Origin: Oligoflexia bacterium
GTDB taxonomy: Bacteria; Bdellovibrionota; Bdellovibrionia; Bdellovibrionales; Bdellovibrionaceae
Direction of reading: 5' to 3'
DNA length: 64,000 nucleotides
NCBI GenBank assembly: GCA_016861345.1
Contig: BOLD01000006.1
Location: 62,001-126,000 of the forward strand
Numbering within the stretch: position 1 is the first letter of the stretch; each line of letters begins with the position of its first letter. Position numbers and translations under genes: made by a program. Positions 1 through 64,000 of this stretch are shown here, in pieces. The notes beneath the pieces were generated by a model. The model worked only from the letters and a program-made list of their open reading frames with translations, had not been told where the DNA came from and ran no database searches.

Positions 1-258
1 AAAAGAAGTCAGAATCGATCCGACAACGGGAAACCATTTATTGGCTATAATTTTAGGCCCTAAACCAGTTCGCATCATTAAGTCTGTTCGGCCGAGATCC
101 ATAATGGTTAGGTATCTGCCGTTATTCATATGCATATTCAGATCGAGATCGTTGGGTAGAACTCGATATTGGATGGTGGAATCTTCAAAGAAGTGCAGAC
201 GTCTCCTTGAAAAGTGTGTTTTGATGAGGAGCCAAAAAAATCGGAGGAGTAAACTCAT
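1..258 (-). CDS. Thioesterase-like (THEM6/4HBT hot-dog) protein, 3' part cut off by window edge
   Basis: The first 86 codons are visible; the gene runs off the left edge. The N-terminus is a short hydrophobic/basic stretch followed by a hot-dog fold signature: DLDLNMHMNNGRYL, then MDLGR and a G-P-K segment, as in THEM6-like and YbgC-like acyl-CoA thioesterases. The Asn-His-Met-Asn-Asn-Gly-Arg-Tyr run is the typical start of the long helix of that fold. The ATG at 258-256 overlaps the trmJ stop codon (ATGA), so the two are translationally coupled; GGAAAG precedes the start. Family assignment is fairly secure, substrate is unknown, and the C-terminal half cannot be judged. Confidence 0.72.
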   Translation of the reverse strand, partial: MSLLLRFFWLLIKTHFSRRRLHFFEDSTIQYRVLPNDLDLNMHMNNGRYLTIMDLGRTDLMMRTGLGPKIIANKWFPVVGSILTSF

Positions 259-1040
259 TTTCTTTCCTGTTTTTCTTTGTAGAGCTGATTGTATTCTCGT
301 AATTTGCGAATACCCTGGTTGAGAACAATCTCAAGTATGCGAAGTTCCTTTGACGTGGGAACGGTGCTCATGAGCATTTTTTTGAGCACGGAGTAGGCGC
401 TCACTTTTCGGTTTTCAATTTTAAATCCCATCTCGGAAATCCATGTTCTTAAGGCCTCATCCGGAAAGGGGTTTTGAGAGCTCTGTTCTCGGGCGGGCTG
501 CTGGCCTTCGAGCTTTGAGCGGCTTCCACCCCATTCGGTTCTCAAAATGAAAAGTCCAAGGAGTACAGCTTGGGCAAGATTTAAGCTGGTGTTATTTCCA
601 AAAGTAGGAATATTTGCCGCAATGTGGCATTGATCGAGATCATCGGTCGAAAGTCCCCAATCCTCAGGGCCAAAAAAAAGATAAATGGGCACAGGAATTT
701 CAGTTTTCAATTGAAAGCGCGAATCATTGTTTTGAAGCCACATCAGTGTTTCAGCAAAATCGCGTACCTGGCGCATTTTTCCATCCCGAGCTGAAAACGC
801 TATCCGAATTCCATCTGAATGTGTTTTTAAAAAATCGTTCCAATTCGAATACTCAACGCGCGAAGACAATGGTTCTTGTCCTGTGGCGGCCGCCTGTTGG
901 GCATCGTAAGTAATCTCACATTTGCGGTCGATCAGAATTAATTTTGATGCCCCCATATTGCACATTGCACGTGAAACTGAGCCAATGTTTCTTTCATAAA
1001 GTGTGCGAACTAGGACAACGTGAATTTCAAAATTTCTCAT
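255..1040 (-). CDS. trmJ: tRNA (cytidine/uridine-2'-O-)-methyltransferase TrmJ-like (SpoU family)
   Basis: About 261 residues. SpoU/TrmH (SPOUT) methyltransferase motifs are in order: RTLYERNIGSVSRAMCNMG near the N-terminus (motif 1), FFGPEDWGLS in the middle (motif 2, G-x-E-x-x-G-L) and NTSLNLAQAV (motif 3, cofactor knot). The order and the C-terminal helical extension fit TrmJ, which 2'-O-methylates position 32 of tRNAs with S-adenosylmethionine. An upstream in-frame start exists at 1091, but the ATG at 1040 is preferred: AGAGG lies just upstream and the protein then begins directly at the first beta strand (MRNFEIHVV). It is coupled to the downstream thioesterase gene. Other SpoU 2'-O-methyltransferases with a different RNA target cannot be excluded. 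Confidence 0.85.
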   Translation of the reverse strand: MRNFEIHVVLVRTLYERNIGSVSRAMCNMGASKLILIDRKCEITYDAQQAAATGQEPLSSRVEYSNWNDFLKTHSDGIRIAFSARDGKMRQVRDFAETLMWLQNNDSRFQLKTEIPVPIYLFFGPEDWGLSTDDLDQCHIAANIPTFGNNTSLNLAQAVLLGLFILRTEWGGSRSKLEGQQPAREQSSQNPFPDEALRTWISEMGFKIENRKVSAYSVLKKMLMSTVPTSKELRILEIVLNQGIRKLREYNQLYKEKQERK

Positions 1041-1171
1041 TGAACCTCTATATATAGATAACAACAGAAAGAGTCTAGTTTCCTCGACCATGATGGGGTG
1101 AGTTTGACAGAGTACTCTAGTTTGATCAGTATTAAATAAGTTTAATTAATCAACATCATGGAGGACTTCGA

Positions 1172-2827
1172 ATGGCAGGACAAACAGCGTCACAAATTTC
1201 AGCTGAAGAGCGCAAGGTGATCTTTGCGTCTTCACTAGGTACGGTATTTGAGTGGTAAGACTTTTATCTCTACGGATCTCTTGCTGCGGTGATCAGTAAG
1301 CAGTTCTTTTCGGGGGTAAATGAAACCACAGGTTTTATCTTTGCCCTTATGGCATTTGCGGCGGGATTTGCCGTACGTCCTTTTGGTGCCGTGTTCTTCG
1401 GCCGACTGGGCGACATCGTCGGTCGTAAATATACATTTCTGGTTACAATTTTAATCATGGGTATTTCAACAGCTATCGTTGGTATGTTACCAACTTATGA
1501 ATCCATTGGCGTCACTGCGCCAATTATTCTTATTCTTTTGCGTTTACTTCAAGGTCTCGCTCTCGGTGGCGAGTATGGTGGCGCGGCGACATATGTTGCT
1601 GAGCATGCTCCTATGGGTAAGCGGGGCGCTTACACCGCATGGATTCAAACAACAGCGACTCTTGGCCTTTTCCTATCGCTGCTAGTGATTTTAGGTACAA
1701 GAATTGCGACGGGAGATAACTTTGATAAATGGGGATGGAGAATTCCATTCTTGATTTCAATCTTACTTCTGATCATTTCTGTGTACATTCGTTCTCAACT
1801 GAATGAATCCCCGGCCTTTAAGCGAATGAAAGAAGAAGGAAAGGGATCTAAGGCTCCAATTACTGAATCATTCGGAAAGTGGAAGAATCTCAAGATTGTT
1901 CTTCTTTCTTTATTCGGTGGTACGGCAGGACAAGCCGTTGTTTGGTATACAGGTCAATTCTATGCCCTGTTTTTCCTGACTCAGATGCTTCTTGTTGATG
2001 GAAAGACTGCGAATCTTTTGATTGCGGCATCTCTGGCGCTAGGAACTCCATTCTTCCTCTTATTTGGAAGTTTGTCTGATAAAATTGGTCGTAAGAAAAT
2101 CATTATGGCCGGCTGCCTCATCTCAGCACTAACTTACTTCCCACTTTTCAAGGCTCTTTCTCAGTACGCAAATCCTGCGTTCTTTGAAGCTCAAGAGAAG
2201 AACCCAGTTGTGGTTGTTGCGGACCCAGCTCAATGTAGTTTCCAATTTGACCCTGTAGGTAAGGCAAAGTTCACAACATCTTGTGATATTGCAAAGGGCG
2301 CTTTAGCTAAAAAAGGTATTTCGTATACAAACGAAGTGGCTCCGGCGGGAACACCTGCTGTGATCAAAATTGGTACTGTTGCAACTGTGAACAGTTTTGA
2401 AGGTACTGGAATTCCGGGCGATGAATTTAAAGCAAAAATGGGCGACTTTACAAAACAATTGGGCGAGGGATTAACTGCTGCTGGATATCCTGCAAAAGCA
2501 AATCCTGACCAAATTAACTATTTCATGGTGATCTTGATCCTGACCATCCTGGTTATCTACGTGACCATGGTTTATGGGCCAATTGCAGCATGGCTAGTTG
2601 AACTTTTCCCAACAAGAATTCGTTATACTTCAATGTCTTTGCCGTATCACATTGGTAACGGTTGGTTCGGAGGATTCCTTCCAACAGTGGCATTTGCCAT
2701 GGTTGCGGCAACTGGAGATATCTATTACGGGCTGTGGTATCCAATTGCAATTGCGTTGATGACATTTGTGATTGGAACCTTCTTCTTGCCGGAGACGAAG
2801 GATTGGGACCTTGATCACCACGATTAA
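1172..2827 (+). pseudogene. MHS-type MFS transporter interrupted by an in-frame TAA at codon 29
   Basis: From the ATG at 1172 (GGAGG at 1160-1164) the frame reads MAGQTASQISAEERK, then SSLGTVFEW, a TAA at 1256-1258, then DFYLYGSLA and an intact transporter of about 551 codons. Metabolite:H+ symporters carry FEWYDFYLYG here, so TAA replaces the conserved Tyr codon (one base change from TAC or TAT). The rest looks functional: GRLGDIVGRK loop, RLLQGLALGGEYGG, SDKIGRKK, about 12 membrane segments and an acidic exported loop of roughly 110 residues before the last helices, known in some long MHS transporters. Substrate class would be small organic acids or betaine-like compounds. Restart at GTG 1289 would lose most of TM1. 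Either a recent nonsense mutation or a sequencing error. Confidence 0.85.
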
Positions 2828-2853
2828 TTCTCAAATTTAAAGAGAATTTAAAT

Positions 2854-2883
2854 AAAAACCCCTGCTTGTCAGGGGTTTTTTTA
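2854..2883 (+). terminator. Intrinsic terminator after the MFS transporter
   Basis: A-tract plus CCCCTG (2859-2864), loop CTTGT, CAGGGG (2870-2875) and a seven-T run. The A-tract extends the stem with the T-run to about 11 bp, so it may work on both strands. It sits 27 nt after the transporter stop. Confidence 0.9.
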
Positions 2884-2953
2884 TTTCTGAGCATAGAGTT
2901 AGGCCTTGTGTCTTGATGGATATTTATTCAGCCTATGATGTGTGAGGTGTTTT

Positions 2954-3757
2954 ATGAAAATTCTAAGAATCCTTTTTTTATTTTTTTCAATCACGGCACA
3001 AGCGGCGATAGAACCAAAAGAAGCCTGCCAAAGCGCCAAAGAGTTCATAACGACTTACGAGTTTTTAAAAACGAAAAGCCAACTTTTTGGTCAAGCAACG
3101 GAAATGGCAAAGGCGGCATCTCAGGCGGCCCAAGGATGCACGGGTTCCGCAAAAAGATTTATCAAAGTTGTTTCCACTCTTGAGAAATCAGATCTCACAG
3201 CGGGGGATATTGTTCGAACTGCAACACAAGTTGCACAAAAATCAGATGCAGTCGCAGAGGCCTTTGTTCAAATTTTTCAAAGAGCTTATGCTACTGACGG
3301 CTTTGACTTGGATTTGCAATCAGCAATACAGGTGGCGAAATCGCTTTCGATTGATTTTAAAGGTGAAGTTGATATGGCCATGAAAGACTTCACAAAGATT
3401 TCAAATTTTTGCCTTGGGAAGAATGGTTTGGATTACACGAAGCCTCAGTGCGGAAAAATGGCTCAAAGAATGGCTTTGTACAGTGACCAGCATGGACTTG
3501 AGGTTGGAGATGCTTTTTTGACCGCGATTAAATATATGACTTCTAAATCTGGACCAGAGTTGACCATGGGCGAGGCCGTTAAGCTCAGTGAAGAAGTCGT
3601 TAAGCTTCATCCTTCCGGTACAGATGATTTTCAGATTGCCTATCAATATGCGGTTTCTAAAAAGGGCCTTAACTTAAAGAGGGATGAGGCCATCAAGTTC
3701 GCAAAAAAAATGGCCTTACAAGACGTGGATGAAACGAAATTAGAAACTCAAAAATAA
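2954..3757 (+). CDS. Exported alpha-helical protein of unknown function
   Basis: 267 residues. A clear Sec signal peptide (MKILRILFLFFSITAQAA) is followed by a mature chain predicted almost wholly helical, with repeated units such as GLDYTKPQCGKMAQRMAL, GLEVGDAFLTAIKYM, ELTMGEAVKLSEEVV and GLNLKRDEAIKFAKKMAL: a short G-L-x-hydrophobic lead-in followed by an amphipathic helix, spaced roughly 35-40 residues apart, suggesting a solenoid of helical hairpins. Four cysteines in the mature part could form disulfides. ATG 2954 is chosen over the upstream GTG 2942 because GAGG lies 6 nt before it and the signal peptide begins there. The 3' end overlaps the convergent gene by 18 nt. I recognise no family. 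Confidence 0.7.
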   Translation: MKILRILFLFFSITAQAAIEPKEACQSAKEFITTYEFLKTKSQLFGQATEMAKAASQAAQGCTGSAKRFIKVVSTLEKSDLTAGDIVRTATQVAQKSDAVAEAFVQIFQRAYATDGFDLDLQSAIQVAKSLSIDFKGEVDMAMKDFTKISNFCLGKNGLDYTKPQCGKMAQRMALYSDQHGLEVGDAFLTAIKYMTSKSGPELTMGEAVKLSEEVVKLHPSGTDDFQIAYQYAVSKKGLNLKRDEAIKFAKKMALQDVDETKLETQK

Positions 3758-4447
3758 TCCTAAGCCAGGAGTAACCGAGCCTTGAGCGACATGGGTCCCA
3801 GGTACCGTCATCATGATTGGCATGGCAATGGGGCCGTAGATTTTCTTTTTGTACTCCTGATGATACTCCCATGTTGAGATCCAGTTTGATTTAAAGAGAA
3901 CAGGTGCAAACGATGTCACTGCAGCGATTCCAGCAATGTAACTTGTGTTGCGGCTTGATTTTGAGGCGACATAGGCGTTTGTGAAAAACTGACTAATAGC
4001 AGAGAGCCACATCACCCTGACGCCAAGATCATGGGCGGAGCGCAAATGTTCCTCGGCAAGTCGCTCTCGGGCGAGGGGATCTTGTTGTCCAGATGTACGA
4101 AGTGCTATTTCTGCGTTTGAATAAGGATCATACAAGCTTGAGAGAAGGTAGGATGTGATGAGCCATCCCGCTCCGACACCCATGCCGACATTTTTTGCAA
4201 GACTTGCGTCCTCGGAAGAAACTTTGTCTGTGGGTCCAGCCTGGGACATCGAGGCTGCTGCGAGAGTCATTGCAGATGAGGCCATAACAGGAAGATGCAC
4301 TTTCCAGCCCGAAGCCCTTTCTTTCTGGGCCTCCATTCTGATACGATCTGTTGCCTTGGGTTGGACTTGTAGCTCAGGGTAAGTAAGTTGATTTGCTAAA
4401 AGTACTTTCGAAAAAAGACAAAGGGCTATAAAGAGTGTGTTCTTCAT
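3740..4447 (-). CDS. Exported/membrane protein of unknown function
   Basis: 235 residues. An N-terminal signal peptide (MKNTLFIALCLFSKVLLA) is followed by several apolar stretches: SSAMTLAAASM, GMGVGAGWLITSYLLSSLY, VRMWLSAISQFF-like and IAGIAAVTSFAPVLF, and the chain ends in GLGLFLSF. The terminal Phe and Gly-rich apolar segments would suit an envelope protein, but the segments are alpha-helical in character rather than clear beta strands. The gene is monocistronic, divergent from the FecR gene and convergent (18 nt overlap) with the helical exported protein. No family recognised; conservation among Bdellovibrio relatives is likely but untested. Confidence 0.65.
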   Translation of the reverse strand: MKNTLFIALCLFSKVLLANQLTYPELQVQPKATDRIRMEAQKERASGWKVHLPVMASSAMTLAAASMSQAGPTDKVSSEDASLAKNVGMGVGAGWLITSYLLSSLYDPYSNAEIALRTSGQQDPLARERLAEEHLRSAHDLGVRVMWLSAISQFFTNAYVASKSSRNTSYIAGIAAVTSFAPVLFKSNWISTWEYHQEYKKKIYGPIAMPIMMTVPGTHVAQGSVTPGLGLFLSF

Positions 4448-4520
4448 GTTTTTTACTTTCTCTCCATTTCGAATTTTGTAATATCAGTAGATATTATTAT
4501 CCTTCATAAGGAGCATCCAG

Positions 4521-5468
4521 ATGTCTAGAAACTTTTTTATAGCCCTGACCTTCCTCTTGTTCGGTCATTTCTCTGAAGCGGCACCTTTGCAAGCAATGAT
4601 CACATCCATGCAAGGTCAGGTCGAGGTCTTAACGCAGACGAATGACAGTGGAAATGATCAGTCGAAAGTCATTTTCGAGGGTAAAAAATATCTGTATGCC
4701 AAAGCGAAAATTGGGCAAATGGTTACAAGCGGACAAGTTATTCGCACCAGCACTGATGGAAAGGCTAAGGCCATTTACAAAAGTGGAGATGTGATTGTTC
4801 TGGGGCCATCAACTGCGGTGTCAATACCAGCTGAAGTTCAGAAAAATTCAAAGACTGAAACTGAAATGCAGATGATGTATGGCAAAGTAAGAGCGATTAT
4901 AGATAAAAACGGTCCTTTGACAAACATTAAGGTGTCGACTCCTTCGGCGGTGGCTGGGGTGAGGGGTACAGATCTTGTTGTGGGTTACAACCCCGCGATT
5001 CAGCAGACTGATGTGCATGTCTTGCGTGGAAAAGTAGAAGTGGTCAAAGTTGTTCCAGAGAAGGCGCTTCCCGCGAAATCCCTATCTGTTTTGACGGGTC
5101 AAAAGGCAGAGGTTTCAAAAACTATTGCCGATGTGAAAACATCAACAAAAGTCGATCTTGCAAATATTCAGCAAGAAACAACAGTCATCACCGAACAAAA
5201 AGAAAGTGTTACATTAGAAGTTACACAACAAGTTGCTGAGCTTGAAAAGGCTGCAGCCGAGAAGATTATCGAGGATATTAATCGCACGAATCCAAAAGTA
5301 GCTGCGGCGTTGAAGACGCAGGCCCTTGCCTCTACCGATCAAATTAATTCTGCGGTTGTGAAGGACTTGTACAAGGATGCACCAAAGGGAAAGCCCCAAT
5401 CCGGTGACTTTAATATGAAGGACGAAGATGTTTACAAAAAGTATTTCGATCCCATCTTGGGCAAATAA
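4521..5468 (+). CDS. FecR-domain exported protein
   Basis: 315 residues with a signal peptide ending near FSEAAP. Residues about 20-190 form a FecR-type beta domain: GQVEVL, the VTSGQVIRTSTDGKA segment, ISIPAE-like edge strand, YGKVRAII, TPSAVAGVRGTDLVV and VLRGKVEVV. TPSAxAGVRGT is the diagnostic core of FecR domains. The rest (about 190-300) is an Ala/Glu/Lys-rich helical tail, probably coiled coil. Classical FecR is an inner-membrane anti-sigma sensor; here there is no sigma factor or TonB receptor nearby and no transmembrane anchor after the signal peptide, so a periplasmic structural or sensing role is more likely. AGGAG precedes the ATG by 8 nt. Confidence 0.85.
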   Translation: MSRNFFIALTFLLFGHFSEAAPLQAMITSMQGQVEVLTQTNDSGNDQSKVIFEGKKYLYAKAKIGQMVTSGQVIRTSTDGKAKAIYKSGDVIVLGPSTAVSIPAEVQKNSKTETEMQMMYGKVRAIIDKNGPLTNIKVSTPSAVAGVRGTDLVVGYNPAIQQTDVHVLRGKVEVVKVVPEKALPAKSLSVLTGQKAEVSKTIADVKTSTKVDLANIQQETTVITEQKESVTLEVTQQVAELEKAAAEKIIEDINRTNPKVAAALKTQALASTDQINSAVVKDLYKDAPKGKPQSGDFNMKDEDVYKKYFDPILGK

Positions 5469-5509
5469 GTCCCTTTAGGTTTTCTTCACAATAGCATCTC
5501 AAATAGAGA

Positions 5510-5537
5510 TTGCACCAGACGATGGTGCTGATATGAT
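5510..5537 (+). promoter_or_regulatory. Candidate sigma-70-type promoter with operator-like inverted repeat
   Basis: TTGCAC (5510-5515), 16-nt spacer and TATGAT (5532-5537). The spacer holds GCACCA-N5-TGGTGC (5512-5528), a perfect 6-bp-arm inverted repeat that could be a repressor site. It lies 87 nt before the chosen start of the pseudo-receiver gene and argues against the upstream TTG start at 5538. Confidence 0.4.
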
Positions 5538-5624
5538 TTGTGTTTTACGGACCTCGGACTGGTTGAAGAAATAAAGGCGCTCTGTCCCAAGACATTTTCA
5601 AAAAAACAAAGTAAGATTAAAGAC

Positions 5625-7607
5625 ATGAGGTTCGCTTACATAATTGAGGATGACCCACGGTTTGTAAAAGAGATAGCCGAAGTCATTCGCGGTAATATTG
5701 ATAAGGAAATGCAGATTCGCGTTTTCGCGTCATTGGAGCAGTTTGCAAATTGGATCAAAATGGCAATGCTCGACGGTGCTGCAGCTGTTCCGCACGGTGG
5801 CCAGGCACCGCCGGGATTCGCAAGCCCTAATATTGAAAGTAATGAGGGGCACGAGATTGCATTATTTATTTCTAAAATTGAATTTATTGGTAAAAGTCAT
5901 ATTGGTTTGTTGCAAAAAACAAAGAAGCTTTTCTTAGATAAAAATATTTGTAAACCTGATCGGCCCACGGGATTTGTTTTGACGGCCTTCGAACAGGCAG
6001 AGGGGCGTTATCGCGATTTTGAAACAGAGATTATAAATAATATTATTTGCAAACCATTTGATAAATTGATTTTGCAACAGCATCTTCAAAACGCAATCGA
6101 CGGTCGAAAGCCTCTGTCTCAATTTTTTATTACAAATCAGAAAGTAGATGCCGATATTGAGATGCTCAAAGAGGTAAGGATTGAGGGTTATTCTGACATC
6201 GGCTTCATTTCAAAGGGCAATCGCGAAATTGCTCCGGGATCGCATGGGAAGTATTACGGTAATTTTTTTGCCACGGATAGGAAGAAATACTGTTACGGCA
6301 AAGTTTTAAGTTGCCAGCCAGATCCCCAGAAACAGGGCGAGTATTTTATTACAATAACCTTTATGGGGTTGGCACCGGATCAGCTGTCGAAAGTTCGGCA
6401 AGGAAGACTGAAGAAAGATGCCGCAAAACTTCCTTTTGATTGGACGAAATTAAGATCTAATCCGAGCCTAATGACTCGACCAGGACAGTTTGTTATCATT
6501 GAAGATGATGAGCCCAATGCTTTAATTGTTGAAGAAGCTCTGAAGAAAAGATTTAAGCAAAACACGGTTGTTCGATACCCAACTCTGATGGAGTTCTTGA
6601 TAGATTTGGATCCTAAACTTGCAGATGCTCCGCCTGAAAAGTCCGCAGGAAAACCATTTTCGTGTGGACCCGACATGGAATTCATTTTTGATCCTCTTGG
6701 TAATTTAGTGACCGGCTTTAATACAGAAATAAAGGATCCGTTTACAGCATTTGGGGTTAAAGATTCTGATTGGAAGATTAGGCAAAACTGGTTTGGCACG
6801 GCGCTTGGAGTTGCCCAAAAAGAAAAATGGAAAGAGTGGCTCCGGCAGCCGAGCATAGGCACCGAGTTTATGATTAAAAATGGAGAGGTGCCGTATTACT
6901 TCAAGCCAGTCAGCGTTGTAAAAGAGAGCAATCGAATTATTGTGAAAATGGCAGAGTTGTCACCAACTGAGATTCTTGACTATTTGCTCAAAAATAGTCG
7001 TTTGCCTCATGCCGTGGATGCCTTGTTCGTATCACAGAGGTATTTTCAAGGCGAAGAGTACGAGGCAAAGTGGATTGATATCATTGACCGCCTGAATAAA
7101 CGGGGACAGGAAAAAGTTCAGGGACATATGGCAAGAGCTTTTATTTTAACGAACAAAGACTTTCCTGATTTGGAAATGCGAAAGCTTGGCGCAATTGTGG
7201 CAGATATTTTTGTCAAGCCAGTGGATCGCGCATATTTAATGCAAAAGATGAGGTCTTACTTCCCTGAGTTAGCCATTGTTGGAGATCCTGTACAGTTTGA
7301 AACCGTTTCAGCTCCGCAAATTATTAAAGCGAGTAACCCTGTCAAAATGACCGAGATCTCAGAAGCGAGCACGATTATCAGATATCCGCGACTTATTCCC
7401 GTTGGTGAGTTTCGCGAGTTTATGCTTTTTGAAGGTCAACGGACGGATATTCCTGAACTTCTTGCGCAGTGTAATTTTGTCCAAGAGGCAGAGGACAAAG
7501 ATTACGAATGCCAATTTATCTTCTATGCCGTGACTGATCACTTTGCGAAGTCCGTACGTATTTGGATTCGTGACAATTACATCGATTCAAAGAAAAAAAG
7601 CAGCTAA
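5625..7607 (+). CDS. Two-module pseudo-receiver / PilZ-like regulatory protein
   Basis: 660 residues, cytoplasmic. Module 1: receiver-like domain with acidic pair IIEDD (8-10), Thr120 (FVLTA) and Lys143 (NIICKPFD), but the phospho-acceptor position after strand 3 reads ALFIS (Ser83); a Pro/Gly-rich loop is inserted at about 50-75. A PilZ-like beta domain follows (about 178-258). Module 2 repeats the plan: FVIIEDD (293-295), a PAS-like insertion (about 348-450), ALFVS (Ser470, again no Asp), FILTN (Thr509), DIFVKP (Lys531), then a second PilZ-like segment (about 565-640). Both PilZ-like parts lack the RxxxR c-di-GMP motif. Likely a phosphorylation-independent binding or scaffold protein. The ATG at 5625 starts exactly at strand 1; its ribosome site is weak. 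Confidence 0.75.
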   Translation: MRFAYIIEDDPRFVKEIAEVIRGNIDKEMQIRVFASLEQFANWIKMAMLDGAAAVPHGGQAPPGFASPNIESNEGHEIALFISKIEFIGKSHIGLLQKTKKLFLDKNICKPDRPTGFVLTAFEQAEGRYRDFETEIINNIICKPFDKLILQQHLQNAIDGRKPLSQFFITNQKVDADIEMLKEVRIEGYSDIGFISKGNREIAPGSHGKYYGNFFATDRKKYCYGKVLSCQPDPQKQGEYFITITFMGLAPDQLSKVRQGRLKKDAAKLPFDWTKLRSNPSLMTRPGQFVIIEDDEPNALIVEEALKKRFKQNTVVRYPTLMEFLIDLDPKLADAPPEKSAGKPFSCGPDMEFIFDPLGNLVTGFNTEIKDPFTAFGVKDSDWKIRQNWFGTALGVAQKEKWKEWLRQPSIGTEFMIKNGEVPYYFKPVSVVKESNRIIVKMAELSPTEILDYLLKNSRLPHAVDALFVSQRYFQGEEYEAKWIDIIDRLNKRGQEKVQGHMARAFILTNKDFPDLEMRKLGAIVADIFVKPVDRAYLMQKMRSYFPELAIVGDPVQFETVSAPQIIKASNPVKMTEISEASTIIRYPRLIPVGEFREFMLFEGQRTDIPELLAQCNFVQEAEDKDYECQFIFYAVTDHFAKSVRIWIRDNYIDSKKKSS

Positions 7608-7969
7608 AAATCTTTTTCCAAGTAAATCATAAAAGTATCTTTTTTAATGTCATAAATATGGCGAGCACCGGGAATTATTTTTGAGTTTGTGCGAATACGT
7701 ATACGACCACTGGCCGCATAGTTGATTGCGGTCAGAACGGCATACTGAGAGGGTGTAAGATCGATGTATTCTTTGATTGCTTCAATCGAGTCATCACCGA
7801 TTTGTTTCATCGTGATTATGGCTTCACAGATTTTATCTTTTTTTGTTGCTTGCAAGCAGGCGCTTGCAAGACTGTCGATTTGTTGAGCCTGAGTTTCTTC
7901 AGTCGAATGAGCTGTTATGGGAACCAAGAGTGAAGTTAAAATAAAAAATTTAACTTTATCTAAGGTCAT
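7604..7969 (-). CDS. Small exported protein of unknown function
   Basis: 121 residues with a signal peptide (MTLDKVKFFILTSLLVPITAHS). The mature part is about 100 residues: a helical half with two cysteines (SACLQATKKDKICEA, probably a disulfide) and a basic half ending in a short strand-rich segment. The start codon overlaps the stop of the upstream AmpG-like gene (ATGA, 7966-7969), so it is the last gene of a three-gene unit with ada-like and ampG-like genes. Its stop shares CTAA with the convergent pseudo-receiver gene. No family recognised. Confidence 0.6.
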   Translation of the reverse strand: MTLDKVKFFILTSLLVPITAHSTEETQAQQIDSLASACLQATKKDKICEAIITMKQIGDDSIEAIKEYIDLTPSQYAVLTAINYAASGRIRIRTNSKIIPGARHIYDIKKDTFMIYLEKDF

Positions 7970-9210
7970 TCATTCTGCATCCGAGTCATGATTTTAATGA
8001 GCAAGAGACCTGGTAGTGCAACTAAAGAACAAAGAACAAAAAAACCGGTCCATCCTAAAGACTCGGCCAAAACCCCAGAGAAAGCTGGAATAACACGAGC
8101 AGGTATGTTCATTAAGCTGGTCAGTAAGGCATATTGTGTTGCTGAAAATCTTTTGTTAGTCAGTGAACTCATGAAGGCAATAAATGCCGCAGATCCCATG
8201 GCGGAAGAGATGTCTTCAAAGAGAATTACTGAAGCTAAAGCAACGTTGTTGTGTTCAAGGTGATTAAGTAGAGAAAATGAAACTGTCGAGAGCGCCTGTA
8301 AAATTCCAAAGGCCCAAAGGGATGGCACGATTCCCAACCTCTTCACTAAAGCACCGCCAATAAAGCTTGCAATAAGCACAAATGGAAAACTGAGTGTTTT
8401 TGCAATCCACCCGATCTCAGCTTTCGAGTACCCCATTTTCAAATAGTAGGGAGTAAGCATATTGCCAGCGATGTTGTCTCCAACTTTATAGAGTAAAACG
8501 AAGGCAATAACAAGATAAGCTCCTTTCCGTTTTAGGAATTCTGAGAAGGGTTCAATAACCATCTCTCTAAAGTTTTTAGGTGTGCTCTCGGCAACAGGCT
8601 CATTAGCCCAAAGTGTAACCAGAATATTAAGGAGCATGATAATACCCATGGCAAAGTACACGGATCTCCATCCCGAGCTTTGGGCTAGAATTAAAGCCAA
8701 ACCACCTGAGATCCACATGGCCACTCGATATCCGTAGACATAAAACGTTGATCCAATTCCAAGATCAGCATCTGATAAGGTCTCGCGCCTGTAGGCATCG
8801 ACAACGATGTCCTGATTGGCGCTAAAGAAAGAGGCCAAAACCACTAGGCCAACTAAAAACTCAAGACTAACTTTTGGGTTTAAGGTTGAGATACCAATCA
8901 AAACCAGTCCGAGTACAAGCTGTGAGAACAAGAGCCAGCCTCTTCGGCGTCCAAGGGGGAGTTGAAAGCGATCAAGCAATGGCGCCCAGACAAACTTAAA
9001 GGAGACCGGGATTGTGGCGAGTGTGAAAAAGCCGACTGTTTTAAGATCGACGCCATCTTCGGTCATCCAGGCTTGCAGCGTGCGTCCAACCAACAGAAAA
9101 GGTAACCCGCTTGCAAAGCCCATGAGCAAGGTGATCATCATTTGCTTGGTAAATAATGATTTCCAAAATGTCGATGATCTTGTCATATTTTGAGCTTTCT
9201 CATTTTCCAT
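7966..9210 (-). CDS. ampG: AmpG-like MFS permease (muropeptide uptake)
   Basis: About 414 residues with 12 predicted membrane segments. The N-terminal stretch LLMGFASGLPFLLVGRTLQAWM and VGFFTLATIPVSFKFVWAPLLDRF, plus RRRGW, are hallmarks of the AmpG family, which imports 1,6-anhydro-muropeptides across the inner membrane for cell-wall recycling. Two starts are possible: 9210, or the ATG at 9186 which overlaps the upstream stop as ATGA; the second gives the more usual N-terminus (MTRSSTFWKSLF). In a predatory relative of Bdellovibrio it could also take up prey-derived wall fragments (inference). Related acetyl-CoA/SLC33-like transporters share the fold, so substrate is not certain. Confidence 0.82.
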   Translation of the reverse strand: MENEKAQNMTRSSTFWKSLFTKQMMITLLMGFASGLPFLLVGRTLQAWMTEDGVDLKTVGFFTLATIPVSFKFVWAPLLDRFQLPLGRRRGWLLFSQLVLGLVLIGISTLNPKVSLEFLVGLVVLASFFSANQDIVVDAYRRETLSDADLGIGSTFYVYGYRVAMWISGGLALILAQSSGWRSVYFAMGIIMLLNILVTLWANEPVAESTPKNFREMVIEPFSEFLKRKGAYLVIAFVLLYKVGDNIAGNMLTPYYLKMGYSKAEIGWIAKTLSFPFVLIASFIGGALVKRLGIVPSLWAFGILQALSTVSFSLLNHLEHNNVALASVILFEDISSAMGSAAFIAFMSSLTNKRFSATQYALLTSLMNIPARVIPAFSGVLAESLGWTGFFVLCSLVALPGLLLIKIMTRMQNE

Positions 9211-10823
9211 AAGAGGTGACTAATGTAGGGACGCCGATTTTCGCCAGTTGTGACCATGAGTAGCTTCGTGATTTTTAGGGCATCGGGGTCTGTGTACAAA
9301 ATAATCAGCATTTCCTGAATAAAGTTCGTATTCAGAGTGATATAGTTGTCTGTGCCCACACCCAGGTGAACTCCCTTTTTCTCCCACCACGAAAAAGGAT
9401 GATCCTTATAATCTTCAAACTGACCTGTCAGTTTATTGTTTGACGAGGGGAGAGAAATGAGAGTGACACCTTTTTGAATCATACGGTTTAAAACATCGTG
9501 TTGATAATGTTCAACTTCTCGGGCTGTATGAAACTTTGCCTTGATAAAGTGAGTGTGATCTGTGTTTGAAAGCGGTTTGCCGCGCAAGAGAAGGTCGAGT
9601 GTTGGTCGATAAACACCCCAATCAAGCTCTACGAGTTCTTTATACTCGGGATCTCGCTCAGTGATGGCTTGGCGCTGCCGATTTTTTTCCATCACTTTTT
9701 GATAGAGACGGTGAAAATAAAAATTGGGATTAATGCCAAGACTTAATCCATGTTCAAGAGTGTCAATGTGCCATATGTTCATCGCATTATCGACAGCTTG
9801 GATTCCCTTTTTTAGAGTATGAAAGGTTTCGCCGTGGTGAGAGCGAATTTTAAATCCACGGTACTGCAATTTCCGAAACCCTTTTTGAAGTTCATTGAAG
9901 TGCTCTTTGCGATAAAGCTCGGCTTCGTTTCCAACTGTATCGACATCGGTAACATGCTCCTGAAGGAATGGGTATTTGTCGATTAGGCGAACAAGTTCCG
10001 TGACTAAGGCTTCGAAATTATCTTTTCTTGTTTTATATTTTGTATTGTCGAAAAAACTCTTTTCTTTTCGAAACGAGGGTGACAGAACAAAATTGAAATC
10101 AGGGTGTTTATCTTTAAATTTTTTAAAGCCATCATAGAGGCCAAGTATTACATCTTCAGGAGTGACGTCATCGGCTCCTGGAATTTGATCTGATGATGTT
10201 GATGCCGCTCGCGAAAGCATAAACTTAAGACGGATTTTTCCAACATTATATTTTTTGTAAAGTTCTTCGGCCATGTGATAAGCACTTTCCGTGTGTGCTT
10301 TTCGATCTACAAGAATAAGCTTTGGGAGATAAAGGATCTTCAAGTAGGTCATAAATCCTTCAGACTCATCCAGGCGAATAAGCTTATCAACATCTTTGAC
10401 GGATTTGATGGGCCAAGCTTTGGGCCCATAGACCTCTGTGATTTTGCGTTTATAGATTTCTTTATTTGGTCCATCCATAAGCTTTTTAAGTCGAGGATAA
10501 ATAAACTCAGCCGTTAATGCCCCCGTTAGGTGAATATGCTCTTCGTGATACTTGAGAGGGAACAGTCGAAAGAAATCAAAAAAGGCATCGCTCATTGGGT
10601 GCTGAAGAAGATCATGTATTGTGGCCTGGTTAATTGAAAATTTAGAAACAAGATGTCGAAATTCTTCAACTTGATCATAGGCGAGATCGTTTTCATCTTT
10701 AAGTTCGCTGCTGACGAGCAGCTCAAGAGTGTCAAGTAAAGAGACTCCATTTGTTTCGCTGATGATTTTGATGAGATTACGAAGCAGGTCACGGTGTGTT
10801 TGATCTTTGTTGATGTCTTGCAT
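9183..10823 (-). CDS. Adenosine-deaminase-superfamily metallohydrolase
   Basis: 546 residues, much longer than the usual 340-residue adenosine deaminase. The zinc and catalytic motifs survive in order: HIHLTGAL (His-x-His near residue 97), RSHHGET (His and catalytic Glu), TLEHGLSLG (His) and LGVGTDNYITLN (Asp). Extra sequence lies at the N-terminus (about 90 helical residues), between the first and second motifs and around the HRLYQKVMEKNRQRQ segment. Loop residues differ from classical Ada (HHGET instead of HAGE, TDNY instead of TDDP), so substrate may differ; AMP, adenosine or modified purines are all possible. First gene of the ada-like/ampG/small-protein unit. Start ATG 10823 has a poor ribosome site. 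Confidence 0.78.
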   Translation of the reverse strand: MQDINKDQTHRDLLRNLIKIISETNGVSLLDTLELLVSSELKDENDLAYDQVEEFRHLVSKFSINQATIHDLLQHPMSDAFFDFFRLFPLKYHEEHIHLTGALTAEFIYPRLKKLMDGPNKEIYKRKITEVYGPKAWPIKSVKDVDKLIRLDESEGFMTYLKILYLPKLILVDRKAHTESAYHMAEELYKKYNVGKIRLKFMLSRAASTSSDQIPGADDVTPEDVILGLYDGFKKFKDKHPDFNFVLSPSFRKEKSFFDNTKYKTRKDNFEALVTELVRLIDKYPFLQEHVTDVDTVGNEAELYRKEHFNELQKGFRKLQYRGFKIRSHHGETFHTLKKGIQAVDNAMNIWHIDTLEHGLSLGINPNFYFHRLYQKVMEKNRQRQAITERDPEYKELVELDWGVYRPTLDLLLRGKPLSNTDHTHFIKAKFHTAREVEHYQHDVLNRMIQKGVTLISLPSSNNKLTGQFEDYKDHPFSWWEKKGVHLGVGTDNYITLNTNFIQEMLIILYTDPDALKITKLLMVTTGENRRPYISHLLWKMRKLKI

Positions 10824-10832
10824 TCATCAATG

Positions 10833-11306
10833 TTATCGACTGGATAGATATTTGTACATGACTTTGTGTGGGCCAATTTGTGGAATATCAAATTCATCTC
10901 CCCAATATTCAAACCCTAGACTTTCATAAAAGGTAAAAGCATTGACTCGAGCATTCATCCACAACAAATCATAATTTTTTTGAAGTAGAAGACCCTCGCC
11001 ATATTCAATGAGAAATTTTCCAACATGTCTTCGACGAAAGTGGGGATGAACAGCCATGCCACGCAAACGAGCTGAGTGTTGTGCTTTTAATGTCGAGTGA
11101 GTTTCGTTTTCGAAGGTGGCCACTCCGACCAGTTCGTTGCCAATATAGGCACCTAGATGAAAAGTTTCGGGATCAGAGTCTTTCGGATTAACACAGTCTG
11201 CAGGTTTTTTTCCTGGGCGTAAAACAAGTGCCCGCAAGGAAAGCACGGTTTCGGCAGAAACCTCTTTGATGACAATATCAGTTTGAATTTTTGTGAATGA
11301 TGTCAA
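10833..11306 (-). CDS. GNAT-family N-acetyltransferase
   Basis: 157 residues. The GNAT core is visible: strand-4 segment RLRGMAVHPHFRRRHVGKFLIEYGE contains the acetyl-CoA pyrophosphate loop R-R-R-x-V-G-K, followed by LLWMNAR and AFTFYESLGFEYWGDEF (motif B) near the C-terminus. The N-terminal VLSLRALVLRPGK segment resembles small YitI/ElaA-like members that act on amines or unknown metabolites. It begins 3 nt after the HNH nuclease stop and ends 9 nt before the ada-like gene, so it is in the same transcription direction and probably the same transcript. Substrate unknown. Confidence 0.82.
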   Translation of the reverse strand: MTSFTKIQTDIVIKEVSAETVLSLRALVLRPGKKPADCVNPKDSDPETFHLGAYIGNELVGVATFENETHSTLKAQHSARLRGMAVHPHFRRRHVGKFLIEYGEGLLLQKNYDLLWMNARVNAFTFYESLGFEYWGDEFDIPQIGPHKVMYKYLSSR

Positions 11307-11309
11307 TGG

Positions 11310-11831
11310 CTACCCTGCTTTAAACTGCAGGTATTGTAGCCAGACTTGGGGTACGCGGTCAGTTTGAAATTCAAGTTCAACAGTTGGGAGCCAATTGGGA
11401 ACTTCAGGTTTTTTGAGCAAAGGCATTTTGGCGACTTCAGGGGTGCGATTGGCTTTGGTTTGATTACAGCCTCGGCAAGCGGCAACGACATTGGTCCAGC
11501 TCTTTGGACCGGCTTTCGAGGCTGGGATGACGTGATCCAAAGTGAGGTGGCGAGTGTGAAATTTAACTCCGCAGTATTGGCAGGTGAAGTTGTCTCGAAT
11601 GTAGACATTTTCACGGCAGAAACGAACGGCACCGTAGGATCTGGGTTTCACATAGCTCTTCAGGCGAAGGACGCTCGGGATGGGAAAACTGTGAGATACG
11701 GATCTGGCAAAGACGTTGTGATACTCGACAATTTCGACTTTTCCCTGAAACCAAAGGATAAGGGCCTTTTGCCACCCTACAATTTTCATGGGCTCATAAC
11801 TTGAATTGAGTAATAGAGCTCGAAAGCTCAT
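11310..11831 (-). CDS. HNH endonuclease-domain protein
   Basis: 173 residues from the ATG at 11831; upstream ATGs at 11855 and 11885 are possible but the family usually begins with RALLLNSSYEPMKIVGW. The C-terminal half is a classical HNH/McrA-like nuclease: CQYCGV, LTLDHVIPASKAG, W-x-N-V-V-A-A-C-x-x-C-N and K-x-x-R-T-P, with two CxxC pairs for a structural zinc and His in the DHV box as general base. This stand-alone type is common in many bacteria and its biological role is not established; a DNA nicking or repair function is inferred from the fold. None of the starts has a strong Shine-Dalgarno sequence. Confidence 0.85.
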   Translation of the reverse strand: MSFRALLLNSSYEPMKIVGWQKALILWFQGKVEIVEYHNVFARSVSHSFPIPSVLRLKSYVKPRSYGAVRFCRENVYIRDNFTCQYCGVKFHTRHLTLDHVIPASKAGPKSWTNVVAACRGCNQTKANRTPEVAKMPLLKKPEVPNWLPTVELEFQTDRVPQVWLQYLQFKAG

Positions 11832-11973
11832 CGTCAGGCATATCTCTGGCGACATATTTAAATTATGCCCAAAATTGATGCACATTTAAAGGCTAGTATT
11901 GAAAATCCTTGATGAAAATCGATAAGAATGTTTTATGGAAAGAATAATAATAACAATGGTTAAGGAGATCTTA

Positions 11974-12459
11974 ATGCCCTCGTTTGATATTGTGTCAGAA
12001 ATTGATTGGCAAGAAGTCGATAATGCCATTAATCAGGCCATCAAAGAAATCCAAGGTCGATATGACTTTAAGGGGAGCAAAAGCGAGATCAAGTGGGATA
12101 AAAAAGAAGTCTCCCTTTTGGGTGACGACGACTATAAGATGAATGCTATGAAGGATATTTTACAGACGAAGCTTCATCGACGCGGCATAGATATAAAGTC
12201 CTTCAAATTTGAAAAGCCTGAGCCCGCCGGAGGCAATATGCAGCGACAAAAGATCACCATTCAGCAGGGTATTGAACGAGAAATTGCTAAAGATATCATT
12301 AAGTTAATTAAGGATTCAAAGCTCAAGGTTCAGGCCCAGGTCATTGATGACAAGGTCAGAGTAACCTCGAAAAGCATTGATGAACTTCAGGCGACTATGG
12401 CCCAGATTCGAGGCGCAAACCTATCCATTCCGCTTCAGTTCAATAATATGCGCTCATAG
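11974..12459 (+). CDS. yajQ: YajQ-family nucleotide/RNA-binding protein
   Basis: 161 residues, the full family length. The N-terminus MPSFDIVSEIDWQEVDNAI, the GRYDFKGSKSEI segment, KLHRRGIDIKSF and the C-terminal RVTSKSIDELQATM are all characteristic of YajQ (DUF520). The fold is two RRM-like subdomains; members bind c-di-GMP in Xanthomonas and RNA/tRNA or nucleotides elsewhere. The ATG at 11974 with AAGGAG 9 nt upstream is chosen over an in-frame start at 11935. It precedes, with its own promoter in between, an RRM protein. Role here is not shown by context. Confidence 0.93.
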   Translation: MPSFDIVSEIDWQEVDNAINQAIKEIQGRYDFKGSKSEIKWDKKEVSLLGDDDYKMNAMKDILQTKLHRRGIDIKSFKFEKPEPAGGNMQRQKITIQQGIEREIAKDIIKLIKDSKLKVQAQVIDDKVRVTSKSIDELQATMAQIRGANLSIPLQFNNMRS

Positions 12460-12466
12460 TTTTTTG

Positions 12467-12495
12467 TTGAGTTCATAGGCAACCCTTTGTAGAAT
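12467..12495 (+). promoter_or_regulatory. Candidate sigma-70-type promoter for the RRM protein gene
   Basis: TTGAGT (12467-12472), 17-nt spacer, TAGAAT (12490-12495). Predicted start near 12502 gives a 5' leader of about 93 nt ending in TAAGGAGG, long enough for cold-shock-type control, though no specific structure is convincing. Confidence 0.5.
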
Positions 12496-12594
12496 AGCTA
12501 ATGTTAGTCCGCGTTAGAGAGTGTGTTCCTTCGAGTTTTTTTTTGTTACTCATGGCCCTCAAAGAGCGGTACCCAGATACTGTAAGGAGGATTT

Positions 12595-12960
12595 ATGGGT
12601 AAGAAATTATACGTAGGAAATCTATCATACTCTGTTGATGATGGAGCTCTTCAAGCAAAGTTCGCAGAATTCGGTGCTGTGTCTTCTGCAAAAGTAATCA
12701 CTGATCGTGAGAGCGGTCGAAGCAAAGGTTTCGGATTCGTTGAGATGGAATCTGATTCTGATGCTGACGCAGCAATCGAGAAACTTAACGGGCAAGACTT
12801 CATGGGTCGTGCTGTGAATGTTTCTGAAGCTCGTCCACAAGCTCCTCGTGAGGGCGGTGGTTTCCGTGGCGGTCGTGGCGGCGGCGGTGGATTCCGCGGC
12901 GGTCGTGGCGGCGGCGGTGGCGGTGGTTTCCGTGGTGGAAATCGCGGACCTCGCGAGTAA
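12595..12960 (+). CDS. Glycine-rich RRM RNA-binding protein
   Basis: 121 residues. One RRM fills residues 3-78, with RNP2 KLYVGNLSY and RNP1 SKGFGFVEM, both with their aromatic RNA-contacting residues. The tail (about 85-121) is FRGGRGGGGG-type RGG repeats, like cyanobacterial Rbp and some proteobacterial RNA-binding proteins that act as cold-shock or RNA-chaperone factors. The ribosome site TAAGGAGG is the strongest in the window, and codon use is uniform, suggesting high expression. A strong intrinsic terminator follows 32 nt after the stop. The repetitive tail produces spurious ORFs on the other strand. Confidence 0.93.
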   Translation: MGKKLYVGNLSYSVDDGALQAKFAEFGAVSSAKVITDRESGRSKGFGFVEMESDSDADAAIEKLNGQDFMGRAVNVSEARPQAPREGGGFRGGRGGGGGFRGGRGGGGGGGFRGGNRGPRE

Positions 12961-12992
12961 AATACACATAGACTGTATTTGAAAAGTCACTC

Positions 12993-13027
12993 AAAATAGC
13001 AGCCTGATGAAGGCTGCTATTTTTTTT
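12993..13027 (+). terminator. Intrinsic terminator whose loop contains the next gene's start codon
   Basis: A perfect 12-bp stem, AAAATAGCAGCC (12993-13004) with GGCTGCTATTTT (13012-13023), loop TGATGAA, then T to 13027. It ends the RRM transcript. The ATG of the downstream esterase (13007-13009) lies in the loop and its first codons form the 3' arm and U-tract. Confidence 0.88.
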
Positions 13028-13603
13028 ATCTTTATGACAATTTTGGTAACCCAACTTCAAGCAAAGACTTTGCTTATCTTGGGAGATTCTTTGACCGAGG
13101 GTATTGGCGTCGCCAAAGATCAGGCGTACCCAGCGCTTCTTGAAAAAAAAATCCGAACGAGTGGAAAAAATTGGAAAGTGATCAACGCTGGAATCAGTGG
13201 GGCAACTTCGGCCAGTGGCATTTCCAGAATGAAATGGCATATGAAACAAAAGCCCGACCTGGTGATATTGGCACTAGGGGCAAATGATGGGCTTCGTGGG
13301 TTTGCGATTTCAGAGACAGAAAAGAATCTCTCTACAGTCATTGAGATGGGACAGAAAGAAAAAATTCAAATGGTTTTGGCGGGGATGCTCATGCCGCCAA
13401 ACTATGGAAAAGAATATTCCGAGAAATTTAAAAATTTATTTCCTAAGCTTGCAAAGAAATACAAGGTTCGGCTGATCCCCTTTTTGCTGGATCAAGTGGC
13501 ATCGGACCCTAGTTTAAATCAAGCAGATGGGATCCATCCGAACGAAAAGGGTCATCAGGTTGTTGCGGAAACAGTTTACAAAAATATTCAGGATTTATTA
13601 TGA
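13007..13603 (+). CDS. tesA: Periplasmic GDSL esterase/lysophospholipase, TesA-like
   Basis: 198 residues: signal peptide MKAAIFFIFMTILVTQLQA, then SGNH-hydrolase blocks ILGDSLTEG (Ser nucleophile), NAGISGATSASG (Gly), LGANDGLRG (Asn) and DGIHPNEKGH (catalytic Asp/His). This is the arylesterase/TesA type that hydrolyses acyl-thioesters, lysophospholipids and aryl esters in the periplasm. It overlaps the downstream ABC ATPase gene as ATGA, and in enterobacteria tesA is next to ybbA-ybbP (there divergent), so a functional link with that transporter is plausible. The start codon is in the loop of the preceding terminator and has no Shine-Dalgarno sequence; the signal peptide requires this start or the ATG at 13034. 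Confidence 0.9.
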   Translation: MKAAIFFIFMTILVTQLQAKTLLILGDSLTEGIGVAKDQAYPALLEKKIRTSGKNWKVINAGISGATSASGISRMKWHMKQKPDLVILALGANDGLRGFAISETEKNLSTVIEMGQKEKIQMVLAGMLMPPNYGKEYSEKFKNLFPKLAKKYKVRLIPFLLDQVASDPSLNQADGIHPNEKGHQVVAETVYKNIQDLL

Positions 13604-14259
13604 GTTTGATTATCGATAATCTTAGAAAAGTGTATCAACAAGGCGATCAACAAATCGAAGTCTTAAAAGGAGTCCAGGCTGAGATTCAAGAGGGCGAGAT
13701 TGTTGCGATTGTCGGCCAGTCTGGCAGTGGCAAATCAACTCTTTTGGGGCTTTTAAGTGGTCTGGATCGAGCGACCTCAGGCATGATCAAAATTCAAAAC
13801 ACTGATTTTAATCAATTGTCAGAAAAACAAATGACCGAGTTTCGAGCTAAAAATATCGGAATCGTGTTTCAGCAATTTCATTTGCTTCCCCATCTGACAG
13901 CTCTTGAGAATGTCATGGTTCCCCTTGAAATTTTAGGCTTTCAAAATCCTGAAGCCGAAGCCAAGAAGATGCTCGATGCAGTGGGGTTATCTCATCGTTA
14001 CGATCATCTGCCTGCGAAATTAAGCGGAGGCGAATGTCAACGGGTGGCTATCGCTCGGGCTTTGGTGACTCAACCTAAAATATTGTTAGCAGATGAACCC
14101 AGCGGGAATTTAGACGATGAGACTGGTGAGAAAGTGATGAGTGTCTTTTTTGACGTCGTCAGGAAATATAAAATCACAACGATATTGGTCACACATAATG
14201 ATGACCTTGCTAGGCGATGTCATCGACAACTTGTATTGAAGCAAGGGGTGTTTCATTGA
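13600..14259 (+). CDS. ybbA: ABC transporter ATPase, YbbA/LolD family
   Basis: 219 residues. Walker A GQSGSGKST (about 39-47), Q-loop VFQQFHLLPHLTALENV, signature LSGGECQRVAIARAL, Walker B ILLADEPSGNLD and switch His in LVTHND are all intact. The LLPHLTALENVMVP segment is typical for the MacB/LolD/YbbA group. Its partner is the FtsX-type permease encoded immediately downstream, overlapping by TTGA. Together with the upstream esterase they form a three-gene operon. The YbbA-YbbP system is thought to handle lipophilic or toxic molecules at the inner membrane; a lipoprotein-release role (LolD) is less likely given the single long permease. Confidence 0.9.
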   Translation: MSLIIDNLRKVYQQGDQQIEVLKGVQAEIQEGEIVAIVGQSGSGKSTLLGLLSGLDRATSGMIKIQNTDFNQLSEKQMTEFRAKNIGIVFQQFHLLPHLTALENVMVPLEILGFQNPEAEAKKMLDAVGLSHRYDHLPAKLSGGECQRVAIARALVTQPKILLADEPSGNLDDETGEKVMSVFFDVVRKYKITTILVTHNDDLARRCHRQLVLKQGVFH

Positions 14260-16790
14260 TCAAATGGGTGATTCGAGAATTGCGGGGCAATTATCAGTTC
14301 TGCCTTCTTTTTCTTTTAAATATCTCCATCGGACTTGTGGGATTCATTTGCCTTGATGCCTATAAAACGACCTTGTCGATGAGCTTAAAAGAGCAGGCCA
14401 AGTCATTTCTGTCAGCTGAGCTGGCAGTGACAGTTCGGCGTCTATTTAATGATCAGGAAATAAACAAAATTGAGAGTCAGCTTCCTGCGGGAACACAGAG
14501 AGGGCATCTTCGGGAATTCTTTTCGATGGTAACATCGAAGTCTCAAAGTCGTCTTGTTCAGGTCAAGGCCATTGATCAGACTTATCCATTTTACGGGCAA
14601 ATGGCACTTCGGTCTGGGAAAAAAATTGAATCAAGTTCTGAAAAAGAAATTTTGAGTCAAAAAAAAGTATGGGTTTATCCTGAGCTTCTCAGCCAGATGA
14701 AATTAGAAGTTGGGGACAGCCTTATTCTGGGGGATCAGAATCTGGTGATCGCGGATGTGATTACCGATGATACCTCTCAGACATTTCGACTGGCTTCTTT
14801 GGCGCCCAAAATTTATGTGGGTTTGGATCAAATAAAAGACTCAAGTCTTTTTTCTAAAGGATCAACAATAAGCGATGTTTTTTTATACCATTTTGAAAAA
14901 GAAGAGCCCCAAGTTGTAGCAGAGCGGATCAAAAAAACACTGCAGGATAATACGATTCAAGTTCTGACAGATAAAGAGGCCAGCGAGGATTCTGGTCGAG
15001 TGCTTGGTTATCTCACTGATTATCTGGGTTTAGTTTCTTTAATCGGTCTTTTTATGTCCTTTTTGGGTGGAGTATATCTCTATCGCTCTTATCTTTTTTC
15101 TCGAGTTAAGAATGTCGCTATTTATAATACTCTGGGATTGACCCGAGCAAGGGCTCAGCTGATGTACATTGTGCAGGTTGCTGTTTTGGGGTTACTGGCC
15201 TCATTAGTTAGTTTAGGCATTTCTTATTCTTTGTTGCCCGTCCTTCAAAAATTATTGGCTGAATTTACACCCATCCAAATTGCTGTTCATATTCCAATGA
15301 AAACTGTCTTTTTGGCGATTTTTTCCGGTGTTGTGATCAGTATTCTGGTGGGGCTTCCATTTTTGCGAGGACTTTCAAAAATACAAGTTTCAACTCTTTT
15401 TCAAGAGGGCTCTGAAATACATCTTGAAATGAAATTATCTGATCTATTTTTCTATGCTCCGGCCGCAGTGGCCTTTTGGTCTTTGACATTTTGGCAGGCC
15501 AATTCATTTATGGTGACCAATATTTTTGTGTCTGCATTTTTAGGGGCATTGATCATTCTTTCAGTTATTGGAGGAGCTTTGCTTCAAAGCCTGCGTTTGT
15601 TGCAAAAGTCTCGGTATTGGCCAGTCAAGCAAGCGGTCTTATTTTTTGTCCGAAGACCGATTTCTGCTCTGGTGAGTCTTGTTTCCTTGGGACTGGGTGT
15701 TTTATTAATACAGTTGCTACCACAGCTCAAGACAAGCATTCAGTCTGAAGTTGAGATGCCCAAAAACTTAAGCCTACCGTCGATATTTATCTTTGATATT
15801 CAGTCTGATCAGGTTGAAATATTAAAATCTTGGCTAGGCGAGAATAATCTTAAACTCAATTATCTTTCTCCGATGGTTCGGGGGCGAATCATTCGTCACA
15901 ACAATCAGACTTTTGAAGAAAGAATTGAAAATCAGAACACTCTGACTCGAGAAGAGGAAAGCGAGAAGAGATTTCGTAATCGCGCGGTCAATATCTCTTA
16001 CCGAGAAGGTTTAGCGGAAAGCGAAGAGGTCGTTCAGGGAAAATTTCCGGTAGACCCAGTGAAGAGTCCGAATGACATAGCAGAGTTGTCGCTTGAAAAA
16101 AAGTATGCCGAACGATTAGGATTCAAGCTCGGCGATGAACTGACCTTTGATGTGCAGGGTGTTGAGATTAAGGGTAAGGTAACAAGTTTTAGAAAAGTGA
16201 AATGGAATAGTTTTCAGCCCAATTTCTTTATACTGATTCAAAGGGGTGTTCTTGAGGATGCTCCTCAGACTTATTTAGGAGCCTTGCCACGACTCACTCC
16301 AGAGCAAGTTGACCATTATCAAAAGGAACTGGTTTCTCGGTTTCCGAATGTTTCCATGATTGACGTGACTCGGGTGATTAATCGAGTTGTCGAGTTGACA
16401 GAGAAAATGAGTTTTTCTCTTGAGTTCATGGCTCTCATTGCTTTGTTTGCTGGGTTTATGGTGATTTATTCGATGATTATTCAGCAAACTCGGGATCGTC
16501 GCTGGGACTTGAATATGCTTAAAATTTTAGGAGCAAAAGAGGGCCAGTTGGCCCAAATGTTGGTTCTTGAATTTTTCTTTATTAGCCTAATTGGAACAGC
16601 CCTTGGAGCTTTATTAGGTCTTGGGGTTAGTGCCGGGATCTCTCTATTTTTATTTGAAGGTCTTTTTGTCGTGAATTATGCAGCTTTGTTTGGAGCCTCG
16701 GCGGTTATTATTTTGATGTGTTTGATTTTGGCCTATTTGACGACCCGAAAAATTGTGAGAGAAAAGCCGGCGGTGTTTTTTGAAATGTAG
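14256..16790 (+). CDS. ybbP: FtsX-type ABC permease, YbbP-like
   Basis: About 844 residues. TM1 is near residue 20 (FCLLFLLNISIGLVGFICL), followed by a large periplasmic domain, three or four helices around 260-400 (LGLVSLIGLFMSFLGGVYL, LGLLASLVSLGISY), two central helices, a second periplasmic domain (about 500-710) and a terminal FtsX domain (FMALIALFAGFMVIYSMII, ILGAKEGQLAQMLVLEFFFISLIG-type cytoplasmic helix). This duplicated FtsX plan is that of YbbP. TTG 14256 overlaps the ybbA stop; an ATG at 14217 would add 13 residues and overlap ybbA by 43 nt. It pairs with YbbA as the membrane half of the transporter. Confidence 0.87.
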   Translation: MIKWVIRELRGNYQFCLLFLLNISIGLVGFICLDAYKTTLSMSLKEQAKSFLSAELAVTVRRLFNDQEINKIESQLPAGTQRGHLREFFSMVTSKSQSRLVQVKAIDQTYPFYGQMALRSGKKIESSSEKEILSQKKVWVYPELLSQMKLEVGDSLILGDQNLVIADVITDDTSQTFRLASLAPKIYVGLDQIKDSSLFSKGSTISDVFLYHFEKEEPQVVAERIKKTLQDNTIQVLTDKEASEDSGRVLGYLTDYLGLVSLIGLFMSFLGGVYLYRSYLFSRVKNVAIYNTLGLTRARAQLMYIVQVAVLGLLASLVSLGISYSLLPVLQKLLAEFTPIQIAVHIPMKTVFLAIFSGVVISILVGLPFLRGLSKIQVSTLFQEGSEIHLEMKLSDLFFYAPAAVAFWSLTFWQANSFMVTNIFVSAFLGALIILSVIGGALLQSLRLLQKSRYWPVKQAVLFFVRRPISALVSLVSLGLGVLLIQLLPQLKTSIQSEVEMPKNLSLPSIFIFDIQSDQVEILKSWLGENNLKLNYLSPMVRGRIIRHNNQTFEERIENQNTLTREEESEKRFRNRAVNISYREGLAESEEVVQGKFPVDPVKSPNDIAELSLEKKYAERLGFKLGDELTFDVQGVEIKGKVTSFRKVKWNSFQPNFFILIQRGVLEDAPQTYLGALPRLTPEQVDHYQKELVSRFPNVSMIDVTRVINRVVELTEKMSFSLEFMALIALFAGFMVIYSMIIQQTRDRRWDLNMLKILGAKEGQLAQMLVLEFFFISLIGTALGALLGLGVSAGISLFLFEGLFVVNYAALFGASAVIILMCLILAYLTTRKIVREKPAVFFEM

Positions 16791-16826
16791 TTCCCCAGAG
16801 GTCATTTTTTTGATAGGGTGCCTGGC

Positions 16827-17834
16827 ATGGATATCATCGAGAAAGCCACTGAAATATTAGACCAGGGATTTGTGGTTGGAATGCCAACAGAGACTGTCTA
16901 TGGCCTTGCTGCGCGGATTGATCGCCCGGCGGGGATTGAGTCCATTTTCAAAGTCAAAGAGCGTCCCTTTTTTGATCCTTTGATTGTTCATGTGGCCTCT
17001 CTTGATCAGGCGCGGGCATTGACGACAGATTGGTCTTCGGGGGCTCAGGCTCTTGCTCAGGCATTTTGGCCAGGGCCATTGACTTTGGTTTTGCCAAAGT
17101 CGTCATTTGTAAATTCGATGATCACTTCGGGGCTTGAGACAGTGGGTATTCGAATGCCCAATCATCCCCTTGCTCTTGAATTGATACGCGCAGTGGGTGT
17201 GCCCCTCGCCGCTCCCAGTGCGAACAAGTTTGGGCGCACAAGTCCAACACGAGCGGATCATGTTCAAGAAGAATTTAAAAATGAAAACGTGTTGGTCATT
17301 GATGGTGGTCCCTGTCAGGTGGGCTTAGAGAGCACAGTTTTATCTCTTCACTTCAGTCAGTCCGAGAGAAAATATCAGTTGGCCATTCTGCGAGAAGGGG
17401 CGATTAGCCGAGCACAGATTGAAAAAATCATGTTGGAACAAAATTTGCCTTTTCAGTTTCAAGAAAATCCATCCAAAAGAGAATCTCCAGGACAGATGAA
17501 GCATCACTATATGCCTAAAATTCCGCTGATCATCATTCAGCCAGATCGGGATCTCTCGAAAGTCAAAGAAGAATTGAAGCAAAAAATTTCGGAGCTGCCT
17601 GATCAGATCGAGGGCGTGACTTTAATTCGTCCCACTCAACTTGATGTTTTTTATGAATTAACTCTTCCTCGAGATCCTGTTTTGGCGGCCCGCGAGCTGT
17701 ATCAAAGACTACGAGAGGGTGGGCAGTCCCAGGCGGATGTCATTTACTTTCGACTGATGCCTGAAGTCCACACACCTGAATGGGCGGCGCTGCGAGATCG
17801 GCTTTTTAAAGCCGCTTCCTTGGTTTTAGGTTAA
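16827..17834 (+). CDS. sua5: L-threonylcarbamoyladenylate synthase, Sua5 type
   Basis: 335 residues, the long two-domain form. The YrdC domain (1-205) shows GMPTETVYGLAAR, KVKERPFFDPLIVHV, FWPGPLTLVL, VGIRMPNHPLA, APSANKFGRTSPT and ESTVL, which bind ATP, threonine and bicarbonate. The linker SPGQMKHHYMP and the C-terminal Rossmann-like Sua5 domain follow. The enzyme makes threonylcarbamoyl-AMP for t6A37 of ANN-decoding tRNAs. ATG 16827 with AGGG 8 nt upstream is preferred over GTG 16818. It follows ybbP by 36 nt and may be read through from that operon. Confidence 0.93.
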   Translation: MDIIEKATEILDQGFVVGMPTETVYGLAARIDRPAGIESIFKVKERPFFDPLIVHVASLDQARALTTDWSSGAQALAQAFWPGPLTLVLPKSSFVNSMITSGLETVGIRMPNHPLALELIRAVGVPLAAPSANKFGRTSPTRADHVQEEFKNENVLVIDGGPCQVGLESTVLSLHFSQSERKYQLAILREGAISRAQIEKIMLEQNLPFQFQENPSKRESPGQMKHHYMPKIPLIIIQPDRDLSKVKEELKQKISELPDQIEGVTLIRPTQLDVFYELTLPRDPVLAARELYQRLREGGQSQADVIYFRLMPEVHTPEWAALRDRLFKAASLVLG

Positions 17835-17856
17835 TTTAGTGTTATACATTTAGGAT

Positions 17857-18681
17857 ATGTTACCGACACTTCGAGCAGCGATTAAACTCGTACTTTTTTT
17901 ATTTATAGTTCTTTCTTTTATTCTGACTTCACTTGTTTGGAAGCTTGTCATCAGAAATATCTCCAAGCGACGCTGGTTTTACACCAGAACTTTATCTTTT
18001 TATTGCCGCCTTTGCCTGTGGGCTGCCAGCACAAAAGTTCGTGTGTTGAATTTGCCAAAAAATAATGAACAGCATGCTTTGATCGTCAGTAATCATGTCG
18101 GGATGTTGGATATTCTTATCCTCGCGTCCATTCGACCGACACTTTTTATTACTTCCTTTGAATTAAAAGAAAGCCCTGGGGTTGGTTTGCTAACTGAAAT
18201 GGGGGGCTGTCTTTACGTTGAGCGAAGAAATCGAGCCAATATCACTCTTGAAATTCACTCGATCCGACAGGCTCTTGAGCAGGGTTACAATGTTGTTCTT
18301 TTCCCAGAGGCCACGGCCACAAACGGAGAGCGGGTTATTCCGTTTAAAAAATCTTTGATGACTGCGGCTGCAGGCACAGGAATTCCGATTCAACCTGTGG
18401 TGCTCAATTATCGTAAAGTCAATGGTGAGCCGATGTCTCACAAGTGGCGAGATTATGTCTTTTGGTATGGGGATCAGACTTTTCCTCCGGCACTCTGGCG
18501 CCTATTAAGTGTTGGGTCCGTTGAGGCCGAAGCTGAATTCTTAAAGCCCGTGATCTGTCACACTCATGAAGATCGTCGCATGGTGGCTCAGCATGCCTAT
18601 GACGAGATTGTCGCGAAGTACACACCAATCCTAGCGCCTCATCCTGAAGTTTTAGAGGGTTGCATTCCCACCGAAGTCTAA
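17857..18681 (+). CDS. plsC: 1-acyl-sn-glycerol-3-phosphate acyltransferase (PlsC-like)
   Basis: 274 residues. One N-terminal membrane helix (LFLFIVLSFILTSLVWKLV) anchors a PlsC domain with NHVGMLD (the HX4D catalytic pair), GCLYVERR, and VVLFPEATATNGERVIPFKKS (FPEGT-type block, here FPEAT). It transfers a second acyl chain to lysophosphatidate in phospholipid synthesis; close relatives acylate lyso-ornithine lipids (OlsA), which cannot be excluded. It starts 22 nt after sua5 and ends about 130 nt before the deacetylase gene. Confidence 0.87.
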   Translation: MLPTLRAAIKLVLFLFIVLSFILTSLVWKLVIRNISKRRWFYTRTLSFYCRLCLWAASTKVRVLNLPKNNEQHALIVSNHVGMLDILILASIRPTLFITSFELKESPGVGLLTEMGGCLYVERRNRANITLEIHSIRQALEQGYNVVLFPEATATNGERVIPFKKSLMTAAAGTGIPIQPVVLNYRKVNGEPMSHKWRDYVFWYGDQTFPPALWRLLSVGSVEAEAEFLKPVICHTHEDRRMVAQHAYDEIVAKYTPILAPHPEVLEGCIPTEV

Positions 18682-18721
18682 ACTGTCCAAGGATTAGACA
18701 GTAATATCTCGACAACTCTGT

Positions 18722-18737
18722 AAGGCCTACAGGCCTT
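18722..18737. repeat. Short inverted repeat between plsC and the deacetylase gene
   Basis: AAGGCC-TACA-GGCCTT, 6-bp arms. No U-tract follows, so terminator function is doubtful; it may be an operator or chance. Confidence 0.3.
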
Positions 18738-18810
18738 GCATGGGGTCTCTTTTCTTGTCCATCTGATGTGTTATCTTCTTTGATCTTTGGGGTGGGCGAA
18801 GGAGTTTTTT

Positions 18811-19998
18811 GTGAAGTTCGATCTTCGTCGTCTCTCGCTTTCGACAGGTGTTCTTTTTCTTTTGCTTTCAACGTCGGCCTGTGTGCGAACTGAGGGGCGA
18901 ATCATTGCTGAAACCTCTGAGGCCATCAAAGAATCTATTCAGACCAATCAGGAATCAAAAACTTATCAAGATTGGGAGCTGGCAGAGTCCCATCCGCGAC
19001 AGATTTTTGAACACTTTCGAGAACTGATTGAGCCCGCTCAGCAAAAAGCTCTCTGTGATGAATTAAAAAACTTAAGCGGCAAAGAGCTTCAGGTTTTTGA
19101 AGAAGAAGTTCAAAATGATGACAACAAAGAGCTCTTATCCGGCTGTCAGAAAGATTTAAATTTAAAGCTTGAAGATCACCATCAGACAGAGCGAGCGAAA
19201 ATGGCTGCCAGTGGGATGGCGGTTCTTGAAGATCAGGAGACTCAGAACCAAGTCACTGAAACTCCGGCCAGTCAGTCAATTTCAAAGACGGAAATTCAAT
19301 ACCGAGACCTATCCAGTGGATATATGGCCGTCACAGGCGACGTCAAACCAGGCCAAGTCATCCTCACCTTTGACGATGGGCCCGAGGCCAAGAGTACGCC
19401 AATAGTTTTAAAAGCCTTAAGACAAGCCGGGGCCAAAGCAACATTTTTTATGTTGGGCTCACAGGTTGAGAAAAATCCAACACTGACTCAGTTCATTGCA
19501 GAAGAGGGCCACGCGATCGGAAATCACAGTTATTCTCATCCTTATATGGGTGATTTAAAAGCCTGCCGGTCAGCAAGCTGTCGCAGTCGATGGGTGAACC
19601 CAGAGACAGCGATGGAGCAAATTCGAAAAACTCAGCAAATCATTTTTGACACGGTTGGAATGGCTGATCCTTTTTTTCGTTTCCCTTACGGAGCTCAGGT
19701 GCCAGTTTTAAGACAATTTCTAAAAGACAATCAAATGGCTGAATTCTTCTGGAACGTGGATTCACTGGATTGGAATATGAGCTACTCAAACGCTCAGGTG
19801 ATGGAGATGACCATGAATCAGCTTCATCAAAGAGGAAAAGGCATCGTGCTTTTTCATGATATTCATCGAAGAACGGCGGAAATTCTTCCCCAATTTTTAA
19901 AACAAATTGATCAAGAGGGATTTCAGTTGGTTTTGCTTCAAGCTAAAAACCAAGATCTCAAAACGATGTCTTCACTTTTGAAGTCGAAAGTTCCATAG
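18811..19998 (+). CDS. Lipoprotein polysaccharide deacetylase (NodB/CE4)
   Basis: 395 residues. GTG 18811 is 7 nt after AAGGAG. A lipobox (LLLSTSAC) follows a short signal sequence. Residues about 35-165 are a charged helical region without a recognised fold. The CE4 domain has all five motifs: ILTFDDGPE (MT1, catalytic Asp and metal Asp), HSYSHPYMG (MT2, metal His pair), RFPYGAQ (MT3), DSLDWN (MT4) and VLFHDIH (MT5, catalytic His). Such enzymes remove N-acetyl groups from peptidoglycan or chitin-like polymers. In Bdellovibrio, secreted deacetylases mark the prey wall; a similar use here is inferred. The CRSASCRS segment adds a likely disulfide loop. Confidence 0.9.
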   Translation: MKFDLRRLSLSTGVLFLLLSTSACVRTEGRIIAETSEAIKESIQTNQESKTYQDWELAESHPRQIFEHFRELIEPAQQKALCDELKNLSGKELQVFEEEVQNDDNKELLSGCQKDLNLKLEDHHQTERAKMAASGMAVLEDQETQNQVTETPASQSISKTEIQYRDLSSGYMAVTGDVKPGQVILTFDDGPEAKSTPIVLKALRQAGAKATFFMLGSQVEKNPTLTQFIAEEGHAIGNHSYSHPYMGDLKACRSASCRSRWVNPETAMEQIRKTQQIIFDTVGMADPFFRFPYGAQVPVLRQFLKDNQMAEFFWNVDSLDWNMSYSNAQVMEMTMNQLHQRGKGIVLFHDIHRRTAEILPQFLKQIDQEGFQLVLLQAKNQDLKTMSSLLKSKVP

Positions 19999-20164
19999 TC
20001 TAGAATGAAAGAAAAATTTCGCTCTGCTATTAATCAAAAATGACTTTTTGCGTTTGGACCTTTGGTGGATCTGGCTGCGCCACTTGGTCGGTATTTTTTA
20101 AAACCAGTACCTAGATTCAAAATCTACACATAAAATTAATTTGAGATTTTCCTTCTGTCTGCCG

Positions 20165-20177
20165 ACCCTATTAGGGT
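20165..20177. repeat. Palindrome ACCCTA-T-TAGGGT in a 240-nt intergenic region
   Basis: The gap 19999-20238 holds no credible ORF. This 13-bp perfect inverted repeat lies about 60 nt upstream of the lipoprotein start and could be an operator. No convincing -35/-10 pair or terminator was recognised nearby. Confidence 0.35.
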
Positions 20178-20238
20178 TCGCAAATACAAGTATTAATTAT
20201 TTTTATAAACAAGTCCATTCTGACTTAAAGGAGTTCAA

Positions 20239-21420
20239 ATGACGAAAACAATATTGAAAGTGGCTGCGATCTTAGTGCTTGGTGCATTGAGTGCGTGTAG
20301 TAAGAGTTCTGATACGCCTGCTAGTGGTGGTAGTAGTATTACTTTTGCTGGAAAAATTAGCGGCATGGGATTGATGACTTTTGATGAGGGACATCCCTCG
20401 CCTATGGCAATAGATGATGATGGTCTGATCGTACCGTTTGCTACAACAGACTATAAACTCTTTTGCGTAACGTTTAACTCTTCACCGACAGCCGCGACAT
20501 CGAATTTTGCAACAGATGGTTCCTTCTCAGTTTCTCTGCCAGCAAACACTCCGTTTGGGTGTTTTGTTAACTCGGCAACAACGAATTTGCCAGTTGCTAC
20601 TTTGTACAAATCAGGATCTGGCTCTGGAATGTCGAGCACGGATTCTACTTCGCTCAGCCTGTCGTCAAGCGTAGATGTTGGCACCTTAACATTGGATTTG
20701 GCCAATAATAAGGTTGTTGTGCCTGCATCTTCTGTTTCTGGTTCAACTGCATCAAGTACGGCGAGCTTGAATTTAGCTGATATTGATAATTATGAGTGGA
20801 CAATGTCATGTGTAACTACAGGTGTAACTGAAATTGATAACGCTTGTAATTCGTTCATCTCAAGCGGCGCTTCGGTGTACTTAAGAGTTCTTTCGGGGAC
20901 TGAATCTGGAAATACTATTTATGGTATTAACGTTTGGGAAAGTAACGCTAAATTTACAGCCTGCGGATCAATTGATTTTGCTACTGCGACAAAAACACAA
21001 ATTGAGTCAGGTGGATTTGCATTTGCTACGAGTGGAAACTACGCCCCTGTTACCGCTGGTTCGTTTAGTGGATACGGAGCAGGAAGTTGTGATCTAAGAA
21101 GTGCCGGTGGCGACAGTTCATATTCATCAGAAAATGCAAGTTCTGCCAATGGATATAAAAATATTCAAAGTAATTATTGCTTGGCGCCTATGGTTACGAG
21201 CGGGACTGGGTACTCATTTGTCTGTGAAGATTCAGCTTCGAATGCTTGTGGCGGTGGTGGTACCTATATGCACCGAACAGCCGTTACTATTATTCCCGGT
21301 GCATCAGCGACTGAAATGTATGGAAATTTCAACACTAGCGAGTCAAGAACGGGAAGTTGCGGAACAGCAGACTCGTCATCAACGTTTAATATTAAGTTTA
21401 CTCGAGGAACTCAGTACTAA
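20239..21420 (+). CDS. Ser/Thr/Gly-rich lipoprotein of unknown function
   Basis: 393 residues. AAAGGAG precedes the ATG; the lipobox LGALSAC gives Cys20. The mature protein is low in charge and rich in Ser, Thr, Ala and Gly, with strand-like segments and at least ten cysteines (for example YKLFCVTF, TPFGCFVN, WTMSCVTTG, CDLRSAGG, NYCLAPM, FVCEDSASNACGGGG), which suggests disulfide-stabilised beta domains. A run of short Ser-rich linkers lies around 130-180. Codon use looks less Cga-rich and more TCT/TCA/ACT-like than neighbours. It may be a surface protein. No family recognised. The 3' end shares CTAA with the convergent polymerase gene. Confidence 0.72.
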   Translation: MTKTILKVAAILVLGALSACSKSSDTPASGGSSITFAGKISGMGLMTFDEGHPSPMAIDDDGLIVPFATTDYKLFCVTFNSSPTAATSNFATDGSFSVSLPANTPFGCFVNSATTNLPVATLYKSGSGSGMSSTDSTSLSLSSSVDVGTLTLDLANNKVVVPASSVSGSTASSTASLNLADIDNYEWTMSCVTTGVTEIDNACNSFISSGASVYLRVLSGTESGNTIYGINVWESNAKFTACGSIDFATATKTQIESGGFAFATSGNYAPVTAGSFSGYGAGSCDLRSAGGDSSYSSENASSANGYKNIQSNYCLAPMVTSGTGYSFVCEDSASNACGGGGTYMHRTAVTIIPGASATEMYGNFNTSESRTGSCGTADSSSTFNIKFTRGTQY

Positions 21421-22676
21421 GCCTCATCCAAACTCGGAATATTCGAAAAGGCAATTCGTGTGGGGGCCGCAAGTTCTGCGGCCTTCATTCCTCCAAAATA
21501 AAGGGTGTATTTGCCGAATCGAGAGTTGATTTGATCCATGGCCTTGGTCAACTGAAGCCGCTTTTGATCTTGGTTTTCTAAAAATGAAAAAGTCCGCTCA
21601 CTGTCGTGAATCAGATTAAAGAGCACAACAGAAACTTTGAGCGGAGCCCCGGGCATTCGCTGACTCCAAAGGTGTTTTAAAATTTCTCTTAAGCTCATGT
21701 CATCTTGGCATTCGAGCATATTCACATCATTGGCCCATTTGTAGCCATCCAGATACCGAATGCTCACGCTCATGCTTTGGGCCCAGAGATTGTATTTTCT
21801 TAAGCGGACTCCAGCTTTGTAGAGCAGTTTTTGAATCACTGAATAAGCAGAATCTTGATTTCTGAGATCGGGGGGCAGAACGTGCGAGTGACCTATGGAT
21901 TGGTGCTCTTGATGAGACAGTAAAAAGTCTTCGCCTCTGAGCCAGCGATAAAAATATTCTCCACCAATTCCACCCCAAACCTTTCGAATTTTCGGAAGAT
22001 CCAATTTATAAAGTTGCTCCATGGTGAACACGCCATGCTGATTCAGTCGGCGCTCCATGTTTTCTCCAATTCCGCAAAGATCCCTGAGTTTGAGTTTGTA
22101 CATGATTTGAGGCAGATCTTTTTTTAAAATCAGCGTCAGACCGTCGGGTTTTTTCATGTCCGAGGCCGTTTTGGCTAAAAATCGATTCGGCCCCAAGCCC
22201 ACTGAAGATTTCAGCTGAGAGCCCACAGAGAGAATGCTTTTTTTAATTTGCTGAGCAAGGGCCATCGCATTTTCAGGTTTTTGATCTCGCCCTTGCAGCC
22301 GACAAGCCATCTCGTCAATCGAGAGAACCGAGGTCACGGGATGACAGGATTCAACAGCTTCGACGATGCGCTCGTGGTAATGAATGTATTTTTCGTGATT
22401 GCCTTCGATCAAAATGAGATTGGGACACATTCGAAGAGCATCGCGGACCATGGTTCCTGTTTTGATTCCAAACGCCTTGGCCTCGTAACTAGCGGCGATG
22501 CAACAGGTGGTCTCTGCCATCATGGGGACAACCGCGATGGGTTTTCCTCGCAGGCTGGGATTCATCTGTTGCTCCACTGAAGCAAAGTACGAATTTAAGT
22601 CAACAAGAAGCCAACCCACGCGGTCTTGAAAGACCCCGGGGTCAGGTGAAAGCATATCAATTGTCATAAAAGTCAC
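21417..22676 (-). CDS. Y-family DNA polymerase (UmuC/DinB-like)
   Basis: 419 residues. Palm-domain motifs: LLVDLNSYFASVEQQ (first catalytic Asp and steric-gate region), VVPMMAETTCCIAASYEAKAFG, VLSIDEMACRL (catalytic Asp-Glu), and SVGLGPNRFLAKTASDMKKPDG. A thumb with a helix-hairpin-like LRDLCGIGENMERRL and a little-finger domain follow. The C-terminus shows no clear beta-clamp motif. The sequence is nearer to the divergent Y-family paralogues often found in Bdellovibrio relatives than to canonical DinB. It lies in the same direction as lexA (119 nt downstream of its stop) but no TTAC-N3-GTAA box lies in that gap. Start 22676 or the ATG at 22664. Confidence 0.9.
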   Translation of the reverse strand: MTFMTIDMLSPDPGVFQDRVGWLLVDLNSYFASVEQQMNPSLRGKPIAVVPMMAETTCCIAASYEAKAFGIKTGTMVRDALRMCPNLILIEGNHEKYIHYHERIVEAVESCHPVTSVLSIDEMACRLQGRDQKPENAMALAQQIKKSILSVGSQLKSSVGLGPNRFLAKTASDMKKPDGLTLILKKDLPQIMYKLKLRDLCGIGENMERRLNQHGVFTMEQLYKLDLPKIRKVWGGIGGEYFYRWLRGEDFLLSHQEHQSIGHSHVLPPDLRNQDSAYSVIQKLLYKAGVRLRKYNLWAQSMSVSIRYLDGYKWANDVNMLECQDDMSLREILKHLWSQRMPGAPLKVSVVLFNLIHDSERTFSFLENQDQKRLQLTKAMDQINSRFGKYTLYFGGMKAAELAAPTRIAFSNIPSLDEA

Positions 22677-22795
22677 CGTTTCTAGAGAGAAAAAATCAGC
22701 ATCACAATGAGAAGTAAGCTTAAGGTAAACATCGGCCCCTCCGATTCGTTTGAATCAGTTTGTTTTTGTGTTTTCCATTTTCAAGTTTTGTTGAA

Positions 22796-23524
22796 CTAGA
22801 ACTTTCGAATTAGTCCGACCAAGATTCCCTGAATTTGAACCGTGTTCGGATCAAACCACATGGACTGCATGGTTGAATTCGCAGGACGAAGTTCGACCAT
22901 CTTTTCTTTATTCTCTGGATGCGGACGTAAGAAAAATCTTTTCACCGTGGATTCGTTATCCACAGTAGCCACAACAATTTCCCCATTGGAAGCCGTGGCT
23001 TGTTTTTGAACAAGAATAATATCTCCATCGTGAATTCCATCATCAATCATGGATTGTCCAGAAACCTGAAGAGCAAAAGTTTTATTCGGATTTCGGATCA
23101 GCGAAGGGGGGACATCCACTTGCTCATCATGAGTGTAGGCTTCGATTGGACGACCGGCCGCCACTTTCCCCATGAGTGGGAGAGAAAGGACCTCCTCGCG
23201 GCCCTTGAGGAGGAGCTCTTCGCGAGGAGTCTGGACTAACTTTTGAACACTTTCTTGAACTGCTTTTGACGAATGCAGAATCTGAATCGCTCGCTTCTGA
23301 TTTGAGGCTATTTCGATATAGCCCTTGTTCATCAGCTGCTTAAGGTAATTCTGAACAGAATTAAAAGAGGCAAAGCCAAAGTGATCTTTGATCTCTTGGT
23401 AGGAAGGGGCAAAGCCCTTTTCCGCCACATGATCTTCCACAAAGGCGAGAACGGCCTTTTCCTTTTCCGTCAGAGGGGGGAGGGTGCGATGTTTGTTCGA
23501 CTGTCTATTCAGTTCATTCGTCAT
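22796..23524 (-). CDS. lexA: LexA repressor
   Basis: 242 residues, longer than E. coli LexA (202). The N-terminal winged helix (about 18-85) includes GFAPSYQEIKDHFGFASFNSVQNYLKQL. A 30-residue linker follows. The cleavage site Ala-Gly lies in GKVAAGRPIEAY; catalytic Ser is in VSGQSMIDDGI and Lys in ESTVKRFF, so self-cleavage should work. The operator TTACAGTGTAA and a promoter lie just upstream, consistent with autorepression. The TTAC-N3-GTAA motif is, to my knowledge, the one reported for Bdellovibrio LexA, where it controls few canonical SOS genes. Confidence 0.96.
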   Translation of the reverse strand: MTNELNRQSNKHRTLPPLTEKEKAVLAFVEDHVAEKGFAPSYQEIKDHFGFASFNSVQNYLKQLMNKGYIEIASNQKRAIQILHSSKAVQESVQKLVQTPREELLLKGREEVLSLPLMGKVAAGRPIEAYTHDEQVDVPPSLIRNPNKTFALQVSGQSMIDDGIHDGDIILVQKQATASNGEIVVATVDNESTVKRFFLRPHPENKEKMVELRPANSTMQSMWFDPNTVQIQGILVGLIRKF

Positions 23525-23539
23525 ACAGTTAACCTCTTA

Positions 23540-23576
23540 ACTTACATACAACTTACAGTGTAAATTATATGTAAGT
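23540..23576. promoter_or_regulatory. LexA operator inside a concentric 37-bp palindrome
   Basis: The core TTAC-AGT-GTAA (23553-23563) is centred at 23558. Outer arms ACTTACATA (23540-23548) and TATGTAAGT (23568-23576) are perfect reverse complements with exactly the same centre. Only positions 6 and 9 from the centre mismatch. Probably binds LexA cooperatively. Confidence 0.85.
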
Positions 23577-23579
23577 CAA
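23550..23579 (-). promoter_or_regulatory. Predicted lexA promoter overlapped by its operator
   Basis: On the minus strand: TTGACT (23579-23574), 18-nt spacer, TAAGTT (23555-23550). The LexA core box covers the 3' spacer and part of the -10. Confidence 0.5.
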
Positions 23580-23634
23580 GGGGGTATTTTTAGCTCGACT
23601 TTTGGCTAAAGTTGAAAGATGAATAGGTCCCAAC

Positions 23635-24225
23635 ATGGAAAAAATAATTCAAGAAATCCCAACTCTTACAGAAAAATTATCCAACCCCAACCTGATGCAA
23701 AAAAGCTGGGTTGTTACTCTTTCGGGTCATCGATTTAGTATTTTGAAACCTGACCCCGACCAAGTTTTTCTCGAGGACATCGCCTGTTCACTGGCCCGTC
23801 AAGCTCGATTCAATGGACATACGCGCTTTTTCTATAGTGTGGGTCAACATTGCTGCTTGGGAGCTCAAGTCTCTCCAACAAAAGACATTGGACTTCAAAT
23901 GCTCTTTCACGATGCGACCGAAGCTTATATCGGAGATCTTGTTTCTCCTGTTAAAGCTTTGTTGCCTGATTTTGAAGTGATTGAGTCTCGCATTCATTGG
24001 GCGATTTCACAAAAATTTGGAATCGAATTTCCCATGCCCAAAGTGGTGAAGCAAATTGATCGCCGACTTTTAGCAACAGAAGTTCGCGATCTCATCACTA
24101 AGGATCTGGCTTCATGGAATATCGGTGCCGATGAGCCCTATGATTTCCCCATTATCCCTTGGCCACCAGAAGTCACCGAAGCTCGATTTCTTGATCTTGC
24201 AAGATCAATGGGAATCCGGGGTTAA
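23635..24225 (+). CDS. HD-domain phosphohydrolase (YfbR-like)
   Basis: 196 residues. The metal-binding HD signature is present: SVGQHCCLGAQ (His), LQMLFHDATEAYIGDLVSPVK (His-Asp and helper residues) and IDRRLLATEVRDL (distal Asp). This pattern is shared with YfbR 5'-deoxynucleotidases and related phage/plasmid HD hydrolases that act on nucleotides. The N-terminal VTLSGHRFSILKPDPDQVFLEDIACSLA-type lead-in also matches that group. It is transcribed divergently from lexA; the LexA palindrome lies 59-95 nt upstream, so it may share LexA control, which would fit a nucleotide-pool role in the SOS response (inference). Confidence 0.83.
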   Translation: MEKIIQEIPTLTEKLSNPNLMQKSWVVTLSGHRFSILKPDPDQVFLEDIACSLARQARFNGHTRFFYSVGQHCCLGAQVSPTKDIGLQMLFHDATEAYIGDLVSPVKALLPDFEVIESRIHWAISQKFGIEFPMPKVVKQIDRRLLATEVRDLITKDLASWNIGADEPYDFPIIPWPPEVTEARFLDLARSMGIRG

Positions 24226-24356
24226 TTTTTTAACGAGATAATTCTAACTTAAAGATCTCAGATCGTTGCCTCCGCCATTCGGTCAATCGGACAGGTCTTA
24301 AGCGAATAGTGCCTATTGGCATCGGCATGCCTTTTGGACCCCGCTTCAAGTATATG

Positions 24357-24385
24357 TTGAACTATACTTCAAATTGAAGTATATT
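24357..24385 (+). promoter_or_regulatory. Predicted higBA promoter with a perfect 21-bp operator
   Basis: TTGAAC (24357-24362), 17-nt spacer, TATATT (24380-24385). The 21-bp palindrome TATACTTCAA-A-TTGAAGTATA (24363-24383) fills the spacer and enters the -10, the expected place for antitoxin autorepression. TTCAAGTATATGTTGAA (24345-24361) adds a second, imperfect site upstream. The gap 24226-24356 holds nothing else I can identify. Confidence 0.65.
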
Positions 24386-24398
24386 TATAGGAGCAAGC

Positions 24399-24674
24399 GT
24401 GCAAACTAAAGTACGAAGAGCGCGGTTATTTGATAAGCAGCTGCGAAAAGTGCCAGATTATATACAAAAGAAAGTAATGCTTTGGGTGTTTTTGGTGGAA
24501 AATAAAGGAATTGCGGTGGTCGCTGAATCGCCTGGTTTTCATGATGAACCTCTCAGAGGAGGTCGGTATGGGCAACGATCGGTGAGATTGAATAGGTCGT
24601 ATCGTTTAATTTATCGGGTCATTGAGGATAGAGTATATATTGAGTTACTGGAGGTTCACAAACATGACTACTAG
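24399..24674 (+). CDS. higB: HigB-like toxin (RelE/ParE superfamily mRNA interferase)
   Basis: 91 residues, GTG start 5 nt after AGGAG. The fold is that of RelE/HigB: N-terminal KVRRARLFDKQLRKVPDYIQKKVMLW helices, then four strands including EPLRGGRYGQRSVRLNRSYRLIYRVIED and YIELLEVHKHDY. The conserved C-terminal E-V-x-x-H-x-Y catalytic motif and the LNRSYRLIYR strand are intact, so it should cleave mRNA at the ribosome. Toxin-first order and an XRE antitoxin downstream are diagnostic for HigBA. The toxin stop overlaps the antitoxin start by 11 nt. Confidence 0.9.
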   Translation: MQTKVRRARLFDKQLRKVPDYIQKKVMLWVFLVENKGIAVVAESPGFHDEPLRGGRYGQRSVRLNRSYRLIYRVIEDRVYIELLEVHKHDY

Positions 24675-24981
24675 AAGCACTTCGTATTTTGAAAAATTGG
24701 AAAGGCAATACGGATCACTCAGTTTTGGCAGTATGCTAAAGGCCTGGCGTGAGGCCGAGGAGCTTTCCCAGGCTCAGTTTTCGAAAAAATTAAAGCTTTC
24801 CCCGCAGAATCTCAACGATCTAGAAAAAGGACGTCGTATTCCAACGCCAACTCGTGCTGCCCAAATTGCAAAAAAGCTTGGCTTGCCAGCAATGGGCTTA
24901 ATTCAACTGGCTCTGCGCGACCAGCTGCTATCAGCAGGCTTTCACTTTGAAGTGATTCTTAAAGAAGGCCGAGCTGCTTAG
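24664..24981 (+). CDS. higA: HigA-like antitoxin (XRE helix-turn-helix)
   Basis: 105 residues. ATG 24664 with GGAGG upstream is used rather than 24622. The HTH_3 domain occupies about 20-75: SFGSMLKAWREAEELSQAQFSKKLKLSPQNLNDLEKGR with the recognition helix SPQNLNDLEKG. The C-terminal part (LIQLALRDQLLSAGFHFEVIL) probably contacts the toxin. It should neutralise HigB and repress the operon through the 21-bp palindrome. Its last 23 nt overlap the 3' end of the convergent mtaD-like gene, showing how tightly the module is fitted between chromosomal genes. Confidence 0.9.
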   Translation: MTTRSTSYFEKLERQYGSLSFGSMLKAWREAEELSQAQFSKKLKLSPQNLNDLEKGRRIPTPTRAAQIAKKLGLPAMGLIQLALRDQLLSAGFHFEVILKEGRAA

Positions 24982-26287
24982 AGATTTTGTGCTGGATTAT
25001 TTCTAATTTTTTGTAAATGGCTTCGGGTTTAAGACTGAGAATTTTTTTATTTCTCATGAGAAGTTTTCCGTGACAAAAAACGGTGTCTACTTCAAGCCCT
25101 TGAGCCGAATAAACCAAGTGACTGATCAGATTGTTCAAGGGCTGCAGGTGGGGGAATTGTAGATCAATGAGAATGAGATCAGCTGCTTTGCCAACCTCAA
25201 GACTGCCGATTTGATCTCCTAATCCAATGGCTTTCGCTCCGCCCAAGGTGGCCATGTAAAGAGCCTGCTTCGCTGTCATGGCCGTGGTTGTCCCACTGTG
25301 AACCTTCTGAAGCTTTGTACCCAAATCCATAGCCCCAAAAAGGCTCAGATCATTGTTGCTGGCGCTGCCATCGGTCCCTAGGGCCACTGGAATTTTTGCG
25401 GCCAAATATTTTGGAATTGGAGCAATCCCTGAAGCAAGTTTTGCATTTGAATCCGGATTGTAAACGATCGAGGCCCCCGATTTTTTCATGATCTCAATGT
25501 CTTTGTTGTCTAAGTGAACGCCGTGGGCACAGATGGTGTGGGGGCTGAGAACTGCGAGTTTCGACAATCGCTCAACGGGGCTTATGCCTAATTTTGTTTT
25601 CGATGTTTGAACTTCTTCGGCAGTTTCCGAGAGATGAATTTGCAAGGGCACAGAGTATTTTTTTGAAAGCTCAGCAGTTTTGCGAAGCAGCTCATCAGAG
25701 CAGGTGTAAGGAGCATGGGGTCCTACCGATGGGCGAATGCGAGGATGCTTTTCATATTTTTTGTAAAGACTGAGAAATAATTTTTCTTTGTCAGCTCCAA
25801 GATCCTTGTCCTCGGGTAAAAGAGCGCTGGCAAAAACTTGAGCAAATGTTCCTCTTAAGCCCGCCTTATCCCAAACTTTTGCCGATTCTTGCGAGTAAAA
25901 ATACATGTCACAAACGGTGGTGACTCCAAATCGGATGCACTCAAGGGCGGCGAGCTCTGTTCCTGTTTTGACAAAGTTTTTTGTAACCAGTTTTTTTTCA
26001 AGAGGAAAAATTCGCTCAAAGAGCCAGGTGTGAAGAGGAAGGTCATCTTCGATTCCTCTGAAAAGAGTCATCGCCAAATGAGCATGTCCATTGACAAAAC
26101 CTGGCAGCGCAACGCTGTTTTTTTGGTAAATGAATTTACGGCAAGATTTTTTGAGCGAAAGCTTCCATGGTGAAACGAGAGCGATGTTGCTTTTTGAAAT
26201 ACCGAAAAAAAGATTCTTTTCAACATGGGCTTTCCCACCGGCCATGGTGACTGCCCAGTCCGCTCGAATTCCGATATCAAATTTCAT
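24959..26287 (-). CDS. mtaD: Amidohydrolase, MTA/SAH deaminase-like
   Basis: 442 residues. Metal-dependent amidohydrolase motifs: PGFVNGHAHLAMTLFRG (His-x-His), GPHAPYTCS, LQIHLSETAEEV (His, Glu), CAHGVHLD (His) and ALGTDGSASNN (metal Asp). The order, GHAHLAMTLFRG and HLSET are typical of the MtaD/SsnA/TrzA branch, which deaminates 5'-methylthioadenosine or S-adenosylhomocysteine. A C-terminal GSLEVGKAADLILID completes the composite beta-sandwich. SAH nucleosidase or recycling genes are not close by, so substrate is inferred from family only. GAGGGG lies about 10 nt before the ATG. Confidence 0.88.
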   Translation of the reverse strand: MKFDIGIRADWAVTMAGGKAHVEKNLFFGISKSNIALVSPWKLSLKKSCRKFIYQKNSVALPGFVNGHAHLAMTLFRGIEDDLPLHTWLFERIFPLEKKLVTKNFVKTGTELAALECIRFGVTTVCDMYFYSQESAKVWDKAGLRGTFAQVFASALLPEDKDLGADKEKLFLSLYKKYEKHPRIRPSVGPHAPYTCSDELLRKTAELSKKYSVPLQIHLSETAEEVQTSKTKLGISPVERLSKLAVLSPHTICAHGVHLDNKDIEIMKKSGASIVYNPDSNAKLASGIAPIPKYLAAKIPVALGTDGSASNNDLSLFGAMDLGTKLQKVHSGTTTAMTAKQALYMATLGGAKAIGLGDQIGSLEVGKAADLILIDLQFPHLQPLNNLISHLVYSAQGLEVDTVFCHGKLLMRNKKILSLKPEAIYKKLEIIQHKISKQLGLL

Positions 26288-26520
26288 GATCTATTTTCCC
26301 CTCATCCTCATAGGGAAGTCTGCACACAGGCCTGGGTGATAGGCAACTGACCTCCGTCATTGGCTATGACTGAGGGTGTCAGCACATTTTGGCTGTAACT
26401 AAAATGCCTAACGACAAGTCTTTTTAGTTTCACGCGGCTACGATTTCTCGGTTTGAGAGCTTGCCGACTTGTATTATTATAGAATATGTAATGAAGTCTT
26501 AATTATCTTGAGGAGTAAAC

Positions 26521-26772
26521 ATGGGTGAGTTTAGCTTAACGCATATTTTATTGTTCAGTATTATTTTACTGATTTTCTTCGGGCCTAGTAAGCTGCCACA
26601 ACTGGGACAGTCTTTGGGTAAGGCCATTAAGGGCTTTAAGCAGGGTTTAAATGAAATTGATGCAGAGGCGACTCCGATTAAAGATCAGCAGGCAAACCAA
26701 GCCCAACTGAAGGCTGGTTCAGCTGAACAAAAAACACAGACCGAACACGAAAAAGAGACACATAAGTCGTAA
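26521..26772 (+). CDS. tatA: Twin-arginine translocase subunit TatA/E
   Basis: 83 residues. One N-terminal membrane helix (SLTHILLFSIILLIFFG) is followed by the FGPSKLPQLGQSLGKAIKGFKQG amphipathic helix and a charged tail rich in Gln, Lys and Glu. FGP and the K-x-P hinge match TatA. TatB and TatC are not in this window. GAGGAG precedes the ATG by 5 nt. It lies 20 nt upstream of the M14 peptidase gene and may be cotranscribed, although that enzyme has a Sec, not a Tat, signal. The upstream 232-nt gap has no clear promoter or RNA gene. Confidence 0.95.
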   Translation: MGEFSLTHILLFSIILLIFFGPSKLPQLGQSLGKAIKGFKQGLNEIDAEATPIKDQQANQAQLKAGSAEQKTQTEHEKETHKS

Positions 26773-26791
26773 TTCAAGTTATTCTGGTTTC

Positions 26792-27640
26792 GTGAAATTC
26801 TTTTTATTTTTAATTCTATTTCTATTTCAAAATGTCCATGCAGCGCCCGCTTCTGAGGCGCTGAGGGAACAATGCCTGAACGGACTTAAGCAATTTAAAG
26901 GCGAATCTGATCTGAAAAATCTGACCCAAGCTTGTTCTCAGGTGCAGGTTTTAGATGGATGTCAAAGTGTTGAGAAAGTTCCTATATATCATTACGAAAA
27001 AAAGGGAGTACATAAATCTCAACAGCGCATTTTAGTTTTCTCGCTGATTCATGGAGATGAATTTCCTGCTGGCAGTGTGGGCCGATTTTGGATGGAGCGG
27101 GTTGTGAGTATTGAGCCTCGTAACACATGGAGAATTGTTCCCGTGTTAAACCCTGATGGGCTAAAATTAAAAACTCGTACGAACGCCAACAAAATTGATA
27201 TCAATCGCAATTTTCCAACAAAAGACTGGGTTGAGAAAGCTCAAGCCTATTGGAAGAAGGATTCGCAATCAAATCCACGCCGGTTCCCAGGCTTTAATGC
27301 TGCCAGTGAGCCTGAGACCCAGTGCGCGGTGAAACATATTGAAGATTTTAAGCCAGATATGATTGTGTCCATTCATACGCCGCTAAAGGTTTTAGATTTT
27401 GATGGGCCGTCAGTGAAGCCTCCCAAGTTTGAATACCTGCCTTGGAAGAGCTTGGGCCATTATCCTGGCAGTCTTGGGCGTTACATGTGGTTTGAAAGAA
27501 AGGTTCCTGTTTTGACGATGGAACTTAAAGAAGATTTGCCATCAACAAATCAACCACTGGTGCAGCTACAGGACATCATTGGGTTTCTCGTGAGCCTTGA
27601 ATTTGGCAAACAGAAAAGTGCTATTTCAAATCCAAAATAA
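26792..27640 (+). CDS. Exported M14-family zinc carboxypeptidase/amidase (MpaA-like)
   Basis: 282 residues from GTG 26792. Signal peptide MKFFLFLILFLFQNVHAAP. The M14 zinc site is complete: SLIHGDEFPAG (His and Glu ligands), NPDGL, RTNANKIDINRNFPT (substrate-binding Arg/Asn), VSIHTPLK (third zinc His) and LTMELKED (general base Glu). This is the MpaA/gamma-D-Glu-diaminopimelate amidase style fold that cleaves murein peptides, here destined for the periplasm or outside. Two cysteine pairs before the domain are probably oxidised. A second, cytosolic M14 enzyme lies at 48813-49481. A Tat/Sec partner role with tatA is not implied. Confidence 0.87.
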   Translation: MKFFLFLILFLFQNVHAAPASEALREQCLNGLKQFKGESDLKNLTQACSQVQVLDGCQSVEKVPIYHYEKKGVHKSQQRILVFSLIHGDEFPAGSVGRFWMERVVSIEPRNTWRIVPVLNPDGLKLKTRTNANKIDINRNFPTKDWVEKAQAYWKKDSQSNPRRFPGFNAASEPETQCAVKHIEDFKPDMIVSIHTPLKVLDFDGPSVKPPKFEYLPWKSLGHYPGSLGRYMWFERKVPVLTMELKEDLPSTNQPLVQLQDIIGFLVSLEFGKQKSAISNPK

Positions 27641-27642
27641 TA

Positions 27643-27675
27643 TAAAAAACAGGGCAGGCCTTAGTGAACCTGCCC
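27643..27675 (-). terminator. Intrinsic terminator overlapping the stop of the HPF-like gene
   Basis: On the minus strand: GGGCAGG (27675-27669), 10-nt loop including the stop codon, CCTGCCC (27658-27652), then TGTTTTTTATA. The stem overlaps the last codons. It is also a hairpin on the plus strand but without a T-run there. Confidence 0.8.
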
Positions 27676-28086
27676 GCTGGCGAGCGCGTGCTGAATTTGA
27701 ATTTGACGATCTTGGTTGCTGATCACCTCATCTTGAATATCCGACATGGTTTTAATGATTTTTTCTTTTGCCAGTCGAATCGCTTCAAAAATATTTTTAT
27801 GCAAAGCCTCTTCGGTGATGTGGGTGTCGCCTTCAGATAAAGTGATCGCAATTCGATACATCTTCTTCAGCTTCTCAGGACGGGGAAGTTCAGACTCGAC
27901 AATATCAATCGCGCTCTCTTCTGAAGAAGCGCTATGAATCAACTGGAGTGGATCCTTTGCCACAACTGAAACAACGGTATCAGGAGTTGTAAAGGGCTCA
28001 AACTCAACAATGGCTTGGTAAATAAACGATTTTACCTCAGGTCCAATATTTTTCAGCTCAATTTTTGGTCCAACGGGGGTGTCCAT
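27661..28086 (-). CDS. Conserved-looking protein, possibly HPF/RaiA-like
   Basis: 141 residues from the ATG at 28086, which has GGAGG 6 nt upstream (an ORF extension to 28122 has none). The region IELKNIGPEVKSFIYQAIVEFEPF, then KKMYRIAITLSEGDTHITEEALHKNIFEAIRLAKEKIIKTM reads as strand-strand-helix with long amphipathic helices, the topology of ribosome-hibernation factors (HPF/RaiA), but diagnostic HPF residues are not obvious. C-terminal tail (NQDRQIQIQHALAS) is Gln-rich. Function is not established; the ribosome-associated reading is a weak suggestion. Single gene with its own terminator. Confidence 0.6.
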   Translation of the reverse strand: MDTPVGPKIELKNIGPEVKSFIYQAIVEFEPFTTPDTVVSVVAKDPLQLIHSASSEESAIDIVESELPRPEKLKKMYRIAITLSEGDTHITEEALHKNIFEAIRLAKEKIIKTMSDIQDEVISNQDRQIQIQHALASGQVH

Positions 28087-28296
28087 AGGGCGCCTCCAGT
28101 CTTTGCTATGGTATAAAGCCACAGCTTTTTATCATTATAACAATGGGTTGGATCTTTTTCAGGTCAAGGCCGGTCCAGATTTTATCTAGTCTAATATTGA
28201 TGACTAGGCGCCGGGATTTGTGTCATTTCGAGATGTTAGATAATGAGACCTGACGATGATGATTTTTGTTTATATCTACTATAAAAAACATGTGAT

Positions 28297-28325
28297 TTGA
28301 CTATGTATATACAAGTATATACAAT
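28297..28325 (+). promoter_or_regulatory. Predicted promoter of the NTase/RHH module with a 20-bp palindrome
   Basis: TTGACT (28297-28302), exactly 17 nt, TACAAT (28320-28325). The palindrome TGTATATAC-AA-GTATATACA (28304-28323) fills the spacer and overlaps the -10. The predicted +1 falls on the A of the start codon at 28332, so the mRNA would be leaderless. The rest of the gap 28087-28296 shows nothing recognisable. Confidence 0.65.
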
Positions 28326-28331
28326 TAAAAA

Positions 28332-28817
28332 ATGCTCCTCTATGAAATCGTTGATGTGCTCAACGAAAAAAAAATTAAATTTGCCATCGTGGGTGGCTAC
28401 GCCTTAGCCCTTCAGGGTATCATTCGAGCAACGATTGATGTGGATGTTGTGCTCTCTCTTTCTCTGAGTGAATTTGAGGCCGCAGAAAAGGCTCTTCGCG
28501 ACATAAAATTACAATCTCGAATTCCTGTGCGGGCAAAAGACATCATTACGATGAGAGAAGAGTACATCAAAAATCGAAATCTCATTGCCTGGTCCTTTGT
28601 GGATTATCAAGATCCCTCTCGCCAAGTGGATATTTTGATCACCAAAGATGTGCGTGATTTAAATGTCGAAAAAATCTCTGTCGGAAAATATAAAATTCCC
28701 GTGGCTAGCCTTGAAGATCTGTTGAAAATGAAAATAAACACAGGTCGTCCCCAAGATCTTGTGGATGTCGCCAATATTAAAGAGAAGCTGAATGAAAAGA
28801 AAAACAATAAAAAATAA
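28332..28817 (+). CDS. Minimal nucleotidyltransferase, AbiEii/MNT-like putative toxin
   Basis: 161 residues. The DNA polymerase beta-type nucleotidyltransferase core is complete: VGGYALALQGI (Gly-Gly motif), TIDVDVVLSL (catalytic Asp-x-Asp) and PSRQVDILI (third Asp). The C-terminal LEDLLKMKINTGRPQDLVDVANI is the usual substrate-domain signature of AbiEii-like and DUF6036-like proteins. There is no Shine-Dalgarno sequence and the predicted transcription start coincides with the ATG. It overlaps a ribbon-helix-helix gene by 26 nt; this order and operator suggest a toxin-antitoxin or defence pair in which the NTase modifies tRNA or protein (inference). Confidence 0.82.
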   Translation: MLLYEIVDVLNEKKIKFAIVGGYALALQGIIRATIDVDVVLSLSLSEFEAAEKALRDIKLQSRIPVRAKDIITMREEYIKNRNLIAWSFVDYQDPSRQVDILITKDVRDLNVEKISVGKYKIPVASLEDLLKMKINTGRPQDLVDVANIKEKLNEKKNNKK

Positions 28818-29031
28818 TCCAGCCTTGTCACTGACCCCAGAGCAGGCCGTTCGCTTTCTCGAAGACATTCGATTAATGCAAGCAAATATCAATGAGCCAT
28901 CAGTTCCCATTAGCATTCGGATTCCGGGAAACTTGCTCAGGGCCTTAAAGCTGAAGGCAGCCAATGATGGGAAGAAATATCAGTCGCTGATTGTTGAGTA
29001 CATCCGTAAGGGATTACAGGAGCGGTCGTAA
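28792..29031 (+). CDS. Ribbon-helix-helix (CopG/BrnA-like) putative antitoxin
   Basis: 79 residues, SD AGAGAAG 5-6 nt upstream, inside the NTase reading frame. The C-terminal half is a ribbon-helix-helix: PISIRIPGNLLRALKLKAANDGKKYQSLIVEYIRKGL (strand, then helix A starting at P-G-N-L-L, then helix B with the YQSLI core). The N-terminal ~35 residues are variable and may bind the partner. It probably represses the module through the 20-bp palindrome. It ends 1 nt before the convergent metalloprotease stop. Confidence 0.8.
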   Translation: MKRKTIKNNPALSLTPEQAVRFLEDIRLMQANINEPSVPISIRIPGNLLRALKLKAANDGKKYQSLIVEYIRKGLQERS

Positions 29032-29032
29032 G

Positions 29033-30211
29033 TTATTTTTTATAATTTTTTATTAACTCAGCCCAATGCTCAGGCAGTGCCTTAGTGCCGTCGCCCCCAG
29101 AAGACATAATATTGCCATTATTGTATTCGGTCACATAATTGCAGGTGCTGGGCTCAAAAGTGGCATAGTAGTAATCCCGAAATCCAAGCACGTGCCCAAA
29201 TTCGTGGGCAATAGTAAAAAGGTCATCATGATCGTAAAGTTGCATCGTGCGCTCATTAAAAGAGACATAGGCTCTTTCACCTAAAACTTCGCTCACAAAA
29301 ATTTGATAAACCTGCGAAGCTACGGAATAGAAATCAAATTTGATTTTGTATTGGGCATCTGTATTCCAAATGGATTCAAGGTAATTTGTGACTTTATTGG
29401 CCTCATCTCCAAAAATGCGGCCGTCCACAGGAAGATAAAGCTCTTTGCCTCGAAGTTGAATGGTGTCATTGATGTGGAACTTGTATCGGTTTGCATTTCG
29501 AAGCGTACGCTTATGCAACCGCTCAAGGTATTCTCGTTTTTTATCCTTTGCGATGTCGGGTTGGTTCAGGCGTTTGAAAAGGGAAAATTCGGGTCCATCA
29601 TTAAAATAGGCTTTTTCATCATCGTTGATTAGGGGGGAAAGACATTGGGGATCATTTAGGCAGGCATCAACTTTGTCATGGGCCGATTGAATGATAGCTT
29701 GTCGAGATCGTGAAAGGCCAAAATTTGCGTAATTAAGGAGCCTGTTCTCGTCATCAGTGACAATTCCTCGGGCTCGATGATTGAGCTTGACCCAGTTTTT
29801 ATCGATGGGTGTGTTTTGAATTTTTTTGTATGCATCGATGATAAAGTTCCAATTTTTAGAGTATGAGTCCCATCTGTTTTCTGCCGCTTCTGGGCTTTGC
29901 TCAGTGTAAAATGTGAATTTATTAATTTTATGAGCGATGAGGTTCTGATTTTTCCCAAGAGATTCTTTTTCAATTTTTTCAATTTCAGCACGCTTGGATT
30001 CAAGATCTTGAGCAATTTGAAGAATCATTGGTTTTCGATCAACATCACAGTGGTTAAATGCGATCCACCACTCATTTTCGTTGTAGATTTCTTGAATCTT
30101 TTTAACAAGATCACCTTGGTAAATGCCGACATTTCCAGAGGGCTGTTTATCGGAGTTATTTTTCTGACAAGCCACAAAGCCAAAACATAATAAAACAAGT
30201 AAAATTCGCAT
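29033..30211 (-). CDS. Lipoprotein zinc metalloprotease, metzincin-like
   Basis: 392 residues. A short signal sequence ends in the lipobox LCFGFVAC. The mature part is mostly helical and charged up to about residue 300; strands follow. The zinc motif is HEFGHVLGFRD (HExxHxxGxxD, last ligand Asp) with a plausible Met-turn, GNIMSSGGDG, about 25 residues later. HExxHxxGxxD with Met-turn is the metzincin arrangement; the N-terminal domain I do not recognise. Expected location is the outer membrane or surface. Cysteines (NHCDVD, DACLNDPQCLS, STCNY) probably form disulfides. A convergent RHH gene ends next to it. Confidence 0.8.
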   Translation of the reverse strand: MRILLVLLCFGFVACQKNNSDKQPSGNVGIYQGDLVKKIQEIYNENEWWIAFNHCDVDRKPMILQIAQDLESKRAEIEKIEKESLGKNQNLIAHKINKFTFYTEQSPEAAENRWDSYSKNWNFIIDAYKKIQNTPIDKNWVKLNHRARGIVTDDENRLLNYANFGLSRSRQAIIQSAHDKVDACLNDPQCLSPLINDDEKAYFNDGPEFSLFKRLNQPDIAKDKKREYLERLHKRTLRNANRYKFHINDTIQLRGKELYLPVDGRIFGDEANKVTNYLESIWNTDAQYKIKFDFYSVASQVYQIFVSEVLGERAYVSFNERTMQLYDHDDLFTIAHEFGHVLGFRDYYYATFEPSTCNYVTEYNNGNIMSSGGDGTKALPEHWAELIKNYKK

Positions 30212-30338
30212 CGGGGTCCCCTCCCAAGTGGGTTAGTGTTTACCATGTGCAGAATGGGGTGAAGAAATAACTTTTGAGAATTGCAGCATTGTCGAAAGGT
30301 TTGACAGGCAAATCCTACAAAAGAGATAACTGGGGGCC

Positions 30339-31025
30339 ATGAATTCTCAAGAAACAATCAAGATCAATTCCTCGTGGCGAAAACATCTCGAAGATGAGTT
30401 CGCAAAGCCTTACATGAAGGATTTAAAAGATTTTTTAAAGGATGAATACACGAAAGGGAAAACGATTTACCCAAAGGGTAGCGAGTACTTTGCTGCTTTT
30501 GATTTGACCCCTTTTGATCAAGTCAAAGTTGTGATTCTTGGTCAAGATCCCTATCACGGGCCGGGTCAGGCTCATGGACTTTGTTTTTCTGTACAAAAGG
30601 GTGTGGATTTGCCGCCATCGCTTGTGAATATCTACAAAGAACTGGAATCAGATTTGGGCTATCCGCCGCCCAAGCACGGTCATCTTGAAAAATGGGCTCG
30701 CGAGGGAGTGCTTCTGCTCAATGCGGTTCTCACCGTTGAAAATGGAAAAGCAGCGTCTCATCAGGGAAAAGGGTGGGAAACTTTTACGGATGCTGTGATT
30801 CGAAAGTTGAACGATGAGCGAGAAGGAATTGTTTTTATTCTTTGGGGCTCGTACGCACAGAAAAAGGGCGCCTTTATTGATCGCAAAAAACATTTTGTGA
30901 TCGAGTCTCCACACCCTTCGCCGTTATCGTCATACCGCGGCTTTTTTGGATCAAAGCCCTTTTCTCGAACGAATCAGTATTTAATTTCAAGGGGCTTAAA
31001 GCCCATCGATTGGAAAATCGAGTGA
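30339..31025 (+). CDS. ung: Uracil-DNA glycosylase
   Basis: 228 residues, full family-1 length. VVILGQDPYHGPGQAHGLCFSV carries the catalytic Asp and uracil pocket; LLLNAVLTVENGKAASHQGKGWETFTD and SPHPSPLSSYRGFFGSKPFSRTN contain the DNA-intercalation loop HPSPLS with the catalytic His. It excises uracil from DNA in base-excision repair. The stop overlaps the start of the oligopeptidase B gene (TGATG), forming a two-gene unit with no obvious functional link. Confidence 0.97.
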   Translation: MNSQETIKINSSWRKHLEDEFAKPYMKDLKDFLKDEYTKGKTIYPKGSEYFAAFDLTPFDQVKVVILGQDPYHGPGQAHGLCFSVQKGVDLPPSLVNIYKELESDLGYPPPKHGHLEKWAREGVLLLNAVLTVENGKAASHQGKGWETFTDAVIRKLNDEREGIVFILWGSYAQKKGAFIDRKKHFVIESPHPSPLSSYRGFFGSKPFSRTNQYLISRGLKPIDWKIE

Positions 31026-33124
31026 TGCGAATTTTATTCTTACTTTTATTCGGAGGACTTCTGATGTCATGCGCGACTATACCCCAAGCCGTTTTAAAGG
31101 GCCCGGTGGCCACCAAAATTCCCCATGAACACAAGCACCACGGGGATGTTCGTGTGGACAATTACTATTGGATGAAGAATCGAGATTCGGAACCCGTGCT
31201 GACGCATTTAAAAGCCGAGAATAATTACACTCAGTCCGTGATGCAAGATACTGAGGATTTGCAGGAAAAGCTCTACCAAGAAATGAGAAGTCGAATAAAA
31301 GAGGACGACTCTTCGCCACCTTATAAATATGGAGATTATTTTTATTACACTCGTTATGAGACAGGAAAAGAGTATCCGATTTATTGTCGAAAATTGAAAT
31401 CTTTAGACGCCAAAGAAGAAATCACTTTGGATGTGAATGTGATCGGCAAGAACGAAAAATACATCTCTGTTGGAGCTGTTGTTGTATCACCCAATCATCA
31501 AATTTTAGCCTATGCAGTGGATACGGTTGGTCGTTATTTATTTCAAGTGAAGTTTATTGATCTAAAAACAGGAAAGCATTTGCCTGATGTTCTTGATGCT
31601 AAATCTGGAAACTTTGTTTGGGCAAATGATAATAAGACATTGTTTTATACTCAAAAACATCCTGAAACCTTAAGGCAGGAGCGAGTTTACCGTTATAAAC
31701 TTGGATCAAACAAGCCTGAGGAAATTTATTATGAAAAAGATGAGGTCTATTCGGTCCACGTCCGAAAGACTTTAACAAAAAATTATATTATTTTACACAC
31801 TGGCAGTTTTGATTCCTCTGAAGAGTACATTCTAGATGCCAATAACCCCAGTGGTCAGTTCAAAGTCTTTTTATCAAGAGAGAAGAAACACGAGTATAAT
31901 TTGGATGACGGTGGTGATGGATTTTATATTTACACCAATTGGAAGGCTAAAAACTTCAGATTAATGAAGACTGAATATGCAAAATGGAATCGAGATCAGT
32001 GGAAAGAAGTGATTGCGCACGATGACCAAGTTTATCTAGAAGGTGTAGATATTTTTAAAACAAAAATGGTTCTTCAAGAAAGATTCCAAGGGCTCACTCG
32101 CCTACGAATTTTAGATCGAAACAGTCAAAAATCTGAGACCATTCAGTTTCCAGACCCAACTTATGTGGTTTCCTCATCGATAAATGCAGAATACGAGACG
32201 GATCGGTTTCGATATGTCTATGAATCTCCGGTTCGGCCAAGAACTCATTATGATTTTCTGTTTGGGACATATCAGTCTCAGGTAGTGAAGATTCTCGAGG
32301 TTCCTAACTTCAACGCTGAAAATTATAAGTCGGAGCGGGTTTGGGCTACGGCTCAAGATGGAACGAAAATTCCGATTTCTTTGATATATCGAAAAGATTT
32401 TGTTCGGGATGGGTCTCGTCCACTTTTGATGTATGGGTATGGATCTTATGGATACAGCATGGACCCGTATTTCTCTTCTGCCCGACTATCGCTTGTGGAT
32501 CGGGGTTTTATCTACGCGATTGCCCACATTCGTGGGGGCTCAGAGATGGGCCGGGACTGGTATGACGGTGGACGCATGATGAATAAGAAAAATACTTTTA
32601 CAGATTTTAATTCTTGTACAGAGTATTTGGTTCAAAATAAGTACGGTCACCCACAGAAAGTCTATGCCATGGGCGGCAGTGCAGGTGGGCTTTTGATGGG
32701 GGCTGTGATTAATCTGCGACCAGATTTGTATAAGGGTATTGTGGCGGGCGTGCCCTTTGTCGATATGTTAAATTCGATGCTTGATCCCACAATCCCGCTG
32801 ACGGCGCCAGAGTATGAACAGTGGGGAAATCCCAATGAGAAACCAGCTTATGATTATATGAAGTCCTATTCGCCCTACGACAATGTGGGACCCAAAGTAT
32901 ATCCCAATATTTTAGCAGTCACAGGTTATCATGATTCTCAGGTTCAATACTGGGAACCAATGAAGTGGGTGGCGAAAATTCGTGAGTTGCAGACAGGAAA
33001 AAATTTAGTTTTGCTCAAGACAAATATGGATGCGGGACATTCAGGGGCTTCTGGCCGTTTTGAGCATCTTCATGAAACGGCTTTAGAATATGCCTTTTTC
33101 TTAAAGTTAGAGGGGATTCATTAG
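31025..33124 (+). CDS. ptrB: Lipoprotein oligopeptidase B (S9A prolyl-oligopeptidase family)
   Basis: 699 residues. ATG 31025 is chosen over the ORF start at 31010 because a signal peptide with lipobox GLLMSC begins there. A seven-bladed propeller fills about 80-430, then the alpha/beta hydrolase: YGYGSYGYSMDPYFS, AHIRGGSEMGRDWYDGGR, MGGSAGGLLMG (nucleophile Ser), VTGYHDSQVQYWEP (Asp) and MDAGHSGASGRF (His). These blocks identify oligopeptidase B, which cleaves peptides after Arg/Lys. Most PtrB enzymes are cytosolic; export as a lipoprotein suits digestion of external peptides. The stop shares TTAG with the convergent pcnB-like gene. Confidence 0.92.
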   Translation: MRILFLLLFGGLLMSCATIPQAVLKGPVATKIPHEHKHHGDVRVDNYYWMKNRDSEPVLTHLKAENNYTQSVMQDTEDLQEKLYQEMRSRIKEDDSSPPYKYGDYFYYTRYETGKEYPIYCRKLKSLDAKEEITLDVNVIGKNEKYISVGAVVVSPNHQILAYAVDTVGRYLFQVKFIDLKTGKHLPDVLDAKSGNFVWANDNKTLFYTQKHPETLRQERVYRYKLGSNKPEEIYYEKDEVYSVHVRKTLTKNYIILHTGSFDSSEEYILDANNPSGQFKVFLSREKKHEYNLDDGGDGFYIYTNWKAKNFRLMKTEYAKWNRDQWKEVIAHDDQVYLEGVDIFKTKMVLQERFQGLTRLRILDRNSQKSETIQFPDPTYVVSSSINAEYETDRFRYVYESPVRPRTHYDFLFGTYQSQVVKILEVPNFNAENYKSERVWATAQDGTKIPISLIYRKDFVRDGSRPLLMYGYGSYGYSMDPYFSSARLSLVDRGFIYAIAHIRGGSEMGRDWYDGGRMMNKKNTFTDFNSCTEYLVQNKYGHPQKVYAMGGSAGGLLMGAVINLRPDLYKGIVAGVPFVDMLNSMLDPTIPLTAPEYEQWGNPNEKPAYDYMKSYSPYDNVGPKVYPNILAVTGYHDSQVQYWEPMKWVAKIRELQTGKNLVLLKTNMDAGHSGASGRFEHLHETALEYAFFLKLEGIH

Positions 33125-34344
33125 GGCTGAGTGGCGTCTGAGTCGTGGTCAACATCATCGTTCTTTTCTGTAGAAGAGGGATGATGTTCAGTTTGGGAAT
33201 ATGTTTGTGGGCCAAAGCTCAGTTGGTTTTCCCAAAAGCAAAGTTCTGAAGGAGACATGGTCATCTCCATTCGGGCCACACGAAGAATCATAGATAATCC
33301 AGATTGGGATAAGAAAGCTTTTTGTCGACGAAAGCCACGTTTTTTGAAAGATTGAATGTTGGGCATTTCGCGGTCACGCTTGATGGCGTGTAGAACGTCG
33401 CCAATTTCAGCTTTAAACATTCCCAACTCATCTTTCATAAAGCGATCACGTACATTTTCAAAATCTGGAGTTCCCTGCATAGCATGAGTAAAGGCCAGCA
33501 CGACAGGAACGTAAATTTCAACCGGGTCTTTATAGTCCCAAGTCAGTTCTTCCATCCGGTGCATGTACTGGATAAAAAGATCACGCTTTTCGTTGTCATC
33601 AAAAACCAGTTTCAGCGAAGGCAATAAGTGCTCCATCAGATTCAGATCATAAAGCTCGCAAAGCGCAGGGACATGATCGTCCAAACGAAGAAACTTCAGA
33701 TATTCTTCTCGGCGTCTTGGTAGGACCGATTTGGCGACTTCGGAGGCATTGGATTGAATGGCCGCACGTAGAGTGGGTTCAATCATGAATTTTAATTTGT
33801 GAGCCAAGCGAATCGCCCTGAGCGAACGAATCGGATCTTCAATGATTCGAGCTGCAGGATCACCAATCATGCGAATGGTTTTAGCCTCGATGTCTTTCAT
33901 TCCCTGAGCATAATCAATCAGCTCATCTTTAACAGGATCATAAAAAAGCGCATTGATAGTGAAATCACGACGAATGGCATCTTCTTCAGGAGTTCCAAAG
34001 AAGTTATCCCCGACAGGCTGATCTTCGGCATTTTCAAAATCTTCAGGCTTACTTTCACGGCGAAAGGTGGCGATTTCATATTGTTGGTCATCGCGTTTGG
34101 CAAGAACAAGGCGAAATCGTTTTCCAATAACATAACTGCCCCAGACTTTTTTGCGAACCATGTTGGGTTGCGCATTCGTGGCGATGTCAAAATCTTTGGG
34201 GTGAATTCCGGCGAGCAGATCGCGAACGCAGCCACCGACCAAATAACTGGTGAAGCCCGCTCTTTGCAGCTTTTCAACGATTTCTCTGGCATGCCTGTCT
34301 ATCCAACTTGCATGAAGGCGGGGTTTCTGTTTAATCTCTAACAT
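33121..34344 (-). CDS. pcnB: Poly(A) polymerase / class II CCA-adding-type nucleotidyltransferase
   Basis: 407 residues. Class II nucleotidyltransferase head: FTSYLVGGCVRDLLAGIHPKDFDIATNA (GG and DxD), IGKRFRLVLAKRD, EIATFRRES, RRDFTINALFYDP and RIIEDPIRSLRAIRLAHKLKF. The neck/body helices follow and an acidic C-terminal tail ends the protein. KRFRLVLA and the long body fit PcnB rather than Cca, so it most likely polyadenylates RNA. The start ATG at 34344 lies 4 nt from the divergent hydrolase start (CATCGCGATG); both genes lack a nearby Shine-Dalgarno sequence. Confidence 0.88.
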   Translation of the reverse strand: MLEIKQKPRLHASWIDRHAREIVEKLQRAGFTSYLVGGCVRDLLAGIHPKDFDIATNAQPNMVRKKVWGSYVIGKRFRLVLAKRDDQQYEIATFRRESKPEDFENAEDQPVGDNFFGTPEEDAIRRDFTINALFYDPVKDELIDYAQGMKDIEAKTIRMIGDPAARIIEDPIRSLRAIRLAHKLKFMIEPTLRAAIQSNASEVAKSVLPRRREEYLKFLRLDDHVPALCELYDLNLMEHLLPSLKLVFDDNEKRDLFIQYMHRMEELTWDYKDPVEIYVPVVLAFTHAMQGTPDFENVRDRFMKDELGMFKAEIGDVLHAIKRDREMPNIQSFKKRGFRRQKAFLSQSGLSMILRVARMEMTMSPSELCFWENQLSFGPQTYSQTEHHPSSTEKNDDVDHDSDATQP

Positions 34345-34348
34345 CGCG

Positions 34349-35164
34349 ATGGCATCATACCTTGAACAATTCCATTATCAACTTTATGGACCAGATCATG
34401 GCAGAAAATGGGTCTTTTTGCACGGCTTGATGGGTTATGGTTCAAATTGGCGTAAAATTGTCTCTGGGCTTGAGTCGACGGAGCGCATTCTGACCTTTGA
34501 TCAGCGGGGACATGGGCGATCCATGAAGCCTCTGACGGGTTATGCCTCGGAAGACTATGCCGATGACCTTTTTTTAATCACTCAAGAGCTGGGTTGGGAC
34601 CAGTTTATATTGGTGGGGCACTCGATGGGTGGCCGAAATGCCTTGATTTTCGCCCACAAATTTCCGGAAAAAGTTCAAAAGCTCATCATCGAGGACATTG
34701 GCCCTGATGCCAATGTGGGCGCCATTGATCGCTACAAACGGATGCTGGATTCAGTGCCGACCCCATTTGCAACAAAACTTGAGGCAAAGCAGTTTTTCAT
34801 GAATGAATTTCCCAAGCTGGGCTTTGGAGATGAAAACGCTCAAACAATTGGCCAATATTTGCACTCGAACATCGAAGAAAAACCTGATGGGACCTCAGAT
34901 TGGCGATTTTCAAAGGACGCAATCATGGCAACAGTCATTCAGGGTCGAGCTAAAGAAGCTTGGGATGAGCTGCGCACATTGACAATGCCGACTTTGATTA
35001 TTCGTGGCGAAAATTCCAAAGAACTGAGCCCAGATGTTTTTAAAAGGATGATTGTCGCAAATCCTCGCATCAAAGGGGTTGAAATTGCTAACGCGGGGCA
35101 TTGGGTGCATTTTGATCAGCCTCAGGAGTTTCTTCGAATCATCAAAGAGTTTGCAGATTTTTGA
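34349..35164 (+). CDS. Alpha/beta hydrolase
   Basis: 271 residues. Oxyanion segment HGLMGYGSNWR, GHSMGG with the nucleophile Ser, Asp in the PTLIIRGENSKELSPD region, and AGHWVHFDQPQEFL with the catalytic His. The sequence resembles YbfF-like acyl esterases and human ABHD11. It is divergently paired with pcnB; 37 nt downstream begins the DEAD-box helicase, so both may share a transcript. Substrate is unknown. Confidence 0.88.
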   Translation: MASYLEQFHYQLYGPDHGRKWVFLHGLMGYGSNWRKIVSGLESTERILTFDQRGHGRSMKPLTGYASEDYADDLFLITQELGWDQFILVGHSMGGRNALIFAHKFPEKVQKLIIEDIGPDANVGAIDRYKRMLDSVPTPFATKLEAKQFFMNEFPKLGFGDENAQTIGQYLHSNIEEKPDGTSDWRFSKDAIMATVIQGRAKEAWDELRTLTMPTLIIRGENSKELSPDVFKRMIVANPRIKGVEIANAGHWVHFDQPQEFLRIIKEFADF

Positions 35165-35201
35165 TGCCTACTATAGTTTGGCAAAAAAAGGAAAATCATC
35201 A

Positions 35202-36908
35202 GTGAAGTTTACCGAATTCCACCTTGAACAGAGTCTTATATCAGCCATCGAAAAGCTTGGGTACTCAGAGTGCACCCCCATTCAAGGAGCCGCGATTCCT
35301 CATATTCTTGAAGGACGTGATATCTCTGGCCTAGCTCAAACAGGAACAGGAAAAACTGCGGCGTTTGTGATCCCGTTGATGGACCGAATTCTTAAAGGTC
35401 GGCTGTCGACTGAGAACTTGAGTGATGAGGAAAAGCAAAAGCACCAATTGCGAAGCTTTGCAGATTGGAAAGCTCAAAATTTTATTTTGATTCTTGTCCC
35501 AACACGGGAGCTTGCCGAGCAGGTTTATGAAAATATCGTAAAACTTTCAGAGTTTTCAGGCCTTCGCGGAGTTTCCGTTTATGGCGGAACAAGCTACGAA
35601 AAACAAAAAGAGGCCTTTAAAACGGGTGTGGAGTTTGTTGTTGCGACTCCAGGTCGTTTGATTGATTTGTACAAAGAGCATGTCCTTGATTTGAAACAGG
35701 TTCGAGCCATCGTTTTTGACGAAGCTGATCGTATGTTCGACATGGGCTTTAAGGATGATATGAAGTTTATTCTTTCTCGAGTGCCTCGAGAAAGACAATT
35801 TCTGGTTTTCAGTGCGACATTAAATTTTGATGTCTTAAATACCGCATATCAGTTTGGCTCTGAGCCAATTGAAATTGATCTCAGCCGGGATCAGGCCAAG
35901 GCTGAAAATGTGAAGGATCAAATTTTTCACGTGGGTCATCATGAAAAGCCGATGTATCTCTTGTCGCTGATTAAAAAATTGAATCCTCGTCAGGTGATTA
36001 TTTTCAGTAATTTCAAAATGAACGTTGAGCGAATTGCCTCTTTCTTATCGAGAAACAATATTCCAGCGATGGGTATTTCAAGTTTGCTCACACAGGCACA
36101 ACGAAATCGCGTGATTGAATTGTTCAAGGCTGAAAATGAAAAGAATATTCTTGTTGCAACAGATGTTGCCGCTCGAGGGCTTGATATTAAGGGTGTTGAT
36201 TTGGTGATTAACTATGAATTGCCAAACGACGCTGAGTCTTACGTTCATCGCATCGGCCGAACTGGCCGAGCGGGAGCAGAGGGTACGGCTTATTCACTTG
36301 TTTGTGATCGAGATGTTGAGTCATTGACTCGGATTGAAGATTATTTGAAACACAAAATTGAAATGGGTTGGTTGGATGATCAAGATATGGTGAGAGAGTT
36401 CCAAGCTTTCCCAAGCGAAGATCTGAGTCCTGGAAATTCAATGGAAAAGCCAAAGGCTCAAGGTGAGCATCGAGGCGGACATGGGCGAGCCCAGCATGGT
36501 CGACCTCGTGGTGAAAGATCACATGCGGGTGGGCGGTCTCAAGGCGGACGGGGTCCTCAGGGACGTCATCCTCGTCGTGAAGGTGAGCGTAGCGGAGAAA
36601 GAGGCGGCGAGCGACCTCAACACGGTGATCGACGTCAGGGAGCCAAAGAGGCTGGTCAGCGCGGCGGGCAGCAGTTCCGAGATAAAGAGCGGCAGCACGC
36701 AAAAGGCGGAGCACCTCACGCAAAGAGCGGGCATCCCCATTCAAAATCTGCACATCATAAAGGTCCTCATGCCAAACCGGCACATGCGAAAAGACCGCAT
36801 CAGGGACAGGCAAAACCAAGTCATGGTGGTCATGCAAAACCGGCTCCTCAAAAAGCAGGAATTGGTGGTAAAGTTGCTAAGTTCTTTAAGAACCTATTTG
36901 GTGGGTGA
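35202..36908 (+). CDS. DEAD-box RNA helicase with a His/Gly/Arg-rich tail
   Basis: 568 residues from GTG 35202 (AAGGAAAA upstream). Helicase motifs: Q-motif CTPIQGAAIP, I AQTGTGKT, Ia PTRELAEQ, GG, Ib TPGRL, II DEAD, III SAT, IV, V ATDVAARGLDIKGVD, VI HRIGRTGRAG. The core ends near residue 410. The tail (about 425-550) is a low-complexity region of RGG-like, GERGG and HAK/HPH repeats, very basic and rich in His, followed by a 12-residue amphipathic end (GGKVAKFFKNLFGG). Such tails tether RhlE/RhlB-type helicases to RNA or promote condensates. Family is RhlE-like. The 3' end overlaps the convergent gene by 15 nt. Confidence 0.93.
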   Translation: MKFTEFHLEQSLISAIEKLGYSECTPIQGAAIPHILEGRDISGLAQTGTGKTAAFVIPLMDRILKGRLSTENLSDEEKQKHQLRSFADWKAQNFILILVPTRELAEQVYENIVKLSEFSGLRGVSVYGGTSYEKQKEAFKTGVEFVVATPGRLIDLYKEHVLDLKQVRAIVFDEADRMFDMGFKDDMKFILSRVPRERQFLVFSATLNFDVLNTAYQFGSEPIEIDLSRDQAKAENVKDQIFHVGHHEKPMYLLSLIKKLNPRQVIIFSNFKMNVERIASFLSRNNIPAMGISSLLTQAQRNRVIELFKAENEKNILVATDVAARGLDIKGVDLVINYELPNDAESYVHRIGRTGRAGAEGTAYSLVCDRDVESLTRIEDYLKHKIEMGWLDDQDMVREFQAFPSEDLSPGNSMEKPKAQGEHRGGHGRAQHGRPRGERSHAGGRSQGGRGPQGRHPRREGERSGERGGERPQHGDRRQGAKEAGQRGGQQFRDKERQHAKGGAPHAKSGHPHSKSAHHKGPHAKPAHAKRPHQGQAKPSHGGHAKPAPQKAGIGGKVAKFFKNLFGG

Positions 36909-37487
36909 TTTGATCCAATCAAAAGTTTTAATGATGGAATTGCAGTCTTGAAGACTGTCTTTAAAAGTATCCATTTGATCAGCACAAGTTAAAGTGACAG
37001 AGGTTTTTCCCGAAAGAAAAATCACTTGGCGAACCTGTTTTTTCATTTTTCGATGAAGAAGATCGACAATAAAACCCTTTGAATGATTTTGAGCAAAGGA
37101 CTTTGTTCCCAAAACTTCAAAACCGTACATGGGGTAATCCCGCACCCATTTTTTCGCATAACTTTCAAGACTCATTTCTTGAGCCAAAGTTTCTGTATTC
37201 AGTTCAAGCAGGGCTGTGCCTTTGGGTGGGGTAAACTGAAGATGAAACTCGGATAAGGAAGAATTTTCATCCCCCGTTATGGACCACTCTGTTTTTCCTG
37301 AATTGAGCTGAAAGCCCTTTCGAGCAAAAAAGGCGGCCTTATGGGGAGCAATCAACATCGAGGTGCTCGTGCCGGGGTGAGGGGCAGCCAGAGCCTGCAA
37401 GCTTAATAATATGAATCCGAGAGCAATAAGGGTGACAAAGGTTAGGGATTTTTTCACCAGTTGAGGCATTCTTAATTTTAAACACAT
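36894..37487 (-). CDS. Exported PsbP/DcrB-like protein
   Basis: 197 residues with a hydrophobic signal segment (LTFVTLIALGFILLSLQALAA). The mature part (about 45-195) reads as a mixed alpha/beta domain: WSITGDENSSLSEFHLQF, LNTETLAQEMSLESYAKKWV, KGFIVDLLHRKMKKQVRQVIFLSGKTSVTLTCADQ and a final helix (NSIIKTFDW), which is the topology of PsbP/DcrB-like (DUF1795) domains. Assignment is tentative. GGGTGG 5 nt before ATG 37487 supports this start; ATG 37469 is an alternative. Convergent with the helicase. Confidence 0.62.
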   Translation of the reverse strand: MCLKLRMPQLVKKSLTFVTLIALGFILLSLQALAAPHPGTSTSMLIAPHKAAFFARKGFQLNSGKTEWSITGDENSSLSEFHLQFTPPKGTALLELNTETLAQEMSLESYAKKWVRDYPMYGFEVLGTKSFAQNHSKGFIVDLLHRKMKKQVRQVIFLSGKTSVTLTCADQMDTFKDSLQDCNSIIKTFDWIKSPTK

Positions 37488-37551
37488 TAGTCCACCCGAT
37501 ACCAGACATAATTCTGTTTTATTTTACAATATCACCAACATCGAATAGGTT

Positions 37552-37592
37552 GCCCCCAGCTGGCCGGGGGGCCGGCGTGAACAGCGGGGGGC
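37552..37592 (+). promoter_or_regulatory. GC-rich leader that may sequester the ribosome site
   Basis: A GC-rich island in an AT-rich 109-nt gap: one GCCCCC (37552-37557) and two copies of GGGGGGC (37566-37572, 37586-37592). The second copy is the Shine-Dalgarno region of GTG 37597. GCCCCC can pair with either copy, giving alternative stems that expose or mask the ribosome site. Confidence 0.4.
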
Positions 37593-37596
37593 ATAA

Positions 37597-40500
37597 GTGA
37601 GACACATTGGATTTTACTTAGCGGTTATTTTAGGCCTAGTGGGCTGTACAAAATCAGACCTTGGACAGGTTGTGCAGAAAATCACGGGTCAGGATATTTT
37701 CAGCGACCGCCCTCAAAATCAAGACACGGCAATTGCTTTGATTAAATTAAAATCTCCTGCTCTTTTGGCCACAGCCAAAATGATCGATGGAAAACGCGTT
37801 GTCGATACCAGTGTGAAGGCTCAAGTCGACGAAGAGCACCTTCAAGGAATTTCAGAGCTCAAAAAAATCTCAGATGAAATCAAAGTCATTTATGAATACA
37901 AAATGGTTTTAAATGCTATTGCTGTTGTGACGCCCATAAAGTATCTCGACAAAATTGGGAGCTTGGGAAGTGTTGCTTACACTGAGCGAGAGGGCGCATT
38001 TGGCCGCCCCAAAGTTTTAGTCTCAAAAACAAAAGCTGTTCGAGATAATTTCAGTGAAAGAAACTCAGTTAACTTTTTGCGAGCGGACCAAGTTCATCAA
38101 TTAAAAAAGAAGCGAGCTTCGGGTGAAGAAGTCCCACTTGATGGAACCGGACTGCAGGTTGGTATTATTGATACTGGGATTGACTACACTCATCTGATGC
38201 TGGGCGGCGTGGGAACTGAAGCCGCTTTTACTGCCATTGATCCTTCAGGAGAAGCTGTTGGTTTTCCAAATTCAAAAGTAGTGGGCGGAGTAGATCTTGC
38301 GGGATCAGCTTTTGATTCAAGTTCATCTGATTTTCAAAAACACATTCCACGTCCTGATGCTAACCCCATTGATGAGGGAGAGCATGGGACACATGTCGCC
38401 GGAACCGTGGCAGGAATTGGAGATGGAGTTTGTACCTATTCAGGAGTTGCTCCCGGAGCAAAACTGCATGCCATTAAAGTTTTTGGAGCAGATGGCTCGA
38501 CAAGTGACACAGTCGTCGTGGCAGGTCTTGAGTACGCGGCAGACCCCAACAAAGACGGGGACCTTTCTGATCAACTAGACGTGGTGAATTTGTCTTTGGG
38601 TAGTGATTACGGCTCTGCTCATATTCTTTATGCTGAAGCTGTTCAAAATCTTTCTGTGGGTGGAACCTTGGTCGTAGCGGCTGCTGGAAATTCTGGCCCC
38701 ATGGACTACATCGTAGGAGCCCCCAGCGTTGTTGATCATGCGATTTCTGTTGCAGCTTCAGTTGATCACACGGATCACAATTGGAAATTCTCAGCTGTGA
38801 AATTTGAAAATGCTCAAGGCGGAACTCATCTGGCAGAAGCCATTGAAGGCACGATCACTCTTCCGATTGAAGAGGCTGGGGATGTGCATGGTGCTTTAAT
38901 TGAAGTGGGCCTTGCCAAAGAAGATTTAAGTCCAGAATTGGCAGCAAAGCTGAAGGGCAATGTGGCCTTGATTGATCGTGGCCAAGTTCCTTTTGCAGAT
39001 AAGATTCGACGAGTAACTCAAGCCGGAGCCATTGGTGTCGTGATGGTGAATAATCAACCAGGGGACGCCATTAAAATGGGGGGAGAAGGAGCATTTCCAA
39101 TCCCTGGAGTTATGATCTCTCAAGCCTTGGGAGCCCAATTGAAAGAAGAAATGAAGGCGGGTGCAGTTCAAATTCACTTCCAAACATCTGACCTGATTGA
39201 GAAGCCAGAGCTCATTGACACAATTACTGATTTTTCATCAAAGGGTCCAAGATCTTTTGATGGAGCCATTAAGCCAGAGATCTCAGCTCCCGGAGAAAAT
39301 ATTATTTCAGCGCAGATGGGCGGGGGTAACAAAGGCGTTCAAATGTCGGGTACTTCTATGGCGACTCCTCATATGGCTGGGGTGATGACACTCATTAAGC
39401 AATCTCATCCTGAATTGACATCGGCGGAGCTTAAGTCACTAGCGATGAACCAATCTCGGCAGATTCGAGATAGCAAAAAAAATATTTATCCGGTCAGCTA
39501 CCAAGGAGCTGGGCGTGTGGATGCCCTATCTGCGGCGACAGCAAAGGTGTTAGCACATCCAGGAGCCCTGTCGGTTGGTGAAATGAATATTGCCACTCAA
39601 AAGTCACTTCAATTGAAAGTTGATTTTAAAAATTTAACCTCTGAGAAAAAATCATTTTCATTAAGCCTTGTTCATGCGGCAGAAGAATTGAAACTATTAA
39701 ACCCGACTTTGATTGAGCTTGGACCGAACGAGGCCAAGACCGTGAGCCTTCGCTTTCAAATTGACGCGCGAAAGATGCAAGACGCCGTCAAAGAGATTGA
39801 TGGTCATCTTCATCTTGTTGAGGGTCAAGAAATCTTGGGCTCGGTTCCAGTCTTGGCTGTAGTCAAAAAGAACTCTGCCATTAAGGTTGAGTCAGTCAAG
39901 GTGAGCTCAACTCGAGAGGACTCTTTTGGAGCGGTTGTTGATCTTCAACTGAAGAACAATGCGGCGAACGGTGGAGAGGTTCAATTATTTAATTTGTTAG
40001 GTCGAGATCAGCGAAAAACCATGGATTCAAAGGCCGAATTTAAAAGTCGTGAATGTGATCTTGAAATGGCTGGATATAGAATTATCGAAAAGATGAAGGA
40101 TGGACAAAAGAAGCAGTTCATTCAATTTGGCTTTAAATTGTTCCAACCTACAACGACTTGGATGAGCTGTGAAGTTTCTGTCTTAATTGATCGTGATGGG
40201 GATCAAGAACCAGATCAAGAGTTAGCAGGAGCTGTGGTCGAGAGCATTTCTGGTTTGGATCAGTTAAAATATGGAAATGCTTTTGGAAGCCTGCTCCTCA
40301 ATGCGAAAGCTGCTCGAGAGATTCGACGAGATTTTGAGAAGGCCACAGGAGACAAAAAAGAAGAAGCTTCATTGTCCTATATTCCAGCACTGGTTGCACT
40401 GAATCCAATGGCTTATTACGATCATTCAACTTTTGCCGTAATCGAGACTGAAACTCAGTCCCTCGTGTTCAATGACCACAAGGAAATCATGATTAAACTG

Positions 40501-40785
40501 GCAACGATTCATAACGAAAGTAGCCCTGTTGAAATGGATGACTATTTAGGCAGTGGCTTGAAGAATTGGATGAAAATTTCACTCGAGGCTGAGAATCAGG
40601 CCTTTGTTGATCTACCTGAAAAAATTGAATTGGATGCAGGACAGACCGAACAGGTCACCTTTACGCGTGGATACGGAAAGCAATCTTTAATGGCGATCTT
40701 TCCTGACAATGCGTATTCGTTTTCGAATTCAACCAAGGACAGTCAGTCTCAAATTTTGAGGCCTCGATTTACTGAGGGCAATTGA
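37597..40785 (+). CDS. Very large lipoprotein subtilisin-like protease (S8) with PA domain
   Basis: 1062 residues from GTG 37597. Lipobox LGLVGC follows a short signal. An inhibitor-like N-terminal region (about 40-140) precedes the S8 domain: GIIDTGIDYTH (Asp192), EHGTHVAGTVAG (His266), AAAGNSGP (oxyanion Asn) and MSGTSMATPHMAG (Ser587). A PA domain is inserted at about 410-530 (GNVALIDRGQVPFADKIR, VMVNNQPGD). After residue 680 come three or more beta-sandwich (Fn3-like) regions. The plan resembles C5a-peptidase and lactocepin proteases that act outside the cell. A surface-tethered protease of this size suits degradation of foreign protein, which is inference. Confidence 0.92.
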   Translation: MRHIGFYLAVILGLVGCTKSDLGQVVQKITGQDIFSDRPQNQDTAIALIKLKSPALLATAKMIDGKRVVDTSVKAQVDEEHLQGISELKKISDEIKVIYEYKMVLNAIAVVTPIKYLDKIGSLGSVAYTEREGAFGRPKVLVSKTKAVRDNFSERNSVNFLRADQVHQLKKKRASGEEVPLDGTGLQVGIIDTGIDYTHLMLGGVGTEAAFTAIDPSGEAVGFPNSKVVGGVDLAGSAFDSSSSDFQKHIPRPDANPIDEGEHGTHVAGTVAGIGDGVCTYSGVAPGAKLHAIKVFGADGSTSDTVVVAGLEYAADPNKDGDLSDQLDVVNLSLGSDYGSAHILYAEAVQNLSVGGTLVVAAAGNSGPMDYIVGAPSVVDHAISVAASVDHTDHNWKFSAVKFENAQGGTHLAEAIEGTITLPIEEAGDVHGALIEVGLAKEDLSPELAAKLKGNVALIDRGQVPFADKIRRVTQAGAIGVVMVNNQPGDAIKMGGEGAFPIPGVMISQALGAQLKEEMKAGAVQIHFQTSDLIEKPELIDTITDFSSKGPRSFDGAIKPEISAPGENIISAQMGGGNKGVQMSGTSMATPHMAGVMTLIKQSHPELTSAELKSLAMNQSRQIRDSKKNIYPVSYQGAGRVDALSAATAKVLAHPGALSVGEMNIATQKSLQLKVDFKNLTSEKKSFSLSLVHAAEELKLLNPTLIELGPNEAKTVSLRFQIDARKMQDAVKEIDGHLHLVEGQEILGSVPVLAVVKKNSAIKVESVKVSSTREDSFGAVVDLQLKNNAANGGEVQLFNLLGRDQRKTMDSKAEFKSRECDLEMAGYRIIEKMKDGQKKQFIQFGFKLFQPTTTWMSCEVSVLIDRDGDQEPDQELAGAVVESISGLDQLKYGNAFGSLLLNAKAAREIRRDFEKATGDKKEEASLSYIPALVALNPMAYYDHSTFAVIETETQSLVFNDHKEIMIKLATIHNESSPVEMDDYLGSGLKNWMKISLEAENQAFVDLPEKIELDAGQTEQVTFTRGYGKQSLMAIFPDNAYSFSNSTKDSQSQILRPRFTEGN

Positions 40786-41839
40786 CATTTGTCAGATCCA
40801 TCTCTTTAAGAAAAAGCTGTTTTGTACCGTTTGATAATTGAGCGGTATAAAGCAGTTTTTTTCGATCAGGGCTTGGGCGGGGATCAGTCAAAGATTGGGT
40901 GGACTCGACTAGGGGAATCAGACAAGACTTTTTTAAATGATAGGCGTAAATAGTATTTATTTTTGAGATTTTCAAATCTGAAGAAAAAAGGATGATTTCT
41001 TCCTTGGAATCCAACCAAGTCAAACCCTGATATTTTGCTACGGGAAGAGTCAGGGAATCGATTTTATCTTTTCGCTTGGTCAGGATGGACATTTCTTCAG
41101 AATTTTCTGGGTGCTCGATCCAAACTAAAGTTGATGCAGAGGAAATCGCTGAGGAAATCATTTTATCTCGATTAAAAAGGGGACTTGATTTGAGATATGG
41201 GGCATCGGCTTTGTGAAGGCTCATTTGTCCAGTCATATGGGATAAAAATAACAGAGATGGTGGCCTAGATTCGATCCAAGAGGGCTGCCCCTGGAAACCA
41301 TTTTGATTGGTTAATCGCGAGATTTCATTTCCCATCAAATCACTGAGATAAAGCTCCGAAGGGGGAAGAGAAGACCGGCGAGTGGAAACATAGAGCAGGG
41401 CGGGTCGTTCTTTTAATTCGTCTGTGGTTGATGCATAAATGATTTTCTTGCCATCCAAAGTGTAGATGGGTGATGAACAGTCGCCATCTTGATAAGTGAT
41501 TCGTTTTTCTTTGTTGGTATCTAGAGATAATTCATAAATTTGCGAGTTGGTGTGAAGCTCTCTTCGGGAGCTTGCGAAAATTATTGAACGTCCATCGGGA
41601 GAAAACTGTGGAGCTTCATTGTTGCCAATAAAGGTCAACTGTTGGCCAAGGTGGGGATATTCATTGGGCAAGGGTTTTGGTATGTCTTTTTTTTCTGAAG
41701 GCGGGCTCGAATGCTGGCAAGAAATGAGCAGCCCCAGTCCAATGCAGAAAACAGCTATTTGTTTTTGAAGCAATGATGTAAAACTTTTTGAAGAAGAATG
41801 GATGGATTGTGTGTTTTGATTTCTGATATTTCCACCCAT
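40769..41839 (-). CDS. PD40/TolB-like beta-propeller lipoprotein
   Basis: 356 residues with SD AAAGGTG 5 nt before ATG 41839. The N-terminal region is unusually long and polar (about 27 residues) before the hydrophobic segment and lipobox GLLISC. At least four TolB-type blades are visible: EAPQFSPDGRSIIFASSRR, CSSPIYTLDGKKIIYASTT, GQPSWIESRPPSLLFLSHM and DPRPSPDRKKLLYTAQLSNG. PD40 propellers often bind ligands or outer-membrane partners. The gene's 5' end overlaps mutY by 85 nt and its 3' end overlaps the subtilase by 17 nt. Function unknown. Confidence 0.83.
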   Translation of the reverse strand: MGGNIRNQNTQSIHSSSKSFTSLLQKQIAVFCIGLGLLISCQHSSPPSEKKDIPKPLPNEYPHLGQQLTFIGNNEAPQFSPDGRSIIFASSRRELHTNSQIYELSLDTNKEKRITYQDGDCSSPIYTLDGKKIIYASTTDELKERPALLYVSTRRSSLPPSELYLSDLMGNEISRLTNQNGFQGQPSWIESRPPSLLFLSHMTGQMSLHKADAPYLKSSPLFNRDKMISSAISSASTLVWIEHPENSEEMSILTKRKDKIDSLTLPVAKYQGLTWLDSKEEIILFSSDLKISKINTIYAYHLKKSCLIPLVESTQSLTDPRPSPDRKKLLYTAQLSNGTKQLFLKEMDLTNVNCPQ

Positions 41840-42750
41840 TTGGCACCTTTGATTGACCCCTTTAATTTTACCTTTGAATCAATTTGAATGTAAATGTTGT
41901 GATGGGTGATGGTGTGACGTAAGTCGAATTTTTTTGGCTTTTTCTTTGAAATCTCGGCCTGTCCAGGAAAGAGTAGAGTTTTCTTTAGAAATGGAACATA
42001 ATGATTTTCAGCAAGACAAATTTGGCTTCCCTTGCGGATGACCTGTGGCTTCCAGACCCAGATTTCTGATTTTTTGCGAGGTTTTTGTCGAGGGATTGTC
42101 ATCTGACTTTGATTTTCAAAACTTACACAATGTTTCATCCAAGGGCATATCAGGCAGGCGGGTTTTTTTGGAGTGCATACAGTGGCGCCGAGCTCCATCA
42201 AGGCTTGATTCATCAGATAGGGATCTTGAAGCTGGGCCAACTGATCAGACAGTTTTTGGAGTTTATTTTTTTCTTCTGGTTTCCACCAGGCAATCTGAAG
42301 ACCATGGACTCGAGTCAAAACGCGAATCACATTGCCATCTAACACGCCCACAGGCTCACTAAAAGCCAGGCTTGCGACCGCTCTTGAGGTGTAGGGTCCA
42401 AAGCCAGGGTATTGGATCAACTCATTGGCAGTTTGCGGAAAATTGATTTTTGCCAGCTCTTGAGCTGCCCGATGAAGATTTCTCGCTCGTGAATAGTAGC
42501 CAAGACCTGCCCAGTGCCCATAGACCTCTTCAATTGTTGCGGAGGCAAGATCTCGAAGATTGGGAAATCGCTCCATAAACCGCTCGTAAAATGGAATGAC
42601 TGCGGTCACTGTTGTCTGTTGCAGCATGACTTCAGAAATCCAAATTCGATAGGGATCTCGATTAATGCGCCAAGGAAGGGTGCGTGAATTCTCTTTGTAC
42701 CATTTGACTAAGAGCTTGCTTAAGACAGGCAGGGTTGATTTGATATTCAT
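41755..42750 (-). CDS. mutY: A/G-specific adenine DNA glycosylase MutY
   Basis: 331 residues. Catalytic Glu lies in ISEVMLQQTTV; the helix-hairpin-helix-Gly/Pro-Asp region YPGFGPYTSRAVASLAF and GVLDGNVIRVLTR holds the catalytic Asp; an intact 4Fe-4S motif follows (Cys-x6-Cys-x2-Cys-x5-Cys in CTPKKPACLICPWMKHC). A C-terminal NUDIX-like domain that recognises 8-oxoG is present but divergent. It removes A opposite 8-oxoguanine. The 5' end is 36 nt from the divergent agmatinase-family gene; the 3' end overlaps the lipoprotein gene. Confidence 0.95.
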   Translation of the reverse strand: MNIKSTLPVLSKLLVKWYKENSRTLPWRINRDPYRIWISEVMLQQTTVTAVIPFYERFMERFPNLRDLASATIEEVYGHWAGLGYYSRARNLHRAAQELAKINFPQTANELIQYPGFGPYTSRAVASLAFSEPVGVLDGNVIRVLTRVHGLQIAWWKPEEKNKLQKLSDQLAQLQDPYLMNQALMELGATVCTPKKPACLICPWMKHCVSFENQSQMTIPRQKPRKKSEIWVWKPQVIRKGSQICLAENHYVPFLKKTLLFPGQAEISKKKPKKFDLRHTITHHNIYIQIDSKVKLKGSIKGAKWVEISEIKTHNPSILLQKVLHHCFKNK

Positions 42751-42786
42751 ATTGCTTGATTATCCATATCAACGAGGAGGACTAGA

Positions 42787-43725
42787 ATGCAATATAAGCC
42801 TTTAAGCGGCAGAGAATTTCCCCGATTTTCGGCGATAAAAACATTCTTTCGCCTTCCTCATGTTGGAACACAAGAAAAATTTGATGTGGGTATTTTCGGA
42901 GTGCCTTATGATGGGGCAGTTTCTTATCGACCAGGGGCTCGGTTTGCACCCTCAAAAGTTCGAGAGGCCTCAAGTTTGGGGCGGGGCTTTCATATGGAGC
43001 GGGGATATTCGGTTTTTGATCACCTCAAAGTTGCGGATGTGGGCGACTGTCCAATTGTTCCCATTGATCAACATCAGACCTATGAAAAAATTGAGGCCTT
43101 TGCTGATCAGCTGCTGAAAAAGAAAAAACGATTTCTTGCAGTGGGGGGTGACCACTCGGTGACTCTCCCTTTGCTGCGGGCGCTGAAAAAGGCTCACAAA
43201 AAGCCAATTGGGTTTATTCACTTTGATGCCCATTTGGACACCTATCCAGCGGCGTGGGGCTGTGAGTATCACCACGGCTCCTTTGCTCGCCATGCGGTTG
43301 AAGAGGGACTTGTTGCTCCAGAGAAAATGATTCAGATTGGTATTCGGGGTCCCCTTGCCAGCAAGGACGATTTGGAATTTGCTAAAAAGTATAAAATTAA
43401 GGTCATTACTGTGGAAGATATTCGCAAAGGTAACTTTGAGGCCTTTCTGAAGAAGCTTCCGAGTTTTGGAGATTATCCCACATATATTTCTTATGATGTT
43501 GATATCCTTGATCCAGCCTACGCGCCAGGGACAGGCAGCCCCGTTGTTGGTGGCTTAACTACGTATGAAGCTCAGAGAATTTTTAGAGCTCTGAAAGTAA
43601 AAAATCTGGTTGCGGGCGATGTGGTGGAAATCAATCCAGCATACGACCACTCGGACATCACTTCGCTTGCCGGAGTGGACGCGCTGTTTGAAATGCTTTG
43701 CCTGATGGCTCAAAAATCATCTTAG
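42787..43725 (+). CDS. speB: Ureohydrolase, agmatinase-like
   Basis: 312 residues. All manganese-binding segments are present: GGDHSVT, HFDAHLDTY, and SYDVDILDPAYAPGTGSPV, with the C-terminal VEINPAYDHSDITSLA block. DPAYAPGTGSPxxGG is typical of agmatinase rather than arginase, which suggests agmatine to putrescine plus urea; guanidinobutyrase and related enzymes share it. The ribosome site GAGGAGG is strong. No arginine decarboxylase is in the window. The stop shares TTAG with the convergent cyclic-nucleotide-binding gene. Confidence 0.88.
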   Translation: MQYKPLSGREFPRFSAIKTFFRLPHVGTQEKFDVGIFGVPYDGAVSYRPGARFAPSKVREASSLGRGFHMERGYSVFDHLKVADVGDCPIVPIDQHQTYEKIEAFADQLLKKKKRFLAVGGDHSVTLPLLRALKKAHKKPIGFIHFDAHLDTYPAAWGCEYHHGSFARHAVEEGLVAPEKMIQIGIRGPLASKDDLEFAKKYKIKVITVEDIRKGNFEAFLKKLPSFGDYPTYISYDVDILDPAYAPGTGSPVVGGLTTYEAQRIFRALKVKNLVAGDVVEINPAYDHSDITSLAGVDALFEMLCLMAQKSS

Positions 43726-44891
43726 GCCGCAGGTTTATTTTCTAAAACAACCTTCGCGCCGCACTCTTGGCAGAACTTGGCTTGAGCTGAGACCTCAGCA
43801 CCACACTGAGTGCAAGAGGGGACACCGGGCTTTTTCTTCGGCTTACTCTCATCTTCAGTCATGTCGACAAAGCCCTTCTCATTCCACTTGTCAATTTCAC
43901 GGATGAGACGCCAAATTTTTTGAGTCGTTTTAAACTCTTTGATTTCAAATTGAAGGACAACAGATCCGTCAGAGCGGGCTTGGCGTTTAGCGAAAATGCC
44001 TTTTGCTTCGAGCTGAGTAAAGTGGTTTGTACCCAGATTGATTCCAAAATCATTCTTAAAAGCTTCAATGACTTTTGTGAAATCCATTGTGACCACGCCA
44101 AATCGGTCGACCTCAAGTGGTTCTGCAAGCTTGATGAAATTGGAAAGAAGATTGTACGCAGCTTCGTCGTATTTGAGAATTTCGCTCTTTCCACCTTTGA
44201 AATAATAATACTGATAAAATTCAAAGAAGGCCTCAACAGCACTCAAATCAAGAAAATGAACTTTTTGAATTTCATCTGGTCCTTCAGGGTTGTCGATTGA
44301 TTTTCCCATTTGGAATTCGGCAATTTTCATTTTCACGAGAATGGAAACAGCTTGCTCAAGACGGCGGGGTGATTGACCAAAAATGCGCTGAGCGTATTGG
44401 CGCATTTGGGTCCAATCAACAGTGATTTTCGATTTATTTTTTTCATCTTGAGCCTCGCCTTTGTGATCGGCGGCAAAGAAGATTGCCCCGTAGACCTGGG
44501 CAATTTGATCTTCCGGAAGGGGACTAGAGTCCTTTTCCATGCGAACAGACTTTAAGTCATTCATCGCCACTTTCAATCGCTCGGCAACAGATTTAATCAG
44601 CACTTTGAGAAATTGAGATGATGATTCGACCTGAGCTTTTGCAGCATCAACGGGAATTTCCATGTATTTTGTTTCGGTGTTGGCCACGACAGAAAAAGGA
44701 TGTGTTCCTGCGCCAAGAAGTGCTTGTTCCCCAAGAATTTGAGATGGGCCAACGGGTACTAATTCAATGTTTTTTTTGGGTCGTGACACGCACATGGTGG
44801 CAGCACCGCTTTGAACAAGAATAATGTTTGTGATTTTATCGCCTTCTTTAACGATAAAATCGCCTCTCTTGACAACTTTTACATTAGACAT
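43722..44891 (-). CDS. Cyclic-nucleotide-binding-domain protein with C-terminal zinc ribbon
   Basis: 389 residues. ATG 44891 with GAGG 6 nt before it is preferred over 44915. An N-terminal cNMP-binding domain (about 5-125) shows KRGDFIVKEGDKITNIILVQSGAATM, GPSQILGEQALLG and a beta-roll ending in helices; the phosphate-binding Arg-x-x-Ala is not clear, so ligand binding is uncertain. The middle (about 130-340) contains two winged-helix-like segments (RRLEQAVSILVKMKIA, NHFTQLEAKGIFAKRQARSDG). The end is a zinc ribbon, CTQCGAEVSAQAKFCQECGAKV (two CxxC). The plan is unlike Crp; possibly a regulator or scaffold. Same strand as the sigma-54 regulator, 66 nt downstream. Confidence 0.85.
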   Translation of the reverse strand: MSNVKVVKRGDFIVKEGDKITNIILVQSGAATMCVSRPKKNIELVPVGPSQILGEQALLGAGTHPFSVVANTETKYMEIPVDAAKAQVESSSQFLKVLIKSVAERLKVAMNDLKSVRMEKDSSPLPEDQIAQVYGAIFFAADHKGEAQDEKNKSKITVDWTQMRQYAQRIFGQSPRRLEQAVSILVKMKIAEFQMGKSIDNPEGPDEIQKVHFLDLSAVEAFFEFYQYYYFKGGKSEILKYDEAAYNLLSNFIKLAEPLEVDRFGVVTMDFTKVIEAFKNDFGINLGTNHFTQLEAKGIFAKRQARSDGSVVLQFEIKEFKTTQKIWRLIREIDKWNEKGFVDMTEDESKPKKKPGVPSCTQCGAEVSAQAKFCQECGAKVVLENKPAA

Positions 44892-44957
44892 GGCAACCTC
44901 GAATTCATGATTCAACTTATCGACAATTCGAGGCTTTTCTTTACGGGTAAACTGAAA

Positions 44958-46370
44958 TTACTGTGTTATTTCTGGATCAATATCTCCAGGGGGGCGTAAA
45001 CCCTTCTTTTTTATCTTTTCGACTAAGGTCGTGCGATTCAATCTGAGCAGCATGGCTGCTTGATTTCGATTCCATCCAGTTTTTTCAAGCGCTCTGAGAA
45101 TCAATGAATTCTCAAATTGATCCACGGCTGTATTAAAATCCATTCCAAGATCAGGTATGTCCATCATTGTGGTATCGGCAGAGGCAACTGCAGAAGATCG
45201 ATACTTTGCAGGAAGATCATTAATATCAATCATTCCATGGCCCTTTAAAATAGCGAGACGCTCAACGAGATTTTCAAGCTCACGAATATTTCCGGGCCAT
45301 GCGTAGTTCACAAGACAGTCCATTGCTTCACTTGTAATCCCAGTCAGTTTTCGGCTTTTATTTTTATTAAACTGGTCGATGAAATGATTCAATAAAAGTG
45401 GAATATCCGTCTTTCTCTCTTGAAGAGAGGGAATTACCATAGGAATCACATTCAGACGATAGAAAAGATCTTCTCTAAAGTTTCCAGCTTCGACCTGCTC
45501 TTCTAAGTTTTTATTTGTAGCAGCGATCACGCGCACATTGACCTGAACACTTTTCGTTCCGCCAACTGGCTCAAAAGTTTTTTCTTGCAAGGCTCTTAAA
45601 ATCTTGACCTGTAGTGCAGGCTCAAGGTCACCAATTTCATCCAGGAAAATGGTTCCACCATCAGCCAGTTCAAAGCGACCGATTCGATTGGCAATGGCTC
45701 CAGTGAAGGCTCCTTTGACATGACCAAAAAGTTCACTTTCTAAAAGCTCAGAAGGGATTGCTCCGCAGTTAATGGCAATAAAGGGATGCGAAGCTCGGGA
45801 TGAATTGTAGTGAATCGCTCGAGCAATCAGTTCTTTGCCTGTTCCACTTTTTCCAGTGATAAGTATGGTTGAATCTGTGTCGGCCACTTTTTCAATCAGT
45901 CGAAGGACATTTTGAATATTTTCGCTTTGACCAACGATTTGATCAAATTGGTATTTTTTGCTGAGCTCTGTTCTGAGCTGAGAGTTTTCTTGGGTCAGTC
46001 GACGATGATCCAGAGCTTTATCAACAAGACTCATCAATTCATCCATATTAAATGGCTTCGTGATGAAATGAAAGGCACCCTTTTGTGTTGCTCGAACAGC
46101 GGACTCGATTGTTCCCTGGCCAGTTAGGATGATGACTTCGCAGTTGGGATGTTGTGACTTCAGGTAGGTCATCAGGTCGATGCCATCCCCATCGGGCAAA
46201 TTTAAATCCACAAGGGCGAGATCAAGAGCCTGATCACCTTGAGTGACGGCCTTTGCTTCTTCAATTTTATTTGCAGTTAGGACATTTAACCCTTTTCGAT
46301 CCAAAATTCGAAAAAGAGCTGATCTGAGACTTGATTCGTCGTCGACGATTAAAACTCGAGATGATCGCAT
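44958..46370 (-). CDS. Sigma-54-dependent response regulator (NtrC/AtoC type)
   Basis: 470 residues. Receiver (1-122): IVDDE, phospho-acceptor Asp in LALVDLNLPDGDGID, IILTGQG (Thr), FITKPF (Lys). AAA+ domain (about 140-370): Walker A GKSGTGKE, GAFTGA loop, GGTIFLDEIGDL Walker B, the arginine-finger region and FYRLNVI. A Fis-type helix-turn-helix lies at the end (GWNRNQAAMLLRLNRTTLVEKIKKKGL). All sigma-54 contact residues are present, so it should activate promoters of the GG-N10-GC type. The kinase gene lies 80 nt upstream, in the same direction, so they are very likely a two-component pair. Confidence 0.95.
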   Translation of the reverse strand: MRSSRVLIVDDESSLRSALFRILDRKGLNVLTANKIEEAKAVTQGDQALDLALVDLNLPDGDGIDLMTYLKSQHPNCEVIILTGQGTIESAVRATQKGAFHFITKPFNMDELMSLVDKALDHRRLTQENSQLRTELSKKYQFDQIVGQSENIQNVLRLIEKVADTDSTILITGKSGTGKELIARAIHYNSSRASHPFIAINCGAIPSELLESELFGHVKGAFTGAIANRIGRFELADGGTIFLDEIGDLEPALQVKILRALQEKTFEPVGGTKSVQVNVRVIAATNKNLEEQVEAGNFREDLFYRLNVIPMVIPSLQERKTDIPLLLNHFIDQFNKNKSRKLTGITSEAMDCLVNYAWPGNIRELENLVERLAILKGHGMIDINDLPAKYRSSAVASADTTMMDIPDLGMDFNTAVDQFENSLILRALEKTGWNRNQAAMLLRLNRTTLVEKIKKKGLRPPGDIDPEITQ

Positions 46371-46450
46371 GAACCTTCCTTCCGTGGTGGGCTCTGTAAC
46401 CTAATAATCATGGTAAAAGAACTTTGACGGGCCTGTCAAAATTCCGGCCA

Positions 46451-48319
46451 CTAATTCGGACCTTCAGCCTTAAAAACTAGACGTGGTAAGGAAATTTTTG
46501 CCATACAAATATTTTTAAATTGGGCAGAAATTTCTAACCGACCATGAAGATCGTGAATAATTTGCCTTGCAATAGCGACTCCAAGTCCTCTGTGTAAGTC
46601 ATGAGCAGGACCGTTATCTATTATAGTGATTTCAATATCCTGACTCAGCTCAACGACTTTAATTTCAATGATGCCATGTAATGGGGTCTGGGTGCGGATT
46701 TGCTCGATGATTCTTTCAATTGAATTTTGAAGCAGATTCTGAAAAGCATGTGAGATCACGTTAAGATAGCCAGTGATCAGAGCGGGTTTGTTTGGAAATT
46801 GAACTTTAATTTCAATGCCCATCGATTTAGTTTGAAGTTCAACAATTTTAATTGCACGTTCGATTGCTTCGCGAATATCGAACTCTTTATATTCATCAGC
46901 CGTTGGATTGCGCACAAAGCCCAAAAGATTTTGCACAATTTCTTGGCACCTACGGACTCCCTTTTCCATCTCTTTAATGTCAGGAAAAATCGGATCATCA
47001 GATTTAAGATCCATTTGGATCAGTTGAATAAAGGATAGAATTCCGCCCAGTGGATTGTTCAATTCATGGGCAATGCTGCCACCAATGGTGCCAATTTCTG
47101 CCAATCTTGCAGATTCAAGGATCTGTCGTTGCATTTTTGTTTGTTCAGTAATGTCGTGGTACTGATGGACAAATAAAGGTTCACTTTGAGGATCCAGCTG
47201 CAGACTTTGGCTATAGACTTCGTAGAGTTGATTATGTGATTTTCCTGTATCAAGACGGAACCGATGTCCCAGTTGGCAATGTGAGCATGGAGCGTTTCGA
47301 TGAAAAAGAACTTGGTAGCATTTTTGTCTAATCAATTGCTGAGGTAAAAGATTTGATTTTTGGCTAAAAGCCAGGTTGGCCTGAATCACTTCATAGTTTT
47401 GAGTGATCAAACACACGGGGTCCGATACAGCATTAAAGGTGGCTTCCCACTGATCTTTAAGGGTTTCAGATTCATTAAGCTTTAAGATTCGATCAACAGC
47501 GAGAGAGACAACTTCAGAAATTTTATTGAGAAAGTCGGTCTCATCTTTTGAAAAAGATTTTTTTTCTGTTCGAACAAAGACAAGGTCGCCAATCTTATTT
47601 TGGTTCTCTGACTGCGAAAGTTCAATAGAGTAGGTATAAATCTGGGGGTTTCTATTTTGTTCAGAAAGGAGCGTTGTCTCAGCTTGGTGTGGCAGGCGAA
47701 TTCGAACAGAGTCAAAAAGAACAGATTCTTTTAAAGAGCTTGAAAGGTTAGATTCAATTTCAGATAGTGAAGAGGCTTTATAGATGGCCAGTGATACTTT
47801 TTGAATGGCCTCCCAGCGACTGTTGGCGATCAGAGTTTTCTTCTTTGCCTCTTCCAGATAGGCTTGCCGTTTTTGGACCCTATCTTCAAGAGAAAGAGAA
47901 AGAGCCGTGAGTTGATCATTAAGAGATTGGACTAAGACTTCAAGTGCAGCCTGTTGCTTGATTCTTTGAGATTCCTCAATGGACTCTAAAACATACTGCT
48001 CAAAATTAAGGTCTCGAACGGAGCCAACAATCCGAAAAATAGGCAGTTCATTAACAACTTGGAGCACGTCGGGTGCTGATGAAGAGGGGGTTGTGATCAA
48101 GACGATTTGCAATCCGGGATTCTGCAATTGAACTTCTTCGACAAGATTTTGAAAATCTTGAGAAAGAGAGATTAAAAATGGCACAATGATCACATCAAAA
48201 TTTTTTATCTGACCGAATTGTTTGATCTCATCAAGCCGCGCAATGCTCTCGACTTCAAGATGTGATGTCGCAGGAAGAAAATCGCCAATCAAAAGAACAT
48301 TCGAACTTACAGATGACAT
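46451..48319 (-). CDS. Soluble sensor histidine kinase with pseudo-receiver, GAF and PAS domains
   Basis: 622 residues, no membrane segment. Order: receiver-like domain (1-115) lacking the acidic pair and Asp, coiled coil (about 125-170), GAF (about 175-280), PAS (about 290-390) that includes CYQVLFHRNAPCSHCQLG (Cys-x9-Cys-x2-Cys), then dimerisation helix with IAHELNNPLGGIL (His) and an HATPase with N box AFQNLLQNSIE, IIDNGP and GLGVAIARQII. The canonical F/PFFTTK lid is absent. The CxxC in the PAS may bind a metal or redox cofactor. It overlaps the HAD gene by 13 nt and precedes the sigma-54 regulator. Confidence 0.92.
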   Translation of the reverse strand: MSSVSSNVLLIGDFLPATSHLEVESIARLDEIKQFGQIKNFDVIIVPFLISLSQDFQNLVEEVQLQNPGLQIVLITTPSSSAPDVLQVVNELPIFRIVGSVRDLNFEQYVLESIEESQRIKQQAALEVLVQSLNDQLTALSLSLEDRVQKRQAYLEEAKKKTLIANSRWEAIQKVSLAIYKASSLSEIESNLSSSLKESVLFDSVRIRLPHQAETTLLSEQNRNPQIYTYSIELSQSENQNKIGDLVFVRTEKKSFSKDETDFLNKISEVVSLAVDRILKLNESETLKDQWEATFNAVSDPVCLITQNYEVIQANLAFSQKSNLLPQQLIRQKCYQVLFHRNAPCSHCQLGHRFRLDTGKSHNQLYEVYSQSLQLDPQSEPLFVHQYHDITEQTKMQRQILESARLAEIGTIGGSIAHELNNPLGGILSFIQLIQMDLKSDDPIFPDIKEMEKGVRRCQEIVQNLLGFVRNPTADEYKEFDIREAIERAIKIVELQTKSMGIEIKVQFPNKPALITGYLNVISHAFQNLLQNSIERIIEQIRTQTPLHGIIEIKVVELSQDIEITIIDNGPAHDLHRGLGVAIARQIIHDLHGRLEISAQFKNICMAKISLPRLVFKAEGPN

Positions 48320-48816
48320 GTCGATATGATCTCCTGATGTGATAAGACGGTATAGTCGGGGAAATCCTCTGGAAAACGTGGTTTCTCATCTTGATGTTCG
48401 CCGTATTTGAACCAACAAGTGAAGCCCCCTGATCTCTTGGCTTCGCGAATATCTGTGCTCAAGCGATTGCCAACACTCAAAAACTTGCCTTTCGTTAAAT
48501 GGCCGGACTGTATCAGATTCTCAAAGGCCATTTGCTTATTTTCGTTTGCCTCAATATCAACATAGACGATTTGGTGAAATAGAACTTCAATCCCTAGTGA
48601 CACTATTTTTTGTTTTTGAACAGGAATTTTACCCTGGGTCATCAAGATCAGGTGGTATTTGGGTTTGAGGTAGTGCAGATTTTCGAGCGCTCCAGGCATC
48701 AGGGGCAAAGGCCTTTGAATTCTCAGAAAAAATTCTGGTGTTTCGGCAATTGGGATGAGTAGACCTGAGGTATCAAGAAGCGTATCATCAAGATCGAAGA
48801 CAATAGCTTTGATCAT
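48307..48816 (-). CDS. HAD-superfamily hydrolase
   Basis: 169 residues. Motif I VFDLDDTLLDT holds the nucleophile and acid Asp; motif II LILMTQG (Thr); motif III Lys/Arg around KQKIVSLG; motif IV VGNRLSTDIREAKRSGG. A small cap lies between I and II. Phosphatase or phosphotransferase; substrate unknown. It overlaps the upstream M14 gene by ATGA and the downstream kinase by 13 nt, so the four genes 49481-44958 are one tightly coupled operon. Confidence 0.87.
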   Translation of the reverse strand: MIKAIVFDLDDTLLDTSGLLIPIAETPEFFLRIQRPLPLMPGALENLHYLKPKYHLILMTQGKIPVQKQKIVSLGIEVLFHQIVYVDIEANENKQMAFENLIQSGHLTKGKFLSVGNRLSTDIREAKRSGGFTCWFKYGEHQDEKPRFPEDFPDYTVLSHQEIISTCHL

Positions 48817-49481
48817 TCTAGCCTCAATATTTTTTGAAGACCTGGGCCAAAAATTGGCCAGAGTGTATTCAAATCACTTTTTTCTTGAGCCTCGATACAG
48901 ATCACTGGAGTTCTTTGACTGAGCCAGCCATATTGGCCAAGTGATCCTGGTGTGGGATAACCAATATCCTCTTTATATTCGTAAGGAGTATCTTCAGCGA
49001 GAGTTTTGGCAGCAACAGAGCCTGGTTGTCCTGTATAGACAATACAGGGCTCCCAAGAATGAAAGTGAACAATCAAAGAAGGTTTTTCTGTCTCAATTAA
49101 GTTTGTCAGGGCCTGTGTTTCCTTTTCGCTATTGGGATAAGGACCAGGGTAATAGCGAGGGGCCTTACTTTCAGGAGACCAATCTGGAGTTTGAAAATTC
49201 CGATTCAGATCAACGCCATTGGAATTTGTTCTCTGCGCTTTTGAATAACCATCAACATTCAGGCAGGGGATCAGAATCCATGGCTTCAAATTCAGGTTGT
49301 TGTTTTTTTGCAACCAGTGGAGAAGGTCTGTTGCAAGTTGCACTCCCTCAGGTTCATCACCATGGACTCCGCCCACAAAGAGAATAGGGGCTCTCTGAGG
49401 TGGCGCTGAGCGATAAAGCTCAATTGAGCTTCCTCGACTCGTTATTGCCCAAGAAGATTGATGCAAAATTTTGTGATTCAT
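48813..49481 (-). CDS. mpaA: Cytosolic M14-family murein peptide amidase, MpaA-like
   Basis: 222 residues without a signal peptide. VGGVHGDEPEGV (zinc His and Glu), LNVDGYSKAQRTNSNGVDLNRNF (Arg and Asn substrate site), VHFHSWEPC (zinc His) and CIEAQEK (general base Glu). The size and HGDE-EG-RTNxxGVDLNRNF pattern match MpaA, which removes diaminopimelate from L-Ala-D-Glu-mDap in muropeptide recycling. It is the first gene of an operon with a HAD hydrolase and a sigma-54 two-component system, which raises the possibility that muropeptide status is what the kinase reports on (inference). Its start is 15 nt from the divergent glmU start. Confidence 0.87.
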   Translation of the reverse strand: MNHKILHQSSWAITSRGSSIELYRSAPPQRAPILFVGGVHGDEPEGVQLATDLLHWLQKNNNLNLKPWILIPCLNVDGYSKAQRTNSNGVDLNRNFQTPDWSPESKAPRYYPGPYPNSEKETQALTNLIETEKPSLIVHFHSWEPCIVYTGQPGSVAAKTLAEDTPYEYKEDIGYPTPGSLGQYGWLSQRTPVICIEAQEKSDLNTLWPIFGPGLQKILRLE

Positions 49482-49496
49482 GTTCTGATTATCATC

Positions 49497-50903
49497 ATGA
49501 ATTCGACAGTAAAAAAAGAGAAAACAAAGAAAATCACCGCGATTATTTTGGCTGGAGGCAAGGGAACAAGAATGAACTCACCTTTGCCGAAGGTCTTACA
49601 CCCTGTTGGTGGAAAGCCCATGATCGTGCGAGTCATCGAAGCTTGCCGCCAGGCCGGAGTTGAAGATGTCCGCATTGTCATAGGACATGGTGGCACGCTA
49701 GTGAGGACTGTCGTAACACCCTACGGAGTTGAGTGCTTCCCTCAAGCTCAACAATTGGGAACTGCGGATGCAGTGAAATCCGCTCAGTTGGATACCCTCG
49801 AAGGTGACGTGATAATTTTAAATGGTGATCACCCCCTGATTGAGGCCGAGGATTTAAAACAATTTATTGAAAATTTCAGAAGCCAAAGTGCAAATGTTGC
49901 CTTGGTTACTTGTGAACTGAAAAAGCCGAAGGATTTTGGTCGAGTCATTCGTCATCAAGGCTCTCTTCGTGCTATTGTTGAAGCAAAAGATGCCTCAGTT
50001 GAAACTTTAAAAATTCGAGAGGTGAATACTGGGATTTATATTGCTCAGGCTGATGTTTTACAAGATTACATTCCTCGAATAGACAATAAAAATCTCAAAG
50101 GTGAATATTATTTGACGGATTTGATTTCACTTGCTGTAGAGGATCAACTCAAGCTCATTCCGATCCTTTCGAGCCCAAAGGTAGCCTTCGGTGTCAATAC
50201 ACAACTTGAACTTGCTCGCGCGAATATGATTGTCAATCGTCGAAAGGTTAAGCGTCTACTTGATGCTGGAGTTCTTGTTTTGGATCCGACTCATACCTAT
50301 GTCGAAGATGATGTCATTGTGCAATCAGGAGCCGTTTTGTACCCTGGAGTTTATCTGAGAGGAAAAACATCAGTTGGTCCTTTTACAGCGATTGAGCCGA
50401 ATTGCTATGTTGTTGATTCTGAAATTGGGGAAAGCGTTGTTGTTCGTGCAAATTCGTATATTGAAAAAACAGTGATAAAGGCTCGAGCTTCGATTGGACC
50501 TTTTGCGCGACTGCGCCCTGAGACAGAAATTGGCGAAGAGGCCCATGTGGGTAATTTTGTTGAAATGAAGAAGGTTAAATTTGGAAATAAATCAAAGGCC
50601 GGTCATTTGACTTATCTTGGAGATGCCGAGGTAGGAACCGATACCAACATTGGCTGCGGGACGATCACCTGCAACTATGCAGTGGATAAAAAGAAGTACA
50701 AGACAAAAATCGGAAGTCACGTCTTCGTTGGCAGTGACACCCAATTTGTAGCCCCCATTCAGATCGGAGATCACGCTGTTATTGGCTCAGGATCGACAAT
50801 TACGAAAGATGTTCCTGAAAAAGCATTGGCTGTGGCTCGAGGAAAACAATTTGTAAAAGAGAATTACGTTAAAACTCAGGGTGAGTCAGAAACGAAAGAG
50901 TAA
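49497..50903 (+). CDS. glmU: Bifunctional GlcNAc-1-P uridyltransferase / GlcN-1-P acetyltransferase GlmU
   Basis: 468 residues from ATG 49497; a longer start at 49458/49461 would add a hydrophobic stretch not expected in this cytosolic enzyme. The N-terminal pyrophosphorylase: IILAGGKGTRMNSPLPKVLHPVGGKPM, QQLGTADAV, NGDHPL and GEYYLTDLI. The left-handed beta-helix acetyltransferase: GPFARLRPETEIGEEAHVGNFVEMKK, KAGHLTYLGDAEVG, GCGTITCNYA and GSDTQFVAPIQIG. Makes UDP-GlcNAc for peptidoglycan and LPS. glmS follows 9 nt downstream: glmU-glmS operon as in many proteobacteria. A small difference is AGG for the usual AAG in the nucleotide loop. Confidence 0.97.
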   Translation: MNSTVKKEKTKKITAIILAGGKGTRMNSPLPKVLHPVGGKPMIVRVIEACRQAGVEDVRIVIGHGGTLVRTVVTPYGVECFPQAQQLGTADAVKSAQLDTLEGDVIILNGDHPLIEAEDLKQFIENFRSQSANVALVTCELKKPKDFGRVIRHQGSLRAIVEAKDASVETLKIREVNTGIYIAQADVLQDYIPRIDNKNLKGEYYLTDLISLAVEDQLKLIPILSSPKVAFGVNTQLELARANMIVNRRKVKRLLDAGVLVLDPTHTYVEDDVIVQSGAVLYPGVYLRGKTSVGPFTAIEPNCYVVDSEIGESVVVRANSYIEKTVIKARASIGPFARLRPETEIGEEAHVGNFVEMKKVKFGNKSKAGHLTYLGDAEVGTDTNIGCGTITCNYAVDKKKYKTKIGSHVFVGSDTQFVAPIQIGDHAVIGSGSTITKDVPEKALAVARGKQFVKENYVKTQGESETKE

Positions 50904-50912
50904 GGTCGTTCT

Positions 50913-52796
50913 ATGTGTGGAATCGTTGGATACTATGGTCCTCAAAATCCCAAAGATGTCATTATTGCCGGACTTAAAAAATTAGAATATCGCGGATACG
51001 ACAGTGCAGGTTTAACAGTTTTACATCAGGGACAGCTTAAACGAGTTCGAGCAGAGGGAAAGCTTAAAAATCTAGAGCAAAAAATTATCGGAGAAAAATT
51101 TGATGGGCACTTGGGGATCGGCCACACACGATGGGCGACCCACGGGGTACCCTCTGAACGAAATGCCCATCCTCATCAAGTTCAGGGCGTGAGCATTGTT
51201 CACAACGGAATCATTGAAAATTATCTTGAAATTCGAGAAGAGCTTTTGGCCCGTGGGGCAAAAATCACCAGTGACACCGATTCTGAGCTTGTCGCCCACC
51301 TGATTGCAGAAGAAGTGCAAAAACAGAATGATTTATTAAAGGCTGTTCAAATTGTTTTAGGAAAACTTCGAGGAGCTTTTTCAATTTTGGCGATTTGGGA
51401 AAAGCAGCCTGACCGCTTGGTGGCCTTTAAAGATGGACCACCTTTGGTTGTTGGCCTGGGTGATAAAGAAACTTTTATTGTGAGCGATGTTCAGGCAGCA
51501 CTTCAACACACGAAGAAGTACATATACCTTGATGATCGTGAAATTGTTTTGGTTCGTGGAGATCAAGTCGATATTGTTGATCCCACCGGAAAACAAATCA
51601 AAAAACAAATTGTGGAATTAAACTGGAGTGCTGAGCAGGTTGAGAAAATGGGATATTCTCATTTTATGCTCAAAGAAATCTATGAACAGCCCCAGGCCAT
51701 TGCCTCTGCAATGGAGCCACATATTGATTCGGAAACGCATTCGATTCGGCTTAAAAATGTCGGTTTTGGCACTGCCCCACAGAATATTGATCAGCTTAAC
51801 ACTCTTGTGGATTGGGAAAAAACCTGTGCCACGCTCAAGGGGATCAATAAAGTTATGATCATTGCTTGCGGAACAAGTTACTACGCCGGCTTGGCGGGAA
51901 AGTACTACATTGAGCAGATTGCCCGTATTCCCGTTGAGGTGGACATTGCGAGCGAATTTAGGTACCGAAAACCTGTTCTTCAGCCAGGGACGCTGGTGAT
52001 GACGATTTCTCAAAGTGGTGAGACCGCTGATACTTTGGCCGCCATTCGATTGGCAAAAGAATCAGGGGCAACTACATTGAGTATTTGTAATGTGAAAAAC
52101 TCAACAATTGACCGCGAAGCTCACGGACATCTTTACATGAATTCAGGACCTGAAGTTGGCGTTGCGAGCACAAAAGCATTTACGAGCACGCTGGTGATTT
52201 TAAATTGCCTCGCTCTGGCAATTGGAAAAATAAAAAATTCTCTTAGCTCTGCGCAGGAGAAAGAACACATTCAAGCCCTTCTTTCGCTACCCAGTCAGGT
52301 TGAAGTTGTCTTGGCTTATGACAAATATTTCACCGAGGCCGCTGAATCATTAAAATCTTTTAAAGGATTTTTATACATGGGTCGCGGAGTGAGTTATCCC
52401 ATTGCCCTGGAGGGCGCTTTAAAGCTCAAAGAGCTTGCCTATCTTCATGCCGAGGGCTATGCCGCTGGCGAGATGAAGCATGGGCCATTGGCTTTGATTG
52501 ATGAGCGAATGGCGATCATTATGCTCGCGCCAAGTGATGAACTGTATGAAAAAACAGTGAGCAATCTTGAAGAGGCCAAGGCTCGCGGAGGAAAGATTAT
52601 TTCAATCGGTACTGGCGAAAATGAAAAACTTAAGAAAATCAGTGAAAGATATCTCTCTATTCCGAAAGCCCACTGGTCAACAAATCCAGTGATTTCCGTA
52701 ATACCTTTGCAGTTGATGGCCTTTCATTTGGCAAGCAGTTTGGGCTACGACGTAGACCAGCCCCGCAATCTTGCGAAGTCTGTAACGGTGGAATAA
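50913..52796 (+). CDS. glmS: Glutamine-fructose-6-phosphate aminotransferase GlmS
   Basis: 627 residues. N-terminal glutaminase with Cys at position 2 (MCGIVGYYG), EYRGYDSAG, GHTRWATHG and HNGIIENY; two SIS domains with ACGTSYYAG, SQSGETADT, STKAFTSTL, GRGVSYPIALEGALKLKELAYLHAEGYAAGEMKHGPLALI and the C-terminal QPRNLAKSVTVE that closes the active site. Makes glucosamine-6-phosphate. No glmS ribozyme is possible in the 9-nt gap behind glmU. The end is 4 nt from the convergent mltF stop. Confidence 0.98.
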   Translation: MCGIVGYYGPQNPKDVIIAGLKKLEYRGYDSAGLTVLHQGQLKRVRAEGKLKNLEQKIIGEKFDGHLGIGHTRWATHGVPSERNAHPHQVQGVSIVHNGIIENYLEIREELLARGAKITSDTDSELVAHLIAEEVQKQNDLLKAVQIVLGKLRGAFSILAIWEKQPDRLVAFKDGPPLVVGLGDKETFIVSDVQAALQHTKKYIYLDDREIVLVRGDQVDIVDPTGKQIKKQIVELNWSAEQVEKMGYSHFMLKEIYEQPQAIASAMEPHIDSETHSIRLKNVGFGTAPQNIDQLNTLVDWEKTCATLKGINKVMIIACGTSYYAGLAGKYYIEQIARIPVEVDIASEFRYRKPVLQPGTLVMTISQSGETADTLAAIRLAKESGATTLSICNVKNSTIDREAHGHLYMNSGPEVGVASTKAFTSTLVILNCLALAIGKIKNSLSSAQEKEHIQALLSLPSQVEVVLAYDKYFTEAAESLKSFKGFLYMGRGVSYPIALEGALKLKELAYLHAEGYAAGEMKHGPLALIDERMAIIMLAPSDELYEKTVSNLEEAKARGGKIISIGTGENEKLKKISERYLSIPKAHWSTNPVISVIPLQLMAFHLASSLGYDVDQPRNLAKSVTVE

Positions 52797-52800
52797 AATT

Positions 52801-54063
52801 TTATAACTTAGTTGTGAGCAGCTCGTAGTAACCCATGACTCGATTGACAAAAGAGATGGGCTCTAATCCACGGGCTTGTCCGTATTCCATACGTTCAAAA
52901 TAATCAGGATCAGAAAGATAAGGCAGTAAAGTTTTAATCTCACGCCAAGAATAGGGCGATCGTCCGTACTCAACAGCAAGCTTCTGAATGTCAGAGACGT
53001 GGCCAGGGCCAACATTATAAGAGGCTAATGCCAGAGCCAATCGATCACGAGGATGAAGAAAGTCAGGTTGGTTATCGATCAGGTAGCGAAGATACTTGGC
53101 GCCTCCGAAAATGCTTTGTTGAATATCCGTTCGGTCTTCAATTCCAAGATGTTCAGCAGTATCTGATGTAATTTGCATAATTCCACGAACGCCGGTGAAG
53201 CTCTCGGCATCGTTCTCCCAATGAGATTCTTGAAAAGCAACAGAGGCAATTAGCTGCCAGGGAATATCATATTCATGAGCTGCTTTTTTAAAGAGAGGCA
53301 GTAAGGGTTTAAGGTCATCCCGGATAGCTCGGAAAAACTTCACGCGATCTCTGCGATCAAGGCTGTAGAGGTGTCCGTAGTAGCGATCTTTGATGCGAAT
53401 AATCTCTCGATTGCGGCTGGATTTTTGTGTCCAGGCAAAGAGCAAGCGCTGAACTTCTGGTCTGTGGGGAGAGATATAAAAGCCAAGGGATAGGGGTTTT
53501 GTTTCCTCAACAATCTGTAAGGTTGAGAAAAAGCGCAGGTAATAGTCGGCTTCTCGCCGTTCCACATGAAGACAGTGATTTTTTGTGAGCATTAAGTGTT
53601 TGAGTGCGGATTTGGCTTCACCCGTAAAGATTTTCACAGGAAGTTCAGAGCCATTTTTATTTTCTCGTGGGCAAACTTTAACCAGGTGAGATTCCTCGTA
53701 GGCAGGACTGGTGAGAACTTCGTACTGGTAGGCATCTTGAGTTGTTAGACGAGCTGCCGCGATATCTACAGTGCCGGCCTTCAGTAAAGATATGGCGTCT
53801 TGCTGGTGAGACACAGAAATAAAAGAAACTTGGTAGCCATAGTCATGGCTGAACTGATAAAGGTAATCGTGCTCAAGTCCTCCTTGAGGACTCGATTGGC
53901 CAAATGGGCCCTTCAATATGGCGACTCGTAGGGTTTTTGGGCTGCCCTCAGGTATCGTATCGAGTTTTTCAAAGGACCAAAGCCCCTCGCATCCATTCAC
54001 CACAACGAATACGAAAATTAAGGCTAAATATTTGATACAACGGGCTAAACCATCTAAATTCAT
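52801..54063 (-). CDS. mltF: Membrane-bound lytic murein transglycosylase F-like lipoprotein
   Basis: 420 residues from ATG 54063; a start at 54126 adds 21 residues before the signal. Signal segment LALIFVFVVVNGC with lipobox (VNGC). Domain 1 (about 45-250) is a periplasmic solute-binding-protein type 3 fold (LRVAILKGPFG, SLLKAGTVDIAAARLT). Domain 2 is an SLT lysozyme-like domain: LIASVAFQESHWENDAES (catalytic Glu in ES), GVRGIMQITSDTAEHLG, GAKYLRYL and LALASYNVGPGHV. This binding-plus-lytic architecture is MltF. It cleaves the glycan strand between MurNAc and GlcNAc. Confidence 0.92.
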   Translation of the reverse strand: MNLDGLARCIKYLALIFVFVVVNGCEGLWSFEKLDTIPEGSPKTLRVAILKGPFGQSSPQGGLEHDYLYQFSHDYGYQVSFISVSHQQDAISLLKAGTVDIAAARLTTQDAYQYEVLTSPAYEESHLVKVCPRENKNGSELPVKIFTGEAKSALKHLMLTKNHCLHVERREADYYLRFFSTLQIVEETKPLSLGFYISPHRPEVQRLLFAWTQKSSRNREIIRIKDRYYGHLYSLDRRDRVKFFRAIRDDLKPLLPLFKKAAHEYDIPWQLIASVAFQESHWENDAESFTGVRGIMQITSDTAEHLGIEDRTDIQQSIFGGAKYLRYLIDNQPDFLHPRDRLALALASYNVGPGHVSDIQKLAVEYGRSPYSWREIKTLLPYLSDPDYFERMEYGQARGLEPISFVNRVMGYYELLTTKL

Positions 54064-54285
54064 GCGTTGGGTGGTCTTAGTCGACTCTGTCTGAAAGTGC
54101 AACCTATCTAGGCAATTAATGAGCAAAAGAGTGGCCTCAGAGGCCTTTTTCCAGCTATTTCCCCTCTGAGAATTGCAAAAATTCTAGTGTTTTCGCAGGG
54201 GGAAATAGAATGTTACCCTGCACTCAGCGCAGAATGTTCAATGCTCTACGCCGTGTAGAATTTAAGGGCATTTAAGAAAAGTTTT

Positions 54286-54314
54286 TTGACACTCTTTCTG
54301 CGGAATTTTAATTT
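54286..54314 (+). promoter_or_regulatory. Candidate promoter for tdk
   Basis: Consensus TTGACA (54286-54291), 17 nt, TAATTT (54309-54314, weak -10). The gap 54064-54338 otherwise has only a 5-bp hairpin near 54140 and an eight-G Shine-Dalgarno tract at 54325-54332. Confidence 0.4.
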
Positions 54315-54338
54315 CAATAGCTCAGGGGGGGGTATTTT

Positions 54339-54920
54339 ATGGTTCTTCGCGGTAGCGGATGGATAGAGGTTATTGTTGGGGGCATGTACAGCGGAAAAAC
54401 AGAAGAGTTAATCCGTCGGGTTCGTCGTGCTGAATATGCCCGATTGAAGATCCAAGTTTTCAAGCCCAAAATTGATGACCGCTACCATGCTGAGGACGTG
54501 ACCTCTCACAATCAAAACTCAGTCAGTTCTATTCCCATTGAAAATTCTGAAGAGATTTGGGTTCACCTGAAAGATGACACTCAAGTGGTTGCTATTGACG
54601 AGGGTCAATTCTTTGATAATGGATTAGTTGAAGTGGTTCAAGCTCTTGCAGAGCGGGGAATTCGTGTGATGATCGCAGGTCTTGATACAGATTGGCAGGC
54701 AAAGCCATTTGAGCCAATGCCGACACTGATGGCTATCGCTGAAAACGTCACGAAACAACACGCTGTTTGCATGGTCTGCGGAGATGCGGCTAGCCGTACT
54801 CAACGAGTTGCTCAAGTGGATGGGCAAGTTGTGGTCGGTTCGCACGGAATTTACGAAGCCCGATGCCGCGAGCACTTTAAGCCAGAGGTTTTACCTCCGC
54901 ATGTGCATGCTGAGGCTTAG
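54339..54920 (+). CDS. tdk: Thymidine kinase
   Basis: 193 residues. P-loop [18 protein letters not shown], Asp/Glu in [12 protein letters not shown] (catalytic Glu), [11 protein letters not shown] and the zinc/lasso region ([10 protein letters not shown] and a second Cys at EARCREHF). GIYEARC is the lasso that binds thymidine. The enzyme salvages thymidine, useful to a predator that reuses prey nucleotides (inference). The start follows an all-G ribosome site. The stop shares TTAG with convergent trmFO. Confidence 0.96.
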
Positions 54921-56242
54921 TGCTTTAAATTTATCCATTCTAAAAATGTTGTTTGAGCAATCGCGATCTGCTTTTGCTTTTTGATTTTTTTGTCTTTTTC
55001 TTGCTCTGCTAAAGGCGGGAACAATCCAAAGTTAATATTCGTTGGCTGAAAGTGCTTTGCCTTTTCAGGATCGGTGATCGCGTGCAGAAGAGCACCCATT
55101 GCGGACTGTCTTGGTGGAAGTGGTGAGTTTGGTTCAGTTAAAAATTTTGAAACAAGTAAACCCATGCAGGTGGATTCAAAGTAGCCTTCAACACCGGTGA
55201 TTTGTCCGGCGAAAAAAAGTTGAGGATCTTTTTTTGAAGACAGATTGGGACTCAGCATGGTCGGAGTATTGATAAAAAGATTTCGGTGAATGCTGCCGAG
55301 CTTGAGAAATTCGGCATTTTCAAGGCCTGGGATCATGCGAAAAACTCGGGTCTGTTCGCCGTAAGCCATGCGGGTTTGAAAGCCCACCATATTGTAAGCC
55401 GTGCCTTCTTTATTTTCCATTCGCAGTTGAACCACCGCATAGGCCTCGCGTTCAGCTCCTGGTGGTTTAAGACCGACGGGTTTCATTGGGCCAAAGCGCA
55501 GAGTGTGGGGCCCGCGCTCCACCATGACTTCGATGGGCATGCAGCCCTCAAAGAAGTCTGTGGTTTCAAAATGTTTGGGTTCAATTTTTCGAGCGTTTTT
55601 GATTTCCTCAATGAACTTAAAATAATCCTCTTTTTTGTTGAAAGGACAATTGATGTAATCGGGAGAGCCTTTATCATAGCGATCGGCTCTCCAGGCGATA
55701 TCCATGTTGATGGAATCCGCATCAATAATGGGGGCGATGGCATCAAAGAAATACAGGAACTCTGATCCAAAATGTTTTTGAAGATCCTGGGCGAGGGCTT
55801 CGTCAGTTAAAGGACCTGTGGCAATCACGGCTGGTCTTGGGATTTGATCCAAGCTTGTGATCACTTCATTGTGAAGAGCAATATTTTTGTTTTCACGAAT
55901 CCACTTTGTCAGAGTCGAAGAGAAAATTTCGCGGTCAATTCCCAGAGCTTGACCTGCGGGAACTTGGGCGAGTTTGGCTGCTTTGAGGATAAAACTACCG
56001 AGCTTTTCAGCCTCCCATTTGAGTTGTCCTGGGGCTGAGTCTGGGGCCATGCTTCCAAACGAGTTGGAACAAACGATTTCTGCAAAATTGGTTGTTTTAT
56101 GTGCCGGAGTCATTTTTTGGCCCCGCATCTCGTACAATTGGACCTGATATCCATGGCTTGCAAGTTGTAAGGCGCACTCTGTGCCGGCAAGACCCCCGCC
56201 AACAACATGGATTGGCTGATTTTGTTGGACTGAATTGGTCAT
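54917..56242 (-). CDS. trmFO: Folate-dependent tRNA(m5U54) methyltransferase TrmFO
   Basis: 441 residues. FAD-binding [14 protein letters not shown] near the N-terminus, [12 protein letters not shown], and C-terminal [14 protein letters not shown] are characteristic. GxGxxGxE with the double Cys pattern (CSNS and FEGCMP) defines TrmFO, which uses methylene-THF and FADH2 to make ribothymidine 54 in tRNA. ATG 56242 is used; it is separated by 1 nt from the ATG of the divergent dciA-like gene. TrmFO instead of TrmA is common in deeply branching Gram-negative lineages. Confidence 0.95.
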
Positions 56243-56243
56243 A

Positions 56244-56663
56244 ATGGGTAAACCTCGCCTTATGTATTCGCACAAAAAAAAGAAGTCTCAATTAACACTG
56301 GGATCCCAAGTCCTGCAATCCCTTTTTGAAAGTGGAAATTCAGAGCTTTCTGAACAGTTTATTCGGTGGAAACTATGGAAGAAGTGGGGCGAATTTGTAG
56401 GCCCCAGCATTTCTCAAGTGTGTGAACCCGTTGGTTATCGTCGTGGTGTGCTCTATGTTTGGGTCAAGAATTCGACATGGATGCAGCAGCTCATTTTTAT
56501 GCTTGATCCAATGAGAGATAAAATCAACAAAAGCCTTGGTATTCAGTACGTGAAGACGATTCATTTAACCCTGGATCGTCGATCGGTTCCTAAAGATCAG
56601 CAAGCTGAAGATCTGAAAAAGTGTATGGATAACATTATTTCAGATGAAGATGTGGTGGACTAA
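56244..56663 (+). CDS. DUF721/DciA-like protein
   Basis: 139 residues from ATG 56244 (or 121 from ATG 56262 further in). The DUF721 fold is visible: RWKLWKKWGEFVGPSISQVCEPVGYRRGVLYVWVKNSTWMQQLIFM, ending in a charged tail. W-x-x-x-V-G-x-x-I/L ... G-x-L-x-V-x-V-x-x-S-x-W-x-x-Q-L is the DciA signature; DciA loads the replicative helicase. No Shine-Dalgarno is present at either start. The end abuts the convergent mlaD gene by 1 nt. Confidence 0.85.
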   Translation: MGKPRLMYSHKKKKSQLTLGSQVLQSLFESGNSELSEQFIRWKLWKKWGEFVGPSISQVCEPVGYRRGVLYVWVKNSTWMQQLIFMLDPMRDKINKSLGIQYVKTIHLTLDRRSVPKDQQAEDLKKCMDNIISDEDVVD

Positions 56664-56664
56664 T

Positions 56665-57471
56665 CTACTCGCTTTTTTCAATTGAAGTACGAATCAAAGA
56701 CTGAATAGTCTGTTTTCGATTTGTTCCGCCCAGAATAGTTTTGAGCTGTGTGTGGACAGTCGGATCATTAATCAATGCACCTAACGTACCCTCGCCCTTA
56801 TCAATTTTAGCCAGGATGGAATTCATTTTTTCAAGAGCCAGTTTAACTTGGGCTGGGTTTTGTCCGCGCAGCTCAGCCATCATTTTTTGAGCCTCTTCTG
56901 ATGTTGCTTTTAAGTTGTGAGAAGCGTCTGTTAGGTTGTTCATGATTTTCTCTGTTCGATTTTGCGAGTTTAAAGTTTTCATGAGTTTGTAAACTTCATC
57001 GACGACTTCAAATATTTTTGCAGCTTCCCCGCCTTTTTCACTTAAGATGCCCATTAAATCTGAACTTTTTGCAGTTTCAAGAAATCCATTCGCGGCCAGA
57101 GGCGTGGCAGAGGGATCTCCAGGGGTGATGAAAATAAATTTGTCTCCCAGAGCTCCTTGAGTGCGGATTTCTGCAGTAGAACCTTGTGTGATTCGACCAA
57201 GAAAATCTTTATCTACCTTTAATGCAACAATGAGTGATTTTTTCTCAGGAGAAAAGGTGATTTCAGTCACATTACCAACAACGAGACCAGAAAGACTGAC
57301 AATGCTTCCTTTGTTAAGACCCTGTACTTGCTCTAACTGAGCATAAAGAGTGACATAGGACTTAAACAAGGCTTTATCTCCTCCGAGAAGAAGGATAGAC
57401 GTCAGAACAGCAATTAACCCGCCAACAAGAAAGATACCTACGCGCATCTGATGATTTTTGGTCGTGTCCAT
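56665..57471 (-). CDS. mlaD: MCE-domain lipid-transport protein MlaD
   Basis: 268 residues. One N-terminal membrane helix (VGIFLVGGLIAVLTSILLLGG), then the MCE domain: LYAQLEQVQGLNKGSIVSLSGLVVGNVTEI and LGDKFIFITPGD. A long helical, coiled-coil-like tail follows (about 150-250). It forms a periplasmic hexamer that carries phospholipids. It is the last gene of mlaE-mlaF-mlaD; mlaF stop and mlaD start overlap as TAATG. Confidence 0.93.
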   Translation of the reverse strand: MDTTKNHQMRVGIFLVGGLIAVLTSILLLGGDKALFKSYVTLYAQLEQVQGLNKGSIVSLSGLVVGNVTEITFSPEKKSLIVALKVDKDFLGRITQGSTAEIRTQGALGDKFIFITPGDPSATPLAANGFLETAKSSDLMGILSEKGGEAAKIFEVVDEVYKLMKTLNSQNRTEKIMNNLTDASHNLKATSEEAQKMMAELRGQNPAQVKLALEKMNSILAKIDKGEGTLGALINDPTVHTQLKTILGGTNRKQTIQSLIRTSIEKSE

Positions 57472-58202
57472 TAGCGAACCTCCCCGTGCACAAATTTTAA
57501 GATCAAATTATTTGATTTCTCTTCGATATCTTCAATTGTACCGATGGCTTCGATTTTACCACCCACCAGCATAGCGATCCGGTCACAGACAGCAAAAGCC
57601 ACAGGCATATCATGTGTGACAAGTATTGAAGTTGTACCTTTTTCTTTTAACCTGAGTATCATGTCCTGAATTTTTCGTGTGTTGTAGGGATCAAGTCCAG
57701 CCGTGGGCTCATCATAAAGAATCACTTCTGGCTCAAGAATGATTGCACGAGCTAGCCCGACCCTCTTTTGCATTCCACCTGAGAGGTTCGCAGGATAAAG
57801 CTTTTCAGCATCCTGTAGCCCGAACTCTGAAAGTTGAAGATGGATTCGATCTGCAATGGTTTTTTCGCTGAGCTTTGTATGCGCCCGAAGGGGATAGGCT
57901 AAATTATCGTACACTGTCATTGAGTCAAAAAGGGCGCCGCCCTGAAAAGCATAGGCGATTTTCTTTCGAACTTCGATCAGGTCTCGTTCTTTGCGGTTGG
58001 TGACTTCTTGTCCATGAAAAAGAATTTTACCTGAATCTGGCTTTTCAAGTCCGATCAGACTTCGCAGAAGAACTGATTTTCCAGTGCCGGAACCTCCGAT
58101 GAGACCAAGGCACTCTCCCTTTTTGACTGTGAAGCTCACTCCGCGGTGAACTTGCTTTTTGCCAAAACTTTTTTTGAAATCAATCACTTCGATAAGGTCC
58201 AT
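57471..58202 (-). CDS. mlaF: ABC ATPase MlaF
   Basis: 243 residues. Walker A GGSGTGKSV, Q-loop AFQGGALFDSMTVYDNLAYPLR, signature LSGGMQKRVGLARAI, Walker B VILYDEPTAGLDP, switch LVTHDM. GALFDSMTVYDN is diagnostic of the MlaF/retrograde phospholipid-transport branch. It powers MlaE. The stop overlaps the mlaD start. Confidence 0.95.
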   Translation of the reverse strand: MDLIEVIDFKKSFGKKQVHRGVSFTVKKGECLGLIGGSGTGKSVLLRSLIGLEKPDSGKILFHGQEVTNRKERDLIEVRKKIAYAFQGGALFDSMTVYDNLAYPLRAHTKLSEKTIADRIHLQLSEFGLQDAEKLYPANLSGGMQKRVGLARAIILEPEVILYDEPTAGLDPYNTRKIQDMILRLKEKGTTSILVTHDMPVAFAVCDRIAMLVGGKIEAIGTIEDIEEKSNNLILKFVHGEVR

Positions 58203-58203
58203 A

Positions 58204-58983
58204 TTAGAGCCACCTTTCGATCATCCAAAAAAGTTTAGTTAGAAAAAAGTCACCGACAAGAATTAAAGTTGAGGACACAACAACAGCCTTTGTGGTTGCG
58301 ATACCGACCTCTTTTGTTCCCTCTTTCACATTGAGCCCATAATAACAGGACACAGTGGAAATAAAGAGTGCGAAGAAAACTGATTTACCTAATCCAGTGA
58401 AGAGATCTTTAAGTTTTAAGGTTGATGTGATTTTTAAAACAAAAAATTCGGGATCCATTTTTAATTCTGTGATGCCAATTATCGTGGCTCCAGTAATACC
58501 GATCATATTGGCAAGGCTGCAAAGCAGGGGAAGTGTAATCAGAAGGGCAAGTACGCGAGGAACGACAATCTTTTTAATCGGCGAAGTTCCTAGCGCTCTC
58601 ATTGCATCAATTTGCTGGGTGACCACCATGGATCCAACTTCCGAAGCAATTCCCGCTCCCACACGTGCAGCAACCATCAGGCTTGTGAAGACAGGCCCCA
58701 TCTCTCTTAAGATAGAGAGAGAGACAATTTTAGGAACATAAGGTTGACCGCCAAATTTTTCAAGGCCAATCCCAAACTGCAGAGTCATCACCATGCCAGT
58801 GCTGATGGCAGTAATGAGAATCAATGGAAAAGAACGGGCTCCAATTTGGAAAATTTGCTCAACCAGAAGTCCATGCTCGTAGGGCGGCTTGAAAATTTCA
58901 GAAGCAACTTGTTTTAGAAGTATTCCCAGCCCTCCTGCGAGCAAAATACTTTCTAAAAAAAGTGCGCCGACATTGGGATTCAT
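58204..58983 (-). CDS. mlaE: Lipid ABC permease MlaE
   Basis: 259 residues. Five or six membrane helices and the MlaE family blocks: FPLILITAISTGMVMTLQFGIGL, REMGPVFTSLMVAARVGAGIASEVGSM, TQQIDAMRALGTSPIKKIVVPRVLA. It is the inner-membrane channel of the MlaFEDB system that keeps lipid asymmetry in the outer membrane. mlaF begins 1 nt downstream; the upstream lipoprotein gene overlaps by ATGA (58980-58983). mlaB and mlaC are not in this cluster. Confidence 0.95.
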   Translation of the reverse strand: MNPNVGALFLESILLAGGLGILLKQVASEIFKPPYEHGLLVEQIFQIGARSFPLILITAISTGMVMTLQFGIGLEKFGGQPYVPKIVSLSILREMGPVFTSLMVAARVGAGIASEVGSMVVTQQIDAMRALGTSPIKKIVVPRVLALLITLPLLCSLANMIGITGATIIGITELKMDPEFFVLKITSTLKLKDLFTGLGKSVFFALFISTVSCYYGLNVKEGTKEVGIATTKAVVVSSTLILVGDFFLTKLFWMIERWL

Positions 58984-59462
58984 GGTGCTTTAAATCCGCT
59001 AATGAATTTTTGAAAATAGTTTTCCTCTGCTGAGAAAGGATCTTTTCGGCCAATATAGCTAATGGTGTAGTTGCAATTATTCTTTTTAAAGAGGATCAGC
59101 TTCATTTTGATTTCAATTCCGTCGACTTTCCCTGCAGCCAGACTTTCTAAACTTTCCCGATCATTATAGGTGCCTGTTTTGGATTCAAGTATATTAGGCT
59201 GAGAGATTGCCGAGAGACTTTCAGTTTCCATTTGCTTAAGACTGATATCACTGCCACCACATTCAGAGAGATAAGCAATAGTGTTTCCTGTATTTTTGCT
59301 TTGCCAAGCTTGATCGACAGAATTATTTTGAATGCTATGAAATGGGCTTGATGGGGCAATGAATTCGACATCCTTTGCTCGTGTGACTTTGGATGGATTC
59401 ACATTAACCGAGACGCAAGAGGTCAGTAGAAGAAAAAGAATGTATAGAGCCAGGTGTCTCAT
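58980..59462 (-). CDS. Lipoprotein of unknown function, first gene of the mla operon
   Basis: 160 residues from ATG 59462 (AAGGA upstream); a start at 59534 would put 24 polar residues before the signal. Lipobox LLTSC. The mature part has a conserved-looking core, KDVEFIAPSSPFHSI, SVDQAWQSKNTGNTIAYLSECGGSD, SLESLAAGKVDGIEIKMKLILFKKNNCNYTISYIGRKD, and two cysteines. It is coupled to mlaE by ATGA, so it is probably part of the transporter: perhaps a periplasmic or outer-membrane partner that replaces MlaC or MlaA. No known family is recognised. Confidence 0.75.
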   Translation of the reverse strand: MRHLALYILFLLLTSCVSVNVNPSKVTRAKDVEFIAPSSPFHSIQNNSVDQAWQSKNTGNTIAYLSECGGSDISLKQMETESLSAISQPNILESKTGTYNDRESLESLAAGKVDGIEIKMKLILFKKNNCNYTISYIGRKDPFSAEENYFQKFISGFKAP

Positions 59463-59637
59463 CAAGATGGTCCTTCCATTGTCTGCATTTATGTATCGGA
59501 TATTTCTCAAAATATTTGATATGCCCAAAGTCAATCCATCATTTGGTCTAGTGTCAAATGCACGTCTGGACCGACAAGAAATCGTGGGTCGTTTTTGCCT
59601 AGGACTAAATAGATTTTACCTCTGACTTGAGGTCCAG

Positions 59638-59654
59638 TTGGCACTTAACGTGCT
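59638..59654 (+). promoter_or_regulatory. Sigma-54-type promoter of the flagellar cluster
   Basis: TTGGCAC-TTAAC-GTGCT: GG at 59640-59641, ten bases, GC at 59652-59653, consistent with TGGCAC-N5-TTGC. The -24 half is perfect; -12 is one base off. Predicted start near 59665. Confidence 0.75.
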
Positions 59655-59667
59655 ATTTCAATATTGA

Positions 59668-59681
59668 GGCACTAAAAGCGC
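59668..59681 (+). promoter_or_regulatory. Second GG-N10-GC element, inside a hairpin-forming leader
   Basis: GAGGCAC-TAAAA-GCGCT: GG at 59668-59669, ten bases, GC at 59680-59681. It lies 28 nt downstream of the first element and in GCACTAAAAGC-GCTTTAAAGTGC, which can fold as a stem just before AAGGAG. Promoter or leader structure: uncertain. Confidence 0.4.
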
Positions 59682-59704
59682 TTTAAAGTGCGAAGGAGAC
59701 GGTT

Positions 59705-62461
59705 TTGGCCAACGTTTTTGTCATCATTTTGTCGCTCGTTATAAGTCCAGTATTTTGTCTAGCGGCTGGAGTTCAGGCTCAGGTCTCTCAATCAGGAGAT
59801 ACATTGCATGTCGAATTCAAAGGTGTGGGGCAGTGGGATTACGAGCTAAGTAAAAAGGAAGAAAAAAATAAAACAATCGTTGAGGTCACAGTGCCACGAC
59901 TGTCAGAACCCTCTGTAATGCAATTTAAGCAAATGAAAGGGCCAGGTATTGAGGGCATTTCCGTTAATCATAACGGTCCCGATGGAAAGGATATTGTTTA
60001 CATTCAATTAAAAGGGTCGGGAATCGATGCATTTGATTATTTAACTGACCAGCCTCCGCGATTGATTATCGACATTTTTTCAAATGAAAAAAAGACGGCA
60101 CAAAAATCCAGTGAAAAAGCTGTCAAATCAGTAGTTGAAACAAAAGAAAGTATCAAGGCAGAATTTGAACAAAAGGCAGACTCTTCAAAACGCCAACCAG
60201 CAACAACTGATGTGCTTGTTCTGTCACAAGTGCAATCTCAGCCACAGACCCCATTGACTGAACCTGGCGCAAAGCAGGTCGGGATATTTGATGGAGGAGA
60301 TCCACTGTACAGTCGGTTTGCCATTGCGGATTATGAAATTAAGGATGATGCGATTATTGCCAGTAGAAATAACTATTATATAGAGTTTCCAATGCTGAGA
60401 TCTGAAAATCAGCAGCTCCAAAAAATACTGGCTAGACCACCTGTTTATGAGATCACCCCAAAGGGTTCGGAGGAGAACAAGCAAGCCAGACTTCTCCAAA
60501 CATTGTTTGAGAATAAAAGGTATAATGTATTCTTAAAAGCAGAAGAGTGGTTCTATAAAAAATATCCAAACTCTGAGTACGATGAGTTGATCAAATATAT
60601 GTCGGCAGATATCCATTTCACACTTTGGCGTGAGAAACGAAGTGTCGCAGATTTTGAAATGGCTATGTCACGATACCGACAAGCTATTGAAAAATATCCG
60701 AAGAGTGCCTTATTTGAGAGGACAAACTTATTAATGGGGTATGCCTATCTTGATCGGGGTGATTATTTATCGGCAATTAAGGTTTTTCAGCAATATGTCC
60801 AGACAAGTGCAGCTTCGCCAAATCGCGAGTTAGCTCGACTGGCAATAGCAGAGTCTTATCTTAAACTCAATAGATATGATGAGGCTAAGTCAACGTATGA
60901 TGACATCGAGGCTACGGGGATCAGTCCTCAGTATAAGGCCAATGCGGCTTATATGCGTGGGGATGTTTATTATCAGAAAAAAGATTTTCAAGTAGCGATC
61001 AGGGAATATCAAAATGCCATCAAGAAATATCCGGAGAACGAGTCTGAATTTCCAAACGCGTATTATAATCAAGCGGGGGCTTACTTCGGATTGCAGAATT
61101 ACCGTGACAGTTTGAACTGCTATACAGATTTTCTAAAGAAATTTCCAAGCCATCATTACGCCGGTTATGCGATGACTCGTGTGGGAGAGTTACTTGAAAT
61201 TTTAGGTGCAGATAAGACTCGCGTGATGGGAGCTTATCTTGAGTCCATTTTTAGATATGGCGAAACTCCAAGTGCCGCTATCGCAAAATTGCGCGTCCTT
61301 AGCGGCCGAATCCCGACAATGAAATCCAAGGAGCTTGAAAAGGCTGTATCTGAGGCCCAAGAAATTTCGAAGAAGTCGGCGTTACCCAAAATTGATCAAT
61401 TCACCACAGTTATACTTGCTGATGGGTTCACTCAGAGAAAAGACTATGATAGATCCATTGATCTACTCAAAAAGTATTACCAAGAAAATCCAACGAATGC
61501 AGATACAGAGCTTCTAACGAAAAGAATCGTCAACAACATTAACCAAAAAATATCCGATCAGGTTACTGCAGGTCATTTTATTGTAGCTCTCAAGACACAT
61601 AATCAATATGCGGATAATTGGCTTAAAGGTTCAGCACGTATTGATACAAAATATAACGTAGCTCGAGCATTTGAACAGGCCGGAGTCTTGTCAGAGGCAG
61701 ATACACTTTACCGAGATACGTTGAATAAGCTGCTGGCAATCAAAGATACAAAAGCAGGAAAAGAAAAGCAGATTTTTGAAAAGCTACCATCCTACGATGA
61801 GATGTATCTTCGTTTGGCTGCGGTCAATCTTCATCAGAAGAATTTCACACAGTCGTATGATTATTTAAAGCAAATAAAAAGTCCAGATCATCTGACTGAG
61901 GCACAGCAGATTGAGCGTGTTCAAATGGGAGCAATACTACTTGAGAAAAAGGGAGATGTTGACTCTGCCATCAGGCATTTAGTGGAGCTAATTAAAAACT
62001 GGAAACACCAGCCACACTTGGTCGCCGATCCTTATTTGTACTTAGCTGAACTGGAAATGAAGCAGGGGAAAAGAGACGATGCTCTTAAGTCTCTTGAAAA
62101 GGTCGAGCAGTTGATGATTGATACAGAAAAAGTATCAGCATCCACTCATTCAAAAGCCCTGCAGCAGCTTGCGGCAGGATATTTTGAAAAAAATCAAGTG
62201 CAGAAGTCAATCGAGGCATATGAAAAACTACTCAGCCTTTATGAGAAAACTCAGCCGATTTCATCAGCTCGATATCAGCTTGGAAAGATATACTTTCAAA
62301 AGGGGGAGCTGCAAAAAGCAAATGAAACTTGGGCAAAACTGAAAGATGAGAAAAATGACTTTTGGTATAAGTTGGCTCAGGAGCAATTAAATTCTGTTCA
62401 GTGGAATGGGGATTACAAAAAATATATCCAACGAATTCCAGCTATGAGTGAGAGGAAATAG
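59705..62461 (+). CDS. Exported AMIN/TPR protein upstream of the flagellar rod genes
   Basis: 918 residues, TTG start 7 nt after AAGGAG. Signal peptide MANVFVIILSLVISPVFCLA. Residues about 25-130 form an AMIN-like domain (QSGDTLHVEFKG, RLIIDIF). A low-complexity linker is followed by TPR repeats from about 300 to 890: YPNSEYDELIKYMSADI, GYAYLDRGDYLSAIKVFQQYV, AYMRGDVYYQKKDFQVAIREYQNAIKKYP, ALKSLEKVEQL and SARYQLGKIYFQKGELQKANETW. AMIN domains bind peptidoglycan or organise envelope machines. The position in front of the regulator, flgB and flgC and the sigma-54 promoter suggest a motility-related scaffold (inference). Confidence 0.85.
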   Translation: MANVFVIILSLVISPVFCLAAGVQAQVSQSGDTLHVEFKGVGQWDYELSKKEEKNKTIVEVTVPRLSEPSVMQFKQMKGPGIEGISVNHNGPDGKDIVYIQLKGSGIDAFDYLTDQPPRLIIDIFSNEKKTAQKSSEKAVKSVVETKESIKAEFEQKADSSKRQPATTDVLVLSQVQSQPQTPLTEPGAKQVGIFDGGDPLYSRFAIADYEIKDDAIIASRNNYYIEFPMLRSENQQLQKILARPPVYEITPKGSEENKQARLLQTLFENKRYNVFLKAEEWFYKKYPNSEYDELIKYMSADIHFTLWREKRSVADFEMAMSRYRQAIEKYPKSALFERTNLLMGYAYLDRGDYLSAIKVFQQYVQTSAASPNRELARLAIAESYLKLNRYDEAKSTYDDIEATGISPQYKANAAYMRGDVYYQKKDFQVAIREYQNAIKKYPENESEFPNAYYNQAGAYFGLQNYRDSLNCYTDFLKKFPSHHYAGYAMTRVGELLEILGADKTRVMGAYLESIFRYGETPSAAIAKLRVLSGRIPTMKSKELEKAVSEAQEISKKSALPKIDQFTTVILADGFTQRKDYDRSIDLLKKYYQENPTNADTELLTKRIVNNINQKISDQVTAGHFIVALKTHNQYADNWLKGSARIDTKYNVARAFEQAGVLSEADTLYRDTLNKLLAIKDTKAGKEKQIFEKLPSYDEMYLRLAAVNLHQKNFTQSYDYLKQIKSPDHLTEAQQIERVQMGAILLEKKGDVDSAIRHLVELIKNWKHQPHLVADPYLYLAELEMKQGKRDDALKSLEKVEQLMIDTEKVSASTHSKALQQLAAGYFEKNQVQKSIEAYEKLLSLYEKTQPISSARYQLGKIYFQKGELQKANETWAKLKDEKNDFWYKLAQEQLNSVQWNGDYKKYIQRIPAMSERK

Positions 62462-62463
62462 CT

Positions 62464-63294
62464 ATGTTAAAGGACTATGTTCGATTTCAAACTCAATCTC
62501 CAGAGCTGATTGCTCAGATCGAAAAAGTTGAAAAGCTTGTACAACTAGGGGTGCCCATTCTAATCTATGGCCAGATCAGCACAGGTCGGCGTTTAATGGC
62601 TGAGTATATCCACGACCGGACGAAGTCTCCGATGAGGCTCATTAAGCGTATCCGTAGTCCATTAACTCAAGCTGTTTCACTTGTGTCTGGGGACACTGTA
62701 CTCATCGAGAATATTGATGAATTGAGTTTTTCTGAGCAGCAAATTTTATTAACATTGGTACGGAGCCATCGGCATCACTCAATTCAGTGGGTGGCAACAG
62801 CGTACTCAGATCTTATGGAAAGAGCGAGAAAGGGATTTTTTCAATCAGATCTCGCTCAATTTTTTACACAGTCAACCTTAAAAATGCCAAGCCTGAATGC
62901 TCGTCACTGCGACATTCCCGATTTGGCAAGACAACATTCAGAAGTTATTTGCTTGTTGGCTGGAAAGTCCCCAATTGTCTGGACAGAGGCTGCTCTTCAA
63001 AAATTACAAAATTATGATTGGAAGGGAAATTTCTCTGAGTTTGAGAAGGTAGTCGAGAAAACTGTTCATCGAGCAGAGCAGTATGTCATCGATGCTCATG
63101 ACATTCATCTTTCTATGGCAACTCAAATTTTGAATTTGGCGGAGATGGAAAAAAAGCTTGTTGCCCAAGCTTTGGAGTTGACCCGTAATAATAAAACTCA
63201 AGCTGCAAAATTATTGGGAATTAGTATTCGTACACTCAGAAATAAACTGAATGAATATCGTGGAGAGGTGACCCATGAGTCAGATCTTCGATAA
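62464..63294 (+). CDS. Degenerate sigma-54 activator-like protein with Fis-type HTH
   Basis: 276 residues. It keeps the layout of an NtrC AAA+ domain but not its chemistry: the Walker A position reads GQISTGRRLMAEYIH (no Lys), Walker B position DTVLIENIDELS (no Asp-Glu pair of the usual form), and the GAFTGA sigma-54 loop is missing. The C-terminal Fis helix-turn-helix is intact: LTRNNKTQAAKLLGISIRTLRNKLNEY. It lies between the TPR protein and flgB and overlaps flgB by 20 nt. Probably a DNA-binding accessory or anti-activator for flagellar genes (inference), comparable in position to FlgR/FleQ-type regulators. Confidence 0.85.
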   Translation: MLKDYVRFQTQSPELIAQIEKVEKLVQLGVPILIYGQISTGRRLMAEYIHDRTKSPMRLIKRIRSPLTQAVSLVSGDTVLIENIDELSFSEQQILLTLVRSHRHHSIQWVATAYSDLMERARKGFFQSDLAQFFTQSTLKMPSLNARHCDIPDLARQHSEVICLLAGKSPIVWTEAALQKLQNYDWKGNFSEFEKVVEKTVHRAEQYVIDAHDIHLSMATQILNLAEMEKKLVAQALELTRNNKTQAAKLLGISIRTLRNKLNEYRGEVTHESDLR

Positions 63295-63685
63295 AACAAT
63301 ATCAGGGCTTGGAACGGCCCTGAATATGAGGCTGTTAAAGCAAAATGTCATTGCTTCCAATATCGCTAATGCTGAAACACCTGGGTATCATGCGAAGAAA
63401 ATTGATTTTGAAGAAGCTCTTGCGCGCGCAATGGATATTGATGGCTTGCGAAGCATGAATACTTCTCATGGTGATCATTTTCATGTCGGCGGAAAAGGGT
63501 CTTCAAGTGTAAGACCAGATATTTACGACAACCCCGATGGGGTAATCAATAACGATGGAAACACGGTTGATTTACACCACGAGATGGCAGCCCAAGCCGA
63601 GAACAATGTGATGTACAGGGCTGCATTGCAATTAATAAATAAGAAACTGGCGGCACTTCGATATGCTGCAACGGATGGAAGGTAA
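63275..63685 (+). CDS. flgB: Flagellar basal-body rod protein FlgB
   Basis: 136 residues, complete. N-terminal LKQNVIASNIANAETPGYHAKKIDFEEAL is the rod-protein signature; NNDGNTVDLHHEMAAQAENNVMYRAALQLINKKLAALRYAA is the FlgB C-terminus. The SD GGAGAGGTG lies inside the preceding gene, overlapping by 20 nt. Proximal rod subunit exported by the flagellar type III system. Confidence 0.97.
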   Translation: MSQIFDKTISGLGTALNMRLLKQNVIASNIANAETPGYHAKKIDFEEALARAMDIDGLRSMNTSHGDHFHVGGKGSSSVRPDIYDNPDGVINNDGNTVDLHHEMAAQAENNVMYRAALQLINKKLAALRYAATDGR

Positions 63686-63696
63686 AGGAGTAGATC

Positions 63697-64000
63697 ATGG
63701 CTGATTTTATGTCTGGTTTTAGGGTGAGCTCAAGTGGTATGAAGGCCCAAAGTATGCGCATGAATACTATTTCAAGTAATATTGCGAATATCAACACAAC
63801 ACGAACTCCAGAGGGCGGACCGTACCGTCGAAAAGATGTTGTATTTGAATCCATGCCAGAGGTTAAAAATTTTGGCGAAATTTTAAGTGCAAATTCTCCA
63901 CGGTCAAATATTCAAAGGGTCCAGGTAACAGACATTGTTTCAGACCGCAAGGCTCCCCTACTAAAGTATGAGCCGGATCACCCTGATGCGAACGAGGATG
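63697..64000 (+). CDS. flgC: Flagellar basal-body rod protein FlgC (3' end beyond window)
   Basis: The first 101 residues: FRVSSSGMKAQSMRMNTISSNIANINTTRTPEGGPYRRKDVVFES, typical FlgC (family total about 140). ATG 63697 follows AAGGAG by 7 nt, 11 nt after flgB. The gene continues off the right edge. Confidence 0.95.
   Translation, partial: MADFMSGFRVSSSGMKAQSMRMNTISSNIANINTTRTPEGGPYRRKDVVFESMPEVKNFGEILSANSPRSNIQRVQVTDIVSDRKAPLLKYEPDHPDANED

Follow-up and report, generated by a model that had tools for sequence, protein, structure and literature searches.

A predicted protein of two tandem pseudo-receiver/PilZ-like modules with a PAS-like insertion in an Oligoflexia bacterium

Gene and predicted domain layout

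The gene described here lies in a window of 64,000 nt of the Oligoflexia bacterium assembly GCA_016861345.1 (contig BOLD01000006.1, positions 62,001 to 126,000, forward strand). Its domains are listed in Table 1, with positions counted from the first nucleotide of the window. A longer open reading frame with a TTG start at 5538 was rejected because the relatives begin at the methionine encoded at 5625. Neither Pfam nor NCBIfam placed any domain above threshold in the protein, no enzymatic domain was recognised with either collection and a PDB sequence search with the single protein returned no match. The best Pfam score was obtained for the receiver family (PF00072), with 12.7 bits compared with a gathering score of 30.2.

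Table 1. The gene and its predicted domains (aa, residues of the encoded protein)
Feature	Window position	Strand	Residues	Basis and remarks
Gene, 660-aa tandem pseudo-receiver/PilZ protein	5625..7607	+		ATG at 5625; aligned N-terminus of relatives
Receiver-like domain 1	5625..6104	+	1-160	AF2 model, alignments
PilZ-like beta barrel 1 and C-terminal helix	6138..6410	+	172-262	Without RxxxR; S190-D-x-G193
Receiver-like domain 2, first half	6486..6614	+	288-330	AF2 model; E293/D294 as acidic pair
PAS in alpha2/beta3 loop of receiver 2	6621..7013	+	333-463, core about 350-445	AF2, Foldseek, profiles
Receiver-like domain 2, second half	7020..7262	+	466-546	Ser470 at phospho-Asp position, Thr509, Lys531
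PilZ-like beta barrel 2 and C-terminal helix	7305..7604	+	561-660	Family-invariant Glu580, Arg645

A full-length AlphaFold2 (AF2) model built with a 71-member family alignment reached a mean pLDDT of 93.1 and a pTM of 0.87, with the elements in the order receiver, barrel, receiver with insertion, barrel. In the model the receivers span residues 2-159 and 288-328 plus 466-545, the barrels 172-261 and 561-659, and the alpha/beta insertion 330-460. Both receivers adopt a (beta-alpha)5 fold as judged by AF2 secondary structure and Foldseek matches to receivers. When the full model was compared with the PDB, Foldseek matched PleD, single receivers, PilZ proteins and PAS domains, the PilZ-type matches of the barrels being MotI, MrkH, VCA0042, YcgR and a Xanthomonas PilZ protein. 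Modelled on its own, the insertion was predicted to form a PAS fold (pLDDT 90.9), and its best PDB matches were nearly all PAS domains (AHR, RpfR, phytochromes, PYP, Aer), none of which passes E 0.001. The assignment as PAS was made from the fold, the agreement of the Foldseek hits with one another and the family-level PAS_3 matches. An initial sequence-only reading had proposed two receiver-like domains, each followed by a PilZ-like barrel, with a PAS-like insertion splitting the second receiver, and had named structure prediction as a check. The models are in good agreement with this layout and show receiver topology in both receivers. The predicted receiver-PilZ-receiver[PAS]-PilZ architecture is thus well supported and not a product of chance, since the domain plan recurs in 71 sampled members, 45 of them with the PAS.

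Internal duplication and single-module relatives

With the PAS removed, module 1 and module 2 could be aligned over 233 columns using hhalign (probability 99.9, E 1e-34). In profile comparisons of the window-family modules, receiver matched receiver at E 4.9e-18 and barrel matched barrel at E 5.2e-24, and unrelated domain pairs used as a control gave no match. The two modules are therefore homologous and the protein arose by internal duplication, as had been supposed from the spacing of its parts.

Single-module REC-PilZ proteins of 212-293 residues match both module 1 (E 1.6e-32) and module 2 (E 1.9e-37). Like the window protein, those at L148, L149, L155, L154 and L158, which come from the same order, consist of a receiver followed by a PilZ-like barrel, with homology over the entire module, and single-module proteins and window family share an S-E-x-G and a C-terminal IR/LR-type signature. 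In contrast to the window protein, they have one module, an intact phospho-site and no PAS. Their receivers score far above the Pfam cut-off (E down to 3.5e-28 among single-module relatives), and L154 additionally passes the PilZ gathering score. The genome containing the window also encodes a 240-residue single-module relative (L146:4127-4846, G000:C4), in which Glu replaces the phospho-Asp and for which no Pfam match was obtained.

Distribution and history of the PAS insertion

The PAS that had been noticed in the window protein is not peculiar to it, as 45 of the 71 members carry one at the same site of receiver 2, and the family tree requires at least 6 changes. No PAS profile matches the window copy; PAS_3 was found in 5 of 44 isolated homologous insertions, with a best E of 8.4e-5. 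The PAS sequence is poorly conserved, with no nearly invariant column, and a single conserved ligand is therefore not indicated. The Bdellovibrio-type members sampled (528-549 residues) have no PAS, and by its length the same is true of the named B. bacteriovorus record among them. Because these members keep the protein, PAS input cannot be its sole function.

The receiver-2 insertion profile also finds a PAS at the equivalent place in receiver 1 of L182, L161, L064 and others (7.8e-6 in L182), and a comparison of the receiver-1 with the receiver-2 PAS set gave a match (probability 95.7, E 9.4e-9), but none to the other domains. In L182:2652-5183 and L161:1893-4352, both receivers contain a PAS, yielding symmetric (REC[PAS]-PilZ)2 proteins of more than 800 residues. 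We infer that a PAS was already part of the duplicated unit and that some of its copies disappeared afterwards; alternatively, the PAS may have been copied later from receiver 2 into receiver 1. In L010:1030-3333, the receiver-1 loop is enlarged by ~90 residues of Ala/Pro/Thr-rich low-complexity sequence at a point occupied by a PAS or a short loop in other members.

Family range and gene context

The family search covered 100 related genomes, 89 of which contain matches, and 71 distinct members were collected. For the collection scan, a profile of 17 closer members was used, the all-family alignment being too diverse. In a phylum-wide sample, strong matches to the family profile extended through the order of the window's genome, matches outside it being weak, and named records of the family belong mostly to Bdellovibrio and related bacteria. 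Receiver matches in Pfam were obtained for 15 of the 71 members, with E values up to 1, and weak PAS matches for 3. The earlier statement that no named family has this plan thus holds for Pfam and NCBIfam, but the protein is by no means isolated, given the matches in most related genomes and the single-module relatives with intact phospho-sites. Two family members, L097 and L101 (CALQIT020000002.1 and CALQIT020000012.1), come from one metagenome-assembled genome whose title, Streptomyces griseus, looks wrong. Another member, L050 (G091:C30), is reported with one in-frame TAA inside its open frame.

The gene stands alone, and its neighbourhood is not conserved beyond close relatives and varies between genera, with transporters, metabolic genes and FecR as recurring neighbours. 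A FecR-type protein is encoded upstream on the same strand in three loci only. In the window, the FecR-domain protein directly upstream (4521-5468, same strand) shows distant similarity to Leptospira LipL45/Lsa33 models. Co-occurrence with chemotaxis, pili or c-di-GMP enzymes had been suggested as a further check; in the neighbourhood comparison, no chemotaxis, pilus or cyclase genes were found as recurring neighbours. Type IV pili and GGDEF proteins were rejected as obligatory partners, with PilT and GGDEF present in 45 of 45 genomes, with or without the family.

Flagellin behaves differently from PilT and GGDEF in these 45 genomes, the 9 genomes without flagellin being exactly the 9 without a family match. 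Together with the best PilZ-type structural match, the motility inhibitor MotI/DgrA, this raises the question of a flagellar or motility adaptor like YcgR/MotI, with the barrels acting on motility proteins. Such a function is compatible with the adaptor role outlined below and would name its target. However, all 9 flagellin-less genomes are small and come from a single taxonomic family. The RpoB tree needs at least 3 changes, of which its well-supported branches force only one. The motility link is for these reasons a lead only. Further, in six flagellated genomes all matches are weak or single-module ones, and flagellin genes lie nearby in few loci, at an estimated frequency of about chance level for multi-copy flagellin genes. 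Overall, we regard a motility function as unlikely and the flagellar link as a weak lead. Elsewhere in the window's genome, a canonical PilZ-domain gene (L178, G000:C4:8980-10815) adjoins a flagellin gene.

PilZ-like barrels and c-di-GMP motifs

A motif scan found [DN]xSxxG nowhere in the window protein and no RxxxR ahead of either barrel, the two RxxxR strings present beginning at 489 and 645. The description of both PilZ-like domains as lacking RxxxR was therefore accurate. The PilZ profile (PF07238) does not match the window protein and matches 6 of the 71 members weakly, and the barrels' profile match to the genome's own canonical PilZ proteins is colinear and weak. The barrels carry a signature of their own, in which Glu580 and Arg645 are invariant across the 71 members; this indicates that the family is under constraint.

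Proteins of the YcgR/MrkH/PlzA-type xPilZ-PilZ group bind c-di-GMP through their C-terminal PilZ domain, by its RxxxR and (D/N)hSxxG motifs (PMC8323883). These proteins resemble the window protein in having two PilZ-type barrels per chain and are among its Foldseek matches. The window protein differs from them in that both motifs are missing and a receiver with a PAS lies between the barrels; it does not share the group's defining plan, in which a PilZN-type barrel is followed by a C-terminal PilZ domain that has the c-di-GMP motifs.

Judged by these missing motifs, c-di-GMP binding has probably been lost. It might be that the barrels or the pseudo-receivers still bind a cyclic dinucleotide (c-di-GMP or cGAMP), at a non-canonical site. 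The window's genome has 14 Pfam PilZ and several GGDEF matches and therefore possesses c-di-GMP signalling, and some pseudo-receivers of Caulobacter, those of ShkA and Cle, do bind c-di-GMP (PMC10333796). However, the RxxxR and [DN]xSxxG pair occurs in just 1 of 71 members, and the Cle-type motif [YF]xGPx[RK]R is absent from all sampled family members. We consider this explanation improbable, slightly more so than a role in motility.

Phospho-sites of the receivers

A pseudo-receiver has been defined as a receiver without at least one of five active-site residues (D, DD, T, K), with an Asp-less subset missing the D (PMC12632262). Alignments confirm that both receivers retain the acidic pair, Thr and Lys, as E8/D9, Thr120 and Lys143 in receiver 1 and as E293/D294, Thr509 and Lys531 in receiver 2. 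In both receivers only the phospho-Asp of the five is missing, and both are thus Asp-less pseudo-receivers by this definition.

The sequence-only reading had placed Ser at the Asp position of both receivers (Ser83 and Ser470) and had hinged on there being no Asp at the strand-3 position. The alignments show no Asp at 83, 84 or 470. In case of receiver 2, Ser470 indeed aligns with the phospho-Asp in the profile alignment. In case of receiver 1, profile alignments with single-module REC-PilZ proteins and with solved receivers both put Lys84 at this position, and the alignment of module 1 with module 2 alone sets Ser83 opposite Ser470. Strand 3 ends at residue 84 in receiver 1 and at 470 in receiver 2 of the AF2 model, which favours Lys84. 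The phospho-Asp position of receiver 1 is thus most likely occupied by Lys84 rather than Ser83, with a doubt of one residue.

Across the family, Asp is found at the receiver-1 site (column 84) in 17 of 71 members, at the receiver-2 site (column 470) in 28 and at both in 12, the Asp state of distant members being alignment-dependent. The family tree requires at least 7 changes at the receiver-1 site and at least 8 at the receiver-2 site, so that the Asp changed repeatedly. Loss of phosphorylation, as proposed earlier, therefore fits the window protein but is not simply family-wide, and phosphorylation may still matter in relatives that keep the Asp. That the window protein itself is a phosphorylated response regulator after all, via a residue that does not align with the phospho-Asp, would be in line with the four retained residues and the Asp of relatives. 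We think this very improbable, given that no Asp is present at the three candidate positions and that no complete five-residue site was found in either receiver of the sampled two-module members. It is equally hard to believe that the protein is a functionless, decaying remnant: the window copy departs from the family consensus at some conserved barrel positions (Ser582 and Ala635, each for Gly), but its reading frame is intact and full length, the predicted fold is confident and relatives occur in 89 of the 100 related genomes.

Comparison with known systems

Of all Foldseek matches to the full model, PleD (REC-REC-GGDEF) ranks first; like the window protein, it has tandem receivers in one chain. 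Its second receiver serves as an Asp-less adaptor. The output of PleD is a GGDEF cyclase, whereas the window protein has a PilZ-like barrel between its receivers and a PAS in one of them. In Leptospirales, c-di-GMP-binding YcgR homologues contain an inserted GAF-like domain (PMC11800159). A sensor-like domain is thus inserted into a PilZ-type protein in both cases, with the difference that it is a GAF-like domain in a YcgR homologue in Leptospirales and a PAS in a receiver here. A literature search on REC-PilZ output found nothing, and one on PAS insertions in receivers, judged by titles, returned no title describing one.

Proposed role and implications

Fold, homology, duplication and the missing Asp were computed; the mode of action is one that we infer. 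Among the readings considered we find most likely, at about an even chance, that the window protein acts as a phosphorylation-independent adaptor in cytoplasmic signalling, with a REC-PilZ response regulator as its ancestor and the PAS as its input. The two modules go back to a single unit of receiver and PilZ-like barrel, duplicated head to tail; a PAS would have entered the alpha2/beta3 loop of its receiver, and the receiver-1 copy of the PAS was probably lost later in the window lineage. With the phospho-Asp gone from both receivers, the PAS is the most likely source of input, through binding of a ligand or by dimerisation. Acting from the loop end, on the side opposite to the former active site, the PAS would shift receiver 2 and so alter the binding of a partner protein by the tandem receiver/PilZ surfaces. 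The PilZ-like barrels, without c-di-GMP motifs, would provide the output by protein binding. The wider proposal, in which a receiver is switched by the PAS in its alpha2/beta3 loop rather than by Asp phosphorylation and the ancestral family form is the symmetric (REC[PAS]-PilZ)2, is tentative, and we are inclined to doubt it.

By what means a pseudo-receiver switches when it is not phosphorylated has been named as an open question (PMC12632262). The family offers a natural series, from single-module proteins with intact phospho-sites through tandem proteins that keep Asp in one receiver or in both to Asp-less proteins, and none, one or two inserted PAS domains are found among its members. With this series, it can be tested directly how phosphorylation was lost and whether another input took its place. 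The source genome is that of a relative of the predatory Bdellovibrio, and the results add an order-wide signalling family, so far nameless in Pfam and NCBIfam, to predatory and related bacteria.

Follow-up and report, generated by a model that had tools for sequence, protein, structure and literature searches.

A mobile nucleotidyltransferase and ribbon-helix-helix gene pair with a conserved, apparently leaderless operator-promoter, probably a type II-like toxin-antitoxin module

Toxins of the nucleotidyltransferase (NTase) type are already known; work on the ones acting at the ends of tRNA is recent, and they are paired with antitoxins that differ greatly from one another. In MenAT1 of Mycobacterium tuberculosis, the antitoxin MenA1 (68 aa, without a DNA-binding domain) is encoded upstream of the toxin, and its residues 1 to 32 suffice for antitoxicity (PMC10435456). 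MenT1 has a phospho-acceptor, T39, and an active-site residue, D41 (PMC10435456; PMC11375011); MenA1 induces phosphorylation of T39, and the system is reported to lack autoregulation (PMC11375011). In AbiE systems, AbiEi is a winged-helix COG5340 protein, and four motifs define AbiEii, with motifs I and II reading hG[G/S] ... R-x-T-x-D-x-D and motifs III and IV consisting of a Lys followed by a +DxxD-like acidic motif (PMC3985639). Among listed pairings, AbiEi_4.AbiEii appears in excerpts of PMC6504116, and excerpts of PMC2701414 give the NTase pairing as MNT-HEPN, with ribbon-helix-helix (RHH) proteins placed beside other toxins.

Here, we describe an NTase gene followed by an RHH gene in a window of 64,000 nucleotides of an Oligoflexia bacterium genome (GCA_016861345.1, contig BOLD01000006.1; Table 1). 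The two genes lie on the same strand and overlap by 26 nt. We consider it probable that they form a mobile, type II-like toxin-antitoxin module that is autoregulated and leaderless. The type II features found are two small overlapping genes and mobility, together with, at the level of sequence, an RHH domain and a conserved box pair over the promoter. We infer that gene 1 encodes a MenT/AbiEii-like toxin that, by analogy, would add nucleotides to tRNA 3′ ends and stop translation, and that the overlapping gene 2 encodes a two-part antitoxin whose N-terminal helix would bind and silence the NTase. The C-terminal RHH domain would dimerize on two tandem 8-bp GTATATAC boxes, each box taking one dimer and both dimers lying along one face of the double helix. 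Because the boxes overlap the promoter and nearly touch the ATG, bound antitoxin would block transcription from the predicted start of a leaderless mRNA and keep the pair low, and loss of the antitoxin would both free the toxin and derepress the operon.

Table 1. Positions of features of the NTase-RHH locus in the window
Feature	Positions	Strand	Remarks
Extra segment (NTase, RHH, metalloprotease-like gene)	28123..30338		Empty site in relatives
-35 hexamer TTGACT	28297..28302	+	
20-bp palindrome TGTATATAC-AA-GTATATACA	28304..28323	+	Covers first four bases of the -10
Operator box 1, GTATATAC	28305..28312	+	Self-complementary 8-mer
Operator box 2, GTATATAC	28315..28322	+	Self-complementary 8-mer
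-10 hexamer TACAAT	28320..28325	+	Spacer to -35 of 17
NTase gene, predicted toxin	28332..28817	+	161 aa; predicted leaderless start at ATG 28332
T34-I-D36-V-D38 of NTase	28431..28445	+	From profile alignment with MenT1
Third Asp, D100, of NTase	28629..28631	+	Invariant, 64/64 rows
K134 ... R139-xx-D142-xx-D145 of NTase	28731..28766	+	AbiEii motifs III and IV
RHH gene, predicted antitoxin and repressor	28792..29031	+	79 aa
Antitoxin N-terminal helix, residues 16-30	28837..28881	+	Predicted toxin-binding part; helix in model
C-terminal RHH domain, about residues 36-77	28897..29022	+	Predicted operator-binding part

The locus shares with MenAT1 the NTase family, the T-x-D-x-D core, and antitoxicity needing little beyond one helix (known for MenA1, predicted here); it differs in that the antitoxin gene comes after the toxin gene, its product includes an RHH domain, and a conserved operator accompanies the pair. 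The C-terminal RHH domain recalls the antitoxins of BrnTA and CopG_antitoxin (PF14384, PF12441). However, BrnT is an RNase-like toxin, whereas the partner here is an NTase of polymerase-beta fold. With AbiE the locus has in common NTase motifs I to IV, a DNA-binding antitoxin gene, and inverted repeats over the promoter (PMC3985639), but its partner is an RHH protein and not an AbiEi-type (COG5340) antitoxin; no AbiEi-type gene was seen beside the window NTase or in the downstream open reading frames (ORFs) listed for its relatives. Likewise, MNT-HEPN is a mobile two-gene NTase module (PMC2701414), but the partner here is RHH, and no HEPN protein stood by the NTase in the ORF lists examined. 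The first-pass annotation, made from sequence, was thus right that the partner is RHH rather than AbiEi or HEPN. In the open-access literature searched, which is not proof, no description of an NTase-RHH toxin-antitoxin pair was found, nor any paper on DUF6036. What appears to be new is that a MenT/AbiEii-like NTase is paired with an antitoxin bearing an RHH domain, under a conserved operator-promoter that seems to be leaderless.

Several lines of evidence place the NTase among the MenT/AbiEii-like proteins. Its Pfam matches over the respective cut-offs are DUF6036 (1e-6), AbiEii (3e-6), and DUF2204; AbiEii scored 27.6 bits against a cut-off of 22.5, and DUF6036 was the better fit at 29.2. Among 64 members of the family, DUF6036 was matched by 52 and AbiEii by 24. 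NCBIfam returned nothing for the NTase. With the 64-row alignment A1 as query, the top PDB profile match was MenT1 (8an4; E = 4e-8), in which T34 falls opposite the phospho-acceptor T39 and D36 opposite the active-site D41. NTase alignments leave out four loci with a broken NTase (L048, L059, L061, L065), and A1 also leaves out L021 and L066. Invariant in the 64 rows are G21, R32, T34, D38, D100, K134, D142, and D145, and G22, D36, and R139 are kept in at least 90%. With GG at 21-22, DVD at 36-38, and the third Asp, the protein has motifs I-II and III-IV of MenT/AbiEii (DUF1814), all four AbiEii motifs being kept, and the intact DxD plus third Asp noted in the first-pass annotation are indeed present. 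The AlphaFold model (pLDDT 93.8) has as its nearest solved folds TM1012, MenT1, LnuA, and ANT(2′′). The best reading of the protein is a MenT/AbiEii-like predicted toxin.

The RHH protein gave a CopG_antitoxin match (PF12441) of 2.5e-5, under the cut-off, and, in NCBIfam, only a weak BrnA match (14.7 bits vs a cut-off of 60); within its family, PF12441 was matched by 44 of 51 members and BrnA_antitoxin by 29 of 51 (E ≤ 0.01). The structure model (pLDDT 86.6) has a helix at residues 16-30 and an RHH region from about residue 36. A fold search with this model alone gave nothing at E ≤ 0.001, only weak RHH matches such as Arc. The helix is retained in members without the RHH domain, and it gave a weak profile match to the helix-only partners described below (26 columns, probability 53%; profile-versus-profile E of 1.4e-4 in one comparison). 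We take the helix as the predicted neutralizing part, by analogy with MenA1 and because it persists whenever the toxin is intact, and the RHH part as the predicted repressor of its own promoter because RHH goes with the operator across loci.

In a variant of the toxin-antitoxin reading, not exclusive of it, helix binding would not be the whole of antitoxicity, and the RHH protein would prompt the NTase to phosphorylate its own T34. The invariance of T34 and its alignment with the MenT1 phospho-acceptor favor this variant, as does the precedent of MenA1-induced T39 phosphorylation (PMC11375011). However, T34 may be kept for catalysis alone, and the antitoxin helix did not match MenA1 in PDB searches with profiles A2 or A3. 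We hold the variant to be conceivable but doubtful.

The pairing extends well beyond the window. An NTase match (E ≤ 0.001) was found in 120 of the 368 genomes of the phylum, and 70 loci (L003 to L072) around the stronger matches were examined, after L002 (the same locus as L009) and L001 (an own-genome PF01909 match, unrelated) had been dropped. The NTase-RHH gene order, for which the first-pass annotation had proposed a database search, was recovered in 59 of the 70, with an RHH protein of the window family downstream of the NTase (profile E < 1e-15) and reading frames that mostly overlap phylum-wide. The same annotation had named NTase homologues without an RHH neighbor as counterevidence, and 11 such loci exist. 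The reading survives them because nine form a separate, more distant clade with helical partners, L058 keeps the helix alone, and L059 is decayed. In each of the nine (L062-L064, L066, L067, L069-L072), a short helical partner carries a similar helix motif without an RHH domain; in L066 the partner frame has no usual start codon before the motif. These NTases and that of the cyanobacterial plasmid pGM02, where the short helical partner lies upstream, resemble the window NTase at about 28 to 34% identity; the nine loci differ in having no RHH domain and no GTATATAC operator. In a cyanobacterial plasmid locus (L176, 1344-1917), a distant NTase is overlapped by a short helical protein whose annotation, "toxin secretion, membrane fusion protein," is probably wrong.

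Phylum-wide, the RHH profile gave whole-family matches (E down to 6e-18), then a gap, then mostly RHH-only matches (from 5e-13). An all-species scan, which reaches close relatives only, found one Bdellovibrio locus. The plasmid search returned a single NTase match, in a cyanobacterium (28.6%), and none for the RHH protein; the phage search returned no NTase match; and viral contigs held one distant NTase relative, with no RHH partner seen by eye in its ORF list. On this comparative evidence, the NTase-RHH pair is a real conserved module of the phylum to which the predator Bdellovibrio belongs.

The module also appears as an extra segment. The genes bordering it in the window are direct neighbors in 11 of 11 relatives examined; one border gene (153 aa) is conserved in 65 of 66 family genomes, and the other, named by eye from its sequence, is a uracil-DNA glycosylase. 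Fifteen of the closest among the 70 loci (53 to 100% NTase identity) have no homologous flanking ORF in common (E ≤ 1e-8), and the NTase tree interleaves loci from different taxonomic families, e.g., f9 and f1. A repeat search of 28100-30360 found no terminal repeats flanking the inserted segment, and no RNA families were found around the locus. Taken together, the empty site and the unshared flanks indicate that the cassette is mobile. The segment also holds a metalloprotease-like gene (29033-30211, minus strand; HEFGHVLG motif by eye), with relatives (E ≤ 1e-39) in only four other genomes of the 66 family genomes searched.

Decay of the module runs in one direction. The RHH gene is intact and the NTase broken or gone in seven loci (G139, G179, G327, G198, G073, G199, and G361), and the reverse was found in none (7:0; sign test, P = 0.016); draft-genome errors may inflate the broken NTase class, although a single direction is not expected of them. 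Both genes are broken in G202 and G264, and G149, cut by a contig end, stands outside these counts. Within the RHH clade, no intact NTase was found without at least the antitoxin helix: L017 has a stop between helix and RHH domain, L058 has the helix alone, and the NTase is intact in both. Mobility and one-sided decay favor a toxin-antitoxin role, and to this extent the first-pass suggestion of a toxin-antitoxin or defense type holds; its defense part found no support, as neither protein matched a PADLOC family at E ≤ 1. In G179 (L161, minus strand), the RHH gene stands alone, its ATG preceded at about 10 nt by one GTATATAC box, and this orphan is possibly a remnant antitoxin under the old promoter.

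These observations also bear on a different reading, in which the NTase is not a toxin, e.g., an adenylyltransferase that modifies antibiotics or other small molecules, and the RHH protein is an autoregulator, the two having spread as a resistance cassette. The top structural matches include LnuA and ANT(2′′), Aminoglyc_resit was matched by 18 of 64 NTase members (E ≤ 0.001), and toxin-antitoxin-like operons can be resistance systems, a warning given in a passage of PMC2701414. Yet AbiEii/DUF1814 motifs III and IV are kept, the helix is kept where the RHH domain is lost, and a lone repressor would have little reason to survive in the seven loci that lost the NTase. A resistance cassette is thus an unlikely account of the locus.

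Under the toxin-antitoxin reading, the RHH protein would act on the box pair 5′ of the NTase. In general form this pair is GTATATAC-NN-GTATATAC, with AA as the spacer in the window, where no other such site exists even when 3 mismatches are allowed (shuffled sequence predicts 0.03). The centers of the boxes are 10 bp apart, one helical turn, an arrangement suited to two RHH dimers side by side because each half-site is itself palindromic. Such boxes are like the tandem 8-bp boxes of MetJ. The 20-bp palindrome of the first-pass annotation is present, but it does not lie wholly between the -35 and the -10, extending into the latter.

The box pair (at most 2 mismatches) was found 5′ of the NTase in 54 of 59 RHH loci vs 0 of 11 loci without RHH (Fisher, 2e-9; since the loci are related, this and the other tests overstate independence); in the latter, the best candidate had at least 6 mismatches. 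The 54 comprise 53 tabulated rows, including L035 and L054, in which the box pair runs into the ATG, plus L061, which has no start; the rows leave out L061 and the five loci without a recognizable match: L047 (cut by a contig end), L048 (insertion), L053, L056, and L068. In the tree labels, L035, L047, and L054 were set as operator-bearing by hand, L047 remaining outside the 54. L058 sits inside the RHH clade of the NTase tree and lacks both RHH domain and operator. Of 368 genomes, 44 contain the exact motif, each of them once, and 42 of the 44 sites are located at the module, in some cases at a decayed copy (G198; G199, which has an insertion); a reversed control of the motif had 0 occurrences in the same genomes. 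The other two exact sites (G061/L075 and G067/L076) are orphans that lack the module and probably reflect chance. Of 28 viral-contig loci with the exact box pair, none had an NTase or RHH relative (E ≤ 1e-3). The RHH modules at L053 and L056 (both G052) and at L068 have no recognizable GTATATAC pair and may use a different operator.

The first-pass annotation had read TTGACT-N17-TACAAT as a promoter whose +1 is the A of the start codon. Its geometry was borne out: six bases separate the -10 from the ATG, so that this A is the base reached by a start 7 nt past the -10. Translation of the NTase from any point upstream of this ATG is precluded by an in-frame TAA (28326-28328). Promoter-like sites in 28100-29200 numbered 6 vs 3.7 (SD, 2.0) in shuffles, and the window promoter alone shows no clear excess over chance; its weight comes only from conservation. 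Across the 53 operator loci, the distance from box end to start codon is 6 to 11 nt in 31 and -2 to 3 nt in 18; the outliers are L009 (13 nt) and L008, L017, and L043 (32 to 43 nt). The -10 occurs in three registers: TACAAT at the end of box 2, TATACT in box 2, and TATACT in box 1. A TTG lies 16 to 18 bp 5′ of the -10 in 13/15, 11/16, and 9/18 loci, respectively, whereas shuffling of the upstream bases gave on average 0.92, 0.66, and 0.75 and at most 5; overall it is present in 33 and absent in 16 of the 49 class A1, A2, and B loci. Since TTG stands at this spacing in each register, the -35, an element external to the boxes, follows the position of the -10. Of 50 near-box loci, 1 (L042) had a ribosome-binding-like site, vs 3 of 3 far-box loci (L008, L017, and L043; P = 1.7e-4) and 21 of 64 control ORFs (at least 200 aa, same loci), by a crude motif test with first ATGs as control starts and related loci, so that the P values are guides only. 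Promoter geometry and missing ribosome-binding-like sites favor a leaderless NTase start. Leaderless starts would not be universal in the family, because the three far-box loci combine their distant boxes with a ribosome-binding-like site.

Those three loci also fit the alternative that the locus is a toxin-antitoxin module with a normal mRNA leader, the promoter-like sequence being operator only. The -10-like bases could be a free by-product of the TATATAC boxes, and the promoter of the window taken singly is not clearly above chance. This alternative is, however, hard to square with a -35 TTG that is no part of the boxes and keeps 16 to 18 bp from the -10 in whichever register, or with boxes that in most loci reach the ATG or come close to it, 49 of the 50 near-box loci lacking a ribosome-binding-like site, and we rate an ordinary leader as improbable. 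That an unrelated NTase and RHH gene are chance neighbors beside an accidental palindrome has virtually no probability, given a pair found in 59 of 70 loci with the operator in 54 of those 59, mostly overlapping frames phylum-wide, and one natural fusion; the motif count in 368 genomes and the co-occurrence of operator and RHH refute it, and nothing in its favor was found.

A bolder form of the preferred toxin-antitoxin reading would see in these loci an element of about 40 bp, present phylum-wide, that fuses operator, promoter, and start codon, with a leaderless toxin gene first and an antitoxin that joins a MenA1-like helix (maybe the trigger of T34 auto-phosphorylation) to an RHH repressor. 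We regard this full form as rather unlikely. If true, toxin synthesis would require intact 70S ribosomes while standing outside the controls on ordinary initiation, the antitoxin would gain two functions by the joining of helix and RHH, and some lineages would have gone further, to a single-protein fusion (G208) or to a dead NTase-RHH protein that is possibly a domesticated regulator (G161-G163). In any event, the operator predicted at 54 loci is easily testable, the natural truncations among the 51 aligned antitoxins separate the presumed neutralizing helix from the DNA-binding domain, and predicted leaderless genes are densely represented in the family.

In G208 (L021, 1501-2187, plus strand), NTase and RHH are fused in one frame of 229 codons, and the operator is kept. 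In G161 to G163 (genus g8), an NTase without GG and DxD motifs is fused to an intact RHH domain (L166, 1496-2137, minus strand; L167; L168, 1426-2067, minus strand); this catalytically dead fusion is perhaps a domesticated toxin-antitoxin regulator. An FtsE-like ABC gene, named by eye, lies near the fusion in L166 and L168, and in G161 an intact AbiEii-like NTase gene directly follows it. In L027 (L172, 1578-2318, plus strand), the RHH antitoxin is extended by a cpYpsA SLOG domain (PF12694; 1.4e-59). Finally, the window contains a second likely toxin-antitoxin pair at 24399-24981 (plus strand), in which a 91-aa ParE/YoeB/HigB-like protein (weak matches, under Pfam cut-offs) overlaps an HTH_3 regulator (3e-13).
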